This document shows, piece after piece, positions 1-64,000 of a stretch of DNA of 64,000 nt; positions within the stretch are counted from its first letter, which is position 1; every line of letters begins with the position of its first letter. This DNA comes from Verrucomicrobiota bacterium (GTDB lineage Bacteria; Verrucomicrobiota; Verrucomicrobiia; Opitutales; Opitutaceae), in assembly GCA_028293545.1 (NCBI GenBank), contig JAQGOP010000050.1, forward strand, positions 1-64,000. Direction: 5' to 3'. The notes under the pieces were generated by a model that was given only the letters and a program-made list of their open reading frames with translations, had not been told where the DNA came from and did not search any database. Position numbers and translations under genes: made by a program.

Positions 1-393
1 CGTGCGCGCGTCGTCGGCCCTCACACCGCGCAGCGGCGCGCCGAGCCTCACGATGGGACGATTGCGGCGAGCGGAAAGCCACGGCTCGAGCATTGCGATC
101 GGAGTCCCGGGCGGCTGCGTGCGGCCCTCCCAAACGCGTTCGCCCTCACTTACGTCAGGGACGAACGAAACCCAGCCTGCCGCATCGCCGTCGCGTGGAT
201 CGAAGGCGACCACGCCGCCGGGACATTCCTGCGCTGCTACATAGTAGTACTCCGCGTGCGCGCGAAACGGGTAGGTCTGGTCGGTGTTTTCGGGCAGCGG
301 GACCGGTTCACCGGCGCCGATGAGGAGAAGGGCGTCGCCAAGTTCGAGAGCCGCCGCGACGCGAGCCCGGCGCTCGCTAAGAAAGTTGGGCAT
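1..393 (-). CDS. Xaa-Pro aminopeptidase (peptidase M24B), N-terminal part, cut by window edge
   Basis: The reverse strand reads 131 codons without a stop from an ATG at 393 to the window edge. The product starts MPNFLSERRARVAAALELGD, followed by a stretch with LLLIGAGEPVPLPENTDQ and YPFRAHAEYYYVAAQE. This arrangement (an RR-containing helix, a 'GDALLLIGAG' strand, then a D-x-x-YPFR segment) is typical of the AMP_N domain that precedes the metal-binding creatinase fold in aminopeptidase P. The family removes N-terminal residues next to proline. The metal ligands would lie beyond the window, so catalytic competence cannot be judged. It is transcribed away from the oxidoreductase gene at 678. 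Confidence 0.75.
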   Translation of the reverse strand, partial: MPNFLSERRARVAAALELGDALLLIGAGEPVPLPENTDQTYPFRAHAEYYYVAAQECPGGVVAFDPRDGDAAGWVSFVPDVSEGERVWEGRTQPPGTPIAMLEPWLSARRNRPIVRLGAPLRGVRADDART

Positions 394-467
394 GGTGGGG
401 AGGCGGCGAAGCTGGATGCCGGCGCGGGCCCCGGCAATTCCGGAGTGGCGGCCGTTCCGGGATCAAT

Positions 468-489
468 GTAGCGCAGGCGGCCCGCCTGC
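468..489. repeat. Short palindromic dispersed repeat (REP-like)
   Basis: A 22-base unit beginning GTAGCGCAGGCGG and ending CCGCCTGC. Its inner part is palindromic (GCAGGCGG/CCGCCTGC). The same unit is found at 3672, 31700, 31750 (inverted), 32376, 43640 (inverted) and 44888 (inverted), always in or at the edge of an intergenic space. Apart from this, 394-677 holds nothing else I can name; it must contain the promoters of both divergent genes. Confidence 0.8.
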
Positions 490-677
490 TTCGGCCGAAC
501 AGGGGCCGGGCCTCCACTACACCCGAAACCGGCGCTGAATTTTCTTTTTGCGCGGCGCATTTCGGCAAAACGGTTCTTGGCGATGCCGGATGCTTCTGCG
601 CATTGTCCCGGCTTCCTGCTTTTGGCCCGCCGCCTCCCCCTATTTTTGCGCGTGCGCGGTTCGTCATCTTTTCCCCA

Positions 678-1751
678 ATGAAAAAAATCAGACTCGGTTT
701 CATCGGCACTGGCAACATGGGCCAGATGGCACACCTGCGGAATTACATGACCCTGCCGCACTGCGAGGTCGTGGCCCTCGCCGAATTGCGCCCGCAGCTG
801 GCCGCGCAGGTCGGTGCGCGGTTTGGAATTCCCGAGGTCTATCATGATCACGAGGAGCTCCTCGCAAAGGCGAAGGTCGACGCGCTCGTGATGATCCAGC
901 CGTTCTGGATCCACGGTGGATTGCTCCCGGCGGTGCTCGCCCACGGGAAGCCGATCATGATCGAGAAGCCGCTGGCCCACAGCGTGGAAATCGCGCAGCA
1001 TCTCTCCGACCTCTCGGCGAAACACCATGCGCCGATCTACGTTGCGTACCACAAGCGCAGCGACCTCGCTTCCGTCGCCGCCGCCGAAAAAATCCGCGAA
1101 TGGAAAGCTTCGGGAAAATTCGGCCAGATGCGCTACGTCCGCGTGACGATGCCGCCCGGCAAGTGGGACGCGGAAGGTTTCGCGAGCCGCATTGTCACCG
1201 ACGAAAAATACCCGGAGGTCAAAAACGACGCGCCGCCGGCGGGCTTCGACAAGGACGGGGCGCACCAGAATTTCCTCCTCGTCAACTTCTACATCCACCA
1301 GATCAACCTGCTCCGCTATCTCCTCGGCGAGGACTTCACTGTCACGACGGCGGACGCGAATGGACAGTACATGGGCATCCGCTCGGCGAGCGGAGTGTCG
1401 GGCATCCTCGAGATGGCGCCATACCACACGACGCTGGACTGGCAGGAGTCGGCGCTCGTCGGTTTCGACAAGGGTTACCTCCACCTCGACCTGCCTGCGC
1501 CGATGGTGCTGGACCGTCCCGGGCGGCTGCGCGTTTTCGAGGATCTCGGCGGCACCGAAACCCCGAAGCAGATCGAGCCGGTCTTTGCGCCGTGGCATGC
1601 GATGCGTTCACAGGCGGCGAATTTCGTGCGCGCAGTCGCCGGCGAAAAAACCCCGCTCTGCACGGCGCAGGATGCGACGAAGGACCTGGAGATCGCGCGC
1701 GACTTCCTCCACCTCCAGCAAAAGGGCGCGGGCATCAAGCTGAGCTTCTGA
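678..1751 (+). CDS. Gfo/Idh/MocA family NAD(P)-dependent oxidoreductase
   Basis: 357 aa, starting MKKIRLGFIGTGNMGQ, which is the Rossmann strand and glycine loop (GTGNMG) for NAD(P). The segment IMIEKPLAHSVE around residue 100 is the conserved 'EKP' motif of the family; the C-terminal half is the alpha/beta dimerisation and substrate domain with the HQINLLRYLLG region. The frame is open further upstream, but the ATG at 678 places the glycine loop at the expected distance from the N terminus. The family oxidises or reduces sugars, inositols and related polyols. It is followed by two TIM-barrel isomerase genes, so a role in sugar or cyclitol catabolism is likely. The substrate cannot be read from sequence. 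Confidence 0.88.
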   Translation: MKKIRLGFIGTGNMGQMAHLRNYMTLPHCEVVALAELRPQLAAQVGARFGIPEVYHDHEELLAKAKVDALVMIQPFWIHGGLLPAVLAHGKPIMIEKPLAHSVEIAQHLSDLSAKHHAPIYVAYHKRSDLASVAAAEKIREWKASGKFGQMRYVRVTMPPGKWDAEGFASRIVTDEKYPEVKNDAPPAGFDKDGAHQNFLLVNFYIHQINLLRYLLGEDFTVTTADANGQYMGIRSASGVSGILEMAPYHTTLDWQESALVGFDKGYLHLDLPAPMVLDRPGRLRVFEDLGGTETPKQIEPVFAPWHAMRSQAANFVRAVAGEKTPLCTAQDATKDLEIARDFLHLQQKGAGIKLSF

Positions 1752-1756
1752 GTTTT

Positions 1757-1907
1757 TTAACCACGAATGGACGCGAATGAACCCGAATCCCGGAAACCTG
1801 ATTCTTGGTTCAGCCGATCGTTGAAGACCGCTCTCCCGGTTTCTTCCGTTGTCTCCTTCAAGAAATCGGAGGATGGAGTTTTGGGATTCGTGTCCATTCG
1901 TGGTTAG
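1757..1907. repeat. Inverted pair of a dispersed repeat (TTAACCACGAATGG type)
   Basis: The left arm at 1757-1788 reads TTAACCACGAATGGACGCG and continues GAATGAACCCGAAT. The right arm at 1886-1907 is its near complement (ATTCGTGTCCATTCGTGG then TTAG). Related single copies occur at 22004 and 32416. The pair fills most of the gap between two genes of the same putative operon and could fold into a long hairpin in the transcript. Confidence 0.75.
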
Positions 1908-1943
1908 CCTGTTTTTCCCTGCTAAAATCCGTTTTTCATTTTC

Positions 1944-2786
1944 ATGAACATCCAACGCCTCGGCCTGAACACGGTTTCGCTCAAGTTTACCAACCTCGAG
2001 GAAGTCGCGGCCGCGTGTGCGGCCGCGGGCTTTCGCACGATTGAGTGCCCGCTCGACCAAATTCGCGGGGAGCTGAAGAAAGGTATGACGCCCGCGCAGG
2101 CGCGCGCGATCATCAACGGGCACAAGGTCACGGTCTCGGGCGGCTTTAACCAGAACCTCATCGGGCTCGGCACCCCGGCGGAAATCACCGCGAGCCTCGA
2201 GCAGCACGTGCAGAACGCCGAGCTGATCTCCCAACTGGGCGGCACCATGATGGTCGTGGGCACGGATTACATCAACTGGCCCGGCCAGAAGGAAGTTCCC
2301 GACGTGATCGAGCGCATGGCCGCCGCCGCGCGCGCCGTGGCGGATCGGATTCGTCCGCTCGGGATCACGATGGCGATCGAGTTCAACTGGGGCATGGTGA
2401 AAACGCTGCTCGCCACCGTGGAGATCGCGAAAAGATCCGGCGCGTCGAATGTCGGCGTGCTCTTCGACCCCGCGCATTTTCATTCCACGCCGTCGAAGAC
2501 CGAGCACATCACCGCGGAGACGATGGCGTACATCAAGCACGTGCACGTGGACAACATGCCGATGAGTCCCGCCGAGACCACCGACTGCAACACCGCGCGC
2601 CTGCTGCCGGGGGATCCCGCGGGCTGCTATGATTTGGTCGGGCTGTTTGGGAAATTCGAGCAGCTGGGCTATTGCGGCAACTACGCGATTGAGATGTTCA
2701 ACGACGAGCTGTGGGCGATGACGCCCGCCGCTGCGGCCAAGCGCATGTACGACGCCATGCAAACCGTGTTTTCAAAACTTCCATGA
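1944..2786 (+). CDS. Sugar phosphate isomerase/epimerase-like TIM barrel protein
   Basis: 280 aa, beginning MNIQRLGLNTVSLKFTNLEE. Features of the xylose-isomerase-like TIM barrel (AP endonuclease family 2 fold) are visible: the metal-ligand strand GITMAIEFNW near residue 155, VGVLFDPAHFHS near 190, a His-rich strand IKHVHVDN near 215, and the final YCGNYAIEMFN near 255. These supply the Glu, Asp and His ligands normally used for a divalent metal. Such enzymes are often partnered with Gfo/Idh/MocA dehydrogenases in inositol or keto-sugar catabolism. Its stop overlaps the next start by four bases (ATGA), so the two are translationally coupled. Confidence 0.82.
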   Translation: MNIQRLGLNTVSLKFTNLEEVAAACAAAGFRTIECPLDQIRGELKKGMTPAQARAIINGHKVTVSGGFNQNLIGLGTPAEITASLEQHVQNAELISQLGGTMMVVGTDYINWPGQKEVPDVIERMAAAARAVADRIRPLGITMAIEFNWGMVKTLLATVEIAKRSGASNVGVLFDPAHFHSTPSKTEHITAETMAYIKHVHVDNMPMSPAETTDCNTARLLPGDPAGCYDLVGLFGKFEQLGYCGNYAIEMFNDELWAMTPAAAAKRMYDAMQTVFSKLP

Positions 2787-3670
2787 GCACTCCCGCCCTG
2801 ACCCGCACCGGTGGTTTTCCCATCGCGATCCGCCTGACCGGCGATTTTGCCAAAGCCCCGACCGCCGAAACGGCCGCGTGGGTGAAGGCCCAAGGCTTCG
2901 GCGCCGTCGATATCTACGCCGACGCGCTGGCCACGATCCCGACGTGGAGGAACTCCGGCCTCGAAATCGGCACGATGGACCTCTTTGGGCCCGAGTGGCA
3001 GGGGATGCTCTCAGCCGATGCCGGGAAGCGCAAAGCCACCGCCGCGCTCGGCGTGAAAAATATCCGCGCGGCCGCGGCCGCCGGCGTGAAACGGTTCTTC
3101 ATCGTGATGCTCGCCGAGGACGAAAAACTCCCGCGCAAGGAAACGTTCAAGTACATGGTCGAAACCTACGGCGAGCTGCGGGCGGTGCTGAAGGAAACCA
3201 ACACCTTCCTTTCGATCGAAGGCTGGCCGGGATGCAACGCGCAGTGCTGCAATCCGGAATCGTACCGGGCATTTCTCAAGGAGATGAATTCGGCGCAGTA
3301 TGGGATCAATTACGACCCGTCGCATCTGATCCGCATGGGGATCGATCCCGCGCGCTTCATCGATGAATTCGCCGCGCAGGTCGTGCACGTGCACGGCAAG
3401 GACACCTACATCGATCCCGAGCGGCTCTACAACATCGGCACCGAGCAGGCCGGCGTCTTTGCGGAAGGCCTTCCGTGGGGCGGATATTTCTGGCGGTACA
3501 CAATTCCCGGCGCGGGCGCCGCGCCCTGGACAAAGCTCCTTGCGACGCTGCAGGCTGCGAAGTTCAAGGGTTTCGTTTCCATCGAACTCGAAGACGTGAA
3601 CTACAACGGCACGCTCGAGGGCGAGCGAAAGGGTTTCGCGGCGGCGCGAGATTTCCTGAAATCGGTCTGA
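2783..3670 (+). CDS. Sugar phosphate isomerase/epimerase-like TIM barrel protein
   Basis: 295 aa, beginning MSTPALTRTGGFPIAIRLTG. The start is chosen because ATG at 2783 overlaps the previous stop in an ATGA. Barrel features include FLSIEGWPGCNAQCC (metal-ligand Glu), YGINYDPSHLIRMG (Asp and His), QVVHVHGKDT (His) and the final FVSIELEDVNYNG (Glu). It is homologous in fold to the protein encoded just upstream but clearly divergent, so the two probably act on different intermediates of one pathway rather than being a recent duplication. Confidence 0.82.
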   Translation: MSTPALTRTGGFPIAIRLTGDFAKAPTAETAAWVKAQGFGAVDIYADALATIPTWRNSGLEIGTMDLFGPEWQGMLSADAGKRKATAALGVKNIRAAAAAGVKRFFIVMLAEDEKLPRKETFKYMVETYGELRAVLKETNTFLSIEGWPGCNAQCCNPESYRAFLKEMNSAQYGINYDPSHLIRMGIDPARFIDEFAAQVVHVHGKDTYIDPERLYNIGTEQAGVFAEGLPWGGYFWRYTIPGAGAAPWTKLLATLQAAKFKGFVSIELEDVNYNGTLEGERKGFAAARDFLKSV

Positions 3671-3671
3671 A

Positions 3672-3759
3672 GTAGCGCAGGCGGCCCGCCTGCTCCGCGC
3701 CGTCGCAGGTTTGTGATTGGACCCGAACGAGCGAGTCGCAGACGTGGCGCCACGTCTGC
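3672..3759. repeat. REP-like unit followed by a perfect 22-bp palindrome
   Basis: A GTAGCGCAGG-type unit lies at 3672-3693 immediately after the stop of the isomerase gene. At 3738-3759 there is a perfect palindrome without spacer, GCAGACGTGGC followed by GCCACGTCTGC. The two sit between two separate transcription units; neither is followed by a T run, so a standard terminator is not evident. Confidence 0.7.
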
Positions 3760-3801
3760 CCCGGAGCTTGCCTCTCGAATCGAGGGTTTCACCATGGCGA
3801 G

Positions 3802-4629
3802 GTGCCCAGGGTTTCCCCGCCCTCGATTTTATGCGCGCTGCTGCTCGGCTTGGCGGCGTTGGCGTGCGCGGAAACCCGCGCGGCCGGCGAGGTCAGCGGG
3901 GCTTGGGAGCTTGTCGCGCAACACCTGCCCGCCGATGCGCTCGCCCGCTTGAAAAATTCGTCGGGCAACGCCGACCGCGAATCCGCGCTCGCGCAGGCCA
4001 TCGTGCTGATGGACAGCCAGCCGGCCACGGATGAAAAAATGCGCGACGTCGTGAGCCGCTTGGAAAGCCTCGGCCGCGGCGATGACGAAATCGCGCTCGC
4101 GGCGACTTACATGGTGGGCCGCGTCTACCAGGCGCATTTCTTCGCGGCGGACCTGGGGCGGGCCGCGGAGGTTTATGAAGCGCTGGCGGCGCGCCAGCCG
4201 GCGAGCTATTGGGCGCAGCTCGCGCTGGTGAAACTCGCCGTGCTCAAACTTTATGCGCTGCCCCAACCAGCTGGGCCACCGGCGCGCGTGGCGGCGGCGG
4301 AAGCATTGCTCGCGCGGGTGACGGATCCGATTTTGCAGCGCGACCTGCATGTCGTGATCGGCCGCGCCCGGCTGTTTCATGATTTGCCCGGCGTGCTGCC
4401 CCACCTCGTGGCGGCAGCGCGGGTCGGCGGTTTCGCGGGTGTGCCGCGCTCGGACCTCCAGCTCCAGGTGGCGGAACTCTCGCGCCGCGAGGGGAATTGG
4501 GCGCAGGCCCGGGAATTCTTCGAGGAGTTCATAACCGAAAACGACGCCGACCCGCGCGCGTACGCTGTGCGCATCAAGCTGGAGGAAATCGCGGCGGTTT
4601 ATCCCGCGGCAAAAGGGATCGCACCATGA
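3802..4629 (+). CDS. Exported helical-repeat (TPR-like) protein of unknown function
   Basis: 275 aa with a GTG start at 3802. The N terminus MPRVSPPSILCALLLGLAAL is a signal peptide, with likely cleavage after ...LACA. The mature part is Ala/Leu/Arg-rich helices with TPR-like spacing (GRAAEVYEALAARQPASYWA, GNWAQAREFFEEFI). No enzymatic motif is visible. The stop overlaps the start of the next gene in ATGA, so it is co-translated with the solute-binding protein and may serve in its complex or assembly. An ATG at 3794 is in another frame. Confidence 0.65.
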   Translation: MPRVSPPSILCALLLGLAALACAETRAAGEVSGAWELVAQHLPADALARLKNSSGNADRESALAQAIVLMDSQPATDEKMRDVVSRLESLGRGDDEIALAATYMVGRVYQAHFFAADLGRAAEVYEALAARQPASYWAQLALVKLAVLKLYALPQPAGPPARVAAAEALLARVTDPILQRDLHVVIGRARLFHDLPGVLPHLVAAARVGGFAGVPRSDLQLQVAELSRREGNWAQAREFFEEFITENDADPRAYAVRIKLEEIAAVYPAAKGIAP

Positions 4630-6236
4630 GACGCCGCGCCTTCACCCGCGGGCTCGCGCTCCTCATCGTCGCCTATGGGTTCGCGACGTGGTGGGTCTTC
4701 ACGCGATCCGCGCCGCTGGTGTCGGCGCGGCCGGTGACGATCCGGCTCGCGCACTGGCAGATTGAAAAGGGGCCGCCCGACGGGCTGGCCGCCGTGATCA
4801 AGCGCTATGAGGAAATCAACCCGCGGGTGAAAGTGGAGGCGGTCGGAGTGCCGAGCCCGATTTACCGGCAGTGGCTGCGCACGAATCTCACCGGCGGCAC
4901 CGGGACGGATATCGTGGAGTTCGCGTATTTTCTCGGCGGAGTGGGTGACGTGCCCGTGCGCTACTTCGAGCCGTTGACGCGGTTCATGGAAATTCCGAAT
5001 CCGTATAATCGAGGGACGAAAATGGAGCAGATTCCGTGGCGACGGACTTTCGCGGACAACCTCTACCTGATGGTCAGCCAAAGCCCGGAGATCGGCCAGA
5101 TTTACGGGGTCACACTCACGCAGGGAAGCATGCGGCTGTTCTGCAACCGCGCGCTGCTGAAGGAAATCACGGGCGCGACGATCCCGCCGAAAAACTTCCT
5201 CGAGTTCCGCGCGCTGTGGGCGCAGGTCGCGGACCATGCGAAGCGCACCGGGCGTCCGCTGCACACGCTTGCGGGTTCACGCAGCAACGCGCAGTGGCTG
5301 CTCGAAATGTTGATGCAGGGATGCGTGACGCGGCTGAACCTCGAGCTCGACCGCGATGGCTGCCTGTCGCGCAACTCGCCGCAGGTCCTCGAGGATTACC
5401 TCAACGGGCGTTGGTCCGCGAAAGGCCCCGACCTGCGCGCGGCTTATGCGCTGATGCGCGAGGTCTGCCTGCAGATGCGGCCGGGTTTTGCGCAGCTGAG
5501 CCGCGACGACGCGATCCAGGAATTCGTGCGCGGCGAGGCCCTGTTTATTTTCTCGGGCTCATTCGATGCGACCAGCCTGCGGGAGTTGGCGCCGTTCCCG
5601 GTGGAAGCGATGCATCTGCCGCAGCTGACGCAGGACGACCCGGTGGTGGGGCCCTTCATCAAGGGACCCTTTCTCGAAGGGCTGCTCGGCACAGGGTGCG
5701 AATTTTACCTGAACAAGAACACGCGCCACAAGGAGGAGGCGCTCGATTTCCTGCGCTTCCTGACCAGCGTCGAGGGCGGGCAAATCTTCACGGAGCGCAG
5801 TGGCTGGCTGTCGTCGATCCGCTCGGTGCCGACTCCGCCGGAGTTGGAAGTGCAGCGCGCGGAGTTCAACGGCTACTACACCGGGATCTTTTACATGGGG
5901 ATGGGGCCGAACTCGGAAATCGCCTTCAAGCAGAACTTTCACCTGCTCGTCACGCCCCAGGGCAGTGTCGACCGTTTTGTCGAAGCGCTGGAAGCAAACA
6001 TGAAGGCGGCGCTCACCGAGGACCTGCGCCTCGACCTCCATAACCGGCTGGCCGGCGTGCGTGCAGTGGATTCCGAAATCATCGCGATGAGCGCGTTGAA
6101 TCGGGTGCTCGCAGTCTCGCCGGAGCGCGCGAGCCGCCAGCAGACGCTCGCGGCGAACCAGACTTTGGCGGAGCAAAGGGCGCTTGAGTCCGCGTGGATT
6201 TTAGCGCGGCGCGGCGCTCCAAATTCGTCGCATTGA
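4626..6236 (+). CDS. Extracellular solute-binding protein, family 1 (ABC transporter-like)
   Basis: 536 aa from the ATG at 4626. An uncleaved or late-cleaved hydrophobic N terminus (GLALLIVAYGFATWWVFT) is followed by TIRLAHWQIEKGPPDGLAAV and IKRYEEINPRVKVEAVGVPS, the typical opening of sugar-binding proteins of ABC importers. Central segments such as YGVTLTQGSMRLFCNRALLK match the ligand-cleft region. At over 500 aa it is longer than usual for the family. No permease or ATPase gene follows, so it may use a transporter encoded elsewhere or act as a sensor partner of the upstream repeat protein. Confidence 0.75.
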   Translation: MRRRAFTRGLALLIVAYGFATWWVFTRSAPLVSARPVTIRLAHWQIEKGPPDGLAAVIKRYEEINPRVKVEAVGVPSPIYRQWLRTNLTGGTGTDIVEFAYFLGGVGDVPVRYFEPLTRFMEIPNPYNRGTKMEQIPWRRTFADNLYLMVSQSPEIGQIYGVTLTQGSMRLFCNRALLKEITGATIPPKNFLEFRALWAQVADHAKRTGRPLHTLAGSRSNAQWLLEMLMQGCVTRLNLELDRDGCLSRNSPQVLEDYLNGRWSAKGPDLRAAYALMREVCLQMRPGFAQLSRDDAIQEFVRGEALFIFSGSFDATSLRELAPFPVEAMHLPQLTQDDPVVGPFIKGPFLEGLLGTGCEFYLNKNTRHKEEALDFLRFLTSVEGGQIFTERSGWLSSIRSVPTPPELEVQRAEFNGYYTGIFYMGMGPNSEIAFKQNFHLLVTPQGSVDRFVEALEANMKAALTEDLRLDLHNRLAGVRAVDSEIIAMSALNRVLAVSPERASRQQTLAANQTLAEQRALESAWILARRGAPNSSH

Positions 6237-6255
6237 CGAAGCGCGATGGCTTGGA

Positions 6256-6273
6256 CTACCGGAAATCCGGTAG
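6256..6273. promoter_or_regulatory. 18-bp palindrome upstream of hybrid kinase gene, possible response-regulator site
   Basis: CTACCGG-AAAT-CCGGTAG is a perfect inverted repeat with seven-base arms about 105 bases before the kinase gene. There is no T run behind it, so it is a better operator than terminator candidate. The arms contain TACC/GGTA, as in binding sites of NarL/LuxR-type regulators, and such a regulator is encoded at 9009. A similar half, ACTACCGGGATT, occurs near 10743 between the SDR and Hsp20 genes. Confidence 0.35.
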
Positions 6274-6377
6274 TTAGAGGATTCGTAAATTACCTGCGAA
6301 TGAGACCATCCTAGGTCTGAAGCATTGATTGCTCCTGAACAGTGCGGTGCTTCTCCGGTCCGTTTGAAGACACAAAA

Positions 6378-8288
6378 ATGAAAGTCCTTCATGTTGAGGA
6401 CAACGTCCACGATGCAGAATTGATCCACCAGCTCGTGCTGGCGGAATGGCCTCACTGCGACATCAAGGTGGTCACCACCGAGCAGGGGCTCCGCTCCGAA
6501 CTGGCGAATGGGCCGGTCGATGTGATCCTGTCGGATTTTTCGCTGCCGACCTTTAGCGGGATGGGCGCGCTCAATGTCTCGCGCGAACTCACGCCGCAGA
6601 CGCCGTTTATTTTTATCTCGGGCACGATCGGTGAGGATCGCGCGATTGCCGCGGTGAAATCGGGTGCACGCGATTATGTGCTGAAGGATCGGATGAAGCG
6701 CCTGGTGCTTTCGATGCAGGACGCGTTGCGCGAAAGCCAGGAGCAGAAGGAGCGCCAGCGGGTCGAGGGCGTGGTGCGGCAGCAGTCGGACATCCTGAAT
6801 CGGGCGCGGGAGGGAATCGTCATCGGTGACCTCGAAGGCCGGATCATTTATTGGAATACGGGCGCGGAGCGGATTTTCGGGTGGACGACCATCGAGGTGA
6901 TGGGTCGCACCGTCGCCGAGCTTTGGTCGGATCCGGAAGAGTCGTTGCAGCTCCGCGAATCGGACGACGCCTTGCGCGCGAAAGGTGAATGGCAGGGGGA
7001 GATTCGCCTGCGGCGCAAAGTCGGGAATCCGCTCTACGTCGAGATGCGCCGTTCCGTGGTCTTCGACAGCGAGGGACGCCCGACCGCGCAGCTGAGCCTC
7101 GTCAGCGACATCAGCGAGCGAAAGAGCCTCGAGGAACAGATGCATCGCGCGCAACGCCTCGAAAACATCGGCCTGCTCGCGTCGGGAATAGCCCATGACC
7201 TGAACAACATGCTCGCGCCGATGCTGCTAGCAGTGCCGATGCTGCGGGTTTCCGCGGTCGACGACACCAGCCGGCGCCTCCTCGCGACCATGGAGTACAG
7301 TGCCGAGCGCGGCGCCGCGCTGGTGCGGCAGATCCTGGGTTTTGCGAAGGGTGTCGGCGGGGAAGCGCAGCTGCTCCAAGTTCGCCACTTGCTCCGCGAG
7401 ACGGCGAAATTCGTGACGGGCACGTTTCCGTCCAACGTCATGTTCGAGGACGACCTGCCCACCGATTTGTGGACGGTGAAAGTGAACCCGACGCAGCTGA
7501 ACCAAGTGCTGCTGAATCTTTGTGTGAACGCGCGCGATGCGATGCCGAATGGTGGCACGCTCCGGTTGCGCGCCGAGAATTGCGTGCTTTCGGAGCCCGC
7601 CGCGATGATCATTGAGGGCGGGCGGCCGGGTTCATTCCTGGTGATCGAGGTTTCGGACACCGGGACGGGAATTCCGCCGGAAGTTTTGGAACACATGTGG
7701 GAGCCGTTCGTGACCACGAAGGCGGCGGGGAAGGGGACGGGTCTCGGGCTCTCCACCGTGCGCGGAATCATCCGCAACCATCAGGGGTTCATCGAACTCA
7801 AAACGGAGCTGGGACACGGCACGTCTTTCCGGATTTACCTGCCGGCCGCGGAAGGCAAGGTCGAAGAGCCCAGCGGGCTGGCGCCGGCCCCGGTGCCGAA
7901 TGGGCACGGGGAACATATCCTGGTGGTGGATGATGAGGAACCGATCCGCGATGTCATCTCGGCGATCCTCGGGCAGCACGGTTATCGCGTGACCACGGCG
8001 GCGGACGGCGCGGAGGCGACCGCGTGTTTCGCCAAGCACGCGAGCGATATCGAACTGGTGGTTCTCGATCATCACATGCCGAATCTCAGCGGGTCGGTGC
8101 TTGCGAAGGTGCTTCGCCACATCAACCCGAACGTCCGGACCCTGATGGTCAGCGGCCTCGCCTCTGCCGCCGGTTCGAGGGCGCCGATGTACTCGGAGCA
8201 ATATGAAGGCGCGTTTCTGTTGAAGCCCTTCAAGCCCGAGGTGCTCCTGCGCAAGGTGCAGGAACTGCTCGCACAGAAAAAGAAATAG
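6378..8288 (+). CDS. Hybrid sensor histidine kinase: REC-PAS-HisKA-HATPase-REC
   Basis: 636 aa. Residues 1-125 form a receiver domain (MKVLHVEDNVHDAELI, phospho-acceptor Asp in VDVILSDFSLP, Lys in YVLKDRMK). A PAS domain follows (NRAREGIVIGDLEGRIIYWN, IFGWTTIEVMG). The HisKA helix has the phospho-His in GIAHDLNNMLAPML. The ATPase has its N box (NARDAMPNGG), G1 (DTGTGIPPE) and G2 (GKGTGLGLSTV). A second receiver ends the protein (ILVVDDEEP, VVLDHHMP). There are no transmembrane segments, so it is cytosolic and receives its signal through the PAS domain or through phosphotransfer to its first receiver. The ATG at 6378 is preferred because it puts the receiver at the N terminus. Confidence 0.88.
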   Translation: MKVLHVEDNVHDAELIHQLVLAEWPHCDIKVVTTEQGLRSELANGPVDVILSDFSLPTFSGMGALNVSRELTPQTPFIFISGTIGEDRAIAAVKSGARDYVLKDRMKRLVLSMQDALRESQEQKERQRVEGVVRQQSDILNRAREGIVIGDLEGRIIYWNTGAERIFGWTTIEVMGRTVAELWSDPEESLQLRESDDALRAKGEWQGEIRLRRKVGNPLYVEMRRSVVFDSEGRPTAQLSLVSDISERKSLEEQMHRAQRLENIGLLASGIAHDLNNMLAPMLLAVPMLRVSAVDDTSRRLLATMEYSAERGAALVRQILGFAKGVGGEAQLLQVRHLLRETAKFVTGTFPSNVMFEDDLPTDLWTVKVNPTQLNQVLLNLCVNARDAMPNGGTLRLRAENCVLSEPAAMIIEGGRPGSFLVIEVSDTGTGIPPEVLEHMWEPFVTTKAAGKGTGLGLSTVRGIIRNHQGFIELKTELGHGTSFRIYLPAAEGKVEEPSGLAPAPVPNGHGEHILVVDDEEPIRDVISAILGQHGYRVTTAADGAEATACFAKHASDIELVVLDHHMPNLSGSVLAKVLRHINPNVRTLMVSGLASAAGSRAPMYSEQYEGAFLLKPFKPEVLLRKVQELLAQKKK

Positions 8289-8302
8289 CGCCGCGCGATT
8301 CC

Positions 8303-8346
8303 AAAAAAAAGCCCGGTCGCTTGATACGACCGGGCCGGGAATTTTT
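8303..8346. terminator. Bidirectional intrinsic terminator
   Basis: An A run (8303-8310), a perfect eight-base stem CCCGGTCG/CGACCGGG with loop CTTGATA (8312-8334), then a T run at 8342-8346. It lies between the convergent kinase and DUF4142 genes and can serve both strands. Confidence 0.85.
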
Positions 8347-8356
8347 GCGAGGCTGC

Positions 8357-8887
8357 TTACATGGCCTTCTTCAGGGTCTTCGCCATCTCGAGGTGATGCT
8401 GGAGGGCGGGCAGCGTTTTCTGCGCCCAGGCCGCGATGTCCGCGTCGTCGCTCTTGGAAGCCTTTTCAAAAAGCTTCACGGCGTCCTCGTGATCCTCGAC
8501 CATTTCGCCGAGGTAATCCTTGTCCACGCCCTTGTCCTTCTTGCCCCACTTCTCGGCAATCTTGGGATCGCCGGCGGGCAGGGTCACGCCCTTGCGGGCG
8601 GCGAGGCCGGAGAGTTCGTTGTTCGCGGCGGTGTGATCGGCGATCATCATCTGCGCGAGGTCCTTCACCTGCGCGTTCATGAGGCGGTCCGTCACCGCTT
8701 GGGAAACGGCCACTTCCTTCATGCCGGATTTCGCGGCCTTTTCGAAGAAGGCGCGGTCACCGTGCGAAAGCTTTGAGGAATCGGCCATCGTCGTGTCGGA
8801 CTGGGCGGCGTGGGCCGCGTAGGTAGCAAGGGTCGCGCCGACGGCAAACGTGGCGCACCGTAGAAGGTGTTGTGCGAGTGATTTCAT
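8357..8887 (-). CDS. DUF4142 exported protein
   Basis: 176 aa with a signal peptide (MKSLAQHLLRCATFAVGATL, cleavage near ...AAHA-AQ). The mature part is a four-helix ferritin-like DUF4142 domain: FFEKAAKSGMKEVAVSQAV, QVKDLAQMMIADHTAANNEL, YLGEMVEDHEDAVKLFEKA and ALQHHLEMAKTLKK. The family has no proven biochemical function but recurs in stress-inducible and envelope gene sets. A second, longer DUF4142 gene lies at 22550, at the other end of this stress region. It is divergent from the response regulator gene at 9009. Confidence 0.85.
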   Translation of the reverse strand: MKSLAQHLLRCATFAVGATLATYAAHAAQSDTTMADSSKLSHGDRAFFEKAAKSGMKEVAVSQAVTDRLMNAQVKDLAQMMIADHTAANNELSGLAARKGVTLPAGDPKIAEKWGKKDKGVDKDYLGEMVEDHEDAVKLFEKASKSDDADIAAWAQKTLPALQHHLEMAKTLKKAM

Positions 8888-9008
8888 AGCCCTCTATCGT
8901 AGCGCGAGGTGGCCGAAGGTTCCGCGGGAACTCGAGGTTGTTGGGATGACCAAATCGAAATTGGCGCGTTCGGGCACTGATGAGGCCAGTCGCGGTCTGA
9001 GCGCTGCG

Positions 9009-9737
9009 ATGAAGCTCAAAAAGTCACCCTCTTCGTCCCCTTTCACCAGTCCTGCCCACGCCGCTCCCGCCGCCGATCCCTCGAAAAAGATCAGGATCAT
9101 GCTGGTGGATGACCATCCGCTGCTGCGGCGCGGGATGCGCGTGCTGATCGAGCAGCGTTCGCGTTTCGAGATTTGCGGCGAAGCTGACAACGCGCCTGAA
9201 GCCGTCGACATGGTGCGCCGGATCAAGCCCGACCTGACGATCGTCGACATCACGCTGAAATCGACGAATGGCATCGAATTGACCAAGGCCCTCCGCGCGC
9301 AGGCGCCCGACATGCGCATCCTGGTGGTTTCGATGCACGACGAGGAGGTCTACGCCGAACGCGCGCTGCGCGCGGGCGCGATGGGTTACTTGATGAAGCA
9401 CGAGGCCGTCGAGATGGTGATCATCGCGCTCGAGCGAATTTTAGGCGGCGATATTTACGTGAGCGATCGGCTGAAGGAAAAAATGCTCCATCGCTTTCTG
9501 AACCACTCGACCGAAAAGGTCGTTTCACTCGCCGAACTCCTCAGCGACCGCGAACTCGAGGTGCTCGAGTTGATCGGCGAAGGCTATGGCACGCGGGCGA
9601 TCGCGGAACAGCTGGGTCTCAGCGTCAAGACGATCGATTCCTACCGCGAGCACCTGAAGCTCAAGCTGAACCTCGGCACCAGCAGCGAGCTGGTGCGGTA
9701 CGCGATTCAGTGGAGCAAAAGCAAAACCAACGGGTGA
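9009..9737 (+). CDS. LuxR/NarL-family response regulator
   Basis: 242 aa from ATG 9009 (an in-frame ATG at 8946 is an alternative). After a Lys/Pro/Ser linker comes the receiver IRIMLVDDHPLLRRGMRVLI with phospho-Asp in LTIVDITLKS, Thr/Ser in VVSMHDEE, and Lys in YLMKHEAVE. The C terminus is a LuxR-type helix-turn-helix: LSDRELEVLELIGEGYGTRA, followed by IAEQLGLSVKTIDSYREHLK. It is a DNA-binding output regulator and the natural candidate controller of the surrounding stress genes. No cognate kinase is adjacent on the same strand; the hybrid kinase at 6378 ends 0.7 kb away and is a plausible partner. This pairing is inference. Confidence 0.87.
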   Translation: MKLKKSPSSSPFTSPAHAAPAADPSKKIRIMLVDDHPLLRRGMRVLIEQRSRFEICGEADNAPEAVDMVRRIKPDLTIVDITLKSTNGIELTKALRAQAPDMRILVVSMHDEEVYAERALRAGAMGYLMKHEAVEMVIIALERILGGDIYVSDRLKEKMLHRFLNHSTEKVVSLAELLSDRELEVLELIGEGYGTRAIAEQLGLSVKTIDSYREHLKLKLNLGTSSELVRYAIQWSKSKTNG

Positions 9738-9742
9738 GTTGC

Positions 9743-10618
9743 TCACCTTCCGCGGTCTTGGGTTTTTGCGGCGCGCTCGATGTCGCCGGGATTGCGGCGG
9801 TGGTCCTTCGCGGGGACTTCCTGGTACATGGCTTCATTCTTCCGGGCCTGGCCTGATTCCGGGAGCATCCGGCGCGAGAACACCATGGCCTTGTTCATCC
9901 CGCCCGGGATGATCACGCGTTCCCCGTCCATGAGCGCCTGGTAGGCGGTTTTCGCGACATCCTGCGCCGCCATCACGTTGGCTTTTTGGAAAGCCCGCGT
10001 TTCCACCATGTCCGCCTTCGGGAAGAAATCCGTGTCGACCGGTCCCGGGCACAGCGCCGTGACCGTCACGCCGGTGTCCTCGAGTTCCGTGGCGAGCGCC
10101 TCGGAGAAGGAGAGCACGAAGGCCTTGGTGGCGTGGTAGACCGCGAGCGTCGGGCCCGGTTCGAAGCCCGCGACGGAGGCGGTGTTCAGGATCCGGCCGC
10201 GGCCGCGTTGGATCATGCCGGGCAGGAATTCCTTCGTCAGCCGGACCACGGCTTCAATGTTTACGTGGATCATCTCCAAGTCGCGCTCCACGGGGATTTC
10301 CCAGAATTTCCCGCGCTGGCCCAGCCCCGCGTTGTTGGCGAGGATATCGACCGTCAACCCCTGGGCCGCGAGGAGGGTCCGGAGGCCGGTGGCGGCCTCG
10401 GCGTCGGCCAGGTTTTTCGCCACCGGCACAACCGTGACATCAAACTCCTCGCGGATCTCGCGCGCCAAGGCGTCGAGTTCACCCTGCACGGGGGCGACGA
10501 TGACCAGGGAATGCCCGTTGCGGGCGAACTGGCGCGCCAGCTCGCGGCCGATCCCGCTGGAGGCGCCGGTGACGAGGACCAAATCGGATTCAGAAGAGGA
10601 GGTTTCGTTATTTTTCAT
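9743..10618 (-). CDS. Short-chain dehydrogenase/reductase (SDR)
   Basis: 291 aa from the ATG at 10618. Classical SDR motifs are visible: cofactor loop TGASSGIGRELARQ near residue 17, NNAGLGQ, catalytic Ser in ILNTASVAGFEPG, and YHATKAFV with the catalytic Tyr and Lys. The LCPGPVDTDFFPKAD segment follows. A C-terminal extension is rich in charged residues. Substrate unknown; this subgroup acts on carbonyl compounds. It converges with the response regulator gene, with only five bases between their ends. Confidence 0.87.
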   Translation of the reverse strand: MKNNETSSSESDLVLVTGASSGIGRELARQFARNGHSLVIVAPVQGELDALAREIREEFDVTVVPVAKNLADAEAATGLRTLLAAQGLTVDILANNAGLGQRGKFWEIPVERDLEMIHVNIEAVVRLTKEFLPGMIQRGRGRILNTASVAGFEPGPTLAVYHATKAFVLSFSEALATELEDTGVTVTALCPGPVDTDFFPKADMVETRAFQKANVMAAQDVAKTAYQALMDGERVIIPGGMNKAMVFSRRMLPESGQARKNEAMYQEVPAKDHRRNPGDIERAAKTQDRGR

Positions 10619-10896
10619 GTGGTGACAGCGCGGTTGCGAGCGGCGCTCCACCCATTGGACGGCCGGTCTGTGCCAATTGTGCTGCTTCCAAAAACATAGT
10701 CCTCCTCCTCTTCGCGGGGTATCAGGGGGCATCCCATTCGGGACTACCGGGATTGGCTTTAGCTGCGTGCGGTGAAATTTCCAGCGGGTGAGGAGCTGGC
10801 TGTTTCTGCCGAAAGCCCGTGGTTGGAGATGCTACGGTAAATCTCCCGGAGAGAGGACTGGACCGGCGCCCGATGGCTGTCCCTTTCGTCCCGGGC

Positions 10897-10932
10897 TATA
10901 ATGCGGGGCCGCGGACCGAACTAGGTTCGCGG
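10897..10932 (+). promoter_or_regulatory. Putative -10 box and 5' leader hairpin of the hsp20-lon operon
   Basis: A perfect TATAAT lies at 10897-10902. Twelve bases or so later a hairpin can form: CCGCGGACC (10909-10917), loop GAACTA, GGTTCGCGG (10924-10932), nine pairs including one G-U. No clear -35 box is seen at 17-base spacing. The hairpin would sit at the start of the mRNA, 27 bases before the Hsp20 ATG. The rest of 10733-10959 shows only the half-palindrome near 10743. Confidence 0.4.
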
Positions 10933-10959
10933 TAAAAAGTTACCCCTCCCCGTCCGTCC

Positions 10960-11349
10960 ATGATCACCGTCCTCTCCCCGTCTCTCCAAGAAAACGAAAC
11001 CAGCAGCCGCGACCCGATGGGGTTCATCGCATGGCGTCCCCCGATGAATGTGTTTCGTTGCGACGGACACATCGCGGTCTGCGTCGACTTGGCGGGCGCG
11101 GAAGAGGGAAGCATCGAGGTCAGCGTGAAAGGGCGGCACCTCATTATCCGCGGCAACCGCCAGCCCGTCGAACCGACGGACGAGCCGTTGCACCGCGTCC
11201 TTGCCCTGGAAATCGATCACGGCCCGTTTGAACGCATCCTCACGTTGACCGAGGCCGTGGAAGCGTCGGGTCTAATGACGGAGCAGCGCGGAGGCTTGTT
11301 CTGGATCCGGCTTCCGCTCGCCCCGAGCCCTTCGCCCGTCGCCGCCTAG
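10960..11349 (+). CDS. Hsp20/alpha-crystallin family small heat-shock protein
   Basis: 129 aa. After a short N-terminal arm, PMNVFRCDGHIAVCVDLAGA starts the alpha-crystallin domain; IEVSVKGRHLIIRGNRQPVE is its beta3-beta4-like core, and GLFWIRLPLAPSPSPV the end. Small heat-shock proteins hold unfolding proteins in a refoldable state without ATP. The lon gene follows after 14 bases, so holding and degradation of damaged proteins appear to be made from one transcript. The domain is slightly divergent but complete. Confidence 0.85.
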   Translation: MITVLSPSLQENETSSRDPMGFIAWRPPMNVFRCDGHIAVCVDLAGAEEGSIEVSVKGRHLIIRGNRQPVEPTDEPLHRVLALEIDHGPFERILTLTEAVEASGLMTEQRGGLFWIRLPLAPSPSPVAA

Positions 11350-11363
11350 GAGCGGCTTTCCGC

Positions 11364-13817
11364 ATGGCCGGCCAAGCGAACGCGCCCGCCGGGCGGACCG
11401 GTGAACGCCTCGCCAACCCGGCGCCCGCAATCGAAGCGGCCCGGACGGAAACGCTGCCGGTCCTGGTGCTGCGCAGCGTGGTGATGTTTCCCGGCACCGT
11501 CGAAACGCTCACCATCACGCGGGATTCCTCGCGCCGCCTGCTGGAGGAATCCCTGCCGCACGGGAAACGAATCGCGCTCTTTCGCCAGCGCGGGGACCGG
11601 GCCGAGCCCGGCGCGGCGGGCATCGTCACGGTGGGAGTGGTTGCGACGGTCTATAAGTTGAACCGCCGCGACGACGGCAGCCTCACGGTGCGCCTGCGCG
11701 TGCTGGACCGCATTGTGATCGACCGCGTGTTCGCCACCGAGCCCTTTATCCGCGCCGAGGTTTCCCCGGCGGCGGGAACGACGGCCATGCCGGGCGACGA
11801 TCGCGAGGCGCACGCGCGCGCCGAGGAACTGAAATCCGCCGCGCATGCGTTCCTGGAGGAGCGGACCGACGAAACGGCGAGCGAGGCCGCAGCCCAACTG
11901 GCCACGACCGAGGACCCCGGCCGCGTCGCGGACATTGTCGCCAGCGTGCTGACGATCACGCTGGAGGAAAAACAGGCGCTGCTCGAGGAACTGGACGTGG
12001 TGCGCCGCCTGCGAGCGGTGCTCGCGCACGTGGGACAGGAACTTTCGAAGGCGCGGCTCGGCCGCAAGATTCACGAGGACGCGAAGGCGGAGCTGACCGA
12101 TGCGCAGCGCCGCGAATACCTGCACGAGCAGCTGCGGATCATCCGCCGCGAACTCGGCGAGGATCAGTCCGAGGGCGCCCAGCAGGCGGCGGAATTGCGC
12201 GCCCGCCTGGAGGTCGCGAGGGTGCCAAAGGACGTGCGAGAGGAGGTCGAGCGGGATCTCACGCGGCTGACGTATCTGCGTCCGGCGAACCCGGAGTTCC
12301 CCTTGATCGTGAGCTATATTGAAACGCTCACGGAATTGCCGTGGAGAGCGGAAACCGTGCGCAAGCCCGACTTGGCCAAGGCGCAGCAACAGCTCGACCA
12401 GAGCCATTTCGACCTCGAGCGGGTGAAGCGCCGGCTGCTCGATCACTTGGCGGTGCGGAAAAGAAATCCGCTGGGGCACCCGATGATCCCGTGCCTCGTG
12501 GGGCCGCCGGGCGTCGGGAAAACGACGTTGGCCGCGTCGCTCGCGGAAGCGCTGGGGCGGAAATTCATCAGCATCGGCGTGAGCGGAATGGAAGGGGAAG
12601 GGGATTTGATTGGGTTTCGCCGCACCCTTCCCGGCGCGCTGCCGGGCCGGATCATCCATGAACTTTGCCGCGCCGGCGCGCGCGACCCGGTGATCATGCT
12701 GGAGGACATCGACGACACCGACATCGATTTTTCCGGCGACGAAGCGACGGCGTTGCTGGAGGTGCTCGATACGCGGCGGAACAAGGCGTTCGTCGATCGT
12801 TTCATCGGCGTGCCGTTCGATCTGTCGGGCGTGCTGTTCCTGGCCACGGCGTATTACTGGGAGGATGTGCCACCCGCGGTGCGCGAGCGGTTGGAGATGA
12901 TCCGGATTCCCGGCTACAGCGACGAGGACAAGCGCGAGATTTCGCGGCGTTACCTCGTCCCGCGCCTGCTCGCCGAACACGGCTTGAGCGATGCACAGTG
13001 TCATTTCGAAGACGAAGCGCTCGGCCGGATGATTGAGGATTACACGCGCGAAGGCGGAGTCCGCGGGCTCGACCGGCAAATCGCCGCGTTGTGCCGCGCC
13101 GCCGTCGGCATGATGGAACGCGAGCCTGCACTGAAGGAGATCACGGTCACGCCGGTCTTGGTGGAGCAGGTGCTGGGTCCGCCGAAATTTCTCCGCGAAG
13201 CGCGACTCACCACGGCGAACCCCGGAGTGGTCACGGGCCTGGCTTGGACCAGCGTCGGCGGCGAAATCATGCACATCGAGGCGCTGCGCTATCCCGGGCG
13301 CGGCGGCATCCAGCTGACCGGCCAGATCGGCAATGTGATGAAAGAGAGCGCCCAGGCCGCGCTGAGCCTGCTCAAGAGCCGGGTGCGTTCGCTCGGCATC
13401 CGGAAACTCTTCGACAGCGACATCCACGTCCACGTCCCGGCCGGCGCAGTCCCGAAGGACGGTCCTTCCGCCGGCGTGGCGATCTTCACGGCGATCGCGT
13501 CGCTCTGCACGGGTCGTCGGGTGAGGGCGGACGTGGCGATGACCGGGGAAATTACATTGCGTGGGTTGGTGCTCCCGATCGGGGGATTGAAGGAAAAAAT
13601 CCTCGCGGCGCGGAGGGCGGGGATTCCGACGGTGATCCTGCCCAAGCTGAACGAGAAAGACCTGGCCGACGTCCCGCCCAGCGTGGTGGCGCACGTCAAG
13701 TTCGTGCTCGTGGAGACGGTGGACGAAGTCCTGGCCGCCGCTCTGGAGCCCGAGAAAAAGCGCCGTCCGAAATCCAAGGCGAAAAAATCCAAGGCTCGAA
13801 AGCGGTCGCCGAACTGA
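11364..13817 (+). CDS. ATP-dependent Lon protease (LonA type), divergent ATPase motifs
   Basis: 817 aa, close to the usual length. The N-terminal LON substrate domain begins TLPVLVLRSVVMFPGTVETL. The AAA+ module has Walker A GPPGVGKTTLAAS near residue 380. Where Lon normally has MLDEID as Walker B, this protein has VIMLEDIDDT, so the two acidic residues are exchanged. The sensor-1 strand reads FLATAYYWED instead of ATAN-type. The arginine finger region VRERLEM and sensor 2 region (REGGVRGLDRQI) are present. The C-terminal protease domain has catalytic Ser in PKDGPSAGVAIFTA and Lys in GGLKEKILAARRAG. It is therefore a Ser-Lys protease with intact peptidase site but unusual nucleotide-handling residues. 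Co-operonic with Hsp20. Confidence 0.9.
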   Translation: MAGQANAPAGRTGERLANPAPAIEAARTETLPVLVLRSVVMFPGTVETLTITRDSSRRLLEESLPHGKRIALFRQRGDRAEPGAAGIVTVGVVATVYKLNRRDDGSLTVRLRVLDRIVIDRVFATEPFIRAEVSPAAGTTAMPGDDREAHARAEELKSAAHAFLEERTDETASEAAAQLATTEDPGRVADIVASVLTITLEEKQALLEELDVVRRLRAVLAHVGQELSKARLGRKIHEDAKAELTDAQRREYLHEQLRIIRRELGEDQSEGAQQAAELRARLEVARVPKDVREEVERDLTRLTYLRPANPEFPLIVSYIETLTELPWRAETVRKPDLAKAQQQLDQSHFDLERVKRRLLDHLAVRKRNPLGHPMIPCLVGPPGVGKTTLAASLAEALGRKFISIGVSGMEGEGDLIGFRRTLPGALPGRIIHELCRAGARDPVIMLEDIDDTDIDFSGDEATALLEVLDTRRNKAFVDRFIGVPFDLSGVLFLATAYYWEDVPPAVRERLEMIRIPGYSDEDKREISRRYLVPRLLAEHGLSDAQCHFEDEALGRMIEDYTREGGVRGLDRQIAALCRAAVGMMEREPALKEITVTPVLVEQVLGPPKFLREARLTTANPGVVTGLAWTSVGGEIMHIEALRYPGRGGIQLTGQIGNVMKESAQAALSLLKSRVRSLGIRKLFDSDIHVHVPAGAVPKDGPSAGVAIFTAIASLCTGRRVRADVAMTGEITLRGLVLPIGGLKEKILAARRAGIPTVILPKLNEKDLADVPPSVVAHVKFVLVETVDEVLAAALEPEKKRRPKSKAKKSKARKRSPN

Positions 13818-13913
13818 CGCGATCGCATTCAGGGACGGTGAAACAGACGAGGAGGATCCTGTCGGCCCCAGCGTGGGATTGCACTTTTGGTGAAATTTCG
13901 GGTCTAAGTTTGG

Positions 13914-15269
13914 ATGGCGAACAACCCGGAAGCCACTGACGTGGTGGTGATCGGCGGCGGCGTGTCGGGATTGTCGGCTGCGCGGGAACTTTCACGGGCC
14001 GGGTTTCGCGTGACCCTGCTCGAGGCCCGCGATCGCCTCGGCGGACGAATCCACACGGTGCGTCCGACGGGTTGGCGCACGCCGGTCGAGTTGGGCGCGG
14101 AATTTGTGCACGTGGGAAACCCGGAGTTGTGGCGGTTAATCCGTCGCGGCGGTTTTGCCGTGCGCCGATTGACTGTGCCGCACTGGCTCGCGGGGAAAAA
14201 CCACCTGGCGAAAATCGAAGGCCTCGATGAATCGCTCGCTTGCGTGACGAGAAAAATCAAACCCCGGCTCGCGGGTAACCGGTCGTTCGGGGCCTATTTC
14301 CGCCGCTATCCGCCGCAGGTCACTGCGGAAGCCTGGAAACTTGCCCGCAGTTTCGTCGAAGGGTTCGAAGCGGCGCCCCTCAACCGGATCAGCGCTCGCT
14401 CCCTCGCCGGTGAAACGATGGACGAGGAGCATCAGTTCGAGCTGCCGGGCGGATACGATCAGGTCGTCAAGCAGCTGACGAAGGAATGTGTCGCGAAGGG
14501 AGTTCGGATTCACACCGGCGTCGTGGTGCGAACCGTGCGGTGGCGTCGAGGTTTGGTCAGCGTGACGACGGGCGCGAATGCTCCACATCGAAAAACCTTC
14601 ATCGCGTGCGCGGCGGTCGTGACGCTGCCCGTGCGGGTACTGCAGGCGCGTTCCGGCCGGGGCGCGATTCGCTTCGAACCGGCGCTGAAGGAAAAGCAGC
14701 CGTGGATCGATCGCATGGCGATGGGGGACGTGTTCCGGTTCGCCGTGAGGTTCCACTCCGGTGCTTGGGAAAAACTCTGGCCGCCGCCGCTGAAACAAAA
14801 TGCGCGCGGCGGGTTCGGGTTCATTCATTCCACGGTGAAGGGCGTGCCGGTCTGGTGGGCGTTGTCGGCGCAACCGATGGTAATTGGCTGGGCCGGCGGG
14901 CCGGCGGCGAAGCGTGCGCTGAGATGTGCACCGGCGGAGCGCCGACGCCTCGCGTTGCGCTCGCTCGCAGAAATCATCGGGGTTTCGACCGCGGTCGTGG
15001 AGCGGGCGGTCGTCGATTGGGCGGGCCACGATTGGCAGAAGGATCCACTGGCCCGCGGGGCGTACAGTTTCACCGCCGCCGGATCGGATGAGGCTGGCGC
15101 CAAGGTGCGCGAGCCGGTCGGGGCGACGTTGTTTTTTGCCGGGGAAGCCACCGCCGAGGGCGCGGAAGTGGGGACGGTGCACGGGGCGCTCAACAGTGGA
15201 ATTCGCGCCGCAAAGGAAATTGTTTCTGCCTGCGGCGGCGCCGCGGGTGGAGCGCATCGCCTGGCTTGA
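13914..15269 (+). CDS. FAD-dependent amine oxidase-like flavoprotein
   Basis: 451 aa. The FAD dinucleotide motif VVVIGGGVSGLSAARELSRA is at the N terminus, followed by the ELLEARDRLGGR-type segment (TLLEARDRLGGRIHTVRPTG) typical of monoamine oxidase/phytoene desaturase-type flavoproteins. The C terminus has LFFAGEATAEGAEVGTVHGA, the second FAD contact. The substrate is unknown; polyamines or other amines are typical for the family. It stands 96 bases after lon and 49 bases before the DNA ligase gene, on the same strand. Confidence 0.83.
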   Translation: MANNPEATDVVVIGGGVSGLSAARELSRAGFRVTLLEARDRLGGRIHTVRPTGWRTPVELGAEFVHVGNPELWRLIRRGGFAVRRLTVPHWLAGKNHLAKIEGLDESLACVTRKIKPRLAGNRSFGAYFRRYPPQVTAEAWKLARSFVEGFEAAPLNRISARSLAGETMDEEHQFELPGGYDQVVKQLTKECVAKGVRIHTGVVVRTVRWRRGLVSVTTGANAPHRKTFIACAAVVTLPVRVLQARSGRGAIRFEPALKEKQPWIDRMAMGDVFRFAVRFHSGAWEKLWPPPLKQNARGGFGFIHSTVKGVPVWWALSAQPMVIGWAGGPAAKRALRCAPAERRRLALRSLAEIIGVSTAVVERAVVDWAGHDWQKDPLARGAYSFTAAGSDEAGAKVREPVGATLFFAGEATAEGAEVGTVHGALNSGIRAAKEIVSACGGAAGGAHRLA

Positions 15270-15318
15270 GCCGGTCGACCCGAACCATGCGCCTCGTGCC
15301 GGGTCCATCGATCCGACC

Positions 15319-16296
15319 ATGAAACGCGCGGCCAAATATATGATCCCGATGAAGGCGCTGGGGGTGGAGGAAGTGCCCGTCGGGCAGTGGCGCTGTGAGA
15401 TCAAGTTCGACGGCTACCGCGCGGTGGCGGTGATCAACAACGGGCGGGTCGAGCTCTGGTCGCGAAATTACAAGCCGCTCGGTCCCGATTACCCGGATGT
15501 GGTGAAGGCGCTGGCCGGGATCAAGTGCCGCAACGCCGTGCTCGATGGGGAGATCGTCGCGTTGGATTCGGCCGGGCGGTCTCGCTTCCAGCTGCTGCAG
15601 GGCCGCGACCTGGGGGAACGTCCACGAATCGTATATTATCTCTTCGACCTCATGCACCTTGAAGGGGTGGACCTCACTGCCGAGCCTTTGGAAGCGCGGC
15701 AGACGATCCTGGCCAAGCTGCTGAAAAATCCCAAGACACCGCTCCAACTTTCCCCTTGGTTCGATCTTGCCCCAGCGGAACTGATGAAGGCCGCGCGCGC
15801 GCAGGGACTCGAAGGCATCATCGTGAAGCGCCCGGGATCACTCTACGAATCGGACCGCCGCAGCGGCGCGTGGCTGAAGTGCAAGGTTCATGGCGAGCAG
15901 GAATTCGTGATCGGTGGTTTCACGCTGCCGCAGCGCAGCCGGCCTTTTTTCGGGGCGATCCTCATCGGCTACTACCAGGGCGGAAAATTTCTTTACGCCG
16001 GCAAGGTCGGGACGGGGTTTAACTACAAGCTGCTCGAGTCGCTGCACGCGCAATTCCTCAGGCGAAAGCGGGTGAACTGCCCGTTCCAGAATTTGCCGAT
16101 GGAGCGGCGGTCGCGGTTCGGGAGCGGGATGACGCGCGCCGAGATGCGCAAGGTCACGTGGGTGCGGCCCGAACTTGTGGCGCAGATCAAATTCGCCGAG
16201 TGGACCCACGATGGCGTGTTGCGCCAGCCGGTGTTTCTCGGGCTAAGGAAGGACAAGCCCGCGAAGGCGGTGCGCCGCGAAGCGGGACCGGCTTGA
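15319..16296 (+). CDS. ATP-dependent DNA ligase (stand-alone, LigD ligase-domain type)
   Basis: 325 aa from ATG 15319. The adenylation motif I is CEIKFDGYRAVAV with Lys as nucleophile. Motif LDGEIVALD (III-like), YLFDLMHLEG, EGIIVKRPGSLYES (IV) and WLKCKVHGEQEFVIGGFT (V and start of the OB fold) follow in order. This corresponds to the ligase domain of LigD alone; the polymerase and phosphoesterase parts are encoded by the convergent gene at 16406-17923. It seals nicks after Ku-dependent end joining. Starting further upstream would overlap the flavoprotein gene and add no family homology. Confidence 0.87.
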   Translation: MKRAAKYMIPMKALGVEEVPVGQWRCEIKFDGYRAVAVINNGRVELWSRNYKPLGPDYPDVVKALAGIKCRNAVLDGEIVALDSAGRSRFQLLQGRDLGERPRIVYYLFDLMHLEGVDLTAEPLEARQTILAKLLKNPKTPLQLSPWFDLAPAELMKAARAQGLEGIIVKRPGSLYESDRRSGAWLKCKVHGEQEFVIGGFTLPQRSRPFFGAILIGYYQGGKFLYAGKVGTGFNYKLLESLHAQFLRRKRVNCPFQNLPMERRSRFGSGMTRAEMRKVTWVRPELVAQIKFAEWTHDGVLRQPVFLGLRKDKPAKAVRREAGPA

Positions 16297-16302
16297 GAAT
16301 TG

Positions 16303-16333
16303 CGGATTGCGGATGGCGGATTGCGGATAGATT
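16303..16333. repeat. Short direct repeats (ATTGCGGAT type)
   Basis: Three closely spaced copies of ATTGCGGA(T) with one GATGGCGG interruption lie between the convergent ligase and LigD genes. The complement of the same short unit (CCGCAATC) is found at about 43757-43780 before the isochorismatase-like gene. Confidence 0.55.
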
Positions 16334-16405
16334 TCGACCTCAATCCATTCGCGCCGGAGGCGGGCTGAAATTAGCTGTCCGGTCCCCGTAATCTGCAATC
16401 GGCCG

Positions 16406-17923
16406 CTACTTCCGATTGCTGTTCCACTCTGCGTCGTTGTCTTTCGCGATCCGGGCCAGCGAGCGTTTCGTCAGGACCGAGCTGTCTTCCTGGCGGGCGC
16501 TGATAGGCTTCGCGGCCTTGCCGTACTTGGCGATCAGCCAGACGTCTTTGCCGTAGTTGCTGTTGATTTTGAAAATGTGCCACTCGCCCTTCAGTTTCTT
16601 GCCGGAAAGGTTCAGCTTGAGGTTTCCGGAGGCGTAGGAACCGCCGAGGATTTCATAGGTGCCGATGTCCCACACCATCACGGTGCCGCCGCCGTACTGG
16701 CCCTTCGGAATCGTCCCCTCGAATTTCAAATACGCGATGGGGTGGTCCTCGACGGCAAAGGCCGAGCGTTTCACGCCGAGCTCCGTCGGCACGCCCTTGG
16801 GCACGGCCCAGGATTTCAAGGTGCCGTCCATCTCGAGCCGGAAATCATAATGAAGATGGGACGCCGCGTGCTTTTGAATGACGAAGCGTCCGCCGCCTTG
16901 GGCCTGCCGCTCGCCGACGACCGGGCCGGGCTCCTTCGTCTTGGTGAAATCGCGCTTCGCCTTATACGCGCGCAACGTGGGCGCCGCGGTTGCCACCTCG
17001 GGGGGAGGACGTTTCGCGGCCGGTGCGTTCGCGGCAAAGGCCTTCGGAAGTTTTTGTTTCAGTTTGAGCACCGGGGCGAACAGGTCGCCCAGCTTGGCGA
17101 GGCGTTTCAAGGCGGCGTCGGGAGTGAAGAAGAGTGCTGAGGGTTTCTTGAAACGCTTCAGCTCGTCCCACGTCACGGGCATGGAAATGAACGGCTGCTC
17201 GCGTTTCGCGCGCATCGAATAAACGGCGACCGTGGTTTTCGACAGGTTGTTCTGGCTCCAGTCGATCATCACGCGCTCGCGCCGGCGCTCCTTCGACATC
17301 TGGCTCACGACCAGGTCGGGATGCTGCTGCTCCAGGAGCTCCGCCACCGCCTTGGCGAAATTCGCGGTGGCCGCATAGGTCGTCGGCGTATTGAGCGGCA
17401 CGTAGAGCTGGACGCCTTTCGAACCCGACACTTTGGGAAATATCTGAAGCTTCAGGCCGTCCATGAGTTCCTTCACCAGGAAGGCGACACGCGCGCAGCG
17501 ATGGAGATCGGAGCCTTCGCCGGGATCGAGGTCGAAGACGACGTGCGTCGGGCGCTCGAGGTCCGGCGCGCGGTGCAGGAAGGGATGCAGCTCGATCGCC
17601 GCGAGATTCGCGCACCACGCCAGCGTGGGCGCGTCGTTGATCAGGATGTAGTTGGTCGAGCCCGCTTGGTGGCGGCGATTCACCGCGTAGGTTTCGACCC
17701 ACGGCGGCGTAAACTTCGGCGCGTTTTTCTCGTAGAATTGCCCGCCTTGGATTCCGTCCGGAAAGCGGATCAGGGTCACGGGCCGCTGCTTGAGGTGGGG
17801 CAGGAGGTAGGGCGCGACGTCGACGTAATACTTGATCATCTGCCCCTTCGTGAAACCGACCTCGGGGAAGAAAATCTTTTGGAGGTTCGAGAACTTAACT
17901 TCCGGGACAGCTTTGCGCGCCAT
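16406..17923 (-). CDS. ligD: LigD polymerase domain fused to 3'-phosphoesterase domain (no ligase domain)
   Basis: 505 aa. Residues 1 to about 290 are the archaeo-eukaryotic primase-like NHEJ polymerase: FSNLQKIFFPEVGFTKGQMI, RPVTLIRFPDGIQG, and HVVFDLDPGEG with the catalytic Asp pair, then PKVSGSKGVQLYVPL. After a Pro/Ala linker, residues about 355-480 are the phosphoesterase domain: RFVIQKHAASHLHYDFRLEM, SWAVPKGVP, DHPIAYLKFEGTIPKGQYGG. Order Pol-PE with a separate ligase gene (15319) differs from the three-domain LigD of mycobacteria and pseudomonads. It is transcribed after Ku with an 18-base gap and acts in end processing and filling at Ku-bound breaks. Confidence 0.88.
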   Translation of the reverse strand: MARKAVPEVKFSNLQKIFFPEVGFTKGQMIKYYVDVAPYLLPHLKQRPVTLIRFPDGIQGGQFYEKNAPKFTPPWVETYAVNRRHQAGSTNYILINDAPTLAWCANLAAIELHPFLHRAPDLERPTHVVFDLDPGEGSDLHRCARVAFLVKELMDGLKLQIFPKVSGSKGVQLYVPLNTPTTYAATANFAKAVAELLEQQHPDLVVSQMSKERRRERVMIDWSQNNLSKTTVAVYSMRAKREQPFISMPVTWDELKRFKKPSALFFTPDAALKRLAKLGDLFAPVLKLKQKLPKAFAANAPAAKRPPPEVATAAPTLRAYKAKRDFTKTKEPGPVVGERQAQGGGRFVIQKHAASHLHYDFRLEMDGTLKSWAVPKGVPTELGVKRSAFAVEDHPIAYLKFEGTIPKGQYGGGTVMVWDIGTYEILGGSYASGNLKLNLSGKKLKGEWHIFKINSNYGKDVWLIAKYGKAAKPISARQEDSSVLTKRSLARIAKDNDAEWNSNRK

Positions 17924-17941
17924 GGGAGAAGGGGAGTTGGG

Positions 17942-18769
17942 CTAGGCGGCCTTGGCGCGTTTCCTGGATTTTTTCACGCCTTTGGTTTTGGGGCCGCTGA
18001 CATCGCGCAGGCTCTGCTGGAGGACGGCGGCCAGGTCGATGACGTTCGTCGTCCGTTTCGGGCCTTCCTCCTTCGTCGGCAACTCCTTGCCGCCGCTCTT
18101 AACCTTGCGGTCGATCAGTTTCATGAGGGCCGAGCGGTAGTCGTCGGTGTAGCGCCGCGGATCCCAGTCCTCGGTCATCTGGTCGACCAGGGTCCGCGCC
18201 ATCGTGATCTCGCGTGTGCCGAGTTTTTTCTCGGTGGGAACGCTGATCGCAGAAGTGGGGACGAGCTCGTCGGCAAACCGCATCAGCTCGAGCACGAGCA
18301 GGTCGCCGTTCGCCTTGACCGCCGCCAGGTGCTGCCGGGTGCGGATGATGACTTTGGAAATGCCGGCCTTGTTGGTTTCCGCCAGCACGCGGCGCAGCAG
18401 GTCATACGCGCCGGCGCCGCCCTTCTGCGGTTCAAGGTAGTAGGGGCGATGGAAGTAAACCGGGTTGATTTCGGCGAGGTCGACGAAGTCCACGATGTCG
18501 ATCGTGTCGGTCGCCTCGAGGTCGACCCGCTTGAAGTCGTCGTCCTTCAAGACCACGAATTTACCTTTCTCATATTCGTAGCCTTTGACGATCTGCTCCC
18601 ACGGCACCTCCTTGCCGTCGATCTCGGCGACGCGCTTGTAGTTGACCGGGCTCAGGTCGCTTTGGCGGAGCAGGCGAAACTTGAGCTCCTCGGTGCGGCT
18701 GGCGTTCTGCAACGCAACGGGGATGCTGACGAGGCCAAAGGTGATGGATCCTTTCCAGATGGCGCGCAT
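17942..18769 (-). CDS. ku: Ku protein, non-homologous end joining
   Basis: 275 aa, starting MRAIWKGSITFGLVSIPVAL, the characteristic Ku opening strand. The core includes VPWEQIVKGYEYEKGKFVVL, FVDLAEINPVYFHRPYYLEP and MRFADELVP. The C terminus is Lys-rich (RKRAK), as is usual for DNA-sliding and ligase-recruiting tails. Ku forms a ring homodimer on DNA ends and recruits LigD. The gene is seven bases downstream of the DUF72 gene and precedes ligD, so it belongs to the operon that runs from 21371 to 16406. Confidence 0.92.
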   Translation of the reverse strand: MRAIWKGSITFGLVSIPVALQNASRTEELKFRLLRQSDLSPVNYKRVAEIDGKEVPWEQIVKGYEYEKGKFVVLKDDDFKRVDLEATDTIDIVDFVDLAEINPVYFHRPYYLEPQKGGAGAYDLLRRVLAETNKAGISKVIIRTRQHLAAVKANGDLLVLELMRFADELVPTSAISVPTEKKLGTREITMARTLVDQMTEDWDPRRYTDDYRSALMKLIDRKVKSGGKELPTKEEGPKRTTNVIDLAAVLQQSLRDVSGPKTKGVKKSRKRAKAA

Positions 18770-18776
18770 GGGAAAT

Positions 18777-19823
18777 TCATGGACTGCGCATTGCTGCGTT
18801 GGTTCGACCCCGGGCCGGTGATTTTCTCGGTTTGGCCTTCGCGGGCTTCGACTTGGACAACCCGGCCCGCCCCTGGCGGGCCGAGGGATATGACGGCCAG
18901 ATCGTGCGCGGCTTTTCCTTGATCGACTCGATCGGCGGGGCCTCCCCCGGCATCGGCCCCAGCCCGAGGCGGTGCGCGAGGTTCATCGCGTCGTAGGGCG
19001 CGCGGGTTTTTACGTCATTATCGAAGTACGCATAGACATCCCGTCCGGCGGGCGCGGCTTCCATGGGCCGCGCCGCCAGTCTTGCGCCGCGAGGATTGGA
19101 CCCCTTGCGCCACGCGCGGATTTTGCGCGCCCATTCCGCGAGGGCGTCTTCGGTATAACCGCTGACGTAGAGTTCTGAATCGCCGTGGAGCCGGATGTAA
19201 ATGAAGTCCGCGGTGACGTCCTCCATGAACGGCCATTTTCCCGCGGTATCCGCGATCACGAGGGCGATGTCGTGTTCGCGGAGGAGCTCGACGAAGGCCG
19301 GGTCCTTGAAGGTTTCGTGCCGGACTTCCAAGGCGTGCCGCAGGGGCTGCGGGACGACTTCACCCAGCCACGGGAATCGGACCTTTTCGTTGTGCTGTTT
19401 CGCCATCGCCATGGCGGCGCGAGTGTCGCGCGGGAGCAGGCGAAAAAACTCCGACAGTTGCGCCGCGTTGAAGCGCAGGCTGGGCGGGATCTGCCACAGG
19501 ATCGGGCCGAGCTTGGGCCCGAGGCGCAGCACGCCGGACGCGAAAAAATTAGCCAGCGGGATCGCGGAATTCTTGAGCCGGAGGATATGGGTGATGAAGC
19601 GCGGACCCTTGACCGCAAAGAGGAAATCCCCGGGCGTGCGTTCGAACCACGAGCCGAAGCTCGAGGCGCGCTGGAGTGAATAGAAAGTCCCGTTGATCTC
19701 GATCGAACGCACCTGGCGCGACGCGTAATCGAGTTCGGCCCGTTGCGGCAGGTCAGCCGGGAAAAACGTTTTCCGCCATGGTGAATAGGTCCAGCCGGAG
19801 ATTCCGATGCGGACGTCGCTCAT
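18777..19823 (-). CDS. DUF72 family TIM-barrel protein
   Basis: 348 aa, opening RIGISGWTYSPWRKTFFPAD, the signature of DUF72, followed by SIEINGTFYSLQRASSFGSW, FAVKGPRFITHILRLKN, and AYFDNDVKTRAPYDAMNLAH near the end. The family is a TIM barrel of unknown activity that is often found near DNA repair or stress genes. Here it sits between a Rieske flavoprotein and Ku within one operon, which supports co-expression with end-joining proteins. A Lys/Pro/Arg-rich tail follows the barrel. Confidence 0.85.
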   Translation of the reverse strand: MSDVRIGISGWTYSPWRKTFFPADLPQRAELDYASRQVRSIEINGTFYSLQRASSFGSWFERTPGDFLFAVKGPRFITHILRLKNSAIPLANFFASGVLRLGPKLGPILWQIPPSLRFNAAQLSEFFRLLPRDTRAAMAMAKQHNEKVRFPWLGEVVPQPLRHALEVRHETFKDPAFVELLREHDIALVIADTAGKWPFMEDVTADFIYIRLHGDSELYVSGYTEDALAEWARKIRAWRKGSNPRGARLAARPMEAAPAGRDVYAYFDNDVKTRAPYDAMNLAHRLGLGPMPGEAPPIESIKEKPRTIWPSYPSARQGRAGLSKSKPAKAKPRKSPARGRTNAAMRSP

Positions 19824-19832
19824 GGGAAATGA

Positions 19833-21371
19833 TCAAAGGCCGGATTTCTTTTCGCCCGCGGCATTCAGTTTTTCGAGGGGCTCTTCGGCGGGCCCAGAAA
19901 TGACTTCGCCCGTCGGCTTGAAGCGCGAGCCATGGCACGGGCAATCCCAGGTTCGCTCCGCATTGTTCCAAGCCACGATGCACTGGAGATGGGTGCAGAC
20001 CGGTGAGCACAGGGAAACGTTTCCCTTGTCGTCGCGGTAGGCGGCGACCTTTTTCCCCGCCAGGTTGAGGATGCGGCCCTCGCCGGGCTGGACAAGGTCC
20101 GGCGATTTTCCCTCGGCCTTCGCGAGCCAGTCCCGGACCATATAATAGGGATAGTCCTTGTTCTCGGCGACGTAGCTCCAAGTGCCACCGAGCAATTTTT
20201 TGCGGTGAACGTCGAAGAGATCCTGCCAGGGATTTTTCCGCTGCGTCATCGCGTCGACCGCCATCATCGCGCCCAGCGTCCCGAAGGTCATGCCATTGCC
20301 GGAGAAGCCGGTGGCAACGAATTGCCTCGGGGCGGTTTCGCCGATGAAGGGAAGGCCGTCGTTGGTTTCGATGACCTGTCCCGACCACCGATGATCGATC
20401 TGCGCGTGCGGCACGAGCGACAGGAATTTCTGCTCGAGCCGCGCATAGGACGCGAGCGTGTCGGTTTCCTGGCCGGTCTTGTGGTCCTCGCCGCCAAAGA
20501 TCGCGTAGTCGTAGCCGCGGTGCCGTTCGACGCGGAGATAGGAATAGGGATCGCCGGTGTCCCACCACGCCGCCACCGGAAGGCTCCCGGTGGGCAGCCG
20601 CGCGCCGAGCGCATAGCTGGTGTACAGGAAAAGCTTGGTTTGGAAAAGCAGCGCAGGCGCGAGGCCGGTGTTGCCGGTGAGCGGGGTGTGCGTCGCAAGG
20701 AAGAGATAACCGCCGCGAATCCGGTGCTCGCCCACTTTGACCGCGAGCGGGCGTTCGAGGACTTCGTCGACTGTCGAATTCTCGAACACGTGGCTCCCTC
20801 GGCCCGGGATTTTGCGGAGGAGGGCCGAAAGATATTTCCGGGGGTGAAAGATCGCCTGGTGCGCGAATTTTATTCCCGGGGTTTTGAAACCCGGCACCGC
20901 GTTGTCCCACTCCGCGACGATTCCAAGTTCGGAGGCGACGGCCAGTTCGGCCGGGAGGTCGCTCACGGGTTTGGCGGGATCTTCGCCGGCCGGGGCGTGG
21001 AGGTAACCGGGCACCCAGGAGAAATCGCAGGAGATATCCTCGGCGCGGATGTTCTTCACGATCTGATCGATGGCGGCTCCGCCCGCGTCCCAGACGGCGC
21101 GAGCGGCTTCGGCGCCAAAACGTTTCTTCAAATCGTGCAGCCGATCGTCGGTGACCGAGGTGAGATGCGCGGTGGTATGGGCGGTGTCGATGCGAGCGCA
21201 CCGCTCCCGGTCCACCAGCGCCACGGTGAAGCCGGCTTGCTTGAAGAGGTAGGCGGCGGTGATCCCGGTGATCCCCGCGCCCACGACCACGACGTCGACG
21301 GTGACATCCTCCGTGGGCGGTCCGAACTGTGGCAGCGAAGCGGAGTCGATCCAATAAGGCGTCGTGTTCAT
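19833..21371 (-). CDS. FAD-dependent oxidoreductase with C-terminal Rieske [2Fe-2S] domain
   Basis: 512 aa from the ATG at 21371. The DAO-type FAD fold begins VDVVVVGAGITGITAAYLFK. The C-terminal 80 residues are a Rieske domain with CTHLQC and CPCHGSRF as cluster ligands (C-x-H and C-x-x-H). The same two-domain architecture occurs in bacterial glycine-oxidase-like proteins of unknown substrate that are stress-associated. It is the first gene of the minus-strand operon leading to DUF72, Ku and LigD; the next gene follows after nine bases. Translations starting further upstream lack homology. Confidence 0.87.
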   Translation of the reverse strand: MNTTPYWIDSASLPQFGPPTEDVTVDVVVVGAGITGITAAYLFKQAGFTVALVDRERCARIDTAHTTAHLTSVTDDRLHDLKKRFGAEAARAVWDAGGAAIDQIVKNIRAEDISCDFSWVPGYLHAPAGEDPAKPVSDLPAELAVASELGIVAEWDNAVPGFKTPGIKFAHQAIFHPRKYLSALLRKIPGRGSHVFENSTVDEVLERPLAVKVGEHRIRGGYLFLATHTPLTGNTGLAPALLFQTKLFLYTSYALGARLPTGSLPVAAWWDTGDPYSYLRVERHRGYDYAIFGGEDHKTGQETDTLASYARLEQKFLSLVPHAQIDHRWSGQVIETNDGLPFIGETAPRQFVATGFSGNGMTFGTLGAMMAVDAMTQRKNPWQDLFDVHRKKLLGGTWSYVAENKDYPYYMVRDWLAKAEGKSPDLVQPGEGRILNLAGKKVAAYRDDKGNVSLCSPVCTHLQCIVAWNNAERTWDCPCHGSRFKPTGEVISGPAEEPLEKLNAAGEKKSGL

Positions 21372-21430
21372 CAGGTGGCGCTGAATGGACCCGCCGCGAG
21401 CGCCGTGGTTCAAAGCGCGCGAGTTCACAC

Positions 21431-21459
21431 AAAAAATCCCCCAGCCTGCGCCGGGGGAT
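21431..21459 (-). terminator. Intrinsic terminator of the serine-rich protein gene
   Basis: Read on the minus strand: ATCCCCC, a ten-base loop, GGGGGAT, then TTTTTGTG. The stem lies at 21436-21459 and the T run at 21431-21435 plus one. It is 65 bases behind the stop of the serine-rich gene. Confidence 0.75.
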
Positions 21460-21524
21460 AGTTCTGCCCGCACCAATCCACTTCTAAATCAGGACGGACA
21501 AAAACAGGGGAGCCAGGCGGCCGG

Positions 21525-21791
21525 TCAGTCCAAGGCCGAGTTTCCCGATGAATTGGCGTCGTCCCACGAACCGGAACTGCTGCTGGCGCCGCGATCACTG
21601 GAGCCGCGGCTGGATGACGAGGAGCCCGAGCTACGGTTGCCCGAGGCGGAGCGGCTGCTGCCGCCACTCTTGCTGCTGGCCGAACGCGCGGAGCCCGAGC
21701 GTCCCGCGCTGGATTGACTGGAGCCGGATCGGCCGCGGCGGCTCGACTGGCCGCTGCTGGAATTTTTACTGGAGCGTTTCATTTGAGCCAT
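21525..21791 (-). CDS. Small serine/arginine/glycine-rich low-complexity protein
   Basis: 88 aa, of which 39 are serine; the rest is mostly Arg, Gly and Ala, e.g. SSSGQSSRRGRSGSSQSS. Only the middle-to-end contains acidic residues (SWDDANSSGNSALD). No fold or homologue is recognised and it should be intrinsically disordered. Support for a real gene: a Shine-Dalgarno AAGGA twelve bases before the ATG at 21791 and an intrinsic terminator at 21431-21459 in the same direction. A second possible start is the Met at residue 4. The composition recalls RS-type or DNA/RNA-binding disordered proteins, but this is only a compositional resemblance. Confidence 0.6.
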   Translation of the reverse strand: MAQMKRSSKNSSSGQSSRRGRSGSSQSSAGRSGSARSASSKSGGSSRSASGNRSSGSSSSSRGSSDRGASSSSGSWDDANSSGNSALD

Positions 21792-22231
21792 GATGTTTTA
21801 TTATCCTTTTCCCGAAGTGTTTTGAGCGAAGGGCCGAAGGCGGGCGGGATTTTCGGGGGTGATCCCAAGCCACGTTGATTTCGGTCAGGTGATTGCTGCG
21901 GTCACCTTAGCGTCAGGATATGCTCCGCGCCATCGGGTCGGTCGCCACACCAGACACCGGCTAATTTCCCTATCGGTATTACGGGGCACTCGCGCGAGGT
22001 TTTGTAACCGCGAATGGACGCGAATAAACCCGGATCCGCACGAGCATGAACCAATCTTCGCGAGTAGACCGCGACGTCGTGCAAAATTTCCTGACGCTGT
22101 GAAGAGGAATGCCTGCGCGCTCATGAATGCGCTCAAATCACCTTCGCAGCCGCGGCAGCTTTGCGCTTTTTTTCGACTACTCCTCCAGGAAATTGCGCAC
22201 TACGTGGGCGGGTGTCGGTCCAAGCTTTACC
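21792..22231. other. 440-bp intergenic region with one dispersed repeat
   Basis: Contains the upstream region of the serine-rich gene and, at 22004-22031, a copy of the GTAACCGCGAATGGACGCG repeat. Near 21965 the sequence CCTATCGGTATTACGG resembles, without matching, the palindrome at 6256. Short reading frames here translate the repeat and are not supported as genes. Confidence 0.5.
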
Positions 22232-22474
22232 ATGAACGAAAATTCATCTGCTGCGGCACCGGGCAATCCCTCGAATGCGGGGAAGAAACAATCGACGGGT
22301 CAACCCTCTGACCGTCGCGAACCGCAAGGCGCGCCGTCGGAAAACCAGCCCGCGACCCGTTCGCCTGATCCGGCGGACGCGCCGGTGCGTGATCCACGCC
22401 AGCCGGCTCGTCCGGGCACTCCGAGTGAGACGAAGATCGTAAATTTGCAGGGAGGCGTAAACCCGGGGGCGTGA
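22232..22474 (+). CDS. Hypothetical small Pro/Ala/Ser-rich protein
   Basis: 80 aa from ATG 22232 (MNENSSAAAPGNPSNAGKKQ), rich in Pro, Ala, Ser and charged residues, with RSPDPADAPVRDPRQPARPG in the second half. The C terminus ETKIVNLQGGVNPGA is less biased. No family is recognised and no strong ribosome binding site precedes the start. It lies between the serine-rich gene and the DUF4142 lipoprotein gene. A chance open frame cannot be excluded. Confidence 0.4.
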   Translation: MNENSSAAAPGNPSNAGKKQSTGQPSDRREPQGAPSENQPATRSPDPADAPVRDPRQPARPGTPSETKIVNLQGGVNPGA

Positions 22475-22549
22475 GCGGGAATTCTCCGGTGCTTTGCTGC
22501 CGCAACGGCCCCGATTGGTGGCGTTGCGCGCATGGGCTAGAGTGAAGGC

Positions 22550-23260
22550 ATGGAATCCAGGCTGACTTTTTCCCGCTTGGTGGCTGGCCGCGCTTTGGCC
22601 GCGATTTTTTGCCTCGGAGGGATGGCGGCGTGTAATCATGGCAACCCGACGCCTACGACCGCGGCGAGCCACCGCTCCGGCATGAGCACCGATACGACCG
22701 CCGGCATGAACGGCGGCGCGGCCAAGGACAACCTGGCGCGTGCCGACATGGAGACCGCAGGTCGCTCGGACAGCGCGTTGGCGAGCGATCACAGCGACCC
22801 GAATGCACCCGGCATGAATCGCGATGAACACCGTTTCTGGAGGGAGGCGAAAATGGCGAGCCATCGGGAGATTGCATACTCCGAACTCGCTGTCACCCAG
22901 GCGAGCGATCCACGGATTCGGACGTTTGCCCAGCAGGTCTTGGACGATCATCGCAGGATGGCCGAGGACGCGCGCGGGATGAAAGGCGTCGCGGCGGACG
23001 ACACGGCTTGGTCCAAGAGCGACTGGATCAAGCAGGACCGCGGCTATGAACGCCTATCGGCGAAAACCGGGACTGATTTTGATCGCGCTTACCTGGACAT
23101 GATCATCGACGAACGTCGGGACGCCGTCGCGATGTACGAGAAAGCCGCGAAGGATCGCGAGGCAGCGGACAGGGTTGTCCAAGGCTTCGCCGGCAACCAC
23201 CTCGCGGTCATGCGCCAGCACCTCGAACAGGCGAAGACGCTCCGCAAGAACCTCGGTTGA
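22550..23260 (+). CDS. DUF4142 lipoprotein
   Basis: 236 aa. The N terminus ends its hydrophobic stretch in CLGGMAACNHG, a plausible lipobox with Cys 27 as lipid site. A hydrophilic linker (Thr/Ser/Gly/Met rich) leads to a DUF4142 domain from about residue 95: FWREAKMASHREIAYSELAV, IRTFAQQVLDDHRRMAEDAR, YLDMIIDERRDAVAMYEKAA, MRQHLEQAKTLRKNL. It is the second DUF4142 gene of the region; the other at 8357 is soluble-exported rather than lipid-anchored. An SD-like GAAGG precedes the ATG. A strong terminator follows. Confidence 0.82.
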   Translation: MESRLTFSRLVAGRALAAIFCLGGMAACNHGNPTPTTAASHRSGMSTDTTAGMNGGAAKDNLARADMETAGRSDSALASDHSDPNAPGMNRDEHRFWREAKMASHREIAYSELAVTQASDPRIRTFAQQVLDDHRRMAEDARGMKGVAADDTAWSKSDWIKQDRGYERLSAKTGTDFDRAYLDMIIDERRDAVAMYEKAAKDREAADRVVQGFAGNHLAVMRQHLEQAKTLRKNLG

Positions 23261-23299
23261 ACCTCTTGATTTGTGACACCAAGAGACGGGTGTCCACGG

Positions 23300-23342
23300 C
23301 TCCTCTCCCCGGTTTTGGGTGACCGGGGGGAGGAGTTTTTTT
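23300..23342 (+). terminator. Strong intrinsic terminator after DUF4142 lipoprotein gene
   Basis: CTCCTCTCCCCGG pairs with CCGGGGGGAGGAG around the loop TTTTGGGTGA and is followed by a seven-base T run (23336-23342). Confidence 0.88.
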
Positions 23343-23367
23343 AACGGCACCGGAGTATCCCCAATTT

Positions 23368-23943
23368 ATGAAAACGAAAAAAACCTCGGAGGCCTCTGCC
23401 TCGGTCCGGAAAATCGCCATCCTCGCCGCGGATGGTTTTGAGCAGGTCGAATTGGACCAGCCGCGCGCGGCGTTGGATCGTGCCGGTTTTGAAACACACA
23501 TTGTCTCGCCCAATTCAAAAACGGTGAAGGGCATGCGGCACGACCAGCAAGGCCTGGCGCGCAGGGTCGACGTCCCACTCAAGGAAGCGCGCGCCGAGGA
23601 TTACGATGCACTGATGCTGCCCGGCGGCCTGATGAATCCCGACGCGCTGCGCCAGGAGCCGCGCGCGGTGAAATTCGTGCAGCGGTTCTGGAAGGCGGGG
23701 AAACCGGTGGCGGCGATTTGCCATGGGCCCCAGCTGCTGATCGAAGCGGACGTGGTGCGCGGGCACCAGATGACGTCGTTTCCTTCCGTGCAGACGGACC
23801 TGCGGAATGCCGGCGCGCGCTGGGTGAACCGCGAGGTTGTGATCGACCGCGGCCTCGTGACGAGTCGCAGCCCGAAGGATATCCCGGCGTTCAACCGCGC
23901 GATGATCAGGGTCTTTCGGGAGGCGAAGATGGGGAAGCGTTAG
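23368..23943 (+). CDS. DJ-1/PfpI family protein (glutamine amidotransferase-like)
   Basis: 191 aa. After a short Lys/Ser arm, RKIAILAADGFEQVELDQPR starts the fold. The nucleophile elbow is AAICHGPQLLIEA with Cys and the following His, and the Glu of the EQVEL segment completes the usual active site. YDALMLPGGLMNPDALRQ is the conserved oxyanion strand. Family members act as chaperones, deglycases or proteases under oxidative and thermal stress, which suits the surrounding genes. It stands alone after a terminator, 25 bases downstream. Confidence 0.87.
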   Translation: MKTKKTSEASASVRKIAILAADGFEQVELDQPRAALDRAGFETHIVSPNSKTVKGMRHDQQGLARRVDVPLKEARAEDYDALMLPGGLMNPDALRQEPRAVKFVQRFWKAGKPVAAICHGPQLLIEADVVRGHQMTSFPSVQTDLRNAGARWVNREVVIDRGLVTSRSPKDIPAFNRAMIRVFREAKMGKR

Positions 23944-23955
23944 CGGGCGGAGCGA

Positions 23956-23977
23956 AGCCGGCAGGATGCCTGCGCTA
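23956..23977. repeat. Variant REP-like repeat overlapping a stop codon
   Basis: The unit ends ATGCCTGCGCTAC, the complement of the GTAGCGCAGG repeat. Its CTA (23975-23977) is the TAG stop of the dioxygenase gene that follows on the minus strand. Confidence 0.6.
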
Positions 23978-25039
23978 CTTTTTTTCCATGTCGTTCGTCG
24001 TTAGATTTCCCATCGCGCCATGGATGTAGCGATGGTTCTTCCGGCGTTCGACGGCATCTTGGGTCGCGGCGCAGGGCGTCCCGAAACGGGGCTGCGCGAA
24101 GGGCAGGTGGGAGTCGCCGCGCGCGAGGATATATGACGCGTTGCTCATCAGGGTGTCCGGGTCAAAGTTTCGCGCGTACGCATCGGGCTCGGTGCCGGCG
24201 CCCCACTGTGTGAACGAGCGGGCGTTGCAGTAGTGGCTCACGAACGAGCGCCGGAAGCGGTCCGTGGTCACGTTTGCCTTGCTGCGGTGGAGAATGTGCC
24301 CGTTGAAAAACACCACGTCGCCTGGCTGCGCCGGCACGAGCAGTTGTGGGTACCGATCCGCGATCGGGCTGAGCTCATTGCGGGCATCGTCGGTATCGCT
24401 CACGTGGTGAACCGGCGTCACGCCCGGCAAATGGCGGTCCCCATACGCGCGGTCGATCCTCGGTGGAAACACTGGCTCGACGTGGCTTCCGGCCGCCATC
24501 CACATCGCGCCGTTGTATTCGTCGCATGCGTCGATCGCGATCCAGGCGGCGCCGAGCGTGTCAGGATGCGTGGGGATATAGTAGGTGTCCTGGTGCCAGC
24601 CCTGGCCCATCGAGCCGGGCGGCTTGAGAAACAGCATGGTCTGCAGGGCGAGCACATCGGGCCCAATCAGCGTTTCCATCACGTCCAGCACCCGCGGGTG
24701 AAGCATGTACCGCTCGTGCAGCGGCAGCTTCCGGTGGAGCATGTGGATTCGCGCGACGAACTGGGCTTTCTCCAAAGGCGTGAGGTCCGCCGCCGGCAAT
24801 GGCAGGCGATCAGCTTCCGGCGTGTCGGGATGCTGCTGCGGCAACCGGCCCGCGATCAGGTCATCGGTGTGTTCGCGGAGTTCCTGGATGTCCGCCGCCG
24901 GGACCAGGCCGCGAATGACGAGGTAACCGTCGCGGCGGTACTGACGATATTCATCGATCGAGACTTTATAAGGCACGCGGGCCGCGGTGGCTGAAGCTTT
25001 GACCGTCGGCTCGGACAGGGTAGCGGACGAAGGGGACAT
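23975..25039 (-). CDS. Phytanoyl-CoA dioxygenase (PhyH) family Fe(II)/2-oxoglutarate oxygenase
   Basis: 354 aa from ATG 25039. The double-stranded beta-helix carries the iron ligands His and Asp in GWHQDTYYIPTHPD and a distal His in FFNGHILHRSKANVT; the Arg in RFRRSFVSHY is placed to bind 2-oxoglutarate. The N-terminal YRRDGYLVIRGLVPAADIQE is typical of PhyH. Substrate unknown. The last residues (NLTTNDMEKK) lie outside the domain, and the stop codon is provided by a dispersed repeat, so the natural C terminus may have been altered. Two further PhyH genes lie at 54486 and 57921. Confidence 0.83.
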   Translation of the reverse strand: MSPSSATLSEPTVKASATAARVPYKVSIDEYRQYRRDGYLVIRGLVPAADIQELREHTDDLIAGRLPQQHPDTPEADRLPLPAADLTPLEKAQFVARIHMLHRKLPLHERYMLHPRVLDVMETLIGPDVLALQTMLFLKPPGSMGQGWHQDTYYIPTHPDTLGAAWIAIDACDEYNGAMWMAAGSHVEPVFPPRIDRAYGDRHLPGVTPVHHVSDTDDARNELSPIADRYPQLLVPAQPGDVVFFNGHILHRSKANVTTDRFRRSFVSHYCNARSFTQWGAGTEPDAYARNFDPDTLMSNASYILARGDSHLPFAQPRFGTPCAATQDAVERRKNHRYIHGAMGNLTTNDMEKK

Positions 25040-25210
25040 GACAGGCCACAGCGTGGGCAAGTCATCAGCCGCGCGTCAACGACCGTCCGCCGCGGCGTGA
25101 GGCGAAGTCGAACCCGTTCGACAGGCTCCAGGTTTCCGACCGCGCGTTGGGCGAAGGCGCTCCACCTAATTTCCTAGCCGCGTCTTGCGGCATCGCGTAT
25201 CAGGCAGTGG

Positions 25211-26857
25211 ATGAATGCAGCACCGTGGGAGGACCTCACGCCCGTGTCCGCGGCGGTCGAGGTTCGGATCCTGAGTGAAGAATGGGTCGGTGATGTGCAG
25301 ATTTTCCGGCTCCGTTTTGTTTCTCACGAGGTCGAGGGCAGCCCGCTCTGGGTTTACGGAATCTTGGGGCGGAAGTTCGGGGCGGAAAACCTGCCGGGAT
25401 TGCTGCACATCCACGGCGGCCTGCAGACCGCGAGCCTGCGGAACGTGGTGCATTTCGCCGCGCGGGGTTACGCGGTCCTCAGTTTTGACTGGAGCGGCCC
25501 GACGCCGGAACGGACGAAGGAGATCACCACCGTTTTTCCCGACTTCATCCCCTCGATCGACGATCGAACGTGTCCGCTGTCGCGCGCCCGGATCCGCCAT
25601 ATCGTGCACATGGCCCGGCGGGGGCTGACGCTGCTGGCGGCGCGCCCCGAGGTCGATGCGAGCCGGCTGGGGGTCTACGGAATCAGCTGGGGTGGTTTCG
25701 CGACATGGCTGGTCAATGGGCTCGATGAACGCGTGCGCGCCGCGGTGCCGGTCTTCGGCTGCGAGGTGAACCCGTCAAATCCCGCGACGGAGAGCGCGTG
25801 GCTCGGGGCGTTCCAGCCGAGGCAGTTCGCGGCGACGCAGCGCGGACCGGTGTGTTATTTGACCGCGACGAATGACTTCGCGGGGCACTGGAAAGATATT
25901 CGCGCCTGGTTCGACCTGGTTCCGGTCGAGCGAATAATTTCACTGAGCGCCAATGAAAACCACGGCATCTGGGAATCATCCAGTCGGACCGCTTGGGCGT
26001 GGCTGGATCATTTCCTGAAAGGTGGTCCCGCGGTGCCGGCTCCTCCCGCATTGGCGGTCAGGTTTGAGCGAGGCCGCGCGGTGGTGGAGTGGGAGGGAAA
26101 CCAAGGCGGAGACGCGGCGGTTTATTTCAGTTACGGCACGCACCAACGTCGGCCCGGCGGTTATTGGCGGCGCGCGTCGGCGGATGCGGCGGGACGGGCC
26201 TCGATCACGCTGCCGTCGAAGGTGGTGCAGGTCGAAGTTTTCGGGCATCACCCGCGGCCGGACGGGTCGGCGGTGTCGAATTTCCCGGTGACGATTGACG
26301 TTCCGCCGCATGCCATGCGTTCGTCGGATGAATTCCCGAGCCGGCGTCTATTCGATCCGGCGGACGGCATCGATGGGTGGTTCAGCGAGTGGCGCTGGCA
26401 TTCGACGGAGATCCTGCCGCTGGCGGGGGAACTCGTCATCAGCGACTCGGCCAGCGGCGAACGGGCGCTGAAATTCGTGCCGGCGAACATTCGCTTGGTG
26501 GGCGAGGTGACCTTCGACCTTATGCTGAGGTCGCCGGCCTGCGCGCTGCTTGACCGCGCGTCGGTCTCCGCGCTGGCGCTCGAGGCCAGCGCGCCGAACG
26601 GGGGCACATGCGAACTCGTGGTTTCAAATTCAGGTGATGACGGTCTCTTCGAGGCGGGACAGTGCTGGAGCGCATCAGCGACGCTGCAGCCCTTGCTCGA
26701 AAAACAGCGCCTGAGTTTTTCTGCGGCGATGTTCAACGCCGTCGACCCTGGGAAAGAGTCGGTCGCTTTCACGTTCCCCGAACTGAGCCTGCTGCGGGTC
26801 CGTTTGTCCGCGCCGCGGCGCGCGCCGCCGGCAATCCACCTGATCGAACTGACGTAG
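25211..26857 (+). CDS. Alpha/beta hydrolase (acetyl xylan esterase/dienelactone hydrolase-like) with C-terminal beta domain
   Basis: 548 aa. Residues about 45-275 form an alpha/beta hydrolase: GLLHIHGGLQTA (oxyanion HGG), GYAVLSFDWSGP, nucleophile elbow VYGISWGGFATW with Ser, and NENHGIWE with the candidate catalytic His. Residues about 290-545 are a beta-rich region with an esterase-associated sandwich (IRLVGEVTFDLMLRSPACAL). No signal peptide is seen, so it is probably cytosolic. It stands divergent from the PhyH gene. Esterase on carbohydrate or small esters is inferred from the family; the substrate is unknown. Confidence 0.75.
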   Translation: MNAAPWEDLTPVSAAVEVRILSEEWVGDVQIFRLRFVSHEVEGSPLWVYGILGRKFGAENLPGLLHIHGGLQTASLRNVVHFAARGYAVLSFDWSGPTPERTKEITTVFPDFIPSIDDRTCPLSRARIRHIVHMARRGLTLLAARPEVDASRLGVYGISWGGFATWLVNGLDERVRAAVPVFGCEVNPSNPATESAWLGAFQPRQFAATQRGPVCYLTATNDFAGHWKDIRAWFDLVPVERIISLSANENHGIWESSSRTAWAWLDHFLKGGPAVPAPPALAVRFERGRAVVEWEGNQGGDAAVYFSYGTHQRRPGGYWRRASADAAGRASITLPSKVVQVEVFGHHPRPDGSAVSNFPVTIDVPPHAMRSSDEFPSRRLFDPADGIDGWFSEWRWHSTEILPLAGELVISDSASGERALKFVPANIRLVGEVTFDLMLRSPACALLDRASVSALALEASAPNGGTCELVVSNSGDDGLFEAGQCWSASATLQPLLEKQRLSFSAAMFNAVDPGKESVAFTFPELSLLRVRLSAPRRAPPAIHLIELT

Positions 26858-26884
26858 CGCACGAGCGAGCGCGCGCCGGCAATG

Positions 26885-27280
26885 CTAGCGAGGATGCCGC
26901 CGCCGCCGGTGTTTGAGCACTTTTCGGCAGTGCTCGTGCAGGTCGCGAAACTCATCGCAGTAGCGCACGAGTTCCTCCTCGGTGAGATTTTCGAGATCGA
27001 TCAATTCGTTGCGGGCGCCTTTCACTGCGCGGAGTAGTTCATTCAATTTCACCTGCAGCGCGCGCCCGTCGCGGTTCTGGGTGTTCTGCAGGACGAACAC
27101 CATGAGGAAGGTGAGGATCGTGGTGCCGGTGTTGATGACCAGCTGCCAGTTGGAGGAGTAGCCATAAAAAGGACCGCACGCGGCCCAAATGAGCACGGCA
27201 AGCAGGGCCGCGAGAAAGGCCGCCGGGTGGGCGAGCCGGTTCGAGAGTACACGGGCAAAGCGGGCGAAGACCTCCATCAT
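26885..27280 (-). CDS. Low-affinity iron permease-like small membrane protein
   Basis: 131 aa from the ATG at 27280 (an adjacent ATG at 27277 is equally possible). Two hydrophobic segments, HPAAFLAALLAVLIWAACG and LVINTGTTILTFLMVFVLQN, are followed by QNRDGRALQVKLNELLRAVK and an acidic/basic coil ending in KHRRRRHPR. TGTTILTFLMVFVLQNTQNRD is diagnostic of the low-affinity iron permease family, whose transport role in bacteria is not well proved. It is convergent with the hydrolase gene. Confidence 0.78.
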   Translation of the reverse strand: MMEVFARFARVLSNRLAHPAAFLAALLAVLIWAACGPFYGYSSNWQLVINTGTTILTFLMVFVLQNTQNRDGRALQVKLNELLRAVKGARNELIDLENLTEEELVRYCDEFRDLHEHCRKVLKHRRRRHPR

Positions 27281-27367
27281 GGGTGACGTCGACCCGTTTG
27301 AGAGGTGGGCGTTCCAGCACGGCCAGGTCTCGGACCCGCCGCGAAAAGACACGGCAGGCGGTAAGCT

Positions 27368-28480
27368 TCAGGCTTCCGAGGGGATGGCCGGGGCGCGGCG
27401 ATTGATTTTCCCGAGCACAAGGCGGCGAAGGGTTTCCACGATCAGCCGGGTGGATTCGCCGCCGACGAAACGATTTTTAGTGATGCCGATGGCGAGGTTC
27501 AATTCGCGGTCAGCGACGCCAAGCGAGCTGCCGTAGCCGCCGTGGCCAAAGGCCAGGCCGGAGTCGCGATAAAATTCGGCGCCTCCCAGTTGATAGCCAA
27601 GTCCCCACGCCGGCGCGTACGGCGCAGGCGCAATCGTCGCCGCGCCAATGCGTTCATCCGAGAGCAAACGCCTCCCTTCGGATCCGCCCGGCAGCAACGC
27701 CGCGTAATGAGTCGCGAGCGCCCGCGCGGTCATGAGCCCGTTGCTCCCGGGAATGCAGGCGTGCTGGATGTCTGGGCGATTCATCATTGCGTGCAGCGGA
27801 CCGATCCAACCGGGAACCGATTGGGGCACGGTGTCGTCGGCCGGTACGAAGGGGCCGATGTCTTCCTCGATGACAGCGACGTGATGGGTTACGTCGCGCG
27901 GCAGGCCCACGAACAGTCCGGAGAGGCCGAGGGGTTCGCGGATTTCAACGCGCAGGAGTTCCGCGAAACTTTTTCCGCCCAGCCGTTGGGCGAGTTCGCC
28001 GACGATCCAGCCGAATGTCATGGCGTGGTATTCCGTGCGGGCGCCGGGCGGCCACTGTGGCGGGAGGGCGGCGATGGCTTTGACCATGCAGTCCCAATCG
28101 CAGAGTTCGGGATAGCCGATGCCGGTGGGCATGAACGGAATTCCGGCCGAATGCCCCAGCGAGTGCCGCAGGGTGACGGCGGATTTTCCGTGCGCGGCAA
28201 ACTCGGGCCAGAGTTCCGCGACGCGCGTGTCGTAGGAAATCCCGCGCCGCTCGACCAGGCGGTGCAGCAAGGTCGCGGCGATGCCCTTCGTCGTCGAGAA
28301 GACGGGAAAAAGCGTGGCCGGTGTGACGCGGTCGCCCGCCGCGCGGCTCGCATTTCCCGCGCAGGCATCCACTACGCAGGCGCCGTCGTGAAATGCGACG
28401 GCCTGAAGTCCAAGTTCCGGGCCGGTCGTGACGAGTTGGTCGAGCAGCCCCTGAATCTCGTCCTGGAAGAGTGGATTCAT
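27368..28480 (-). CDS. Beta-lactamase-family serine hydrolase (class C/esterase EstB-like)
   Basis: 370 aa. The SxxK motif is FSTTKGIAAT near residue 61; YHAMTFGW near residue 165 fits the YxN-like position of the family, and GHGGYGSSLGVADRELN at the end resembles the HxG/KTG equivalent. There is no signal peptide, favouring a cytosolic esterase or peptidase over a true beta-lactamase. It follows the permease-like gene on the same strand at 88 bases, and may be co-transcribed from upstream. Confidence 0.83.
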   Translation of the reverse strand: MNPLFQDEIQGLLDQLVTTGPELGLQAVAFHDGACVVDACAGNASRAAGDRVTPATLFPVFSTTKGIAATLLHRLVERRGISYDTRVAELWPEFAAHGKSAVTLRHSLGHSAGIPFMPTGIGYPELCDWDCMVKAIAALPPQWPPGARTEYHAMTFGWIVGELAQRLGGKSFAELLRVEIREPLGLSGLFVGLPRDVTHHVAVIEEDIGPFVPADDTVPQSVPGWIGPLHAMMNRPDIQHACIPGSNGLMTARALATHYAALLPGGSEGRRLLSDERIGAATIAPAPYAPAWGLGYQLGGAEFYRDSGLAFGHGGYGSSLGVADRELNLAIGITKNRFVGGESTRLIVETLRRLVLGKINRRAPAIPSEA

Positions 28481-28541
28481 TGCGGCCGCGACGCGGGGAG
28501 GGGCGGCAAAGGTGAAATTCCCGCGGGAGCCAAGGATCGGG

Positions 28542-28895
28542 TCAGGGCGCGTACGTCACGGTGCGAACGCCGGCCACGCCGGTGACCGTGAGCGTGACGC
28601 CCTGGGTGTAGCCGTCGGGATAAGTCTCGTTGGCCACGAGGTTCAGGGATTTCACGTAATTGTTCTGGCCCACGAGGTCGCCGATGGTCGCGGTGGAGAG
28701 CCCGGTTTCGAGGAAATATTGGTCGGCACCCGAGGAAAGCTGGCGTGCGTTGTTATAGACGGCCTTGTCCTGGGAAGACTGCCGGATCCGGCGAAATGCC
28801 GGCAGGGCCAGCGACGCGAGCAGACCGATGATCACGACGACGATCATCAGCTCGACTGTGGTGAATCCCGCGCGGCGGCGTGGGGCGGACGACAT
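28542..28895 (-). CDS. Prepilin/pseudopilin-like protein with type IV N-terminal methylation motif
   Basis: 117 aa. RRRAGFTTVELMIVVVIIGL is a class III signal: cleavage after Gly, Phe as new N-terminus and Glu at +5, followed by the hydrophobic helix. The C-terminal domain is only about 75 residues, which is small for a major pilin. In this bacterial group numerous pseudopilins are found scattered across the genome; no secretion genes adjoin. Processing by a prepilin peptidase encoded elsewhere is expected. Confidence 0.85.
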   Translation of the reverse strand: MSSAPRRRAGFTTVELMIVVVIIGLLASLALPAFRRIRQSSQDKAVYNNARQLSSGADQYFLETGLSTATIGDLVGQNNYVKSLNLVANETYPDGYTQGVTLTVTGVAGVRTVTYAP

Positions 28896-28992
28896 GGGAA
28901 AAGGCGGGGAAATGGGCAGGTCGGTTTGCTAGCGGGACGGTCGAGGGGATGCAATCCCGCTCACTCCTCTGAATGATGGGCTGACCGCGCGG

Positions 28993-31656
28993 TTATTTGA
29001 AACGGAGGGCGACTTCGGCGTGGCCGTTGAAATCGGAAATCCGCACCACTTCACGATCCGAATCGTACGCGCCGCCGGAAACCGACACGGGACGCTTTCC
29101 ATTGGGATGCGGCAGGCGGATTTCCACAAACCGGGGGTGGCGGGCGCCGGGGCAGTCGATGGTGGCGCGGAGCTCGCCCTGGGCCGACGACTCGACCTGG
29201 AACGACAACGATCCGAAATACGACGACGCGTTTTTCACGGTGACATGTTTGCCGGGTTCAAGGTAGGCGCGCGGAACGCCCGAGAGCAGACGCAGGGTCG
29301 AACCTTCCTCGAGATAAAGCATCCAGCGGGTTTCCATAAGGAACCAGGCTTCCTCATGGGTCTTGTGCGAGCTGACCGGGAACAGATGCTCCGTGAAGGT
29401 GAACGTCTCGCGGTCGGCCATCGCTGACACGGTGTTATACCACGCCTTCAGAAACGGCTTGGGTTCGCCGCGCTTCAAGTGAAGCCAAGGGTGTCGGCTG
29501 TAGTACGGCTGGCTGAACGCCACGTTGTCCGTGGTCATCAGCTCGCTGTGCACCTGGAGAAGCTCCGTCGCGATCGGTTCGCCGGGGTCGACCACTTCCT
29601 GAAACACCAGGTAGAGCGGGCCCAGCAGCGAATCGCGGGCGGTCATCGCCCCGTGAGTGAACCAGCGCCCACCATCCGTGTGCAGCATCACGGGACCGCG
29701 GTAGAGCGTCCACGGCGCCGCTGCGCGCGACCAGGTGCCGTCGCCGAGGGGAACGACCGGTGCGCGAGCGAGCGAGCCTTCGAGCGACGCGCGAATGTCG
29801 GCCTTGAGTGTCGCGGCCGAAGCGCGCCATTTCGCGGCTTCGTCGGGCGCGAGTTCCGCGAGCATTTCCGCGGCACGTGACAAGCCCAGGTAGGCATAGC
29901 CGTTCAGCATGAACGAACGATAGGGATCCTCGGGATCGGCGGTTTTGCCGTCGAGCATGCCATAACCATCGCCCTTGAGTTCGGGCTGGAGGTTTCGCCG
30001 GCGCCACGCCTCGAGGTATTCGCACGCGAGCGTGAGATGCGGGTGCACGCGCTTGAGCCACGCGTCGTCGTGCGTGTAGCGGTAATGCTCGCCGGCGGTC
30101 CAGAGCACGGCACCGGTTTCGAGCATGTAGCCGTTGAAATTCTGCATGAACCCGTCGTCGTGCTGCTTCGCGAAAAAGTAATCGAGCGCGCGGGCGGCGG
30201 TGTCGTGCCAGCCCATCGAATCCATGAACTGGATGATCGGAGAACTCTCGGAGCCGATCGCGGTGTAGACCCCAATCGCGGGGAGCAGCGGGCCCGCCGG
30301 TTCGCGGCCATAAAACACGAGGTCGAGGTGGAGCAGCCCCGCGCGGACCATCGCATCGATGCGCGGCTCGGGCAGCTGCCACGCCGCGCCGACGGCGAGT
30401 TTGCGCTCCCAGTACGTGCGCGTTTCGGTGAGGCGGGTGTCAAACGACTGGGCGTTCAACACCAGCGCGCGTTCCCGCGTCAACGGACGATGCGGCACAT
30501 AAAATTCGAGGACGGCGGTTTTGCCCGGGAGCAGGAGCGGGGAGGATTCGACCGCCGCAAGCGGGCGTCCGTTGAATTTCGCGACGGCGTAGACTCGGCC
30601 GGTCTTATAGAGGCCGAACCCGGCGCTGCCGTCGAAGGACCACTCCGGCGGTTTTTTCGATGTGGGGGTGGGCGCCTTCAAGAACGCATACTGCGGCACG
30701 GCGCCGCGATTGGTTGCGACGACACGCGCGTAGACGACGGTTTCCTCATCGGGAAATTCCTCGATTTTTTTCACGCGCTCGACTTCGGCCGCTTGGGCAG
30801 CGGTGAACTGGTGGCCGTGGCTGTCGAGGTTGGCGAGAAGGTAAGGCGTGCCGCGAATATTTTCGGCGACGAGCGGCTGGCGTTCGAGTGCCGAGAACAG
30901 GGTGACGTCGTACTGGACGCTTTCATCCCGGATCGTTGCGCGGAGGATGGGGAGGACGTCGTTGTCGAGGTGGCGTTTGATTTCATCGCGCACGCCCCAG
31001 CCGCGTCCGAAGAGGAATTCATAGGTGACCTGTTCATTCTCGGTTTCCGGCAGGCGCAGCTCGCGGCCCGAGAGGCGGGGTTGGATCCATTCGAGGTGCG
31101 GGTCGACGCGGAACACGCGGTCGTCGCGCCCAAGCCCGAGCCAGGTTTCGACCTTGGTTTCGCGCGTGCGCGTTTCTGCCTGCGCGAAACTCTCCTCCGG
31201 TTCAGCGGCGATCTGCTGGAGCTTGGTGCGCGAATGGCGGGCTTGGATGGCGGCCGCGATGTCGTCAAAGCCGCGCGCGTCGTCTATCGTGGTGACGATC
31301 ACGCCGTCGGCGGGAAGATAGATGGGGTAGGCGGAAGTGACGTCGGAAAGCTTGAAGGAAAAAGGGCGCGGACGACTGCCGATCGTGACGACACTCGGAA
31401 GTGCGGCGTCGGCCGCGGGGTCGACGACGAGGTCGAGGCGAGCGCCGCGGCGCGGTGGAAATTGAAAGCTCGAGAGCGTGGGGGTGGTGCCGTCGACGGC
31501 CTTGGCGGAAACGAGTGTGCCGCGGAGGACGGTAATTTCGCCGGAAGGTCCTGAGCCGGCCCAGCGCACGGAGATCCCTTTCGGCGCGGCGAAAACGCTG
31601 GCGCACGCCGCCAGAAAAAATCCTGCAATCCGTAGGGTCGAAGTGCGGAAAATCAT
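28993..31656 (-). CDS. Exported six-hairpin glycosidase-like protein
   Basis: 887 aa from the ATG at 31656. A signal peptide (IAGFFLAACASVFA, cleavage before AP) leads to a large N-terminal beta-rich region (to about residue 430), then an alpha/alpha barrel-like part with LLHLDLVFYGREPAGPLLPA, DSMGWHDTAARALDYFFAKQ, GYMLETGAVLWTAGEHYRYT, and CEYLEAWRRRN. This resembles six-hairpin glycosidases (rhamnosidase-like). I cannot name a GH family or catalytic acids with confidence. A C-terminal beta domain ends the protein. Probably periplasmic or secreted polysaccharide degradation. Confidence 0.7.
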   Translation of the reverse strand: MIFRTSTLRIAGFFLAACASVFAAPKGISVRWAGSGPSGEITVLRGTLVSAKAVDGTTPTLSSFQFPPRRGARLDLVVDPAADAALPSVVTIGSRPRPFSFKLSDVTSAYPIYLPADGVIVTTIDDARGFDDIAAAIQARHSRTKLQQIAAEPEESFAQAETRTRETKVETWLGLGRDDRVFRVDPHLEWIQPRLSGRELRLPETENEQVTYEFLFGRGWGVRDEIKRHLDNDVLPILRATIRDESVQYDVTLFSALERQPLVAENIRGTPYLLANLDSHGHQFTAAQAAEVERVKKIEEFPDEETVVYARVVATNRGAVPQYAFLKAPTPTSKKPPEWSFDGSAGFGLYKTGRVYAVAKFNGRPLAAVESSPLLLPGKTAVLEFYVPHRPLTRERALVLNAQSFDTRLTETRTYWERKLAVGAAWQLPEPRIDAMVRAGLLHLDLVFYGREPAGPLLPAIGVYTAIGSESSPIIQFMDSMGWHDTAARALDYFFAKQHDDGFMQNFNGYMLETGAVLWTAGEHYRYTHDDAWLKRVHPHLTLACEYLEAWRRRNLQPELKGDGYGMLDGKTADPEDPYRSFMLNGYAYLGLSRAAEMLAELAPDEAAKWRASAATLKADIRASLEGSLARAPVVPLGDGTWSRAAAPWTLYRGPVMLHTDGGRWFTHGAMTARDSLLGPLYLVFQEVVDPGEPIATELLQVHSELMTTDNVAFSQPYYSRHPWLHLKRGEPKPFLKAWYNTVSAMADRETFTFTEHLFPVSSHKTHEEAWFLMETRWMLYLEEGSTLRLLSGVPRAYLEPGKHVTVKNASSYFGSLSFQVESSAQGELRATIDCPGARHPRFVEIRLPHPNGKRPVSVSGGAYDSDREVVRISDFNGHAEVALRFK

Positions 31657-31699
31657 TCTGCCTATATCCAGTGCCGGGCAGCCAGTGGTCAAGCGAGGC

Positions 31700-31771
31700 G
31701 TAGCGCAGGCGGCCCGCCTGCTCCGGAAGATCGAATTTCGAATTCCCGGGCAGGCAGGCCGCCTGCGCTAC
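31700..31771. repeat. Inverted pair of REP-like repeats
   Basis: The unit at 31700-31721 and its inverted copy at 31750-31771 match at 21 of 22 positions, with a 28-base spacer. The pair lies between divergent promoters of the glycosidase-like and GNAT genes and may form a long stem. Confidence 0.75.
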
Positions 31772-31816
31772 TCGGGGCGATTGCTTTTTCCTCCCAACTA
31801 AAAACCATCGGGCCGC

Positions 31817-32419
31817 ATGATCGACATCAGGCCATTGCAGGAAATCAGCGCGGCTGACCTTCATCGGCTGATCAAGGGCTACGATTCCGATTTCAAATTC
31901 GCGGTCGAGAAATCGGAAAGCGGAGATGAATTTCTGTTCACGCTGAAGCGGGTTCCCTTGCCCAAGCCTTATCACAAGCGCTTCGATCACGTGGACGCAG
32001 GCACGGTGGGGCGATACCAGCAAATGGCCGCGCTCGGGTTTTCGTTTGGCGCCTTCGACGATGAGTCGTGCGTGGGCATCGCGCTTTGCGAACCCTCGCT
32101 TTGGAACCGAAGTTTGTGGGTGCGGGAATTGCATGCCGCGCCGTCGCACCAACGCCGCGGGATTGGTCGGAAACTGTTAAGCGCGGTCGGCGAGAAAGCT
32201 CGGGCGGCTCGCTTGAGAACGGTCGTGTGCGAAACCCAGAACACCAATGGCCCAGCGATTCAATTTTATCGCGAGGTGGGATTCCAGCTCGAGGGATTCG
32301 ACCTGTCGCTTTATCGGAACGACGATTTTCCAGACGGAGAAATCGCGCTCTTTATGAAGATGCGAATCGAGTCCGGTAGCGCAGGCGGCCCGCCTGCTTT
32401 CCCCGAACAAAACCTTTAA
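31817..32419 (+). CDS. GNAT family N-acetyltransferase
   Basis: 200 aa. The acetyl-CoA loop is SHQRRGIGRKLLSAVG (Q/RxxGxG) near residue 116, preceded by the strand LWVRELHAA and followed by CETQNTNGPAIQFYREVGFQ, the classical motif B and C region. The last residues (from about GSAGGPPAFPEQNL) are encoded by a dispersed repeat at 32376, and the TAA stop by the start of another repeat at 32416. So the true domain ends near residue 184. Acceptor substrate unknown. Confidence 0.85.
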   Translation: MIDIRPLQEISAADLHRLIKGYDSDFKFAVEKSESGDEFLFTLKRVPLPKPYHKRFDHVDAGTVGRYQQMAALGFSFGAFDDESCVGIALCEPSLWNRSLWVRELHAAPSHQRRGIGRKLLSAVGEKARAARLRTVVCETQNTNGPAIQFYREVGFQLEGFDLSLYRNDDFPDGEIALFMKMRIESGSAGGPPAFPEQNL

Positions 32420-32447
32420 CCACGAATGGACGCGAATGGACACGAAT
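32376..32447. repeat. Two different dispersed repeats side by side at a gene end
   Basis: A GTAGCGCAGG-type REP-like unit at 32376-32397 lies inside the acetyltransferase reading frame; a TTAACCACGAATGG-type repeat at 32416-32447 overlaps its stop codon. Between them are 18 bases. Confidence 0.8.
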
Positions 32448-32531
32448 CCGGACTTTAAATTCCGGAGTTACCTTGCGAGATACGGTCCAACCGGAGGATT
32501 CCGGTGATTGGGATCGTGGAGCCCAAGACAA

Positions 32532-32564
32532 AGGCGCTTCGCCGGTTGAACCGGCGAAGCGCCT
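32532..32564 (-). terminator. Terminator hairpin behind tRNA-Thr
   Basis: A perfect 14-base stem AGGCGCTTCGCCGG/CCGGCGAAGCGCCT with a five-base loop, eight bases downstream of the tRNA 3' end on the minus strand, followed by TTGTCTT. Confidence 0.8.
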
Positions 32565-32571
32565 CTCGAAA

Positions 32572-32647
32572 TGGAGCCGAGCATCGGATTTGAACCGATG
32601 ACCCACGCTTTACGAAAGCGTTGCTCTACCAACTGAGCTAGCTCGGC
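32572..32647 (-). tRNA. tRNA-Thr, anticodon CGT
   Basis: 76 nt including an encoded CCA. Acceptor stem GCCGAGC/GCTCGGC pairs fully, D arm GCTCAGTTGGTAGAGC, anticodon stem ACGCT/AGCGT around loop TTCGTAA (anticodon CGT, reading ACG), T arm ATCGGTTCAAATCCGAT. All elements are intact. Confidence 0.95.
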
Positions 32648-32735
32648 AAAAAGCTATTTGTTCAATGACTTACGAAGAACAGTCGCACCAAGTTACTGAA
32701 GTTGTCACCCCTAGTTATTACCTACCCTTAAAGCC

Positions 32736-33022
32736 ATGAAACCGAAGCTCTGGAAGAGACTAAGGCGGCTAGAAAAGTGGTGTTTCATCGGGTGGCAGAG
32801 AACCTCTATCGCTTGGAAACGAGTGGCGGGTATTACGCTTTGCTCAAGAGGGGTGACAAGCAATTTCGCCGGTCGCTCAAAACGAAGGACAGGAAACTTG
32901 CCGAGCGTCGTCTGGCACATGCGCTGCTTGATGAATCGCAGCCTGGCATTGATTTCGCGACGGACGTTCAGCGATTGAATTTCGCTTTTCGGATACATTT
33001 CGAAAAATCGCCATTCCCATAG
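32736..33022 (+). pseudogene. N-terminal fragment of a tyrosine-type site-specific integrase, frameshifted
   Basis: The frame ending at 33022 encodes ...HRVAENLYRLETSGGYYALL, KRGDKQFRRSLKTKDRKLAE and RRLAHALLDE, typical of the arm-binding N terminus of phage-type integrases. This frame has no ATG (only GTG at 32777), while an ATG at 32736 opens another frame (MKPKLWKRLRRLEKW) that joins it only through a frameshift near 32770. The core-binding and catalytic domains (R-H-R-Y) are absent. It begins 88 bases from the 5' end of tRNA-Thr and the composition is AT-richer than the surroundings, so it looks like the residue of an inserted element. Family assignment from a fragment is moderate. Confidence 0.6.
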
Positions 33023-33025
33023 CCT

Positions 33026-33520
33026 TCAATGTTTCGCCGGCGGACGAATGATAACACTACTCACCCCCGACAATTGGCCCCCTTGGCGGACTTCCACCAG
33101 TTCCCCGTTTAGAACGCAGTCGTAAACAATATCCGCCACATAGCTTCGCGGCACCAAAAAGGAGCTTCCTGCGCGATCAAAGTCATCCGGCACCACGCCA
33201 GAATCGAGGTCGATCGCCTTGTGCAATGAAAAGCGAAGTCCCCAAACGGCCGTTACGGCAATTTCCCCTCGGCCCTTTTTTTCAAAGTATGGTTCCAAGG
33301 TCGTCTCCCAGACCAATCTCCCTTCACGCCAAAAAATCCAACTCACCTTTTTCCGCTGCACGACGAAAAAATGTGCGACTGGATCGCTCGGACGACTTGC
33401 CGCGATCCGCTTAAGGTGGTCAACGATCATTTCCCGCTGCGGATTGTCTTCGATACGCGCGGCTCCCAAATTTTGGGCGACGAGTATTCCGAGAACCAAA
33501 ACTAGCAGCCTGCTTTTCAT
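33026..33520 (-). CDS. Hypothetical exported protein
   Basis: 164 aa from the ATG at 33520, with a signal peptide (MKSRLLVLVLGILVAQNLGA). The mature part has MIVDHLKRIAASRPSDPVAH, VSWIFWREGRLVWETTLEPY and the C-terminal VRQGGQLSGVSSVIIRPPAK; no family is recognised. It lies convergent with the integrase fragment, in the AT-richer segment. Possibly cargo of a past insertion. Confidence 0.6.
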   Translation of the reverse strand: MKSRLLVLVLGILVAQNLGAARIEDNPQREMIVDHLKRIAASRPSDPVAHFFVVQRKKVSWIFWREGRLVWETTLEPYFEKKGRGEIAVTAVWGLRFSLHKAIDLDSGVVPDDFDRAGSSFLVPRSYVADIVYDCVLNGELVEVRQGGQLSGVSSVIIRPPAKH

Positions 33521-33696
33521 TTCCCGAAGGTGGAGGATTGCAACCGAGTGATAAAGAAACTTGGGGTCCCTCACGCATATCCAACTCGATCTTGTCACCC
33601 TTGTTGTCGCCGAACTTTCAACTTTCGGACTATTCGAGAAAACTGAGGATTAGCTAATCGACGCTCGGAGCTGCCTACCACTGCTGGTTGAACTAT

Positions 33697-34077
33697 TCAC
33701 CATGGCGATTTGCCGTCGAGGAGGAAACCGACAGCGACCATCATACCGAGACAAACCGGATAAAAATAGCCTGTGGTGAGCGCGATCCAATCAGCTCGAC
33801 TCTTCTTCCTTCTGAAAGTTACGACGATTGCAGAAGACACGCATGCCGCTAGGGCCGCGGTCATCAAGAATACGATGCTCACAGCCGCAATACCTGACGG
33901 AGACATGGCGAAAGCGAACGTCCAGCCCCCGAGGGTACCAAAGAGAACAAAATAGGCGACGTAGAGAAACCACCACGCCTGCTGCTTTCGCAACCAAACG
34001 GACGTAGCTACATATCCCACTGGCAAGGTCACACCCGCAACCGCCAGGAGGATCATTCTGGTGGCATCGTCACTCAT
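33697..34077 (-). CDS. Hypothetical membrane protein, four predicted helices
   Basis: 126 aa from ATG 34077 (a GTG two codons earlier is possible). Hydrophobic segments: MILLAVAGVTLPVGYVATSV, WWFLYVAYFVLFGTLGGWTF, AAVSIVFLMTAALAACVSSA and TTGYFYPVCLGMMVAVGFLL, with a basic loop TFRRKKSRADW between the last two. No family is recognised. AT-richer than most of the window, as is the adjoining gene. Confidence 0.6.
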   Translation of the reverse strand: MSDDATRMILLAVAGVTLPVGYVATSVWLRKQQAWWFLYVAYFVLFGTLGGWTFAFAMSPSGIAAVSIVFLMTAALAACVSSAIVVTFRRKKSRADWIALTTGYFYPVCLGMMVAVGFLLDGKSPW

Positions 34078-34171
34078 TTTCACCGAGCAACGTCGGTTAA
34101 ACCGGTAGTTCTTTCACGCTCAATCCTCCTATCGCGCTGATGTCGATGCGCGCGTCGTCGGCCTTCACGTA

Positions 34172-34855
34172 TCAGTTGCTCGAGATCCGGTCGTCGGGAA
34201 GGCCGCCCTGCAGTTTTCGCCGCAGCCGGATCGCCTCGATATCGTAGCGCAACTGCTGCGAAAAAAGTTCGAGCCGTCGGCGCACGTCGAGCGTCTCGAG
34301 CAACTTCTGCTTCAGCGCGCTGTTCTCGCAGAGGCTGAACGCCGCGAGGTCGATGAAAACCTCCGGGTCGTCCACCGTCCGCAAGAAATCCGCCATCTCC
34401 GCCGGCATCGGCGCGCCGAACTTCTGTTTCAACCCGATCAAGCGCGCCAACTCCGTCCGCAAGCGGACGTTTTCCGCCGCGTCCTTCACCGGGTCGCTTT
34501 CCAATGCGCGAATCCGAACCTTGCGATACGGGTCGTCGGTGACGATTTCCAGGAATTCGACGCGGCAGAGTCCTTGGAGCAACAGGTTCGAAGTGCCATT
34601 TTCGTTTTTCTGGCAGGCCCGGACGATGCCGACGCTCGCAATGCGGTGCGGTGGCTCGAATTCCTCCTCTTCGGCGGCAACTTTCAGGTTGAGCCCCGTC
34701 ACGGCGAACAACCGATCGCTGGCGAGCACGTCCTTTAACATTCGCCGGTATCGGGGCTCGAAAATGTGCAGCGGCAACAGCGCCTGCGGGAAGAAGGTCA
34801 CGTTCGGCAAGGTCATCACCGGCACGACCTCAGGCAATGTGATCTCCATCTCCAT
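34172..34855 (-). CDS. LON substrate-binding domain protein (stand-alone)
   Basis: 227 aa. TLPNVTFFPQALLPLHIFEP, YRRMLKDVLASDRLFAV and IASVGIVRACQKNENGTSNL, then LLLQGLCRVEFLEIV are the beta-strands of the LON N-terminal domain; the C-terminal half is helical. There is no ATPase or protease part. Such stand-alone LON-domain proteins are common but their role is not settled; they may bind unfolded substrates. The gene lies divergent to dnaK with a 324-base shared upstream region. Confidence 0.85.
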   Translation of the reverse strand: MEMEITLPEVVPVMTLPNVTFFPQALLPLHIFEPRYRRMLKDVLASDRLFAVTGLNLKVAAEEEEFEPPHRIASVGIVRACQKNENGTSNLLLQGLCRVEFLEIVTDDPYRKVRIRALESDPVKDAAENVRLRTELARLIGLKQKFGAPMPAEMADFLRTVDDPEVFIDLAAFSLCENSALKQKLLETLDVRRRLELFSQQLRYDIEAIRLRRKLQGGLPDDRISSN

Positions 34856-34950
34856 GCCGCCAACGTAGGAATGTGGCCCGGGAATTCAACTGCCGCACTC
34901 GCGATCCGCCCCAAAATTAGTGGCCGCTCTTTGCAAAACGCGGTCCGCGA

Positions 34951-35025
34951 TATAATTACTCCTGCGCAGGACGCGGCCAGCTTGGCGGAAGGGTGGTGGG
35001 CGAGTGTGACAATCGCTGTCACACT
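34951..35025 (+). promoter_or_regulatory. Putative dnaK promoter box and operator-like inverted repeat
   Basis: A TATAAT box is at 34951-34956, and a perfect inverted repeat AGTGTGACA-ATCGC-TGTCACACT at 35003-35025. The repeat is not the CIRCE element (TTAGCACTC type) bound by HrcA, although it resembles it in architecture. A smaller one, ACTCT-GTTAA-AGAGT, follows near 35112. A strong Shine-Dalgarno, GGGAGGG, precedes the dnaK ATG. The rest of 34856-35179 holds no gene. Confidence 0.45.
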
Positions 35026-35179
35026 TCTTCGAAATCGTCCCGCAAATGCGCCAAACTGACATCAAAATGGCCCATCGGAACTAGAGATTTGGGCCGTCAA
35101 AATCTTTTAAAACTCTGTTAAAGAGTGGTTAACGTGAGTTGTAAAAATGAGGCACGCACACTGCTGAAGGGAGGGCTCT

Positions 35180-37129
35180 ATGAGCAAAATTTTAGGCATC
35201 GATCTCGGCACCACCAACTCCTGTATGTCGGTAATGGAGGGCGGCGAACCGGTCGTTATTCCCAACGCGGAAGGCGCCCGCACGACTCCTTCCGTCGTCG
35301 CATTCACCAAGAGCGGTGAGCGTCTCGTGGGCCAAGCCGCGAAACGCCAAGCCGTCACCAACCCTCGCAACACTGTTTTCTCGGCCAAGCGCCTGATCGG
35401 CCGCAAATTCTCCGAAGTCAGCGCTGAGGCGAAGAACATGCCCTTCAAAGTCGTCGAGGGCAAAAACGGCGATGCGTACATCGAAGTTCAATCCGGCGAA
35501 AAGACCGAGCAGTTCGCTCCGCAGCAAATCGCGGCGTTCGTGCTGGGTAAATTGAAGGCCGATGCCGAGGCTTTCCTCGGTGAAAAGGTCACGCAGGCAG
35601 TCATTACGGTCCCGGCCTATTTCAACGACTCCCAGCGTCAGGCGACGAAGGATGCCGGCAAGATCGCCGGCCTCGACGTCCTCCGCATCATCAACGAGCC
35701 GACGGCGGCGTCGCTGGCTTACGGCCTCGACAAGAAGAAGGACGAAAAGATCGCGGTATTCGACTTGGGCGGCGGCACGTTTGACGTGTCGGTCCTCGAG
35801 ATCGGCGATGGCGTTTTTGAAGTCAAAGCCACGAACGGCGACACCCACCTCGGCGGCGACAACTGGGACGACGCCATCATTGGCTGGCTCGTCGACACCT
35901 TCAAGAAGGACAACGGCATCGACCTCCGCAAAGACCCGATGGCGCTCCAGCGCCTGAAGGAAGAAGCGGAAAAGGCGAAGATTGCCCTTTCGTCCACGCA
36001 GTCGGTCGACATCAACCTGCCGTTCATCACGGCGGATGCGTCCGGCCCGAAGCATCTCAACGTCCAGCTCAGCCGGGCGAAAATGGAGCAGATCTGCGAA
36101 TCTCTTTTCGAGCGCTGCATCCAGCCGTTCAAGAACTGCCTCAAGGACGCGGACCTCAACTCCTCGCAGATCGATGAGCTCGTGCTCGTCGGCGGTATGA
36201 CCCGCATGCCCAAGGTGGTCGACATCGCCAAGACCCTTGGTGGCAAACCGCCGCACCAAGGCGTGAACCCGGACGAAGTCGTCGCCGTCGGCGCGGCCAT
36301 CCAGGGCGGCGTCCTCAAGGGCGACGTTCGCGACGTGCTGCTCCTCGACGTCACTCCGTTGACGCTCGGCATCATGACCGCGGGCGACGTATCGACCGCG
36401 ATGATCCCGCGCAATACGACCATTCCCTCAAAGAAGACGCAGGTCTTCTCGACCTACAGCGACAACCAGCCGGGCGTTGAAATCGTCGTCCTCCAGGGCG
36501 AGCGCTCGATGGCGAAGGACAACAAGACGCTCGGCACGTTCAAGCTCGACGGCATTCCGCCGGCGCCGCGGGGCACGCCGCAGATCGAGGTCACTTTCGA
36601 CATCGATGCGAACGGCATCCTCCATGTTTCCGCCAAGGACCTCGGCACGGGCAAGGACCAGAAGATCACGATCCAAGGCTCATCCGGCCTCTCCAAGGAA
36701 GAGGTCGAAAAGATGACCAAGGATGCGGAGCTTCACGCCGAAGAGGACAAGAAGCGGAAGGAAGCCGTTGAAACGAGAAACCAACTCGACAGCACCATCT
36801 ACCAGATCGAGAAGACGCTGAAGGACTCGGGCGATAAAATGCCCGCGGACAAAAAAGCGCCGATCGAAGCTGCGATTGCCGACGCGAAGAAGGAGCTCGA
36901 GAGCAACGACGGTCCGCGCATGAAAGCCGCGATGGAGAAGCTTACCGCCCTCGGCGCCGAGCTCTACGCCGAGGCTCAGAAGAACACGCAGGCAGCTGCG
37001 GAAGGCGCTCCTGGAGCGGCTCCGACGGACGGCGCCCCGGAAGAACCGGCCGGCAAGAAGTCGGAGAAAAAGGCCGACGTCGTCGATGCCGATTTCGAGG
37101 TCGTTGACGAAGACAAAGACAAAAAGTAA
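35180..37129 (+). CDS. dnaK: Molecular chaperone DnaK (Hsp70)
   Basis: 649 aa, full length. ATPase domain: [90 protein letters not shown]. The linker is [14 protein letters not shown], followed by the substrate domain and a helical lid; the C-terminal [14 protein letters not shown] is the usual acidic tail. ATP-driven refolding chaperone, used with DnaJ and GrpE, which are not in this window. Followed by groES and groL in the same direction. Confidence 0.97.
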
Positions 37130-37145
37130 TCACTCTCTCATCTTT

Positions 37146-37179
37146 GCGCGCCCGCCGTGGATCCCTGCGGCGGGCGCGC
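37146..37179 (+). terminator. GC-rich hairpin between dnaK and groES
   Basis: A perfect 12-base stem GCGCGCCCGCCG/CGGCGGGCGCGC with loop TGGATCCCTG. There is no T run, so termination may be partial or factor-dependent. Confidence 0.55.
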
Positions 37180-37230
37180 TTGGCTGAACACCAAAAACAA
37201 AAAACCACCCTTCAACCCAAACCCACATAT

Positions 37231-37527
37231 ATGGCTAACGTAAAAATCAAGCCCATCGGTGATCGTGTTCTCGTCTAACACATCGAAGAACAAGAGCAGG
37301 TCCGCGGAGTAATCATCATCCCGGACAGCGCCAAAGAAAAGCCGCAGGAGGCCAAGGTCATCGCCCTCGGCACCGGCAAGAAAGACGAAAACGGCAAGAT
37401 CACGCCCTTCGAAGTGAAGGTCGGCGACACCGTCCTCATCAGCAAATACGGCGGCACCGAGGTTAAGCTCGGTGAAAAAAAGTACACGCTCGTCCGCGAA
37501 GACGACATCCTCGGCGTCATCGGCTAA
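37231..37527 (+). pseudogene. groES: groES (GroEL co-chaperonin) with an in-frame TAA at codon 16
   Basis: The frame starts MANVKIKPIGDRVLV, then TAA at 37276-37278, then continues open as [20 protein letters not shown] up to the normal end [13 protein letters not shown] and a TAA at 37525; 98 codons in all, the usual length. In other GroES proteins the residue after RVLV is Lys, so one AAA or AAG to TAA change explains the stop. The mobile loop normally has VRGG before III; here GGV replaces GG by GV. No ATG or GTG re-initiation codon lies directly after the stop. The gene is otherwise intact and sits correctly 46 bases before groL, so it is a very recent loss or a sequence error. Function of the downstream part without re-initiation is not expected. 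Confidence 0.88.
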
Positions 37528-37564
37528 TCCCGCGCCTCACTCCCTTCCAACATCCCAAATTTAA

Positions 37565-39208
<1,644 letters not shown>

Positions 39209-39238
39209 GCCCGGGCTTTTCCTCCCGAAAATATTCAA

Positions 39239-39268
39239 GGCGCCCCGCGAAAACGGGGCGCCTTTTTT
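39239..39268 (+). terminator. Intrinsic terminator of the chaperonin operon
   Basis: GGCGCCCCG-CGAAAA-CGGGGCGCC stem (39239-39262) followed by TTTTTT. Confidence 0.92.
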
Positions 39269-39273
39269 GTGGC

Positions 39274-39443
39274 GTAGGGCGTGGTCTCCGACCCGCTTCG
39301 GGAAAAAACGTAGCGCCGTGTCTCCGACCGGCTCGTTGGGCTCTGACTACAAATCCGCGACGCAGTGTTTGAAACGCGTAAGGGAGCCAGTCGAAGACGT
39401 GGCGTTACGTTTTCCCCGAGGCGGGTCGGAGACCACGCCCTAC
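39274..39443. repeat. Inverted pair of a dispersed repeat (GTAGGGCGTGG type)
   Basis: Arms 39274-39302 and 39415-39443 are complementary at 28 of 29 positions and enclose 112 bases. The shared core GGTCGGAGACC also ends each unit of the array at 59627-60900. The pair occupies most of 39209-39564, which otherwise holds only the chaperonin terminator. Confidence 0.8.
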
Positions 39444-39564
39444 GCTGCTGATTATTCCGGAAATACTTGGCGGGCCGTCTGCTTTTGAAATGACAGCTGC
39501 GGATGGCCACCTAGCTTCGGTCAAACTTCGCGCGCCGACTCCCGGCGCTGCCGTTTGCTTTGCC

Positions 39565-41679
39565 ATGAAACAATCTCGCCGCGATTTCCTGCACACCACC
39601 TCCCTGCTCGCGGCGACGCTGCCGCTGGCGAACCTGCGACTCGGCGCGGCCGAGACTCCTGCGATGCCCCTGAAAACACCCGCCAGCCCCGCGTTGCATA
39701 AAGGCCTGCTCTTCGACGAATCCGACCTGCCGCGGATCCGCGCCAACACCACCGATCCCCGCTTCGCCGAACTCTGGAAGTCGATGCTCGCCGCCGACCT
39801 CGCGGCCGACACCGATTTCCTCGAGCACAAGGTTCGGCTCACGAACCACGTCGTCGACCTGCTTCACATCCAGAAGATCCTGGAGCGGTCGGCGTTTATT
39901 TACCTGGTCAACCGCGACAACGCCCAGCTCGCGATCGCGAAGCTCGCGATGCGCAAGATGACCGAGTTTCCCGAGTGGGATAGCTTCGTCGAGGGCGGCA
40001 AGCAGGTGCTCGGTTTGCAGCGCGCCACGGAAGGCACCTTCGCCCTGCTGCTCGCGTTGGACTGCCTCGGCGATGCCGTCACTCCCGAGGAGCGCGCCGC
40101 GGTCGAACAGTCGGTTCTCACCAAGGGGATTCCCGCCTGCCGCACCTCCGTCTATGGCATGAAGTACCCGGACCGCGTCAAAGGCTGGGAATGGAATCCG
40201 CGCAGCGACGTGGACGAATTCCGCAACATCAACCTGAAGCGCTGGCCGCTGATCCTCGCGGCGACGAACCTGAAGATCATCCCGACGTCCTGCCTCGGCA
40301 TTGCCGCGTGTTATTTTCGCGGGCGGCTGCCCGAGGCCGACGCCTGGCTCGAGCTGGCGCGCTCGAGCGCGAAGTCGTTCTCGACGATGTACGGCAGCGA
40401 TGGCTGTTACGACGAGGGCGTAAGCTATTGGGGATACACGACCCTCTACCTCGCGCTGTTTGCCGAGGTGTTGTGGCGCACGCAGGGCATCGATGACCGC
40501 CAGCTGATCAATTACCCGGGCTCGGTGCGTTACGCGCTGTGCATGGCGAATCCCACGATCGACGACCACCGGAAGCTGCAGGATTTCCAGCACATCAAGG
40601 GTTATACGATGCCGACGGTGAAACCCGAGTTCGACATCGTGAACTTCGGCGACGCCAACGGCGCCGTGGATGTGTCGGTCGCCGCCTGGGTCCGCCGCAC
40701 CCACGGCGACGAGCTTTCACAGTACGTCGCCCGCGAAATCGGCGAGGCGAAATTTTTCTACGGCATGATCTGGTACGAACCCGCGGCCACGGAAGCGGCT
40801 CCGGAAACCCCCTTGCTCGATCATCGCATGTCGAACGACATCGTGGTGTCGCGCACCGGCTGGCACGCGAAGGACAACGTGCTCGCGCTGCGGAGCGGCG
40901 GCCCGGCCAACCACGAACATGCGGACCGCAACAGCGTCATTTTCAAGGCGTATGGCGAGCGGCTGCTCCACGATCCCTTCCGCGCGGCCTACGTCCGCGC
41001 CCAGCCGCGCTGGCTGCTCCGCTTGACGGAGGCGCACACGGCGGTGCTCATCGACGGCAAGGGCCACCAGTACCACGACGGCAGCGAAGGCACTAACGCT
41101 TCCTGGGCGGTGGCGAGCGTGATTGGTTTCAAGACCGGCCCGAACTGGATGGCCGTGACGAGCGAGGCCACGGAGGCGTATCGCCTCGTGAACGAGAAGG
41201 TTTCATTGGTTCACCGCACGCTCGTTTACCTCAAGCCTGATGTCGTGATTTTCTACGACCGCGTCGCGTTCAACGAGGGCACCGGCTCGGTGCAGGTTCG
41301 CTTCCAGGCGTTCAACGAGGACCTCGCGGGCGACGTCAAAACCGAGGGCGACGAGTTTCACATCACGCGCCCGCACGCTTCGCTCCGCGGCCGCGTGGCG
41401 AAGACGGCGGGGCGCACGCTGCAGGCGGGGAAACTCCCGCTCGAGGAAAAGGACGGCCTGTATCCGTTCGCGGAAGTGGTTTCCGCCGCCGCCGCCGAGC
41501 ACGCGGTGTTGACCGTCTGCACCGCGCAGCCGACCGGCGGGGCGCACGGCACGCTTGCGATCACGGAGGAAAAAGGCGGCTGGCGCGTGAAAGGCACGCA
41601 CGGCGGCGCGAAGATCGACGTGACGTTGTCGAGCCAGGGCGGTGCTCCAGCCACCGTGGTGGTTTACAGCGCGGCGTGA
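39565..41679 (+). CDS. Tat-exported heparinase II/III-like polysaccharide lyase
   Basis: 704 aa from ATG 39565. The N terminus MKQSRRDFLHTTSLLAATLP is a Tat signal (SRRDFL). An alpha/alpha toroid region follows (YGSDGCYDEGVSYWGYTTLY with a candidate Tyr/His region), then a beta-sheet part with GGPANHEHADRNSVIFKAYG near residue 450, the His-rich motif of heparinase II/III-type lyases. RTLVYLKPDVVIFYDRVAF follows. Likely a periplasmic lyase on uronate-containing glycans; family number is not determined. The next gene is a sodium symporter that could import the products. Confidence 0.8.
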   Translation: MKQSRRDFLHTTSLLAATLPLANLRLGAAETPAMPLKTPASPALHKGLLFDESDLPRIRANTTDPRFAELWKSMLAADLAADTDFLEHKVRLTNHVVDLLHIQKILERSAFIYLVNRDNAQLAIAKLAMRKMTEFPEWDSFVEGGKQVLGLQRATEGTFALLLALDCLGDAVTPEERAAVEQSVLTKGIPACRTSVYGMKYPDRVKGWEWNPRSDVDEFRNINLKRWPLILAATNLKIIPTSCLGIAACYFRGRLPEADAWLELARSSAKSFSTMYGSDGCYDEGVSYWGYTTLYLALFAEVLWRTQGIDDRQLINYPGSVRYALCMANPTIDDHRKLQDFQHIKGYTMPTVKPEFDIVNFGDANGAVDVSVAAWVRRTHGDELSQYVAREIGEAKFFYGMIWYEPAATEAAPETPLLDHRMSNDIVVSRTGWHAKDNVLALRSGGPANHEHADRNSVIFKAYGERLLHDPFRAAYVRAQPRWLLRLTEAHTAVLIDGKGHQYHDGSEGTNASWAVASVIGFKTGPNWMAVTSEATEAYRLVNEKVSLVHRTLVYLKPDVVIFYDRVAFNEGTGSVQVRFQAFNEDLAGDVKTEGDEFHITRPHASLRGRVAKTAGRTLQAGKLPLEEKDGLYPFAEVVSAAAAEHAVLTVCTAQPTGGAHGTLAITEEKGGWRVKGTHGGAKIDVTLSSQGGAPATVVVYSAA

Positions 41680-41810
41680 TGGCTCGCCCTTCAAGGACTG
41701 AGGGTGGGGCGGGTCAGCTGGCCTCGCCGTCGGGCCCGTTCACGGACCACGTTGCCCGGATTCCCGCCGGTCCCGCCCTGTCTTAAAACTCACTTCGGAT
41801 TTTTCCTCGC

Positions 41811-43601
41811 ATGCCTTCCTTCAACACGGTCAACGCGATCGATTATGTCCTGATCGCGCTTTATTTCGTCATTGTAATCTGGGTCGGGTTTTATTCGGCC
41901 CGGAAGAACAAGGGGACCGATGATTTCTTCAAGGCGAGCGGTCAGGTGCCTTGGTTCATGGCGGGGGTGTCGAGCTGGGTGTCAGGCTTTTCGGCGTTCA
42001 TGTTCGTCGCGGCGGCGGGCTACACGTACAAGCACGGTTCCGGTGCGTTGGTCATTTTCACCTCGGCGTTCTGGGCGTATCTCGCGGGATATTTCTATTT
42101 CGCCCCGATGTGGCGCCGCGCGCGCATCCAGGCGCCGCTGGAATTCCTGACGCGGCGGTTCTCGCCGTCGACGACCTACTTCTACACCGTCACCGCGATC
42201 GTGCCGCAGGTGATCGGGATCGCGCAGGGACTCTACATCCTGTGTATTTTCGTCTCCGCAGCGCTGGGATTCGACCGGCAGATCTTCCCGGTCCTCGGTT
42301 TTTCGATGACGGGCCTTCAGGTGACGATGCTCGTGGTCGGCGCGGTGATGATTCTCTACAGCGTCGTGGGCGGCTTGTGGGCCGCGGTGCTGTCCGACGC
42401 GATCCAAGGGGTGATCATCCTCGTGATGTCGGTGATTATTTTCCCGGTCTCGATGTATTTCCTGGGATCCGGGAACGGCGCGGGCGGGGGCTTTATCGCG
42501 GGATTGAAACGCCTGGTGCATGAGCTGCCGCACGACTACCTCGTGCCGAGCGGCCAGCCGGTGGACCCCTGGTTTCTTTCGGCCTACCTGGTGGCGGTGA
42601 TGCTCGGCTACAATGTGGCGTGGCATTTCGCGCAGCGGTACAACAGCGTGCCGAGCGAGCGCGACGCGAAGAAGATGGCGATGCTCGGCGCGTGGCTCTC
42701 GTTGCTCGGACCGCTGATGTGGATCCTCCCGGTGATGGGCGCGAAATTGATTTTCCCGGACATGGGCAAGCTGTGGCCCAACTTGCAGGCGCCGGAAGAA
42801 GCGTCGTTTGTCAGCCTCGCGATGCTGCTTCTTCCCCACGGGATGATCGGCTTCGTGGTGGCAGCCATCCTTTCGGCGACCCTCGGACAAGCCAACGATG
42901 CGTTCAACTGGCTCTCGGCGGCGGTCACAAAAGATGTCTATGTCCCGCTCCGCCGGAAGCTGGGTTATTCCGCGCCTTCCGATCTTCACCAGATGCGAAC
43001 CGCCCAGGTGACAATGTTCGTGATCGGCGTCTGCGGAGTGGCGCTGGCGTTCGATATTTCCAAACGCGGCGGCGCCTTCGACTTCGGCCTGAAATATTAT
43101 TCGATGGTGGGCCCCGGGTTCATGATGCCGGTGATGCTGGGATTGATTTATCGGAAAACCCCTTGGTGGTCGGGCATTGCCTCGTGCTGCGCCGGTTTCG
43201 CGCTGACGTTTCTCCTGTTCGGCCTGGATGCGTGGCCCGAGCAGGTGTACGCGCGGAATGTGTTCAGCGCGACGATCGGTTCGACGGTGGTGTTCGTGAT
43301 CTCGGCGTTTTTCTGGCGGGCGGAAGATCCGAAGAGCGCGAATGCCATCGCGCTCGACCGCGACCTCCGCACCCCGGTCCCGGAAGATATCCGCCCGGAA
43401 GGTCATGGCGCCATGCAGGTCTATGCGGTCATCGGGAACCTGAGCCTGATCATCGGCTTTGTCCTGCTGGCCTGCGTCTTCGTGCCCGCGACCGCGATCG
43501 CGCCCGCCTCGATCAACGTGATCGGCGGCTTGTTGATGGTGGCGATCGGCTTCGTGCTTCGCTGGGTCGCCAAACCTCCACGCCCCCAACCCGAAAGGTG
43601 A
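41811..43601 (+). CDS. Sodium:solute symporter (SSS family)
   Basis: 596 aa with about 14 hydrophobic helices. Opening NAIDYVLIALYFVIVIWVGF, then KGTDDFFKASGQVPWFMAGV and SSWVSGFSAFMFVAAAGYTY, matching the sodium-site region of SSS transporters, and VVGGLWAAVLSDAIQGVIIL in the middle helices. Family members take up sugars, uronates, amino acids or organic acids with Na+. Placed 131 bases after the lyase gene, so import of lyase products is the natural inference. Confidence 0.9.
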   Translation: MPSFNTVNAIDYVLIALYFVIVIWVGFYSARKNKGTDDFFKASGQVPWFMAGVSSWVSGFSAFMFVAAAGYTYKHGSGALVIFTSAFWAYLAGYFYFAPMWRRARIQAPLEFLTRRFSPSTTYFYTVTAIVPQVIGIAQGLYILCIFVSAALGFDRQIFPVLGFSMTGLQVTMLVVGAVMILYSVVGGLWAAVLSDAIQGVIILVMSVIIFPVSMYFLGSGNGAGGGFIAGLKRLVHELPHDYLVPSGQPVDPWFLSAYLVAVMLGYNVAWHFAQRYNSVPSERDAKKMAMLGAWLSLLGPLMWILPVMGAKLIFPDMGKLWPNLQAPEEASFVSLAMLLLPHGMIGFVVAAILSATLGQANDAFNWLSAAVTKDVYVPLRRKLGYSAPSDLHQMRTAQVTMFVIGVCGVALAFDISKRGGAFDFGLKYYSMVGPGFMMPVMLGLIYRKTPWWSGIASCCAGFALTFLLFGLDAWPEQVYARNVFSATIGSTVVFVISAFFWRAEDPKSANAIALDRDLRTPVPEDIRPEGHGAMQVYAVIGNLSLIIGFVLLACVFVPATAIAPASINVIGGLLMVAIGFVLRWVAKPPRPQPER

Positions 43602-43639
43602 GCACCAAGGATTTTAACCGCGTAGTTCGAACCTTCCAA

Positions 43640-43661
43640 GCAGGCGGGCCGCCTGCGCTAC
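43640..43661. repeat. REP-like repeat, inverted orientation
   Basis: GCAGGCGGGCCGCCTGCGC followed by TAC, the complement of the 468 unit with identical sequence. It lies between symporter and isochorismatase-like genes. Confidence 0.8.
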
Positions 43662-43784
43662 TTTCCGGATTCGGATTCAGCCCGATACCTGGTTAAAAGC
43701 TGTCCTTGAAGTTCCTCGTTTCCCGCCGACGTTTGTAACCTTTCCGGTTTCCGGTCTCCGCAATCTGAAATCCGCAATCTCACA

Positions 43785-44600
43785 ATGCCCTCAATCCTCC
43801 CTGCCAGCTATTACCAGCAATTCGATGCGGATTACACGCGCGAGGTGCCGGCGGAGAGCTACGGCGGTTGGAAGAAGAGCGACATTGAACTCTCGCCGGA
43901 GCACACGGCGGTCGTGGTGATGCACGCGTGGGAATGCGGCACGATGGAGCAGTGGCCCGGCTGGCGTCGGTGCGTGGAGTACCATCCGCGCGCGCTGAAA
44001 ATCCTGGCGGAGGTTTTCCCGCCGCTGCTGGGTGCGGTCCGCGCTTCGCCGCTCAAGTTATTCCACGTGGTCGGGGGCCGCGACTATTACTCGCACCTCC
44101 CGGCCTACCAGCAGACCGTGAAGCTCGCGGGGCCTTCGCCGACGCATGCGCAGGTGACGAAGGACCCCGTTTACGAGGGGCATCAGGATTTTCGATCGAA
44201 GCACGTCTTCGTGGGTGAGCGGAACTGGCCCGATGTGAACGAGGGTTTCAAGCAGCTTGGCTTCGCGCCGGAAGCTCGGCCAGTGGGCGACGAGCCGATC
44301 GCGGAAGACGGCCACCAACTCGCGGCGGTCTGTCGGGCGCATGGGATCAATCACCTCGTCTACGTGGGGTTCGCGATCAACTGGTGCCTGCTGATGTCGC
44401 CGGGCGGGATGGTGGACATGGGGCGTTATGGCGTGATTTGCTCGACGATCCCGGAAGCGGTCACCGCGGTGGAGAATGCCGAAACCGCACGTCAGGAACG
44501 CGAGAAACAGCAGGCGCTCTGGCGCGTGGCGATCAACTTCGGTTTCATTTTCGGGCTGCAGGACTTCACGACGATGCTGAAGTCGTTGCCGAAAAAATAG
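43785..44600 (+). CDS. Isochorismatase-like cysteine hydrolase
   Basis: 271 aa. HTAVVVMHAWECG at residues 40-52 corresponds to the opening strand that in the family carries the catalytic Asp; here the aligned residue is His. The nucleophile segment is LVYVGFAINWCLLMSPGG with the Cys in the usual GxAxNxC spacing. VVGGRDYYSH is near the expected Lys position but has Arg. If the alignment is right, two of three triad residues are altered. The overall fold assignment rests on the strand order and the Cys motif. Substrate unknown. Confidence 0.65.
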   Translation: MPSILPASYYQQFDADYTREVPAESYGGWKKSDIELSPEHTAVVVMHAWECGTMEQWPGWRRCVEYHPRALKILAEVFPPLLGAVRASPLKLFHVVGGRDYYSHLPAYQQTVKLAGPSPTHAQVTKDPVYEGHQDFRSKHVFVGERNWPDVNEGFKQLGFAPEARPVGDEPIAEDGHQLAAVCRAHGINHLVYVGFAINWCLLMSPGGMVDMGRYGVICSTIPEAVTAVENAETARQEREKQQALWRVAINFGFIFGLQDFTTMLKSLPKK

Positions 44601-44675
44601 CGTGCTCTGATTGAATTTTTCCTGCGCGTGGCGGGCGGCGACGAGACAATCCACCTTCGGATCCGACCCCAATCC

Positions 44676-44840
44676 GTTTGAACAGAAGGCAACCAAGGTA
44701 ACGAAGAGGTTTCAGCCAGCGGAGTCGCTCGCGACCCTTCACGAGATAGGTCTGGGAATTCTCGATTCTCCGCCATCGGTGGCACGATCGATTTCGCGAA
44801 CCAGAAACTCTTCGTTACCTTGGTTGCCTTCTGTTCAAAC
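44676..44840. repeat. Perfect 31-bp inverted repeat with 103-bp spacer
   Basis: The left arm, 44676-44706, starts GTTTGAACAGAAGGCAACC; the right arm, 44810-44840, is its exact complement. Arms and spacer are non-coding. It dominates 44601-44910, which also includes a REP-like repeat at 44888. Confidence 0.85.
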
Positions 44841-44887
44841 AAATTAGGTTTCGTCGGGCATGTTCGCCAGGCGCTACTTCCCCCGGA

Positions 44888-44909
44888 GCAGGCGGGCCGC
44901 CTGCGCTAC
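44888..44909. repeat. REP-like repeat one base from a stop codon
   Basis: Inverted copy of the GTAGCGCAGG unit. It ends one base before the TAA stop of the desaturase gene (minus strand). Confidence 0.8.
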
Positions 44910-44910
44910 T

Positions 44911-46011
44911 TTAGCCGCGTTGCGCGGCTTCGGACTCGATCATCTGGTCGTTGACGCGCTCGCCTTCGTTCGTCGGCAGCGGCGGCACGTACACGTAGGT
45001 CGGGTCGATGCGCTGGCGGCGCATGATGGGAATCAATTCCTTCCACGTCGCCCAAAGCCCATGCGGAGCCGGCGGGAGATCGTGGATGAGCGCGGCCCGC
45101 AGGCGCGGGAGATTATAAAACGGCACCGCGGGAAACATGTGGTGCTCCACGTGGTACTGCATGTTCCAGTAGAAGAATGCCGGCAGCCAGCTGCAGGTAT
45201 AGGTGCGGCAGCACAGGCGAAAATCCGGGGTGTTGGGCGACAGCCCCACATGCTGCGCCGCGCCGCATAACACCACGAGCCACGGGCAGTAGAGGCAGCC
45301 GAGGTTGACGATGACGATGAGAAACCAGTGGCCCGTGGCGATGAACGTCGCGGCGAGCGCGAGATGCCCGAACAAGACAATGCGCGCCCAGTGCGTGATC
45401 TCGCGGCGCTGTTCGATGTTCGTTTCCGGCACCACGCGCTGAAGCCAGGCGGCCCGGAAAAACCCATCGCGAGTCAGGTCGCCGCGTGCGGCCGCGAGCC
45501 AGAAGCGGAATAATTTAACGAGGCCGCTCGGGCTGAAAGTGAGCGCTGTGACGACGAATTTTATCCCGTACCAATCCAGCCCCTGCGGCAGGACCACTTC
45601 GCCATCGTGATCCGCATGGGTCGTGGCCTGATGGTGACGGATGTGGCTCGCGCGATAACCGGTCGGGTCGAACCAGCCGAGGAAGGAGTAAAGCTTCAGG
45701 AAAAACGTATTCCAAAATTGCCGGGCGAACGGCGTCTTGTGGCAGAGTTCATGGCAGGCGATCCCGCCGAAAAAACTGCCGTTGGTGCCGTGGACAAACA
45801 GCGCGGCCAGGAGCAGCGGCAGCGCCCAGTGCCAGGTGTCAACGTGGACGAGCCCGAAAACCCAATAGGCGAGCGCCCCGGTGAGCACGAAAAGCAAAGT
45901 CTGCGCGCCCGCCTGGAGAAACCCGCGAGCGTCGCTCTTCCTGATGAGCTGGCTCATTACCGCCTTGTCGACCTTGCAGCGGTACCAATTGATTTTGATC
46001 GCTTCGGCCAT
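44911..46011 (-). CDS. Fatty acid desaturase family membrane protein
   Basis: 366 aa. Three histidine boxes typical of membrane di-iron desaturases: HELCHKT, HIRHHQATTH and HVEHHMFP, set between hydrophobic pairs such as LLFVLTGALAYWVFGLVHVD and IGLAGATFIA-like segments. Inner-membrane enzyme that inserts double bonds or hydroxyls into acyl chains or related lipids; the exact substrate (fatty acid, carotenoid or other) is unclear. Encoded alone, with its stop beside a dispersed repeat. Confidence 0.85.
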   Translation of the reverse strand: MAEAIKINWYRCKVDKAVMSQLIRKSDARGFLQAGAQTLLFVLTGALAYWVFGLVHVDTWHWALPLLLAALFVHGTNGSFFGGIACHELCHKTPFARQFWNTFFLKLYSFLGWFDPTGYRASHIRHHQATTHADHDGEVVLPQGLDWYGIKFVVTALTFSPSGLVKLFRFWLAAARGDLTRDGFFRAAWLQRVVPETNIEQRREITHWARIVLFGHLALAATFIATGHWFLIVIVNLGCLYCPWLVVLCGAAQHVGLSPNTPDFRLCCRTYTCSWLPAFFYWNMQYHVEHHMFPAVPFYNLPRLRAALIHDLPPAPHGLWATWKELIPIMRRQRIDPTYVYVPPLPTNEGERVNDQMIESEAAQRG

Positions 46012-46093
46012 GGGGAAAACGGGGGAGTGTTAACCAAGGATCGCCCGGTTTGACACGATTTTTTTAAAGGCGGCGCGGTGGCCGGCGGCGGGC

Positions 46094-48112
46094 TTACGGC
46101 AGCGTCAGGGATCGGAGGCGCCAGCCGGTCGCGAAGTAAAACGTGCGGTCGATCCACGGCCCAGGGGTGTCGAGCTGGTCGTTCTCCGGTGCCCGCCAGG
46201 CCACCTCCATTTCGCAGGTGCCGGGTTTGATCCGGTAGAGGACGTGCTCGGTGATCCCGTAGACTCCGCCGGGACCATGAAAGAGGCAGAATTGAACCTG
46301 CTCCGGCATGCGTCCGAACTCCGGTGGCAACGCGGCTTCCGCGATCACCTTTCGCGCCGTCACGTCGAGGAGTGCGATCCGCGTGGGACCGGCACTCTTC
46401 GCGCCGAGCTGGTCGGCGGTATAGCGCGTGTGCCCGAGCAAGGCGTAAACCTGCCCGTGCCCGGCCGACGCCAGTGCGATCACGTCCGGCAGGTCTTTGA
46501 TGCCGAAATCCCCGTGATAAATTTCATGGTCGGCGATCGGATCCCAAATCACGAAGCCGCCATGCTGCGCCTTCGCTTTGGTCCCAGTCCCGCCTTCGAT
46601 GCTCATTCCGACAAGAAGCTGCTTGGCTTCCGGCATCCAGAGGAGGGAAAACGGCGAACAGTCGGGGAGAAGGTGGCGATGGCTGCCCGAGGCGAGCGTC
46701 TTCGGGTCGAGCCAAGTGAGCGTGCCGCCCCAAGTGCCGTAGTCGGGAAGATTGCCCACCCACATGCGCTCGCGAACCGCGCTGCCGTCGGCGGCGACTA
46801 ACGCCGGGACAATCGTCATCGCGATGGGACGAATGCCCACGTCGTCGAGGCGGCCGATGTCCCGCGGGTTGCCGTCGGAGTCGGCACCGAAACGCCAGGG
46901 CCGGCGTGGATCGTATAGCGAGAGGTTCGAGTGCGGATATGAACCGAACGCCATGGTGCCGTCGCTGAAGTTCGCAAGGGTGTAGGCCTCCCCGAGCATC
47001 AAGCTGCAGCGGCCGAGGTTGATCATGGCGGAGCCATCGGGTGCGCAGCGGAAGATATGCTCAGGCAGGAAACTCGAGCCGTAGATATTTCCGTCGGCGC
47101 CACGATGGAGGACAAACAGGTTCGTGCCGCCGCCCTTCCAATCGAGCGGGATGACCCGGGACGCGACCGCCGGGTTTGTGCTCACGAGCCTGATTTTCTG
47201 GAAGGTCCCCGCGCCCTCGTCTCCGTCGTCCCACGTCGCGATCGTCCCATCCGGCATCGGCAACGCGTCGCGAAACGGGACCGGCTGCGACCCGGCGGCG
47301 AAGTACGGCGGCAATGGCGCCGGCAGCGCGGTCACCGGCTCCAACCTATCTCCTTTGATGCGGAAGTTTCCCGCGTGAGTCTCGAGGTAAAGCAAGCCGT
47401 CGAGTCCCTTGTAGAAAAGGAGGCGCTGGTTTTTGTCTTCGGGCGAGGTCACGGGTCCCAGGTTTTTTTGCACGCCGGTGCTGGGATCGATCGCGATCAT
47501 GTGCGGGTGCACCACGCGCGTGAGCGCCGCGAGCGTCCCATCCGCGCCCCACAGCGGATAAAGATATTTGTCCGTGGGATCCATCGACCCGAACCGTTTG
47601 AATTCACCGGTCGCGGGATCGAAACGCGTGAGCGAGCAATCGGGATAACCACCGATCCAGATGAAGCCGTCCGGGGCCTCGGCGATGCCCGTGGGAAAGG
47701 TCGCGTGTTCGCCGTCGATCGCGCCGAGGTCCTCCAGGCCGCGCTCGGGACGCGCCGGGTCGTAGCGCAACAGGTGACCGTCGACGTGGGCGCCGATGTA
47801 GAGGATCCCGTTGCGCGGGCTGCGAAACGAGGCCGTCGGATACTGCTGCTTCGACGACGGGGCGTTGAATTGCCGGCAGTGCCCCGTGGCGAGATCGATA
47901 TCGAGCACGAAGAGTCCACCGTTGTTTTGCCCCATGGATGCCAGCAGCGACGCCTTCCCGTCAGGCCCGCGCCCGGGATGAAGGCGCACCCAATTGACCG
48001 CCTTTACCGGCACCCCGAGTTCGCGCACGACAACTTCGGCGGACGTGGCCAGGGCCGCGAGACAGCCGGCGAACGAAAGGGCGAAAGCGAGGAGAAGACG
48101 GTGGAAAATCAT
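46094..48112 (-). CDS. Exported beta-propeller-like protein, copy 1
   Basis: 672 aa from ATG 48112, signal peptide LLLAFALSFAGCLAALA. Repeated blades with motifs such as NGGLFVLDIDLATGHCRQF, FIWIGGYPDCSLTRFDPATG, TMAFGSYPHSNLSLYDP, WVGNLPDYGTWGGTLTWLDP. The pattern (blade with W/G-x-x-x-G, sugar- or peptide-binding-like loops) suggests a seven-bladed propeller of SMP-30/streptogramin lyase type. No catalytic residues can be named. It is a close paralogue of the gene just upstream and shares the opening VRELGVPVKAVNWVRLHPG and the end FYFATGWRLRSLTLP with it. Tandem, eight bases apart. Confidence 0.72.
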   Translation of the reverse strand: MIFHRLLLAFALSFAGCLAALATSAEVVVRELGVPVKAVNWVRLHPGRGPDGKASLLASMGQNNGGLFVLDIDLATGHCRQFNAPSSKQQYPTASFRSPRNGILYIGAHVDGHLLRYDPARPERGLEDLGAIDGEHATFPTGIAEAPDGFIWIGGYPDCSLTRFDPATGEFKRFGSMDPTDKYLYPLWGADGTLAALTRVVHPHMIAIDPSTGVQKNLGPVTSPEDKNQRLLFYKGLDGLLYLETHAGNFRIKGDRLEPVTALPAPLPPYFAAGSQPVPFRDALPMPDGTIATWDDGDEGAGTFQKIRLVSTNPAVASRVIPLDWKGGGTNLFVLHRGADGNIYGSSFLPEHIFRCAPDGSAMINLGRCSLMLGEAYTLANFSDGTMAFGSYPHSNLSLYDPRRPWRFGADSDGNPRDIGRLDDVGIRPIAMTIVPALVAADGSAVRERMWVGNLPDYGTWGGTLTWLDPKTLASGSHRHLLPDCSPFSLLWMPEAKQLLVGMSIEGGTGTKAKAQHGGFVIWDPIADHEIYHGDFGIKDLPDVIALASAGHGQVYALLGHTRYTADQLGAKSAGPTRIALLDVTARKVIAEAALPPEFGRMPEQVQFCLFHGPGGVYGITEHVLYRIKPGTCEMEVAWRAPENDQLDTPGPWIDRTFYFATGWRLRSLTLP

Positions 48113-48120
48113 GGTGGAAA

Positions 48121-50172
48121 TTATTGGGGCAGCGTCAGCGCGCGCAGGCGCCAGCCCGTCGCGAAGTAGAATTGGTCGCCCACGATGGGTCCGACGACGT
48201 CGATGACATTGGGATCCGACGCGGTCAGCCAAACGGTGCCTTCGTGCGCGTGCGGCTGGGACTCCTGCCAAACGCGTTCGACGTCACAGGTGCCTGGCTT
48301 GATGCGGAAAATACAATACGCCGTGGCGCCGTAAGCCTGGCCGCGCGCATCGGTCTTCAGTGCGAAAAGCCCGTGCCACGAAACGGGCCCGAAATCTTTC
48401 GGCAGCCACGCGCTGGCCACGACCCGCCGCTGCATGGGATCGATCAGGACCAGGCGCGGCGCGATTGCGGGCGCACCTTGGGAAAGGATGTGGTCGCCGC
48501 GGCCGAGCAACGCGTAGACCAGGCCGTTCCCGGCCGCGGCGAGCGATGAAACGTCCGCGAGGTCGTCGAGCCCCAGGTCGCCCGACCAGGCAAGTTCATC
48601 CTTGCCCGGATCCCAGAGCGCAAACGCGCCGGCCTGCCGTTTTGGTTTTGCCCCCGTGCCGGCTTCGATGCTCAGGCCGACGAGGATCTGTTTTTGCGCG
48701 GGAAGATAAAGCAGCGCGGCCGGGGACAATTCCGGCACGATGCCGCGGTGGGATTTTTTCTCGCCGTTCTTCGGATCGAACCACGCGAGCGTTCCCCCGA
48801 CCAATCCGTAGTCGGGCGCCGAGCCCATCCAGATTCGTCCATCGGGCGTGTGGATCAGGGCGTTGGGTCGATAACCGATCGGGTCGAGGCGCCCCAGGTC
48901 GCGCGGGTTGTCATTCGGCCCGGTTCCAAAATGACGTGGCTTGGCCGGATCGTAGACGGACAGCCGCGCCTCGGGGTAGGAGGCGAGGTAAACTTTGTCG
49001 TCCAAGGTGGTAAGCGAATACGCCTCGCCCATGGCGAAGGTATGTTTGCCCAAGTCTTCGAGCGGCGGGCGCGGGCCCGGTTTCGCCGCGGCTTCGGAGG
49101 GCATCTCCTCCGCTCGGGCCCGGAAAAGGTGATTCGGCATGTAACTGGATCCGTAGAGGTCGCCGCCGGGACCGACATCGAACACGTGAAGATTGGAGCC
49201 GCCGCCGACCCAATCGAGCGTGAGTTGGCGCGAGGGCAGGAGTGGGTTGATGTTCGTCACGAGCACGTGACGGGGGGTGCCGCCGCCGACGTCGTTGTCA
49301 TCGGTAAATTGAACCATCCACCCGCCGGGCATGACGAGTGGCGCCTGGTAGCGATGCGTGCCGGCAATCGGGATGCCGGCGAGTAACACGGGAATTTCGT
49401 CCACCGGCGTGAGGTTCATGCCATCGACGCGGAATTTGCCCGCGTGCGAATCGAGGTAGAGCCGACGGTCGATCCCTTTCACCAATTTCAGGAACTGCGA
49501 TTTATCGGTGGTATCGATGATCGCCGGGCCGGCCTCGCGGTGTTCGCCCGTCGCGGGATCGATCACGATGAGATGCGGGCGCAAGACTTTGACGATCGCG
49601 GCGAGCGAGCCATCGTCGCCCGCGAGCGGATAGAGGTAATTGTCCACCTCGTCCATTTTTCCGAAACGCGTGAACGCATTCGTCGCCGGGTCGAATTTGA
49701 CGAGGCGCGCGCCGTTGCACGTTCCCATCCAGATTGCGCCGTCGGGCGTTTCGGTGAGGCCGGTTGGAAAGATGGCATCATTGGGATCGATTTTCCCCAG
49801 GTCCTCGATCCCGCGCTCGGGATGCTCGGCGTCGAAGCGGTGCAGGTGCCCATCCCACGCCGAGCCGATGTAGAGGATGCCGGTGCGCAACGAGCGAAAC
49901 GCGGCGGTGGAAAACGTGGAGGTGTCGCGGTGCTGCACCGGGAATTGCCGGCAGTGACCGGTTGCGAGATCGATCGCGATCACGAAGAGTCCGCCATTGT
50001 TCTGGCTCATGGTGGCGAGCAACGATGCTTTGCCATCGGCGGTTTGGCCGGGATGGAGGCGAACCCAGCTCACGCCCTTGACCGGGATCCCGAGGTCGCG
50101 GACCGCAAGGCTGGCGGCGCGAAAGGGGCTCGCAGCCACCAGGGCGATCGCGAGCACGCAGGCCAGTTTCAT
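48121..50172 (-). CDS. Exported beta-propeller-like protein, copy 2
   Basis: 683 aa from ATG 50172, signal peptide MKLACVLAIALVAASPFRAA. Same fold and many identical blade motifs as the downstream copy: VRDLGIPVKGVSWVRLHPG, NGGLFVIAIDLATGHCRQF, WMGSAPDYGLVGGTLAWFDP, FYFATGWRLRALTLP. It differs in loops of the middle blades. The two genes are eight bases apart and co-directional, so they form one operon. Divergent from a DegT aminotransferase gene. Function not known. Confidence 0.72.
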   Translation of the reverse strand: MKLACVLAIALVAASPFRAASLAVRDLGIPVKGVSWVRLHPGQTADGKASLLATMSQNNGGLFVIAIDLATGHCRQFPVQHRDTSTFSTAAFRSLRTGILYIGSAWDGHLHRFDAEHPERGIEDLGKIDPNDAIFPTGLTETPDGAIWMGTCNGARLVKFDPATNAFTRFGKMDEVDNYLYPLAGDDGSLAAIVKVLRPHLIVIDPATGEHREAGPAIIDTTDKSQFLKLVKGIDRRLYLDSHAGKFRVDGMNLTPVDEIPVLLAGIPIAGTHRYQAPLVMPGGWMVQFTDDNDVGGGTPRHVLVTNINPLLPSRQLTLDWVGGGSNLHVFDVGPGGDLYGSSYMPNHLFRARAEEMPSEAAAKPGPRPPLEDLGKHTFAMGEAYSLTTLDDKVYLASYPEARLSVYDPAKPRHFGTGPNDNPRDLGRLDPIGYRPNALIHTPDGRIWMGSAPDYGLVGGTLAWFDPKNGEKKSHRGIVPELSPAALLYLPAQKQILVGLSIEAGTGAKPKRQAGAFALWDPGKDELAWSGDLGLDDLADVSSLAAAGNGLVYALLGRGDHILSQGAPAIAPRLVLIDPMQRRVVASAWLPKDFGPVSWHGLFALKTDARGQAYGATAYCIFRIKPGTCDVERVWQESQPHAHEGTVWLTASDPNVIDVVGPIVGDQFYFATGWRLRALTLPQ

Positions 50173-50338
50173 CCGCGTGAACCAATCCCCCGACGCAGCC
50201 AGCGGCAACGGGCTTTTTGTGTTTATTCAACGTCGGCGGGCGTGCGCCGCCCCGTGGCCGGCAGGTTGGGAGGCGCGCGGCGCGCTTCCCGCGTTTTCAG
50301 GTTTGTCATTCGGCGCCGGCGGCAAATTGACTGTGGCG

Positions 50339-51583
50339 ATGACTGCTCCCGCTTTACGACCGCGCCCGGCGCCTGGCCTCGGATTCCAAGCCATCGGCCA
50401 GGAGGAGGAGGCGCTGGTGCTCGACGTGCTCCGCCGCAAGGAACCGTTTCGCTATTACGGCAACGACCCGGCGAAGCCGCCGCCGATGGCCGCGTTGTTG
50501 GAAAAGGAATTTCGCGAGTACGTCGGCACGGATTACGCGCTGGCGGTGTCGAGCGGTTCCGCGGCGTTGGAAGTCGCGATGGCCGCCTGCGGCATTGGCC
50601 CGGGCGATGAGGTGATTGTGACGGCTTGGAGCTGGATCGCGTGCTTCACGACGATCGTGCGCGTGGGCGCGCGTCCCGTGCTCGCGGAGATCGACGAGTC
50701 GCTGAACATCGACCCGAAGGAAATTGCGCGGCTCACCACGCCGAAGACGCGGGCGGTGATGGTCGTTCACTACCAGGGCGTGGCGGCGGCGATGGAGCCG
50801 ATCATAATGGAAGCGCATCGCCGCGGGCTCTACGTGATCGAGGACTGCGCGCAGTCGCTGGGCGCGCGTTACCGCGGACGCCACATCGGGACGTGGGGCG
50901 ACGTCGGGACGTACAGTTTCCAGTTCAACAAGGTCGCGGCGGCGGGCGAGGGCGGGATGATCGTGACGCGTGACCAGCGGATTTTTGAGCGGTCGGTGCG
51001 GATGAGCGACCTCGGCAACTATCGGCCCGTGCATGCGGCGCAGGCGCCGGCGCGCGAGCCGGCGTTTTGCGGCGCGCAGTTTCGCATGTCGGAGCTGACC
51101 GCCGCGGTGACCCTGGCGCAGCTGCGGAAGGTGGAAAAAATCCGCCAGCATTGCCGTGCGCTGCAGGCGCGCGTGCTGTCGCGCATCCAGGGTTTGCCGG
51201 GCCTGAAGTTGCGCCCGATTGCGGACCCGGCGGGCGACATGGGATTTGAGCCGTACCTGCTACTGGATAATCCGGACCTGGTCGGGCCGTTCCGCGACAA
51301 GCTCGACGCGCGAAATGTCAACTGCGGCCAGCGCACGGGAACGTACCCCCAGTACAACCGTGATTACGTGAAGACCGGGCTGGCGTACGTGCCGGCGATG
51401 TCGCCCTTCCGGGACATCAAGCCCTGGCCGGCGCCGGGTTATCGCGCCGAGGACTTCCCACGCACCGAAGACCTGACGAAGCGCTTCATCGCATTGCCGA
51501 TCGGCTGGCTCTACACCGCCGAGGACGCCGACCATATCGCGGACTCAATCATCGCGGTGCACCGCGAGATTTTCGGCGGGTGA
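50339..51583 (+). CDS. DegT/DnrJ/EryC1 family PLP-dependent aminotransferase
   Basis: 414 aa from ATG 50339. EEFREYVGTDYALAV-type opening (KEFREYVGTDYALAVSSGSA), GDEVIVTAWSWIACFTTIV, VIEDCAQSLGARY with the PLP-phosphate region, and YSFQFNKVAAAGEGGMIVT with the Schiff-base Lys followed by GEGG, all as in sugar aminotransferases. Family members aminate keto-sugars or serve as sensor-like paralogues. The gene is divergent from the propeller operon. A second DegT gene is at 60913, with a different active-site tail (SFNDFKHIACGDGG). Confidence 0.87.
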   Translation: MTAPALRPRPAPGLGFQAIGQEEEALVLDVLRRKEPFRYYGNDPAKPPPMAALLEKEFREYVGTDYALAVSSGSAALEVAMAACGIGPGDEVIVTAWSWIACFTTIVRVGARPVLAEIDESLNIDPKEIARLTTPKTRAVMVVHYQGVAAAMEPIIMEAHRRGLYVIEDCAQSLGARYRGRHIGTWGDVGTYSFQFNKVAAAGEGGMIVTRDQRIFERSVRMSDLGNYRPVHAAQAPAREPAFCGAQFRMSELTAAVTLAQLRKVEKIRQHCRALQARVLSRIQGLPGLKLRPIADPAGDMGFEPYLLLDNPDLVGPFRDKLDARNVNCGQRTGTYPQYNRDYVKTGLAYVPAMSPFRDIKPWPAPGYRAEDFPRTEDLTKRFIALPIGWLYTAEDADHIADSIIAVHREIFGG

Positions 51584-51606
51584 CTTGGGCGGAGCGAAAT
51601 TTTTCC

Positions 51607-51769
51607 CGCGGAATCCGCGGATCAACGCGGATTCCAAACCACCAGACCTGATTTTACGGGAGGACACCGAGGAGGACCGAGGCATAATAGATCCGACTCG
51701 GCCTTCCTCGGTTTGTCTCCTGTGGAAAATACCCTGGCATTAGAATCGCGTTGATCCGCGGATTCCGCG
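51607..51769. repeat. Inverted repeat with 23-bp perfect arms
   Basis: Left arm 51607-51629 (CGCGGAATCCGCGG start, ATCAACGCG end), right arm 51747-51769 its exact complement; the spacer contains further complementary GAGGACCGAGG-like pieces. It fills the gap between convergent genes. Confidence 0.8.
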
Positions 51770-51806
51770 CGAAAAATTCCCCCTCGGGGCGACGAAGTCG
51801 CGGGAT

Positions 51807-53765
51807 TTACGTCACCCGGAAGTTCCCCTTGCGGAGCGGGAAGATCGGATAACCCAGGCGGTTCGAGCTCACGCGCTCGAGCTCGAGCGCAACCGTGTAA
51901 TTGTGCGTCACGAAGCGGAGGAACTCGATGCGGTCGATGCTGAGCACGCGGTTGCGGCCCTTCGCTGCGACCTGCGCGGTGGAGGGGCTGTTCTGGAGCA
52001 GGCCGATTTCACCGAAGAAATCGCCGCCATGAATCACCGCCAGGCGCCGGCCGCCGCGCGTCACGCTGGCGTCGCCTTCGAAGATCACGAAGAAGTCCTG
52101 GTTGAACTGGTTCTCCGGGAAAATCACGGTGCCGTCCTCGAGGTCGGTAATGGCCGACAGCGACGCGAACCGCTCGACCGCCTGGTAGTGCCAGTTTTGG
52201 CAGAGCGGGATGCGCTTCAGGAATGAAAGTTTCAGCACGGTGTTCGCGAGGGTGGTGCGCGGCATCTTCGCGATCGCGATCTCGTCGGCCTCCTTGCGGT
52301 CGATGGTGAACAACGTGACGGGCGAGAGCGTGCGGACGAAGTACTCGGGATTTTTTGGATCCGCGACGTCGTGGAGGCCCACGATATCGCCCTCGCTCAA
52401 GACCTGCACGCGGCGCAGCTGGCCGGACGGGCCTTTTCGATACAGTGCGACGCGGCCTGCGACGATCAGCGAAATCCTCGTGGAAACCGGGCCGTATTCG
52501 GACAAGGCCTGCCAGGCGTTATGTCGCGTCACGAACATCTTGTGCGCGAGCTGCTGCCGGTCAGACGGAGGCAGCGTGCGGAAAAGCGGGGATTCGTTCA
52601 CCGCCTTGACGCGGTCCCCTTCGACGAGCGTGAGCTTCTTCGCGCCAAACCAGCGCCGGTGCCAGAGGCGGATAACGCTGCGGCGGGTACGCGCATGTTC
52701 GCGGGCGACGTAGTAGAGTTCCCACGCCAAATACGCGGTCGAAAGGAGCAGCAGGGAGCCACTGATCGCGAGCAGGACGCGGAAGCCATTCGCTTCCCAG
52801 AATCCCATCGTCCACGGCGGAACCTCGGTGAGGCGACCGGCCACGTAAATCACGGCGAGCGTCCAAATGATGCCGTAGAGCAGGCGCATCCACGTATCCG
52901 GGTGACGGATCGCGCGGCGCAGCATTTCCCAGCGTTTTTTCGGGCGATGATTGGGCGGAAAAACAAATTCGTGCTCCGCGTCGCTTAACTGCCCGCCGCG
53001 ATTGAAGCCGATCAGCGCGGGAATATTCCCGCCGAGGATCGGGCGCAGGCTGACCGCGAGCGCGACCAGCGGAAGGAAGCCCCAATCGGGTTTCTGCCAC
53101 GCCGTGATGCCCGCCGTGGTCGCGAGGATCGCGGGGCGCGCCAAGGCCGCCGCGCGCTGGGCGATGGCGGGCAGCATGATCACGTCGCTCGCATCGACCG
53201 CGAAAATCCAGGTCAGCCGCCACCAGCGCCACGGCAAGGGCAGCACTTCGCCACCGCCACCGCGCACGAGGCATGCCGCGATGACCGAGCCGAGGCTCAA
53301 GGAAAGGCCGACCAGCGCGACGCCGATGACGACGTCGAGGATCGAACCCGGCAGGCTCGGGGGGAAAGTGAAGGCCCCGGCCACCCCGGCCACGAGGAGC
53401 AGCATCAAGGGGCGCACGACCGTCGAGGCACGGATGCCGACGGGCCAGCCGTAGACCGGCGCAACGGAGACGGTCACGCCCGGCTCGATCAGGACTTTCT
53501 TTTGAACGGCCTTGAGGATCAGCTCGTAGAATTCCCCGAGCGGAAGGCACACGCGGGCGTCAAGGGCGTTGGCAAGGACCGTCGGAACGGATCGCGCCTC
53601 GGCGAAAAACTCGAGGATCCGCCACTGGCCCCTCGTGACGCGCAAATACGTCTTCGTGGAGGCGTTCTTGATGATGTGCAGGCCGCCGACCAACTCGCTG
53701 TGCTGAAGATCGGGAGCGAGAATGAAACTCTGGGCCGCGAGCGTTAGATGTGGGTCCATTGCCAT
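51807..53765 (-). CDS. Membrane protein resembling an M50 metalloprotease without catalytic motifs, with cNMP-binding domains
   Basis: 652 aa. Residues 1-100 look like the PqqD-like arm of peptide zinc metalloproteases (YLRVTRGQWRILEFFAEARS). Residues 110-345 contain six or so hydrophobic segments. The segment SLGSVIAACLVRGGGGEVLP corresponds to the HELGHALACRRFGGEV region of those proteases, but His and Glu are missing. VALAVSLRPILGGNIPALIG takes the place of the NPxxxxDG motif, also without Asp. The aligned VDASDVIMLP is retained. From about 385, VNESPLFRTLPPSDRQQLAH and ISLIVAGRVALYRKGPSGQL, then a second unit with VIFPENQFNQDFFVIFEGDA and HGGDFFGEIGLLQNSPSTAQ form two cyclic-nucleotide-binding-like domains. 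A cNMP-responsive membrane regulator is the best guess. Confidence 0.6.
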   Translation of the reverse strand: MAMDPHLTLAAQSFILAPDLQHSELVGGLHIIKNASTKTYLRVTRGQWRILEFFAEARSVPTVLANALDARVCLPLGEFYELILKAVQKKVLIEPGVTVSVAPVYGWPVGIRASTVVRPLMLLLVAGVAGAFTFPPSLPGSILDVVIGVALVGLSLSLGSVIAACLVRGGGGEVLPLPWRWWRLTWIFAVDASDVIMLPAIAQRAAALARPAILATTAGITAWQKPDWGFLPLVALAVSLRPILGGNIPALIGFNRGGQLSDAEHEFVFPPNHRPKKRWEMLRRAIRHPDTWMRLLYGIIWTLAVIYVAGRLTEVPPWTMGFWEANGFRVLLAISGSLLLLSTAYLAWELYYVAREHARTRRSVIRLWHRRWFGAKKLTLVEGDRVKAVNESPLFRTLPPSDRQQLAHKMFVTRHNAWQALSEYGPVSTRISLIVAGRVALYRKGPSGQLRRVQVLSEGDIVGLHDVADPKNPEYFVRTLSPVTLFTIDRKEADEIAIAKMPRTTLANTVLKLSFLKRIPLCQNWHYQAVERFASLSAITDLEDGTVIFPENQFNQDFFVIFEGDASVTRGGRRLAVIHGGDFFGEIGLLQNSPSTAQVAAKGRNRVLSIDRIEFLRFVTHNYTVALELERVSSNRLGYPIFPLRKGNFRVT

Positions 53766-53778
53766 GGGAGTCAGCGAT

Positions 53779-54210
53779 TCAGCTACCGCTCTCCGAATCT
53801 GCCCACGCTTCGTTCACCGCCTGGATGAGGTCGGAGTTGGCGAAGGGTTTGTGCAGCAGCCGGATCCCGCTGAGATCAGCCGGCCACCATGCCGCATCGG
53901 CCAGGCGGCCGCTGATAAAAATCACCTTAAGTTTTTTGTACTGCGCCCGCATCTGCCGCGTCAGGGACAAGCCATCGGTGTTCGGCATGATCACGTCGCA
54001 GATCATCAGCGACGGAGGCGTGGGCGCACTCTTCGCCTGGGCAAACGCCGACTGCGCGCCATCGGCTACTCGCACCTCAAATCCTTCCGTCACCAACACA
54101 GTTTCAATCAGCTGCCGAATCGAAGTTTCGTCGTCCACGAGCAGGATCCAACGCGAAGGACTTGATTCTGCATCGTCTCCTGATTTGTGGGAAGAAGGTG
54201 ATTTCGACAT
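53779..54210 (-). CDS. Single-domain response regulator (CheY-like)
   Basis: 143 aa from ATG 54210. Ser-rich N terminus, then RWILLVDDETSIRQLIETVL, phospho-Asp in SLMICDVIMPNTDG, Ser in VIFISGRLAD and Lys in RLLHKPFANSDLI. No output domain. The gene is thirteen bases upstream of the cNMP membrane protein gene on the same strand, so the two are co-transcribed; phosphorylation may be relayed to a kinase encoded elsewhere. The upstream DNA (54211-54485) is AT-rich. Confidence 0.86.
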   Translation of the reverse strand: MSKSPSSHKSGDDAESSPSRWILLVDDETSIRQLIETVLVTEGFEVRVADGAQSAFAQAKSAPTPPSLMICDVIMPNTDGLSLTRQMRAQYKKLKVIFISGRLADAAWWPADLSGIRLLHKPFANSDLIQAVNEAWADSESGS

Positions 54211-54485
54211 TGAAAAATTTCTGCGGTGACAGGGTGAGCGCCTCACGCGAGATCCAATAAACGCGAAGGGCGGGGATAGTTAAATCGGTTTCAAACCTTA
54301 GCTTCTGCACAGAAAATTTACCATCAAATATTAAACACTGCCCATCAATAGCTTAAACCCTTATTACAAACAGTGTGCATTGGTAGGCGCATCCATAGGA
54401 CTTTCCTAAACGTCGGCGGGCGGTTTCCGAGATATCTTTGGTAACACGTCCGCGAGAATCGAGGGCGCCGTAAATTGGACGAAGC
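54211..54485. other. AT-rich intergenic region upstream of response regulator
   Basis: The stretch 54290-54400 is markedly AT-rich relative to the window (e.g. CAAATATTAAACACTG), with a dispersed inverted pair ACACTG/CAGTGT at about 54330 and 54370. It should contain the promoter of the response regulator gene. No gene or RNA is recognised. Confidence 0.45.
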
Positions 54486-55277
54486 TCAACCGTAAGCGCC
54501 GATGGGATGGAATCCGAGGAGGCGTTTGCGACGCGGGTTCGCGCGCGCGATGACGTCTTCGGGCATGTGATAGTTCACATGCGGCCAGTAACGCAGCGCG
54601 ATCGCACGGCGCGCCAACGGAGTTTGGATGACCCAGCGAATGCGGCCCTCGGAGAGATTGGGTCCGCCGCGGTGCCAGACCTGGTCGTTCCACAATACCA
54701 GCGTCCCAGCTTTGCCGGGGGAACTCACCATTGTGCGGCCGTCCCACACCGGATTGCCGCTGGCGTCGTTGTCCTCGGGACGCGGCGCGCGCCCGGCGCG
54801 ATGGCTGCCGGGAATGAACTGGGTCGGCCCGAGTTCTTCGTCCACGTCGCAGAGGTAATAGTTCATGTTGATCACGTACGTCGGCACCGGGATGCGCGGA
54901 TCAAGTTTGACTCCTTCCGGAATGGGAAAACGGCAGACGTCGTCGAGATGCCAGAAGGTGATCGTCTTTCCCGGCGAGGTTTTAAGGCCCGTCTCGGCGA
55001 TCATGTGGCAATCCTTCCCGAGCACGGTCTCCGCGAAGTCGGCGATGTTCGGATGGTCGATGAGCGCCTCGAATTCCTCGCCGTGTTCAAACATCTTCGG
55101 CCGCCAGATGTCCTGCATGTGGTAGATGTCCGCCTCGGGCGAGTGCTGGTTGAACACGCGCTCCAGGCCTGTGCGAAGCGTGATGACCTCCTGCGGCGAC
55201 AGCATGTCGGGGAGCACGAGGAAACCTTCACGATTGAACTGCTCGAGGAGTTCGGGAGTGGGGACGAGGACGCTCAT
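54486..55277 (-). CDS. Phytanoyl-CoA dioxygenase (PhyH) family oxygenase
   Basis: 263 aa. FNREGFLVLPDMLSPQEVIT is the N-terminal PhyH signature; iron ligands in TFWHLDDVCRFP (His and Asp) and VLWNDQVWHRGG (His), with RIRWVIQTPL supplying the 2-oxoglutarate-binding Arg. Full length and probably active. It is followed, on the same strand side, by a GH38 mannosidase and another PhyH, with long gaps between, so these may be regulated together but are not tightly linked. Confidence 0.85.
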   Translation of the reverse strand: MSVLVPTPELLEQFNREGFLVLPDMLSPQEVITLRTGLERVFNQHSPEADIYHMQDIWRPKMFEHGEEFEALIDHPNIADFAETVLGKDCHMIAETGLKTSPGKTITFWHLDDVCRFPIPEGVKLDPRIPVPTYVINMNYYLCDVDEELGPTQFIPGSHRAGRAPRPEDNDASGNPVWDGRTMVSSPGKAGTLVLWNDQVWHRGGPNLSEGRIRWVIQTPLARRAIALRYWPHVNYHMPEDVIARANPRRKRLLGFHPIGAYG

Positions 55278-55383
55278 GGCTTGAAAGGGGTGGGGATGGA
55301 GCCGCGGAAAATTGCGGTCGAGAAAACGAGGTGACCGTCGGCACGCGGCCCGTCAATGGCGCAATCGCGTTCGCGCGATCAGT

Positions 55384-55410
55384 TCATCCCGACGCGGAGT
55401 GTCGGGATGA
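55384..55410. repeat. Palindromic repeat TCATCCCGAC-N7-GTCGGGATGA
   Basis: Perfect ten-base arms and a seven-base spacer, between the PhyH and mannosidase genes (55278-55546 holds nothing else I can identify). No T run. Confidence 0.7.
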
Positions 55411-55546
55411 GCGATTTCCCCGCAAGGCGCTGTTTGGCGTCGTCAGCGGGGAAACACGGGCGGGAGCCGCTCAGCGCGTTGGAGACAACACGCTCCGCCC
55501 ACGATGGGCGTCGTCGGGATTCCAGAAGCGAGTCAGCGACCCGGCG

Positions 55547-57709
55547 TTACGCCGGCCAATCCGGCTGATCCTTGTACGGACGATACGGCATGCCGCGCGT
55601 AAGGTCGGCGATCACGGGCCGCTGCTGGAGAAGCAGCGCCTGGCGATCGAGTTCCTTCGCGGTGACACGGCCGGCCGGGAAAAAACGCATGGTGAACGTA
55701 TGTTCGCCTTGGTCGACCCACGCATAGTGCTCGAGTTTTTCCGGCAGGATTTTCGGGTCGTGGTGCGCAAACGGGCACGACCGCAACAGCGTCAAATGGA
55801 CTTCCTTGGGCTCGCCACTCAGCGCGAAAATTTCCGGGGCCACGATGCCGGCGCGGGCGCCGTCGCCGAGCATGAGCAGCGTGCGATCGCGCACCGGGAG
55901 TTCGCGGCCGTCGCTCGCGCGGGACAGCCCGCCGCCGGGAATGCCGTCTTCGCGTTTAAGGATTTCGGCGCCGGGGTTCCACGAGAGGCGCAGCAACTTG
56001 TGATGTTCGTGCCACGTCACGCGCAGCCGTAATTCGTAGAAATCGTGGCCGACATAGCGGCGCCAATCGGCGCAGATGCGGCTTTCGCCGATCCGGCCGT
56101 CGATCCGCCACATCTGGCGAATGGGTCCGGTCTCGACCTGCACCGGCGCGCTCCAGTGGGCGTGGTCCAGCTGTGGGCCCGCGAAACGATCGAGCCCGTG
56201 CGCCCACGTGTCCGATTTTTCCTCGATGAGCCGCAGTTCCGGGAGCGGGCAGGCGACCCCCGCAGCCGACTGGAGGGCGCCGCTGCCATTGGCGGCCGTG
56301 ATGAGCGTGAAGTCGGGCTTGGCGCCTTTGAGCAGCGGGAGTTTTCCCGAGGGATTGCGCGCGATCCGGACGGTGCGGAATTCGCCGGCGTTGACCTCGG
56401 CCGGGAACAACACGCGCATCGTGTCGGGCATCAGGGTCTCGGGTTCGACGATCTGGTGCGGGATGAGCCGGTTGCGTTCATCGAGCAGGCACCAGTCGGG
56501 TTTCCAGTGCGTCCACTCGAGCCAGGGTTCGTGCTCGACGAAATCCAGGAATTTTTCGCGCGTGTAGTTGGCGAGCACAATGCGCTGGCGGGGGTCGGCG
56601 GGCAGCGAGTGCGCGCGGCGGCGGAACGTTTCGCTGAGGATGGTTTCGGCGGCGGCCTTCACGCCGGCCAGCTGGTCGTCGGCGGCGCGGGCGGCGCTCG
56701 GCGTGCAGCTGCCACCGAGCGTGTCATGGAAGGAATTGAAACAGAGGCTGCGCCACGATTCGTCGAGGACGGGTTGCGCGGTTTTCCTTTCGTCGGCCGG
56801 GGCCTTGGCCACGGCGCGGCCGGCGAGCGCGAGGATGTTCTCCGCGCGGCGGACGCCGAGTTTCACCGGCCGATGGCCGGTGTAGCACCCGATCGCGTGC
56901 ATCTGGAGTTCGCCGGTCACGAGCGGGAGGTGCTGCAGCTGCGGGGCGAGTGCGCGGAAGAAGCGCTCGGGCGAGGAGAACTCCAGCTTGGCGCCGGGGA
57001 TGGCGTGCACGTGGTCGCGCACCCATTGGATCATGTGCTCGTTGGGGCCGCCGCCGTGGTCCCCGACGCCGAGGAAACACATCGTGTCATTCACGCCGTT
57101 GGGCAGGGGCTTCAGCGAGCTTTCGACCCACTCCAGGTTCGGCGGGAAGATCGTCGCGTAGCCGTGGGAAATACGGAATGCGTTCACCACTTTGCCACCG
57201 GGACGCCCGCGCCACCGGAAAACGTTCGCCGGGAGCTGGGTCTCGTGCGCCATCGGCCGCATGAACACGTAGTTGTCCTGGCCATGCGCCGACAGCACGT
57301 CCGGCAGCGCCGCGGTGTGGCCGAATGAGTCGACGTTGTAGCCGATGCGCGGAAACAGCCCGAGGTGTTTCTCGAACCACGCGCGGCCGATCGCGATCTG
57401 CTGATGCATGTTTTCGAGGCCGGGAAGGTTGCAGTCGGGCTGGATCCACCAGCCGCCGACGACGGACCACCGGCCGGCGCGGATGTGTTTCACGATGCGC
57501 TTGAAGAGCGCGGGATCGTGGCGGCGGACCTGCTCGTAGACCCAGGCCTCGCCCCGCGTGAAGACGATGTCGGGGTGGCGGTCGAGCGTGTTACACATCG
57601 TGTAACAGGTGTTGAGAGCTTCGTCGACGCCCGTGGTCCAAGGCCAGAGCCAGACCGGATCGATGTGGGCGTTGAAGATGATATGGACTGTGCGGAGGGG
57701 CGAAGGCAT
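55547..57709 (-). CDS. Alpha-mannosidase, glycoside hydrolase family 38
   Basis: 720 aa. HIIFNAHIDPVWLWPWTTG carries the first zinc ligands (His and Asp); RIGYNVDSFGHTAALPDVLS includes the Asp that acts as nucleophile in GH38, and GDHGGGPNEHMIQ the further His/Asp. The middle and C-terminal parts (ELRLRVTWHEHHKLLRLSWN, HDPKILPEKLEHYAWVDQGE, HTFTMRFFPAGRV) are the beta-sheet domains. No signal peptide, so intracellular cleavage of alpha-mannosides is likely. The gene is flanked by two PhyH genes, with an AraC gene near by. Confidence 0.9.
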   Translation of the reverse strand: MPSPLRTVHIIFNAHIDPVWLWPWTTGVDEALNTCYTMCNTLDRHPDIVFTRGEAWVYEQVRRHDPALFKRIVKHIRAGRWSVVGGWWIQPDCNLPGLENMHQQIAIGRAWFEKHLGLFPRIGYNVDSFGHTAALPDVLSAHGQDNYVFMRPMAHETQLPANVFRWRGRPGGKVVNAFRISHGYATIFPPNLEWVESSLKPLPNGVNDTMCFLGVGDHGGGPNEHMIQWVRDHVHAIPGAKLEFSSPERFFRALAPQLQHLPLVTGELQMHAIGCYTGHRPVKLGVRRAENILALAGRAVAKAPADERKTAQPVLDESWRSLCFNSFHDTLGGSCTPSAARAADDQLAGVKAAAETILSETFRRRAHSLPADPRQRIVLANYTREKFLDFVEHEPWLEWTHWKPDWCLLDERNRLIPHQIVEPETLMPDTMRVLFPAEVNAGEFRTVRIARNPSGKLPLLKGAKPDFTLITAANGSGALQSAAGVACPLPELRLIEEKSDTWAHGLDRFAGPQLDHAHWSAPVQVETGPIRQMWRIDGRIGESRICADWRRYVGHDFYELRLRVTWHEHHKLLRLSWNPGAEILKREDGIPGGGLSRASDGRELPVRDRTLLMLGDGARAGIVAPEIFALSGEPKEVHLTLLRSCPFAHHDPKILPEKLEHYAWVDQGEHTFTMRFFPAGRVTAKELDRQALLLQQRPVIADLTRGMPYRPYKDQPDWPA

Positions 57710-57723
57710 GGAAGGAGAAATCC

Positions 57724-57907
57724 GAAGGTCAAAATCCGAAACGCGAAGTAAGCCTTAAGAACGAAATTCCGGAGAATTACCAGAGAGAGTCCTCGACCAC
57801 TCCGGTTCGGCTCGGGAACCGACACGGTTCCAACCGGAAAACACCGGGGCGACTTCCGGTATTTTCCTCATCTTCCGAATTCCTGCGAATCTCGGATTTT
57901 GACCTTC
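57724..57907. repeat. Inverted pair GAAGGTCAAAATCCGA
   Basis: Left arm 57724-57739, right arm 57892-57907 complementary, enclosing DNA with further internal complementarity (TTCCGGTT/AACCGGAA). It fills the gap between mannosidase and PhyH genes. Confidence 0.65.
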
Positions 57908-57920
57908 GAATTTTAGGAAG

Positions 57921-58700
57921 TCAGCGATGCCCCTCGCAATATTTCTGGCTCGCGACGTGGCTCCAGCCGCGCAGGACGAGGCGGGAGTCGGCGTGGTAAT
58001 TTCCCTCCTCGATCCGATCCTGGCCGGAATACAGCTGGGCGAGCACCGATTTCCGGAGGCGGTTCGAGCGATTGGGCTTCGAGCCGTGGACCGTGAAGTA
58101 GCTGAAGAAAAGCACGTCACCCGGTTCGCCCGCGATGACCTTGGCGCCTTCGAGCGGGTAGTTCTTATCCATGAATCGCGAATACTCCTGCCCGTTGGTG
58201 TGGCTTTTCCGGCCAATTTTTTGGGAGCTGGGGTAGACGCGCAGGCAGCCCATTTCATCGGTCGTCTGGGAGACGTGGATGACCGCCGCGATCATGGTGT
58301 CCTTCTCGGAGGGAAAATAGGACCAGTCCTGATGCGTTGGAAACGCTGCGCCCTTTTCGGCGGGTTTCTGGAAAAGCTTGGTGTGGTGCAGCACGATATC
58401 GGGGCCGAGGATCGCTTCGGTGACGTCGAGGAATTTCTTGTCCTGCAAGGCCTGCAGCCACGCCGCCGAGTAGAAGTGCACCTGGTGGGTGTGGATGAGC
58501 GTGGTTTCGCCCGCCTTGAGTCGTTCGACGGCCTTGCCGCCCCAGCCCTTGTTGGGCGCGTCGAGCAGGCGCCGGTTTTGGTCGACGATGCGATCGAAGT
58601 CGCGTTCGAGGACTTTCATCTGCGCGGGCTTGAAGAGGCCGCGCGCGAGGTAGTAACCGTTTTTGTCGAAAGAGGCTTTGATGCTTTTGGCGGTGGGCAT
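57921..58700 (-). CDS. Phytanoyl-CoA dioxygenase (PhyH) family oxygenase
   Basis: 259 aa. IKASFDKNGYYLARGLFKPA opens the family; iron ligands in FPTHQDWSYFPSEKD (His and Asp) and FFSYFTVHGSKPNRS (His), with NRLRKSVLAQLYS contributing the Arg. Divergent from the AraC-type regulator gene at 58792 with a 91-base shared upstream region, so it is the likely target of that regulator, possibly together with the mannosidase gene behind it. Confidence 0.86.
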   Translation of the reverse strand: MPTAKSIKASFDKNGYYLARGLFKPAQMKVLERDFDRIVDQNRRLLDAPNKGWGGKAVERLKAGETTLIHTHQVHFYSAAWLQALQDKKFLDVTEAILGPDIVLHHTKLFQKPAEKGAAFPTHQDWSYFPSEKDTMIAAVIHVSQTTDEMGCLRVYPSSQKIGRKSHTNGQEYSRFMDKNYPLEGAKVIAGEPGDVLFFSYFTVHGSKPNRSNRLRKSVLAQLYSGQDRIEEGNYHADSRLVLRGWSHVASQKYCEGHR

Positions 58701-58791
58701 GGGGAAGGTGCCGGTAGAGGAATCGGTTCAAGGCGGCGGGAAAAGAAAAAGCGGTTGTCGAATTCCGCTGTGGCTTGTCTAATTTCAACAC

Positions 58792-59625
58792 ATGGCCTGT
58801 TCGAATGTCACCCTGGCCTGGCCTCGCGCCGGCACCCCCAGCCTCCGCAACGGCGGGCGTTTTCCCATGCCGCCGCACAACCCCGGGCTTGTTTACATGT
58901 CGCCCGCCACGGTGGCGCTGCATGTCTACGATTACTCGGGAAAGATGTGGCTGGGCCGGCGCCTGATCCGTCTCCAGCCGGGGGATTTCACGCTGACACC
59001 GGCGGGCCTGCGGTCGAACTACGACCTGGACGAAGGTGGTTATCACTGGTGCGTGCACTTCGAAGCGCAGCCGGCGGGAGTTTCACCGTTTAGGCTCCCG
59101 CTGCACTGGCGCCCGGGCCCGCATGGCCAGCGCATCAGCGAGCGGTTGCAGGAAATCATTCATCTCCGTCGCTTGGGCGCCGGGGGCGGGGCGGACGCGA
59201 AGCTCGCCCAACAGGCGGCGGGCGCGGCACTGCAGAGCCTGTTGCTGTGGATCGCAGTGACGGTGGGATCGCGCCGCAGCACGGTCACGGCGGCCCCGAC
59301 GCGCGTGGACCAGGCGCTGGACGTCGCGCGCCATTATTTGGATGAGCTCGGCAATGGCAGCCTCGACGTGCCCGCGCTCGCGCGGCGGGTGGGCGTGAGC
59401 CAGAATCATTTGTCGCGGCGATTTCGCGCCAAGCACGGCATGACGATGCAGCGATACCTACTGGGACGCCGAATCGAGCTCGCGCGGCATTTGCTCGAGG
59501 TGACGCGGCTGCCGTTGAAAACGGTGGCGATCGAGTCGGGCCTGGGTAACCCGCAGTATTTTCACCGGCAGTTTCACCTGACAACGGGGCACAGCCCGTC
59601 GGAGGAAAGGAAATTGCCAAGGTAG
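58792..59625 (+). CDS. AraC-family transcriptional regulator
   Basis: 277 aa. An N-terminal cupin-like sensing domain (LQPGDFTLTPAGLRSNYDLD, HWCVHFEAQP) is followed by the double helix-turn-helix: SLDVPALARRVGVSQNHLSR and RLPLKTVAIESGLGNPQYFH, ending FHRQFHLTTGHSPSEERK. Sugar-type AraC activators bind this way. The second helix-turn-helix codons at 59514-59539 recur, nearly unchanged, in each unit of the downstream repeat array. Probably regulates the divergent PhyH and mannosidase genes. Confidence 0.88.
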   Translation: MACSNVTLAWPRAGTPSLRNGGRFPMPPHNPGLVYMSPATVALHVYDYSGKMWLGRRLIRLQPGDFTLTPAGLRSNYDLDEGGYHWCVHFEAQPAGVSPFRLPLHWRPGPHGQRISERLQEIIHLRRLGAGGGADAKLAQQAAGAALQSLLLWIAVTVGSRRSTVTAAPTRVDQALDVARHYLDELGNGSLDVPALARRVGVSQNHLSRRFRAKHGMTMQRYLLGRRIELARHLLEVTRLPLKTVAIESGLGNPQYFHRQFHLTTGHSPSEERKLPR

Positions 59626-59626
59626 G

Positions 59627-60900
59627 CGCGCCCCACTTTGAAAACCGCTGCGCGATCGCGCGGGCGATTTGTTGAAAACGGTGGCGATCGAATCGGTCCT
59701 GGGTAATCCACGGGACGTGCCGCATATGCGGGGATCGACGCCCCAACGGGGCATTCCAGCCGGAGCCCAGGGCAACGCCCTGGGAATTCATTGGAAGAAA
59801 ACAGGAGCCCTGAAAGGGCGGTTTAATGGCTGGCGTTTTCATTACGGTAAATTGGGCCGCCCCTGCAGGGCTCCGGGGTTGTTCGAAATTAGAAACCCAG
59901 GGCGTTGCCCTGGGCTCTGGCTGGGGTGCCCCGTTGGGGCGTCGGGCCTGCACCGGGGCTCTGGCTTGGATGCTCCGTTGGGGCGTCGGACCAACGGCCG
60001 TTGATCCCGCTTGTGGCTGATGTGTCCGTCGGCGCCATTCGCGGGATGGGGCTGTCGGCGGGTCGGAGACCGCGCCCCACTTTGAAAACCGCTGCGCAAT
60101 CGAGTTGGGCGACTTGTTGAAAACGGTGGCGATCGAATCGGGCGTGAGTAATGCGCAGGATGTGCCGCATATCCGGGGATCGACGCCCCAATGGGGCACT
60201 CCAGCGAGAGCCCAGGGCAACGCCCTGGGAATTCATCGGAAGAAACAGGAGCCCTGAAAGGGCGGTTTAACGGCTGGCGGTTTCATCACGGTAAATTGGG
60301 CCGCCCCTTCAGGGCTCCGGGGTTCTCAAATCAGAAACCCAGGGCGTTGCCCTGGGCTCGGGCTGGGGTGCCCCGTTGGGGCGTCGGGCCAACGGCCGTT
60401 GATCCCGCTTGTGACTAATGTGTCCGTCGGCGCCATTCGCGGGATGGGGTTGTTGGCGGGTCGGAGACCGCGCCCCACTTTGTAAAACCGCTGCGCGGTC
60501 GCGCGGGGCGACTTGTTGAAAACGGTGGCGATCGAATCGGGCGTGAGGAATCCGCGGGACGTGCCGTATATCAGGGGATCGACGCCCCAACGGGGCATTA
60601 CAGCCAGAGCCCAGGGCAACGCCCTGGGAATTCGTCGGAAGAAACAGGAGCCCTGAAAGGGCGGTTTAACGGCTGGCGTTTTCATCACGGTAAATTGGGC
60701 CGCCCCTTCAGGGCTCCGGGTGGTTCGAAATTAGAAACCCAGGGCGTTGCCCTGGGCTCTGGCTGGGATGCCCCGTTGGGGCGTTGAGCGACACCGGGGC
60801 TCTGGTTGGGTGCCCCGTTGGGCGTCGGGCCAACACCGGGGCTCGGCTCTGGCTGGGGGTGCCCCGTTGGGGCGTCGAGCCTAGGGAGGCTGCCGACGGG
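59627..60900. repeat. Array of three large composite repeats, with extra partial copies
   Basis: Units start near 59627, 60072 and 60470 (steps of about 445 and 398). Each starts GCGCCCCACTT, then GAAAACCGCTGCGC (as in the 3' end of the DegT gene at 60920), then GTTGAAAACGGTGGCGATCG (as in araC at 59514), then a large imperfect inverted repeat, in the first copy with arms at 59736-59761 and 59919-59944 (24 of 26 pair), and ends with GGTCGGAGACCGCGCCCC. Inside the big palindrome are small hairpins such as CCCAGGGC-AA-CGCCCTGGG. Extra right-arm copies follow up to 60880. No gene is supported within; open frames here translate the repeats. It is not CRISPR: units are too long and there is no short repeat-spacer pattern. 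Confidence 0.85.
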
Positions 60901-60912
60901 CCGGCGACCGCG

Positions 60913-62127
60913 CTACTTCGAAAACCGCTGCGCGACCACGCGCATCGCGCGCGCGACTTTGCCGATGTAGTCGTCGGACATCGCTTCGTTCAGGCGGAGG
61001 ACAATGCAGTCTTCGATGATCGCTTCCGCGACCGGGCATGAAACCTGGCGGTAATCCATGGTGGTGAGGCCGTGGTCGCGCGCCGGCCACGCGCCGCCGA
61101 AGAAATTGTGATTCCGGAAGACCGGGTACTGGTAAACGGTCGTGGGAATATAACCCGCCCCCGCGGCGACGCCTTCCGCGTTGAGGGCCGCGACGAAGTC
61201 CGCGCGCGAAACCGACAAGCGCGGCAGGTCCAGCCGCAGCAGGTAAAACCAGTAACTGTGCGTGTCGCCATCGGCAACGGTGGGAAGCAGCAGCGCGGGC
61301 ACATCTGCCAGCAATGACGTCAGGAGTCCGCCCGCGTGGTTTCGACGGCTCACGATCTCCTTGAGCTTGCCGAGTTGCGCCGCGGCGACCGCGGACTGCG
61401 GTTCGCTGATCCGATAATTCGGCGCGAGTTCCTCCGGTGCGCGGGTGCCCGCGACGCGGTCGTAGGATTTGTCGCCCCATTTGGTCAGCGCCGGCCCGTA
61501 GGTTTCGTGGTTCGTGGCGACGATGCCGCCATCCCCGCAGGCGATGTGTTTGAAGTCGTTGAAGGAATAGCAGCCGAAGTCGCCGATGAGCCCCACCGGC
61601 GTGCCCCGGTGTTTGGCGCCCCACGCCTGCGCGCAGTCCTCGATGAGCGCGACCTTGTGCCGGCGCGCGAGCGCGGAGAGCGCCGCGAGGTCGCACGGAT
61701 TCCCGGCGAGATGCACCGCCATGATGGCGCGGGTCTTGGCGGTGATGCGGCGGCTGACGTCCGCGGGGTCGAGATTGTAGGTGCGCGGATCGAGGTCCGC
61801 GAACACGGGCACGCCTTGCTGGTAGAGGATGCCGATGACCGAGCCCATGTCCGTGATCGGCGACACGATGACTTCGTCGCCGGGACGAAGGCGCAGCGCG
61901 GCGAGCGCGATGTGGAGCGAGGCGGTGCCCGACGAACATGGGAACGCGTACTTCAGCGGGTAAAGCCGGCGAAATTCCTCGAGCAGCGCAGTGGTCTGCG
62001 GGCCTTTCCAATAAAACAGCGACGACTGCGTCACCATCGCCGCGAGGCGCGCGAGTTCTTCGGCGCCCCACCGCCCGGGCTGCGGCACGGGTTCATCCAC
62101 GATCGGTTTCAAGGACGGTGCGTTCAT
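60913..62127 (-). CDS. DegT/DnrJ/EryC1 family PLP-dependent aminotransferase
   Basis: 404 aa. PCSSGTASLHIALAALRLRP, GDEVIVSPITDMGSVIGILY, LIEDCAQAWGAKHRG and CYSFNDFKHIACGDGGIVAT with the PLP Lys. C terminus ARAMRVVAQRFSK, whose codons resemble the start of each downstream array unit. It is the last of three genes on this strand: it begins one base after the end of the amidohydrolase gene at 62129. Likely a sugar or scyllo-inosose-type transaminase; substrate unknown. Confidence 0.87.
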   Translation of the reverse strand: MNAPSLKPIVDEPVPQPGRWGAEELARLAAMVTQSSLFYWKGPQTTALLEEFRRLYPLKYAFPCSSGTASLHIALAALRLRPGDEVIVSPITDMGSVIGILYQQGVPVFADLDPRTYNLDPADVSRRITAKTRAIMAVHLAGNPCDLAALSALARRHKVALIEDCAQAWGAKHRGTPVGLIGDFGCYSFNDFKHIACGDGGIVATNHETYGPALTKWGDKSYDRVAGTRAPEELAPNYRISEPQSAVAAAQLGKLKEIVSRRNHAGGLLTSLLADVPALLLPTVADGDTHSYWFYLLRLDLPRLSVSRADFVAALNAEGVAAGAGYIPTTVYQYPVFRNHNFFGGAWPARDHGLTTMDYRQVSCPVAEAIIEDCIVLRLNEAMSDDYIGKVARAMRVVAQRFSK

Positions 62128-62128
62128 C

Positions 62129-62884
62129 TCAGAGGCCGAAAAACCGGCGGGCGTTTTCCGAACCGATCAGCTTTTTCGCGCGCGCCGGGATCCGGGCGCG
62201 AACGAGTTTGTCGACCTGGCCGCGGGTCGAGAGCAGCGGCGTGCACGTGCCGAGGAACAGGCGGTTCGCCGGGATCTTCTCGAGCAGCGCCTCGAGGGTG
62301 TTGATCCACTCGCAGAATGCGATGTCGGCGGAAAAATTGGCGTGGCTGGGTGCGAGTTTCTCGAGGTCGGGTTTGTAGATGCCCGAGAGCAAGATGTGCT
62401 GCGATCGGAACCGCTGGAGAAACGCGCCAATGTCGGCGACCGCGACGCCCTTGATGCGCAGCGCGAAATATTTGTGGCGCTCGTCCTCGAGGCGGACGTT
62501 GAGGACCAGCTTCAATTTTGCCGCGGACAAGGCGGCGACAAACTCGTCGAGGTGCGCGGCGCCTAACGAGTAATTGTGGTAGTTCGGGCAGATCTTCACC
62601 GCGCGAATCGGCGCGGCCTTGATGCACTCATCGAGCTGCTCGCGCCAGGGGCGCAGCGCGGGGTTCAGGATCGGCACGGGCAGCAGCGCGGGCGTGCGCT
62701 TCACGGCGGCGAAGAGCCGGCGGTTCGCTGGCATCGGGTCGGGCAGAAACACCGCGCGCAAGTCCGAAACCAAGGCGCGGCGGATGCCGGTGGCGGCGAG
62801 GTGGGCTGCCAGCTGCGGACCCGTGTATTCCGGGATCGGGGAAAACGGCCACGGGCCGAGGTTGACGTTGGAGTCGATCAGCAT
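62129..62884 (-). CDS. Amidohydrolase-like TIM barrel protein (amidohydrolase 2 type)
   Basis: 251 aa from ATG 62884 (a TTG at 62896 overlaps the previous stop). MLIDSNVNLGPWPFSPIPEY at the start corresponds to the usual HxH strand, but the two His are not present in that form (DSNVNLG). AVKICPNYHNYSLG and NRLFLGTCTPLLSTRGQVDK follow the family order. With metal-ligand residues changed it may be a non-catalytic paralogue or use other ligands. It is nine bases behind the amidohydrolase gene at 62893. Confidence 0.72.
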   Translation of the reverse strand: MLIDSNVNLGPWPFSPIPEYTGPQLAAHLAATGIRRALVSDLRAVFLPDPMPANRRLFAAVKRTPALLPVPILNPALRPWREQLDECIKAAPIRAVKICPNYHNYSLGAAHLDEFVAALSAAKLKLVLNVRLEDERHKYFALRIKGVAVADIGAFLQRFRSQHILLSGIYKPDLEKLAPSHANFSADIAFCEWINTLEALLEKIPANRLFLGTCTPLLSTRGQVDKLVRARIPARAKKLIGSENARRFFGL

Positions 62885-62892
62885 GGCGTGGC

Positions 62893-63663
62893 TCAATTCA
62901 GATTGAGAAGTCGGGCGGTGTTGTCGTGAAGCATGAGCCGCTTGTCGGCGGCGGAGATTCGCGCGCCGAGGATGCGCCCGATCGTCACGGAGTTTTCGCG
63001 GATCGGGAGGTCCGAACCGTAGAGGACGTGGTCGGCCCCCAGCTGCTCGGCGGCGTATTCGACCAGGCCCTCCTCGGGGTAACCGCCCGAGGTGTCGACG
63101 AACAGATTGTCACAGCCCTTGGCTTCGAGCACGCCGCGGAAACCGATGCCCGTGAGGTGGGCCATGATGATTTTCACGTCCGGGTGGCGGCGCGCCAGCT
63201 GCGCGGTGTCGATCGGGTCGCTGTGAAAACGGCGCAGCTTGAGGTTGACCATGCTCCAGCTGTGCTGAAGCACGACGAGGCCGAACCGGCGCGCGGCGGC
63301 CATCACGGGTTTCATGCAGGCGTCGCGCGCGTTGTTGGAAATCTCGAGCTTGATGCCCTTGAAGCCGTACCGGGTGACGCAGCGCTCCACCTCCTTCATG
63401 ACCGCGCGCTCGCCGAGCACCGGATTCAGGAAACAGAAACTCGAGAAGAAATCCGGGTGCCAGGCCTGGAGTTTCGCGTTCATGTCGTTCATCGCCGTGA
63501 CCTGCGCAGCGGTGGGGTGCGTGCCGTGCACCAGGACGTCGCCGAGCGAGACCATGTGCCGGATCCCGAGCGCGCGGCTTTGGGCGACGAGGGCGGCGAC
63601 CTCCTTCGGCGTGGCACCCTTGCGGAAAAAAATCGGATGCGTGTGGACGTCGATAATGCGCAT
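62893..63663 (-). CDS. Amidohydrolase (amidohydrolase 2 family)
   Basis: 256 aa from ATG 63663. RIIDVHTHPIFFRKG carries the HxH metal site; IKLEISNNARD, VVLQHSWSMVN, KIIMAHLTGIGF (His) and VLYGSDLPIRENS (Asp) follow in family order. Acts on a C-N or C-C bond, e.g. as decarboxylase or lactonase in aromatic or sugar acid pathways. It is first in the three-gene operon to the DegT gene. Upstream starts would overlap the divergent epimerase-like gene. Confidence 0.85.
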   Translation of the reverse strand: MRIIDVHTHPIFFRKGATPKEVAALVAQSRALGIRHMVSLGDVLVHGTHPTAAQVTAMNDMNAKLQAWHPDFFSSFCFLNPVLGERAVMKEVERCVTRYGFKGIKLEISNNARDACMKPVMAAARRFGLVVLQHSWSMVNLKLRRFHSDPIDTAQLARRHPDVKIIMAHLTGIGFRGVLEAKGCDNLFVDTSGGYPEEGLVEYAAEQLGADHVLYGSDLPIRENSVTIGRILGARISAADKRLMLHDNTARLLNLN

Positions 63664-63739
63664 GAAGTTTGTGGGACCGTGCGCGACAGAAAACGGAGTG
63701 ACAAGACCGTTTGCGACTCGCACAGTCCGGGCCGATTTC

Positions 63740-64000
63740 ATGGCAAATTCCGCGCTCACCGACCACGCGATTGAACAGCTGCTTTCCGAACCGACGCCCG
63801 GCGCGATCGAGGCGGTGCGCCAGCTCGACGGCGACTATATGGTGCTCGGGGTCGGTGGAAAAATGGGGACGACGACGGCGGTGATGCTGCGCCGCGCGCT
63901 CGATGCCGCGGGAAAATCCGCGAAGGTTTACGGGGTTTCACGGTTCAGTCGCCCGGAGGCGAAGCTTGAACTGGAGCAAAGCGGGATCCTCCCGATCTCG
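63740..64000 (+). CDS. NAD-dependent epimerase/dehydratase-like protein, N-terminal part, cut by window edge
   Basis: 87 codons from ATG 63740 to the window end without a stop. After a short arm the Rossmann motif MVLGVGGKMGTTTAVMLRRA is seen, followed by KVYGVSRFSRPEAKLELEQS. This is the cofactor part of extended SDRs of the NAD-dependent epimerase family. It is divergent from the amidohydrolase operon and shares its 76-base promoter region, so it may act in the same pathway. Confidence 0.75.
   Translation, partial: MANSALTDHAIEQLLSEPTPGAIEAVRQLDGDYMVLGVGGKMGTTTAVMLRRALDAAGKSAKVYGVSRFSRPEAKLELEQSGILPIS

Follow-up and report, generated by a model that had tools for sequence, protein, structure and literature searches.

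Whether groES has truly been broken in a bacterium that keeps an intact groL, or only in its draft genome, is the question raised by the dnaK-groES-groL operon in the window (the whole stretch of 64,000 nucleotides analyzed, which is part of the 140,774-base contig C56). The draft genome (G000), assembled from environmental DNA and coming from an uncultured bacterium in or close to Opitutaceae, comprises 3.96 Mb in 63 contigs and is rated 83.84% complete with 3.67% contamination. An earlier note on this DNA had reported an in-frame TAA at codon 16 of groES, and translation indeed yielded 15 residues before the TAA and 82 between it and the terminal stop (Table 1). As the note had also stated, groL just 3' of groES was open and matched Cpn60, and no re-initiation codon was near, ATG, GTG, and TTG being absent in frame from the 18 codons after the stop. 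The codons 3' of the TAA do run to the correct end, but a K21Q substitution (AAA to CAA) among them had been overlooked.

Table 1. Features of the chaperone operon and of the groES frame, in window positions
Feature	Position	Strand	Basis or comparison
Gene with LON substrate-binding domain, upstream of dnaK	34172..34855	-	Domain match
dnaK, intact, 649 aa, HSP70 match	35180..37129	+	Open frame, profile match
groES reading frame with internal TAA at codon 16	37231..37527	+	Translation; Cpn10 profile match across entire frame with one stop
TAA codon (E16*)	37276..37278	+	GAA or GAG (Glu) in congeners having groES
Window-only A to C, K21Q	37291	+	AAA in 29/29 pattern-scan loci
Window-only GGC to GTA, G27V, mobile loop	37309..37311	+	Gly in 29/29 pattern-scan loci
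groL, intact, 544 aa, Cpn60 match	37574..39208	+	Open frame, profile match

The window frame, interrupted at codon 16, matched the Cpn10 profile (PF00166) over its full domain (109.6 bits, positions 1 to 93 of 93; cutoff, 21.1) with the one TAA read through, and the 82 residues 3' of the stop matched Cpn10 by themselves. It was the only match with an internal stop among the Cpn10 matches listed for 95 genomes, and its identity to the nearest congener (G010) was 95.9% with the stop masked. In place, frame, and length it is the same as the GroES gene of the Opitutaceae dnaK-groES-groL operon, from which it differs in three codons: 16 (a stop), 21 (Q, not K), and 27 (V, not G). Codon 16 was GAA or GAG in 9 of 11 congeners (all those in which groES was found) and in contig C41 of the same assembly. 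Among 29 loci recovered by a pattern scan, a set that overlaps the 11 congeners, it was GAA in 13, GAG in 12, and CAG in 4; Lys was present at this codon in three rows from other genera (G012, G060, and G013). The ancestral codon was probably Glu. A comparison with homologues, which the earlier note had recommended, found the stop and the loop change in the window only, but its derivation of the stop from a Lys codon by one base change was not borne out, Glu standing there instead. The loop change is real but had been misplaced: codon 25 begins at 37303, and the change lies in codon 27, 11 codons past the stop, where two bases differ. The conserved GG pair of the mobile loop is lost in the window, which reads VRGV where all 29 pattern-scan loci read VRGG (the pattern behind the scan left the second and third bases of codon 27 free).

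Window-only sites were defined as those at which at least 7 genus rows were present and identical and the window was different, the rows being nine species plus C41. The operon contained 54 such sites (27 in dnaK, 4 in groES, and 23 in groL). The four in groES (37276 G to T, 37291 A to C, 37310 G to T, and 37311 C to A) were all nonsynonymous, affected residues common to the genus rows, and fitted within 36 bases, with none in the remaining bases of the gene. Of the 50 sites in dnaK and groL, 35 were transitions, 15 were transversions, and only 5 were nonsynonymous; both genes are under purifying selection. Changes of the A<->C or G<->T class made up 4/4 of the sites in groES versus 5/50 in dnaK and groL (Fisher P = 0.0004), transversions 4/4 versus 15/50 (P = 0.012), and nonsynonymous changes 4/4 versus 5/50 (P = 0.0004), in comparisons that were picked after the data had been seen and that count the two bases of codon 27 separately. 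With random placement, 3 of the 8 window-only nonsynonymous codons would fall within 35 bases with a P of about 0.012 (computed post hoc). A count of four is what would be expected from dnaK and groL, which have 50 such sites in about 3.6 kb; what is odd about the groES changes is their placement and kind, and their count is not raised.

A single full-length intact groES was found in 9 of the 11 congeners (in G006 together with a short fragment), and two full-length operons were found in none of the 11 searched. G002 and G003, rated 100% and 99% complete, yielded no groES: in G002, dnaK and groL are each cut by contig ends and the piece between them is missing, and in G003 no part of the operon was found, the search there giving no groL and nothing closer to dnaK than a distant HSP70. 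The operon was cut by contig ends in six congeners (G002, G004, G005, G007, G010, and G011) and whole in G001, G006, G008, and G009. Because it is broken by contig ends or missing in 7 of the 11, the operon region assembles badly in this genus. By identity, the 29 pattern-scan loci did not include another assembly of this species; the best (L072) was 89% identical over the operon, and another (L069) was 80% identical.

We consider it likely that the groES stop is a local consensus error in a conserved, badly assembling stretch and that it is most likely absent from the organism. A sequencing or assembly error was the first option offered by the earlier note, and it is the best supported one, given four clustered changes of the same class, a kind and a clustering that resemble error. 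The contig consensus would be miscalled at four bases within a short stretch of 36, probably where the stretch is covered by few or poor reads or where reads are hard to place; the cause would be base calling or assembly, with low coverage at this point. Placement may be hard for an operon in which co-occurring species share about 86% identity and of which this one bin has three versions. The real gene would encode an ordinary GroES, as in the congeners. According to an excerpt of a study of HiSeq data, the most frequent miscalls are A<->C (29.2%) and G<->T (26.8%), which are ascribed to shared laser excitation (PMC3334598). All four groES changes belong to this same-laser class and lie close together, although HiSeq may not be the platform of this assembly and most such errors never reach a consensus. 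A metagenome error study, likewise in excerpt, reports that substitutions cluster, that T is the most frequent misreading of G, and that wrong bases tend to be G (PMC4787001); contrary to this last tendency, none of the four groES changes has G as the new base. The bin also resembles those draft environmental genomes in which conserved operons of several strains or species are mixed, since it has three orthologous operons, two of them on contigs of 4.2 and 5.1 kb, but mixing alone would bring in the bases of other species, and none of the ten genus rows has the window's four. Against a local error, a contig of 140.8 kb does not suggest low depth overall, and a second stop, on contig C54, is of another kind, so that the assembly can carry other stops, perhaps real ones. 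Assemblers commonly discard single-read sequence, which also counts against an error. A literature search found no paper on misassembly in metagenome-assembled genomes. If the stop is an error, conserved operons in mixed bins can yield false pseudogenes, and the kind and clustering of changes relative to congeners can flag these without reads.

The rest of the assembly was surveyed by a coding-signal scan covering 1,045,221 bases, which detects in-frame stops, not frameshifts, and which required that no in-frame ATG, GTG, or TTG follow within 18 codons of the stop. It returned 18 sites, of which groES and the one on C54 were judged by eye to be interrupted genes and the other 16 to be neighboring genes or antisense shadows. 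In 218,867 bases of six congeners scanned likewise, 6 sites were returned, none convincing by eye. Apart from these two genes, the quarter of the assembly that was scanned looks almost free of interruptions; this argues against a generally poor consensus as the cause of the groES stop, so that a fault confined to this spot, or a genuine event, is left. The C54 stop (TAA at G000:C54:10834; L171) interrupts a frame of about 700 codons, presumably of an S9 peptidase-like gene, which is intact in G001, G008, and G005 (715 to 717 codons, with Tyr at the stop position). It arose by T to A, without a cluster of changes as in groES, and 22 of the 171 window-only changes in this gene, defined there against three relatives only, were of the A<->C or G<->T class. 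This stop marks either a real pseudogene or a second error.

Were the groES changes real and recent, a clustered mutation would have knocked out the gene in the sampled strain or a sub-population, too early for more decay to follow. Such an allele would look identical to what is seen, with the rest of the frame intact and dnaK and groL under purifying selection; the near absence of other in-frame stops from the scanned sequence, and a C54 gene stopped where three congeners are intact, would also fit. This history nevertheless requires that a gene essential to E. coli and to the bacteria studied be lost, one that 9 of the 11 congeners keep in one intact full-length copy, the operon being cut in G002 and absent from the assembly of G003. 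It further requires G27V as well as three additional changes of one substitution class. Judging from the alignment ends, residue 27 is expected to match G24 of E. coli; the G24D substitution there makes GroES temperature sensitive, according to an excerpt of PMC3514286. On balance we regard a real, recent loss as unlikely. It is likewise doubtful that a free-living Opitutaceae strain truly has a broken groES by an intact groL, with either a horizontally gained C41 operon or GroEL alone. If the stop were real, a protein regarded as essential would have been lost in nature while the neighboring partner gene stayed intact.

The changes could also be real and tolerated, with the C41 operon supplying GroES in the same organism. 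The earlier note had suggested that another groES copy might exist, and this was upheld insofar as the assembly contains three groES matches: that on C56 with the stop, an intact one on C41 (5,110 bases), and one on C24 (4,219 bases) that is truncated at codon 80, where the contig ends. Each of the three is adjacent to dnaK, with groL also present on C56 and C41, the latter carrying an intact dnaK-groES-groL operon. C41 shares the bin and a similar G+C content (0.624 versus 0.620), and its GroES is 91.8% identical to the window frame. As a same-cell backup, however, C41 and C24 are poor evidence, because the affinity of C24 is with another genus and C41 resembles the orthologous locus of another species. 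The dnaK of C24 (L037) grouped with Oleiharenicola (support, 97/86), making this contig a probable foreign contaminant of the bin. C41 and C56 differ at 14% of bases, the same as between species of the genus. In the dnaK tree, C41 formed a separate lineage of the genus (97/95) outside the group of the window, G001, and G008 (97/95 and 98/86), and in the groL tree it was placed, weakly, with G006 (88/91), outside the window's eight-row group. The gene downstream on C41 is related (52 to 56%) to the one that follows groL in G001 and G008, as expected for the orthologous locus of another species, and is one of three matches in G000 versus two each in G001 and G008. With no congener having two full-length operons, and with C24 as a precedent for foreign contigs in the bin, C41 is probably foreign as well, the orthologous locus of another species, and rescue by its operon seems quite improbable. 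A literature search for groES pseudogenes led to PMC3914690, in an excerpt of which both groES copies are intact.

An old pseudogene, long free of selection, is very improbable; it would account for the stop and for the missense changes at two conserved sites, but the other groES bases have no window-only change, indel, or further stop, so that relaxation of selection over the whole gene is not seen. Decoding of the TAA by readthrough, recoding, or re-initiation to give a working GroES is barely credible, for although the frame 3' of the stop is intact, TAA also terminates dnaK, groES, and groL in this very operon, congeners with groES have no stop here, no start follows within 18 codons, the RNA around the stop does not exceed shuffled sequence in stability (z = -0.17), and K21Q and G27V are left unexplained. 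A recoding structure was looked for in the RNA around the stop, and no unusual fold was found. A donor elsewhere in the assembly, as in gene conversion or a misjoined copy, was also considered and rejected: the altered 66 bases matched only themselves and C41 (91%), and the other four matches were weak (E, 0.79 to 2.75).

The LON-domain gene that precedes dnaK in the window also does so on C24, and six congeners have similar DNA at that place. A 36-base inverted repeat (94%) lies 3' of groL (39272-39307 and 39410-39445); its core, GGCGTGGTCTCCGACC, occurs in five copies in the assembly and in none of the 11 congeners. Farther along the window is a 49-base inverted repeat (92%; 60181-60229 and 60338-60386) with a shorter one inside it (60248-60318), and GGTCTCCGACC occurs at 60061 and 60459.
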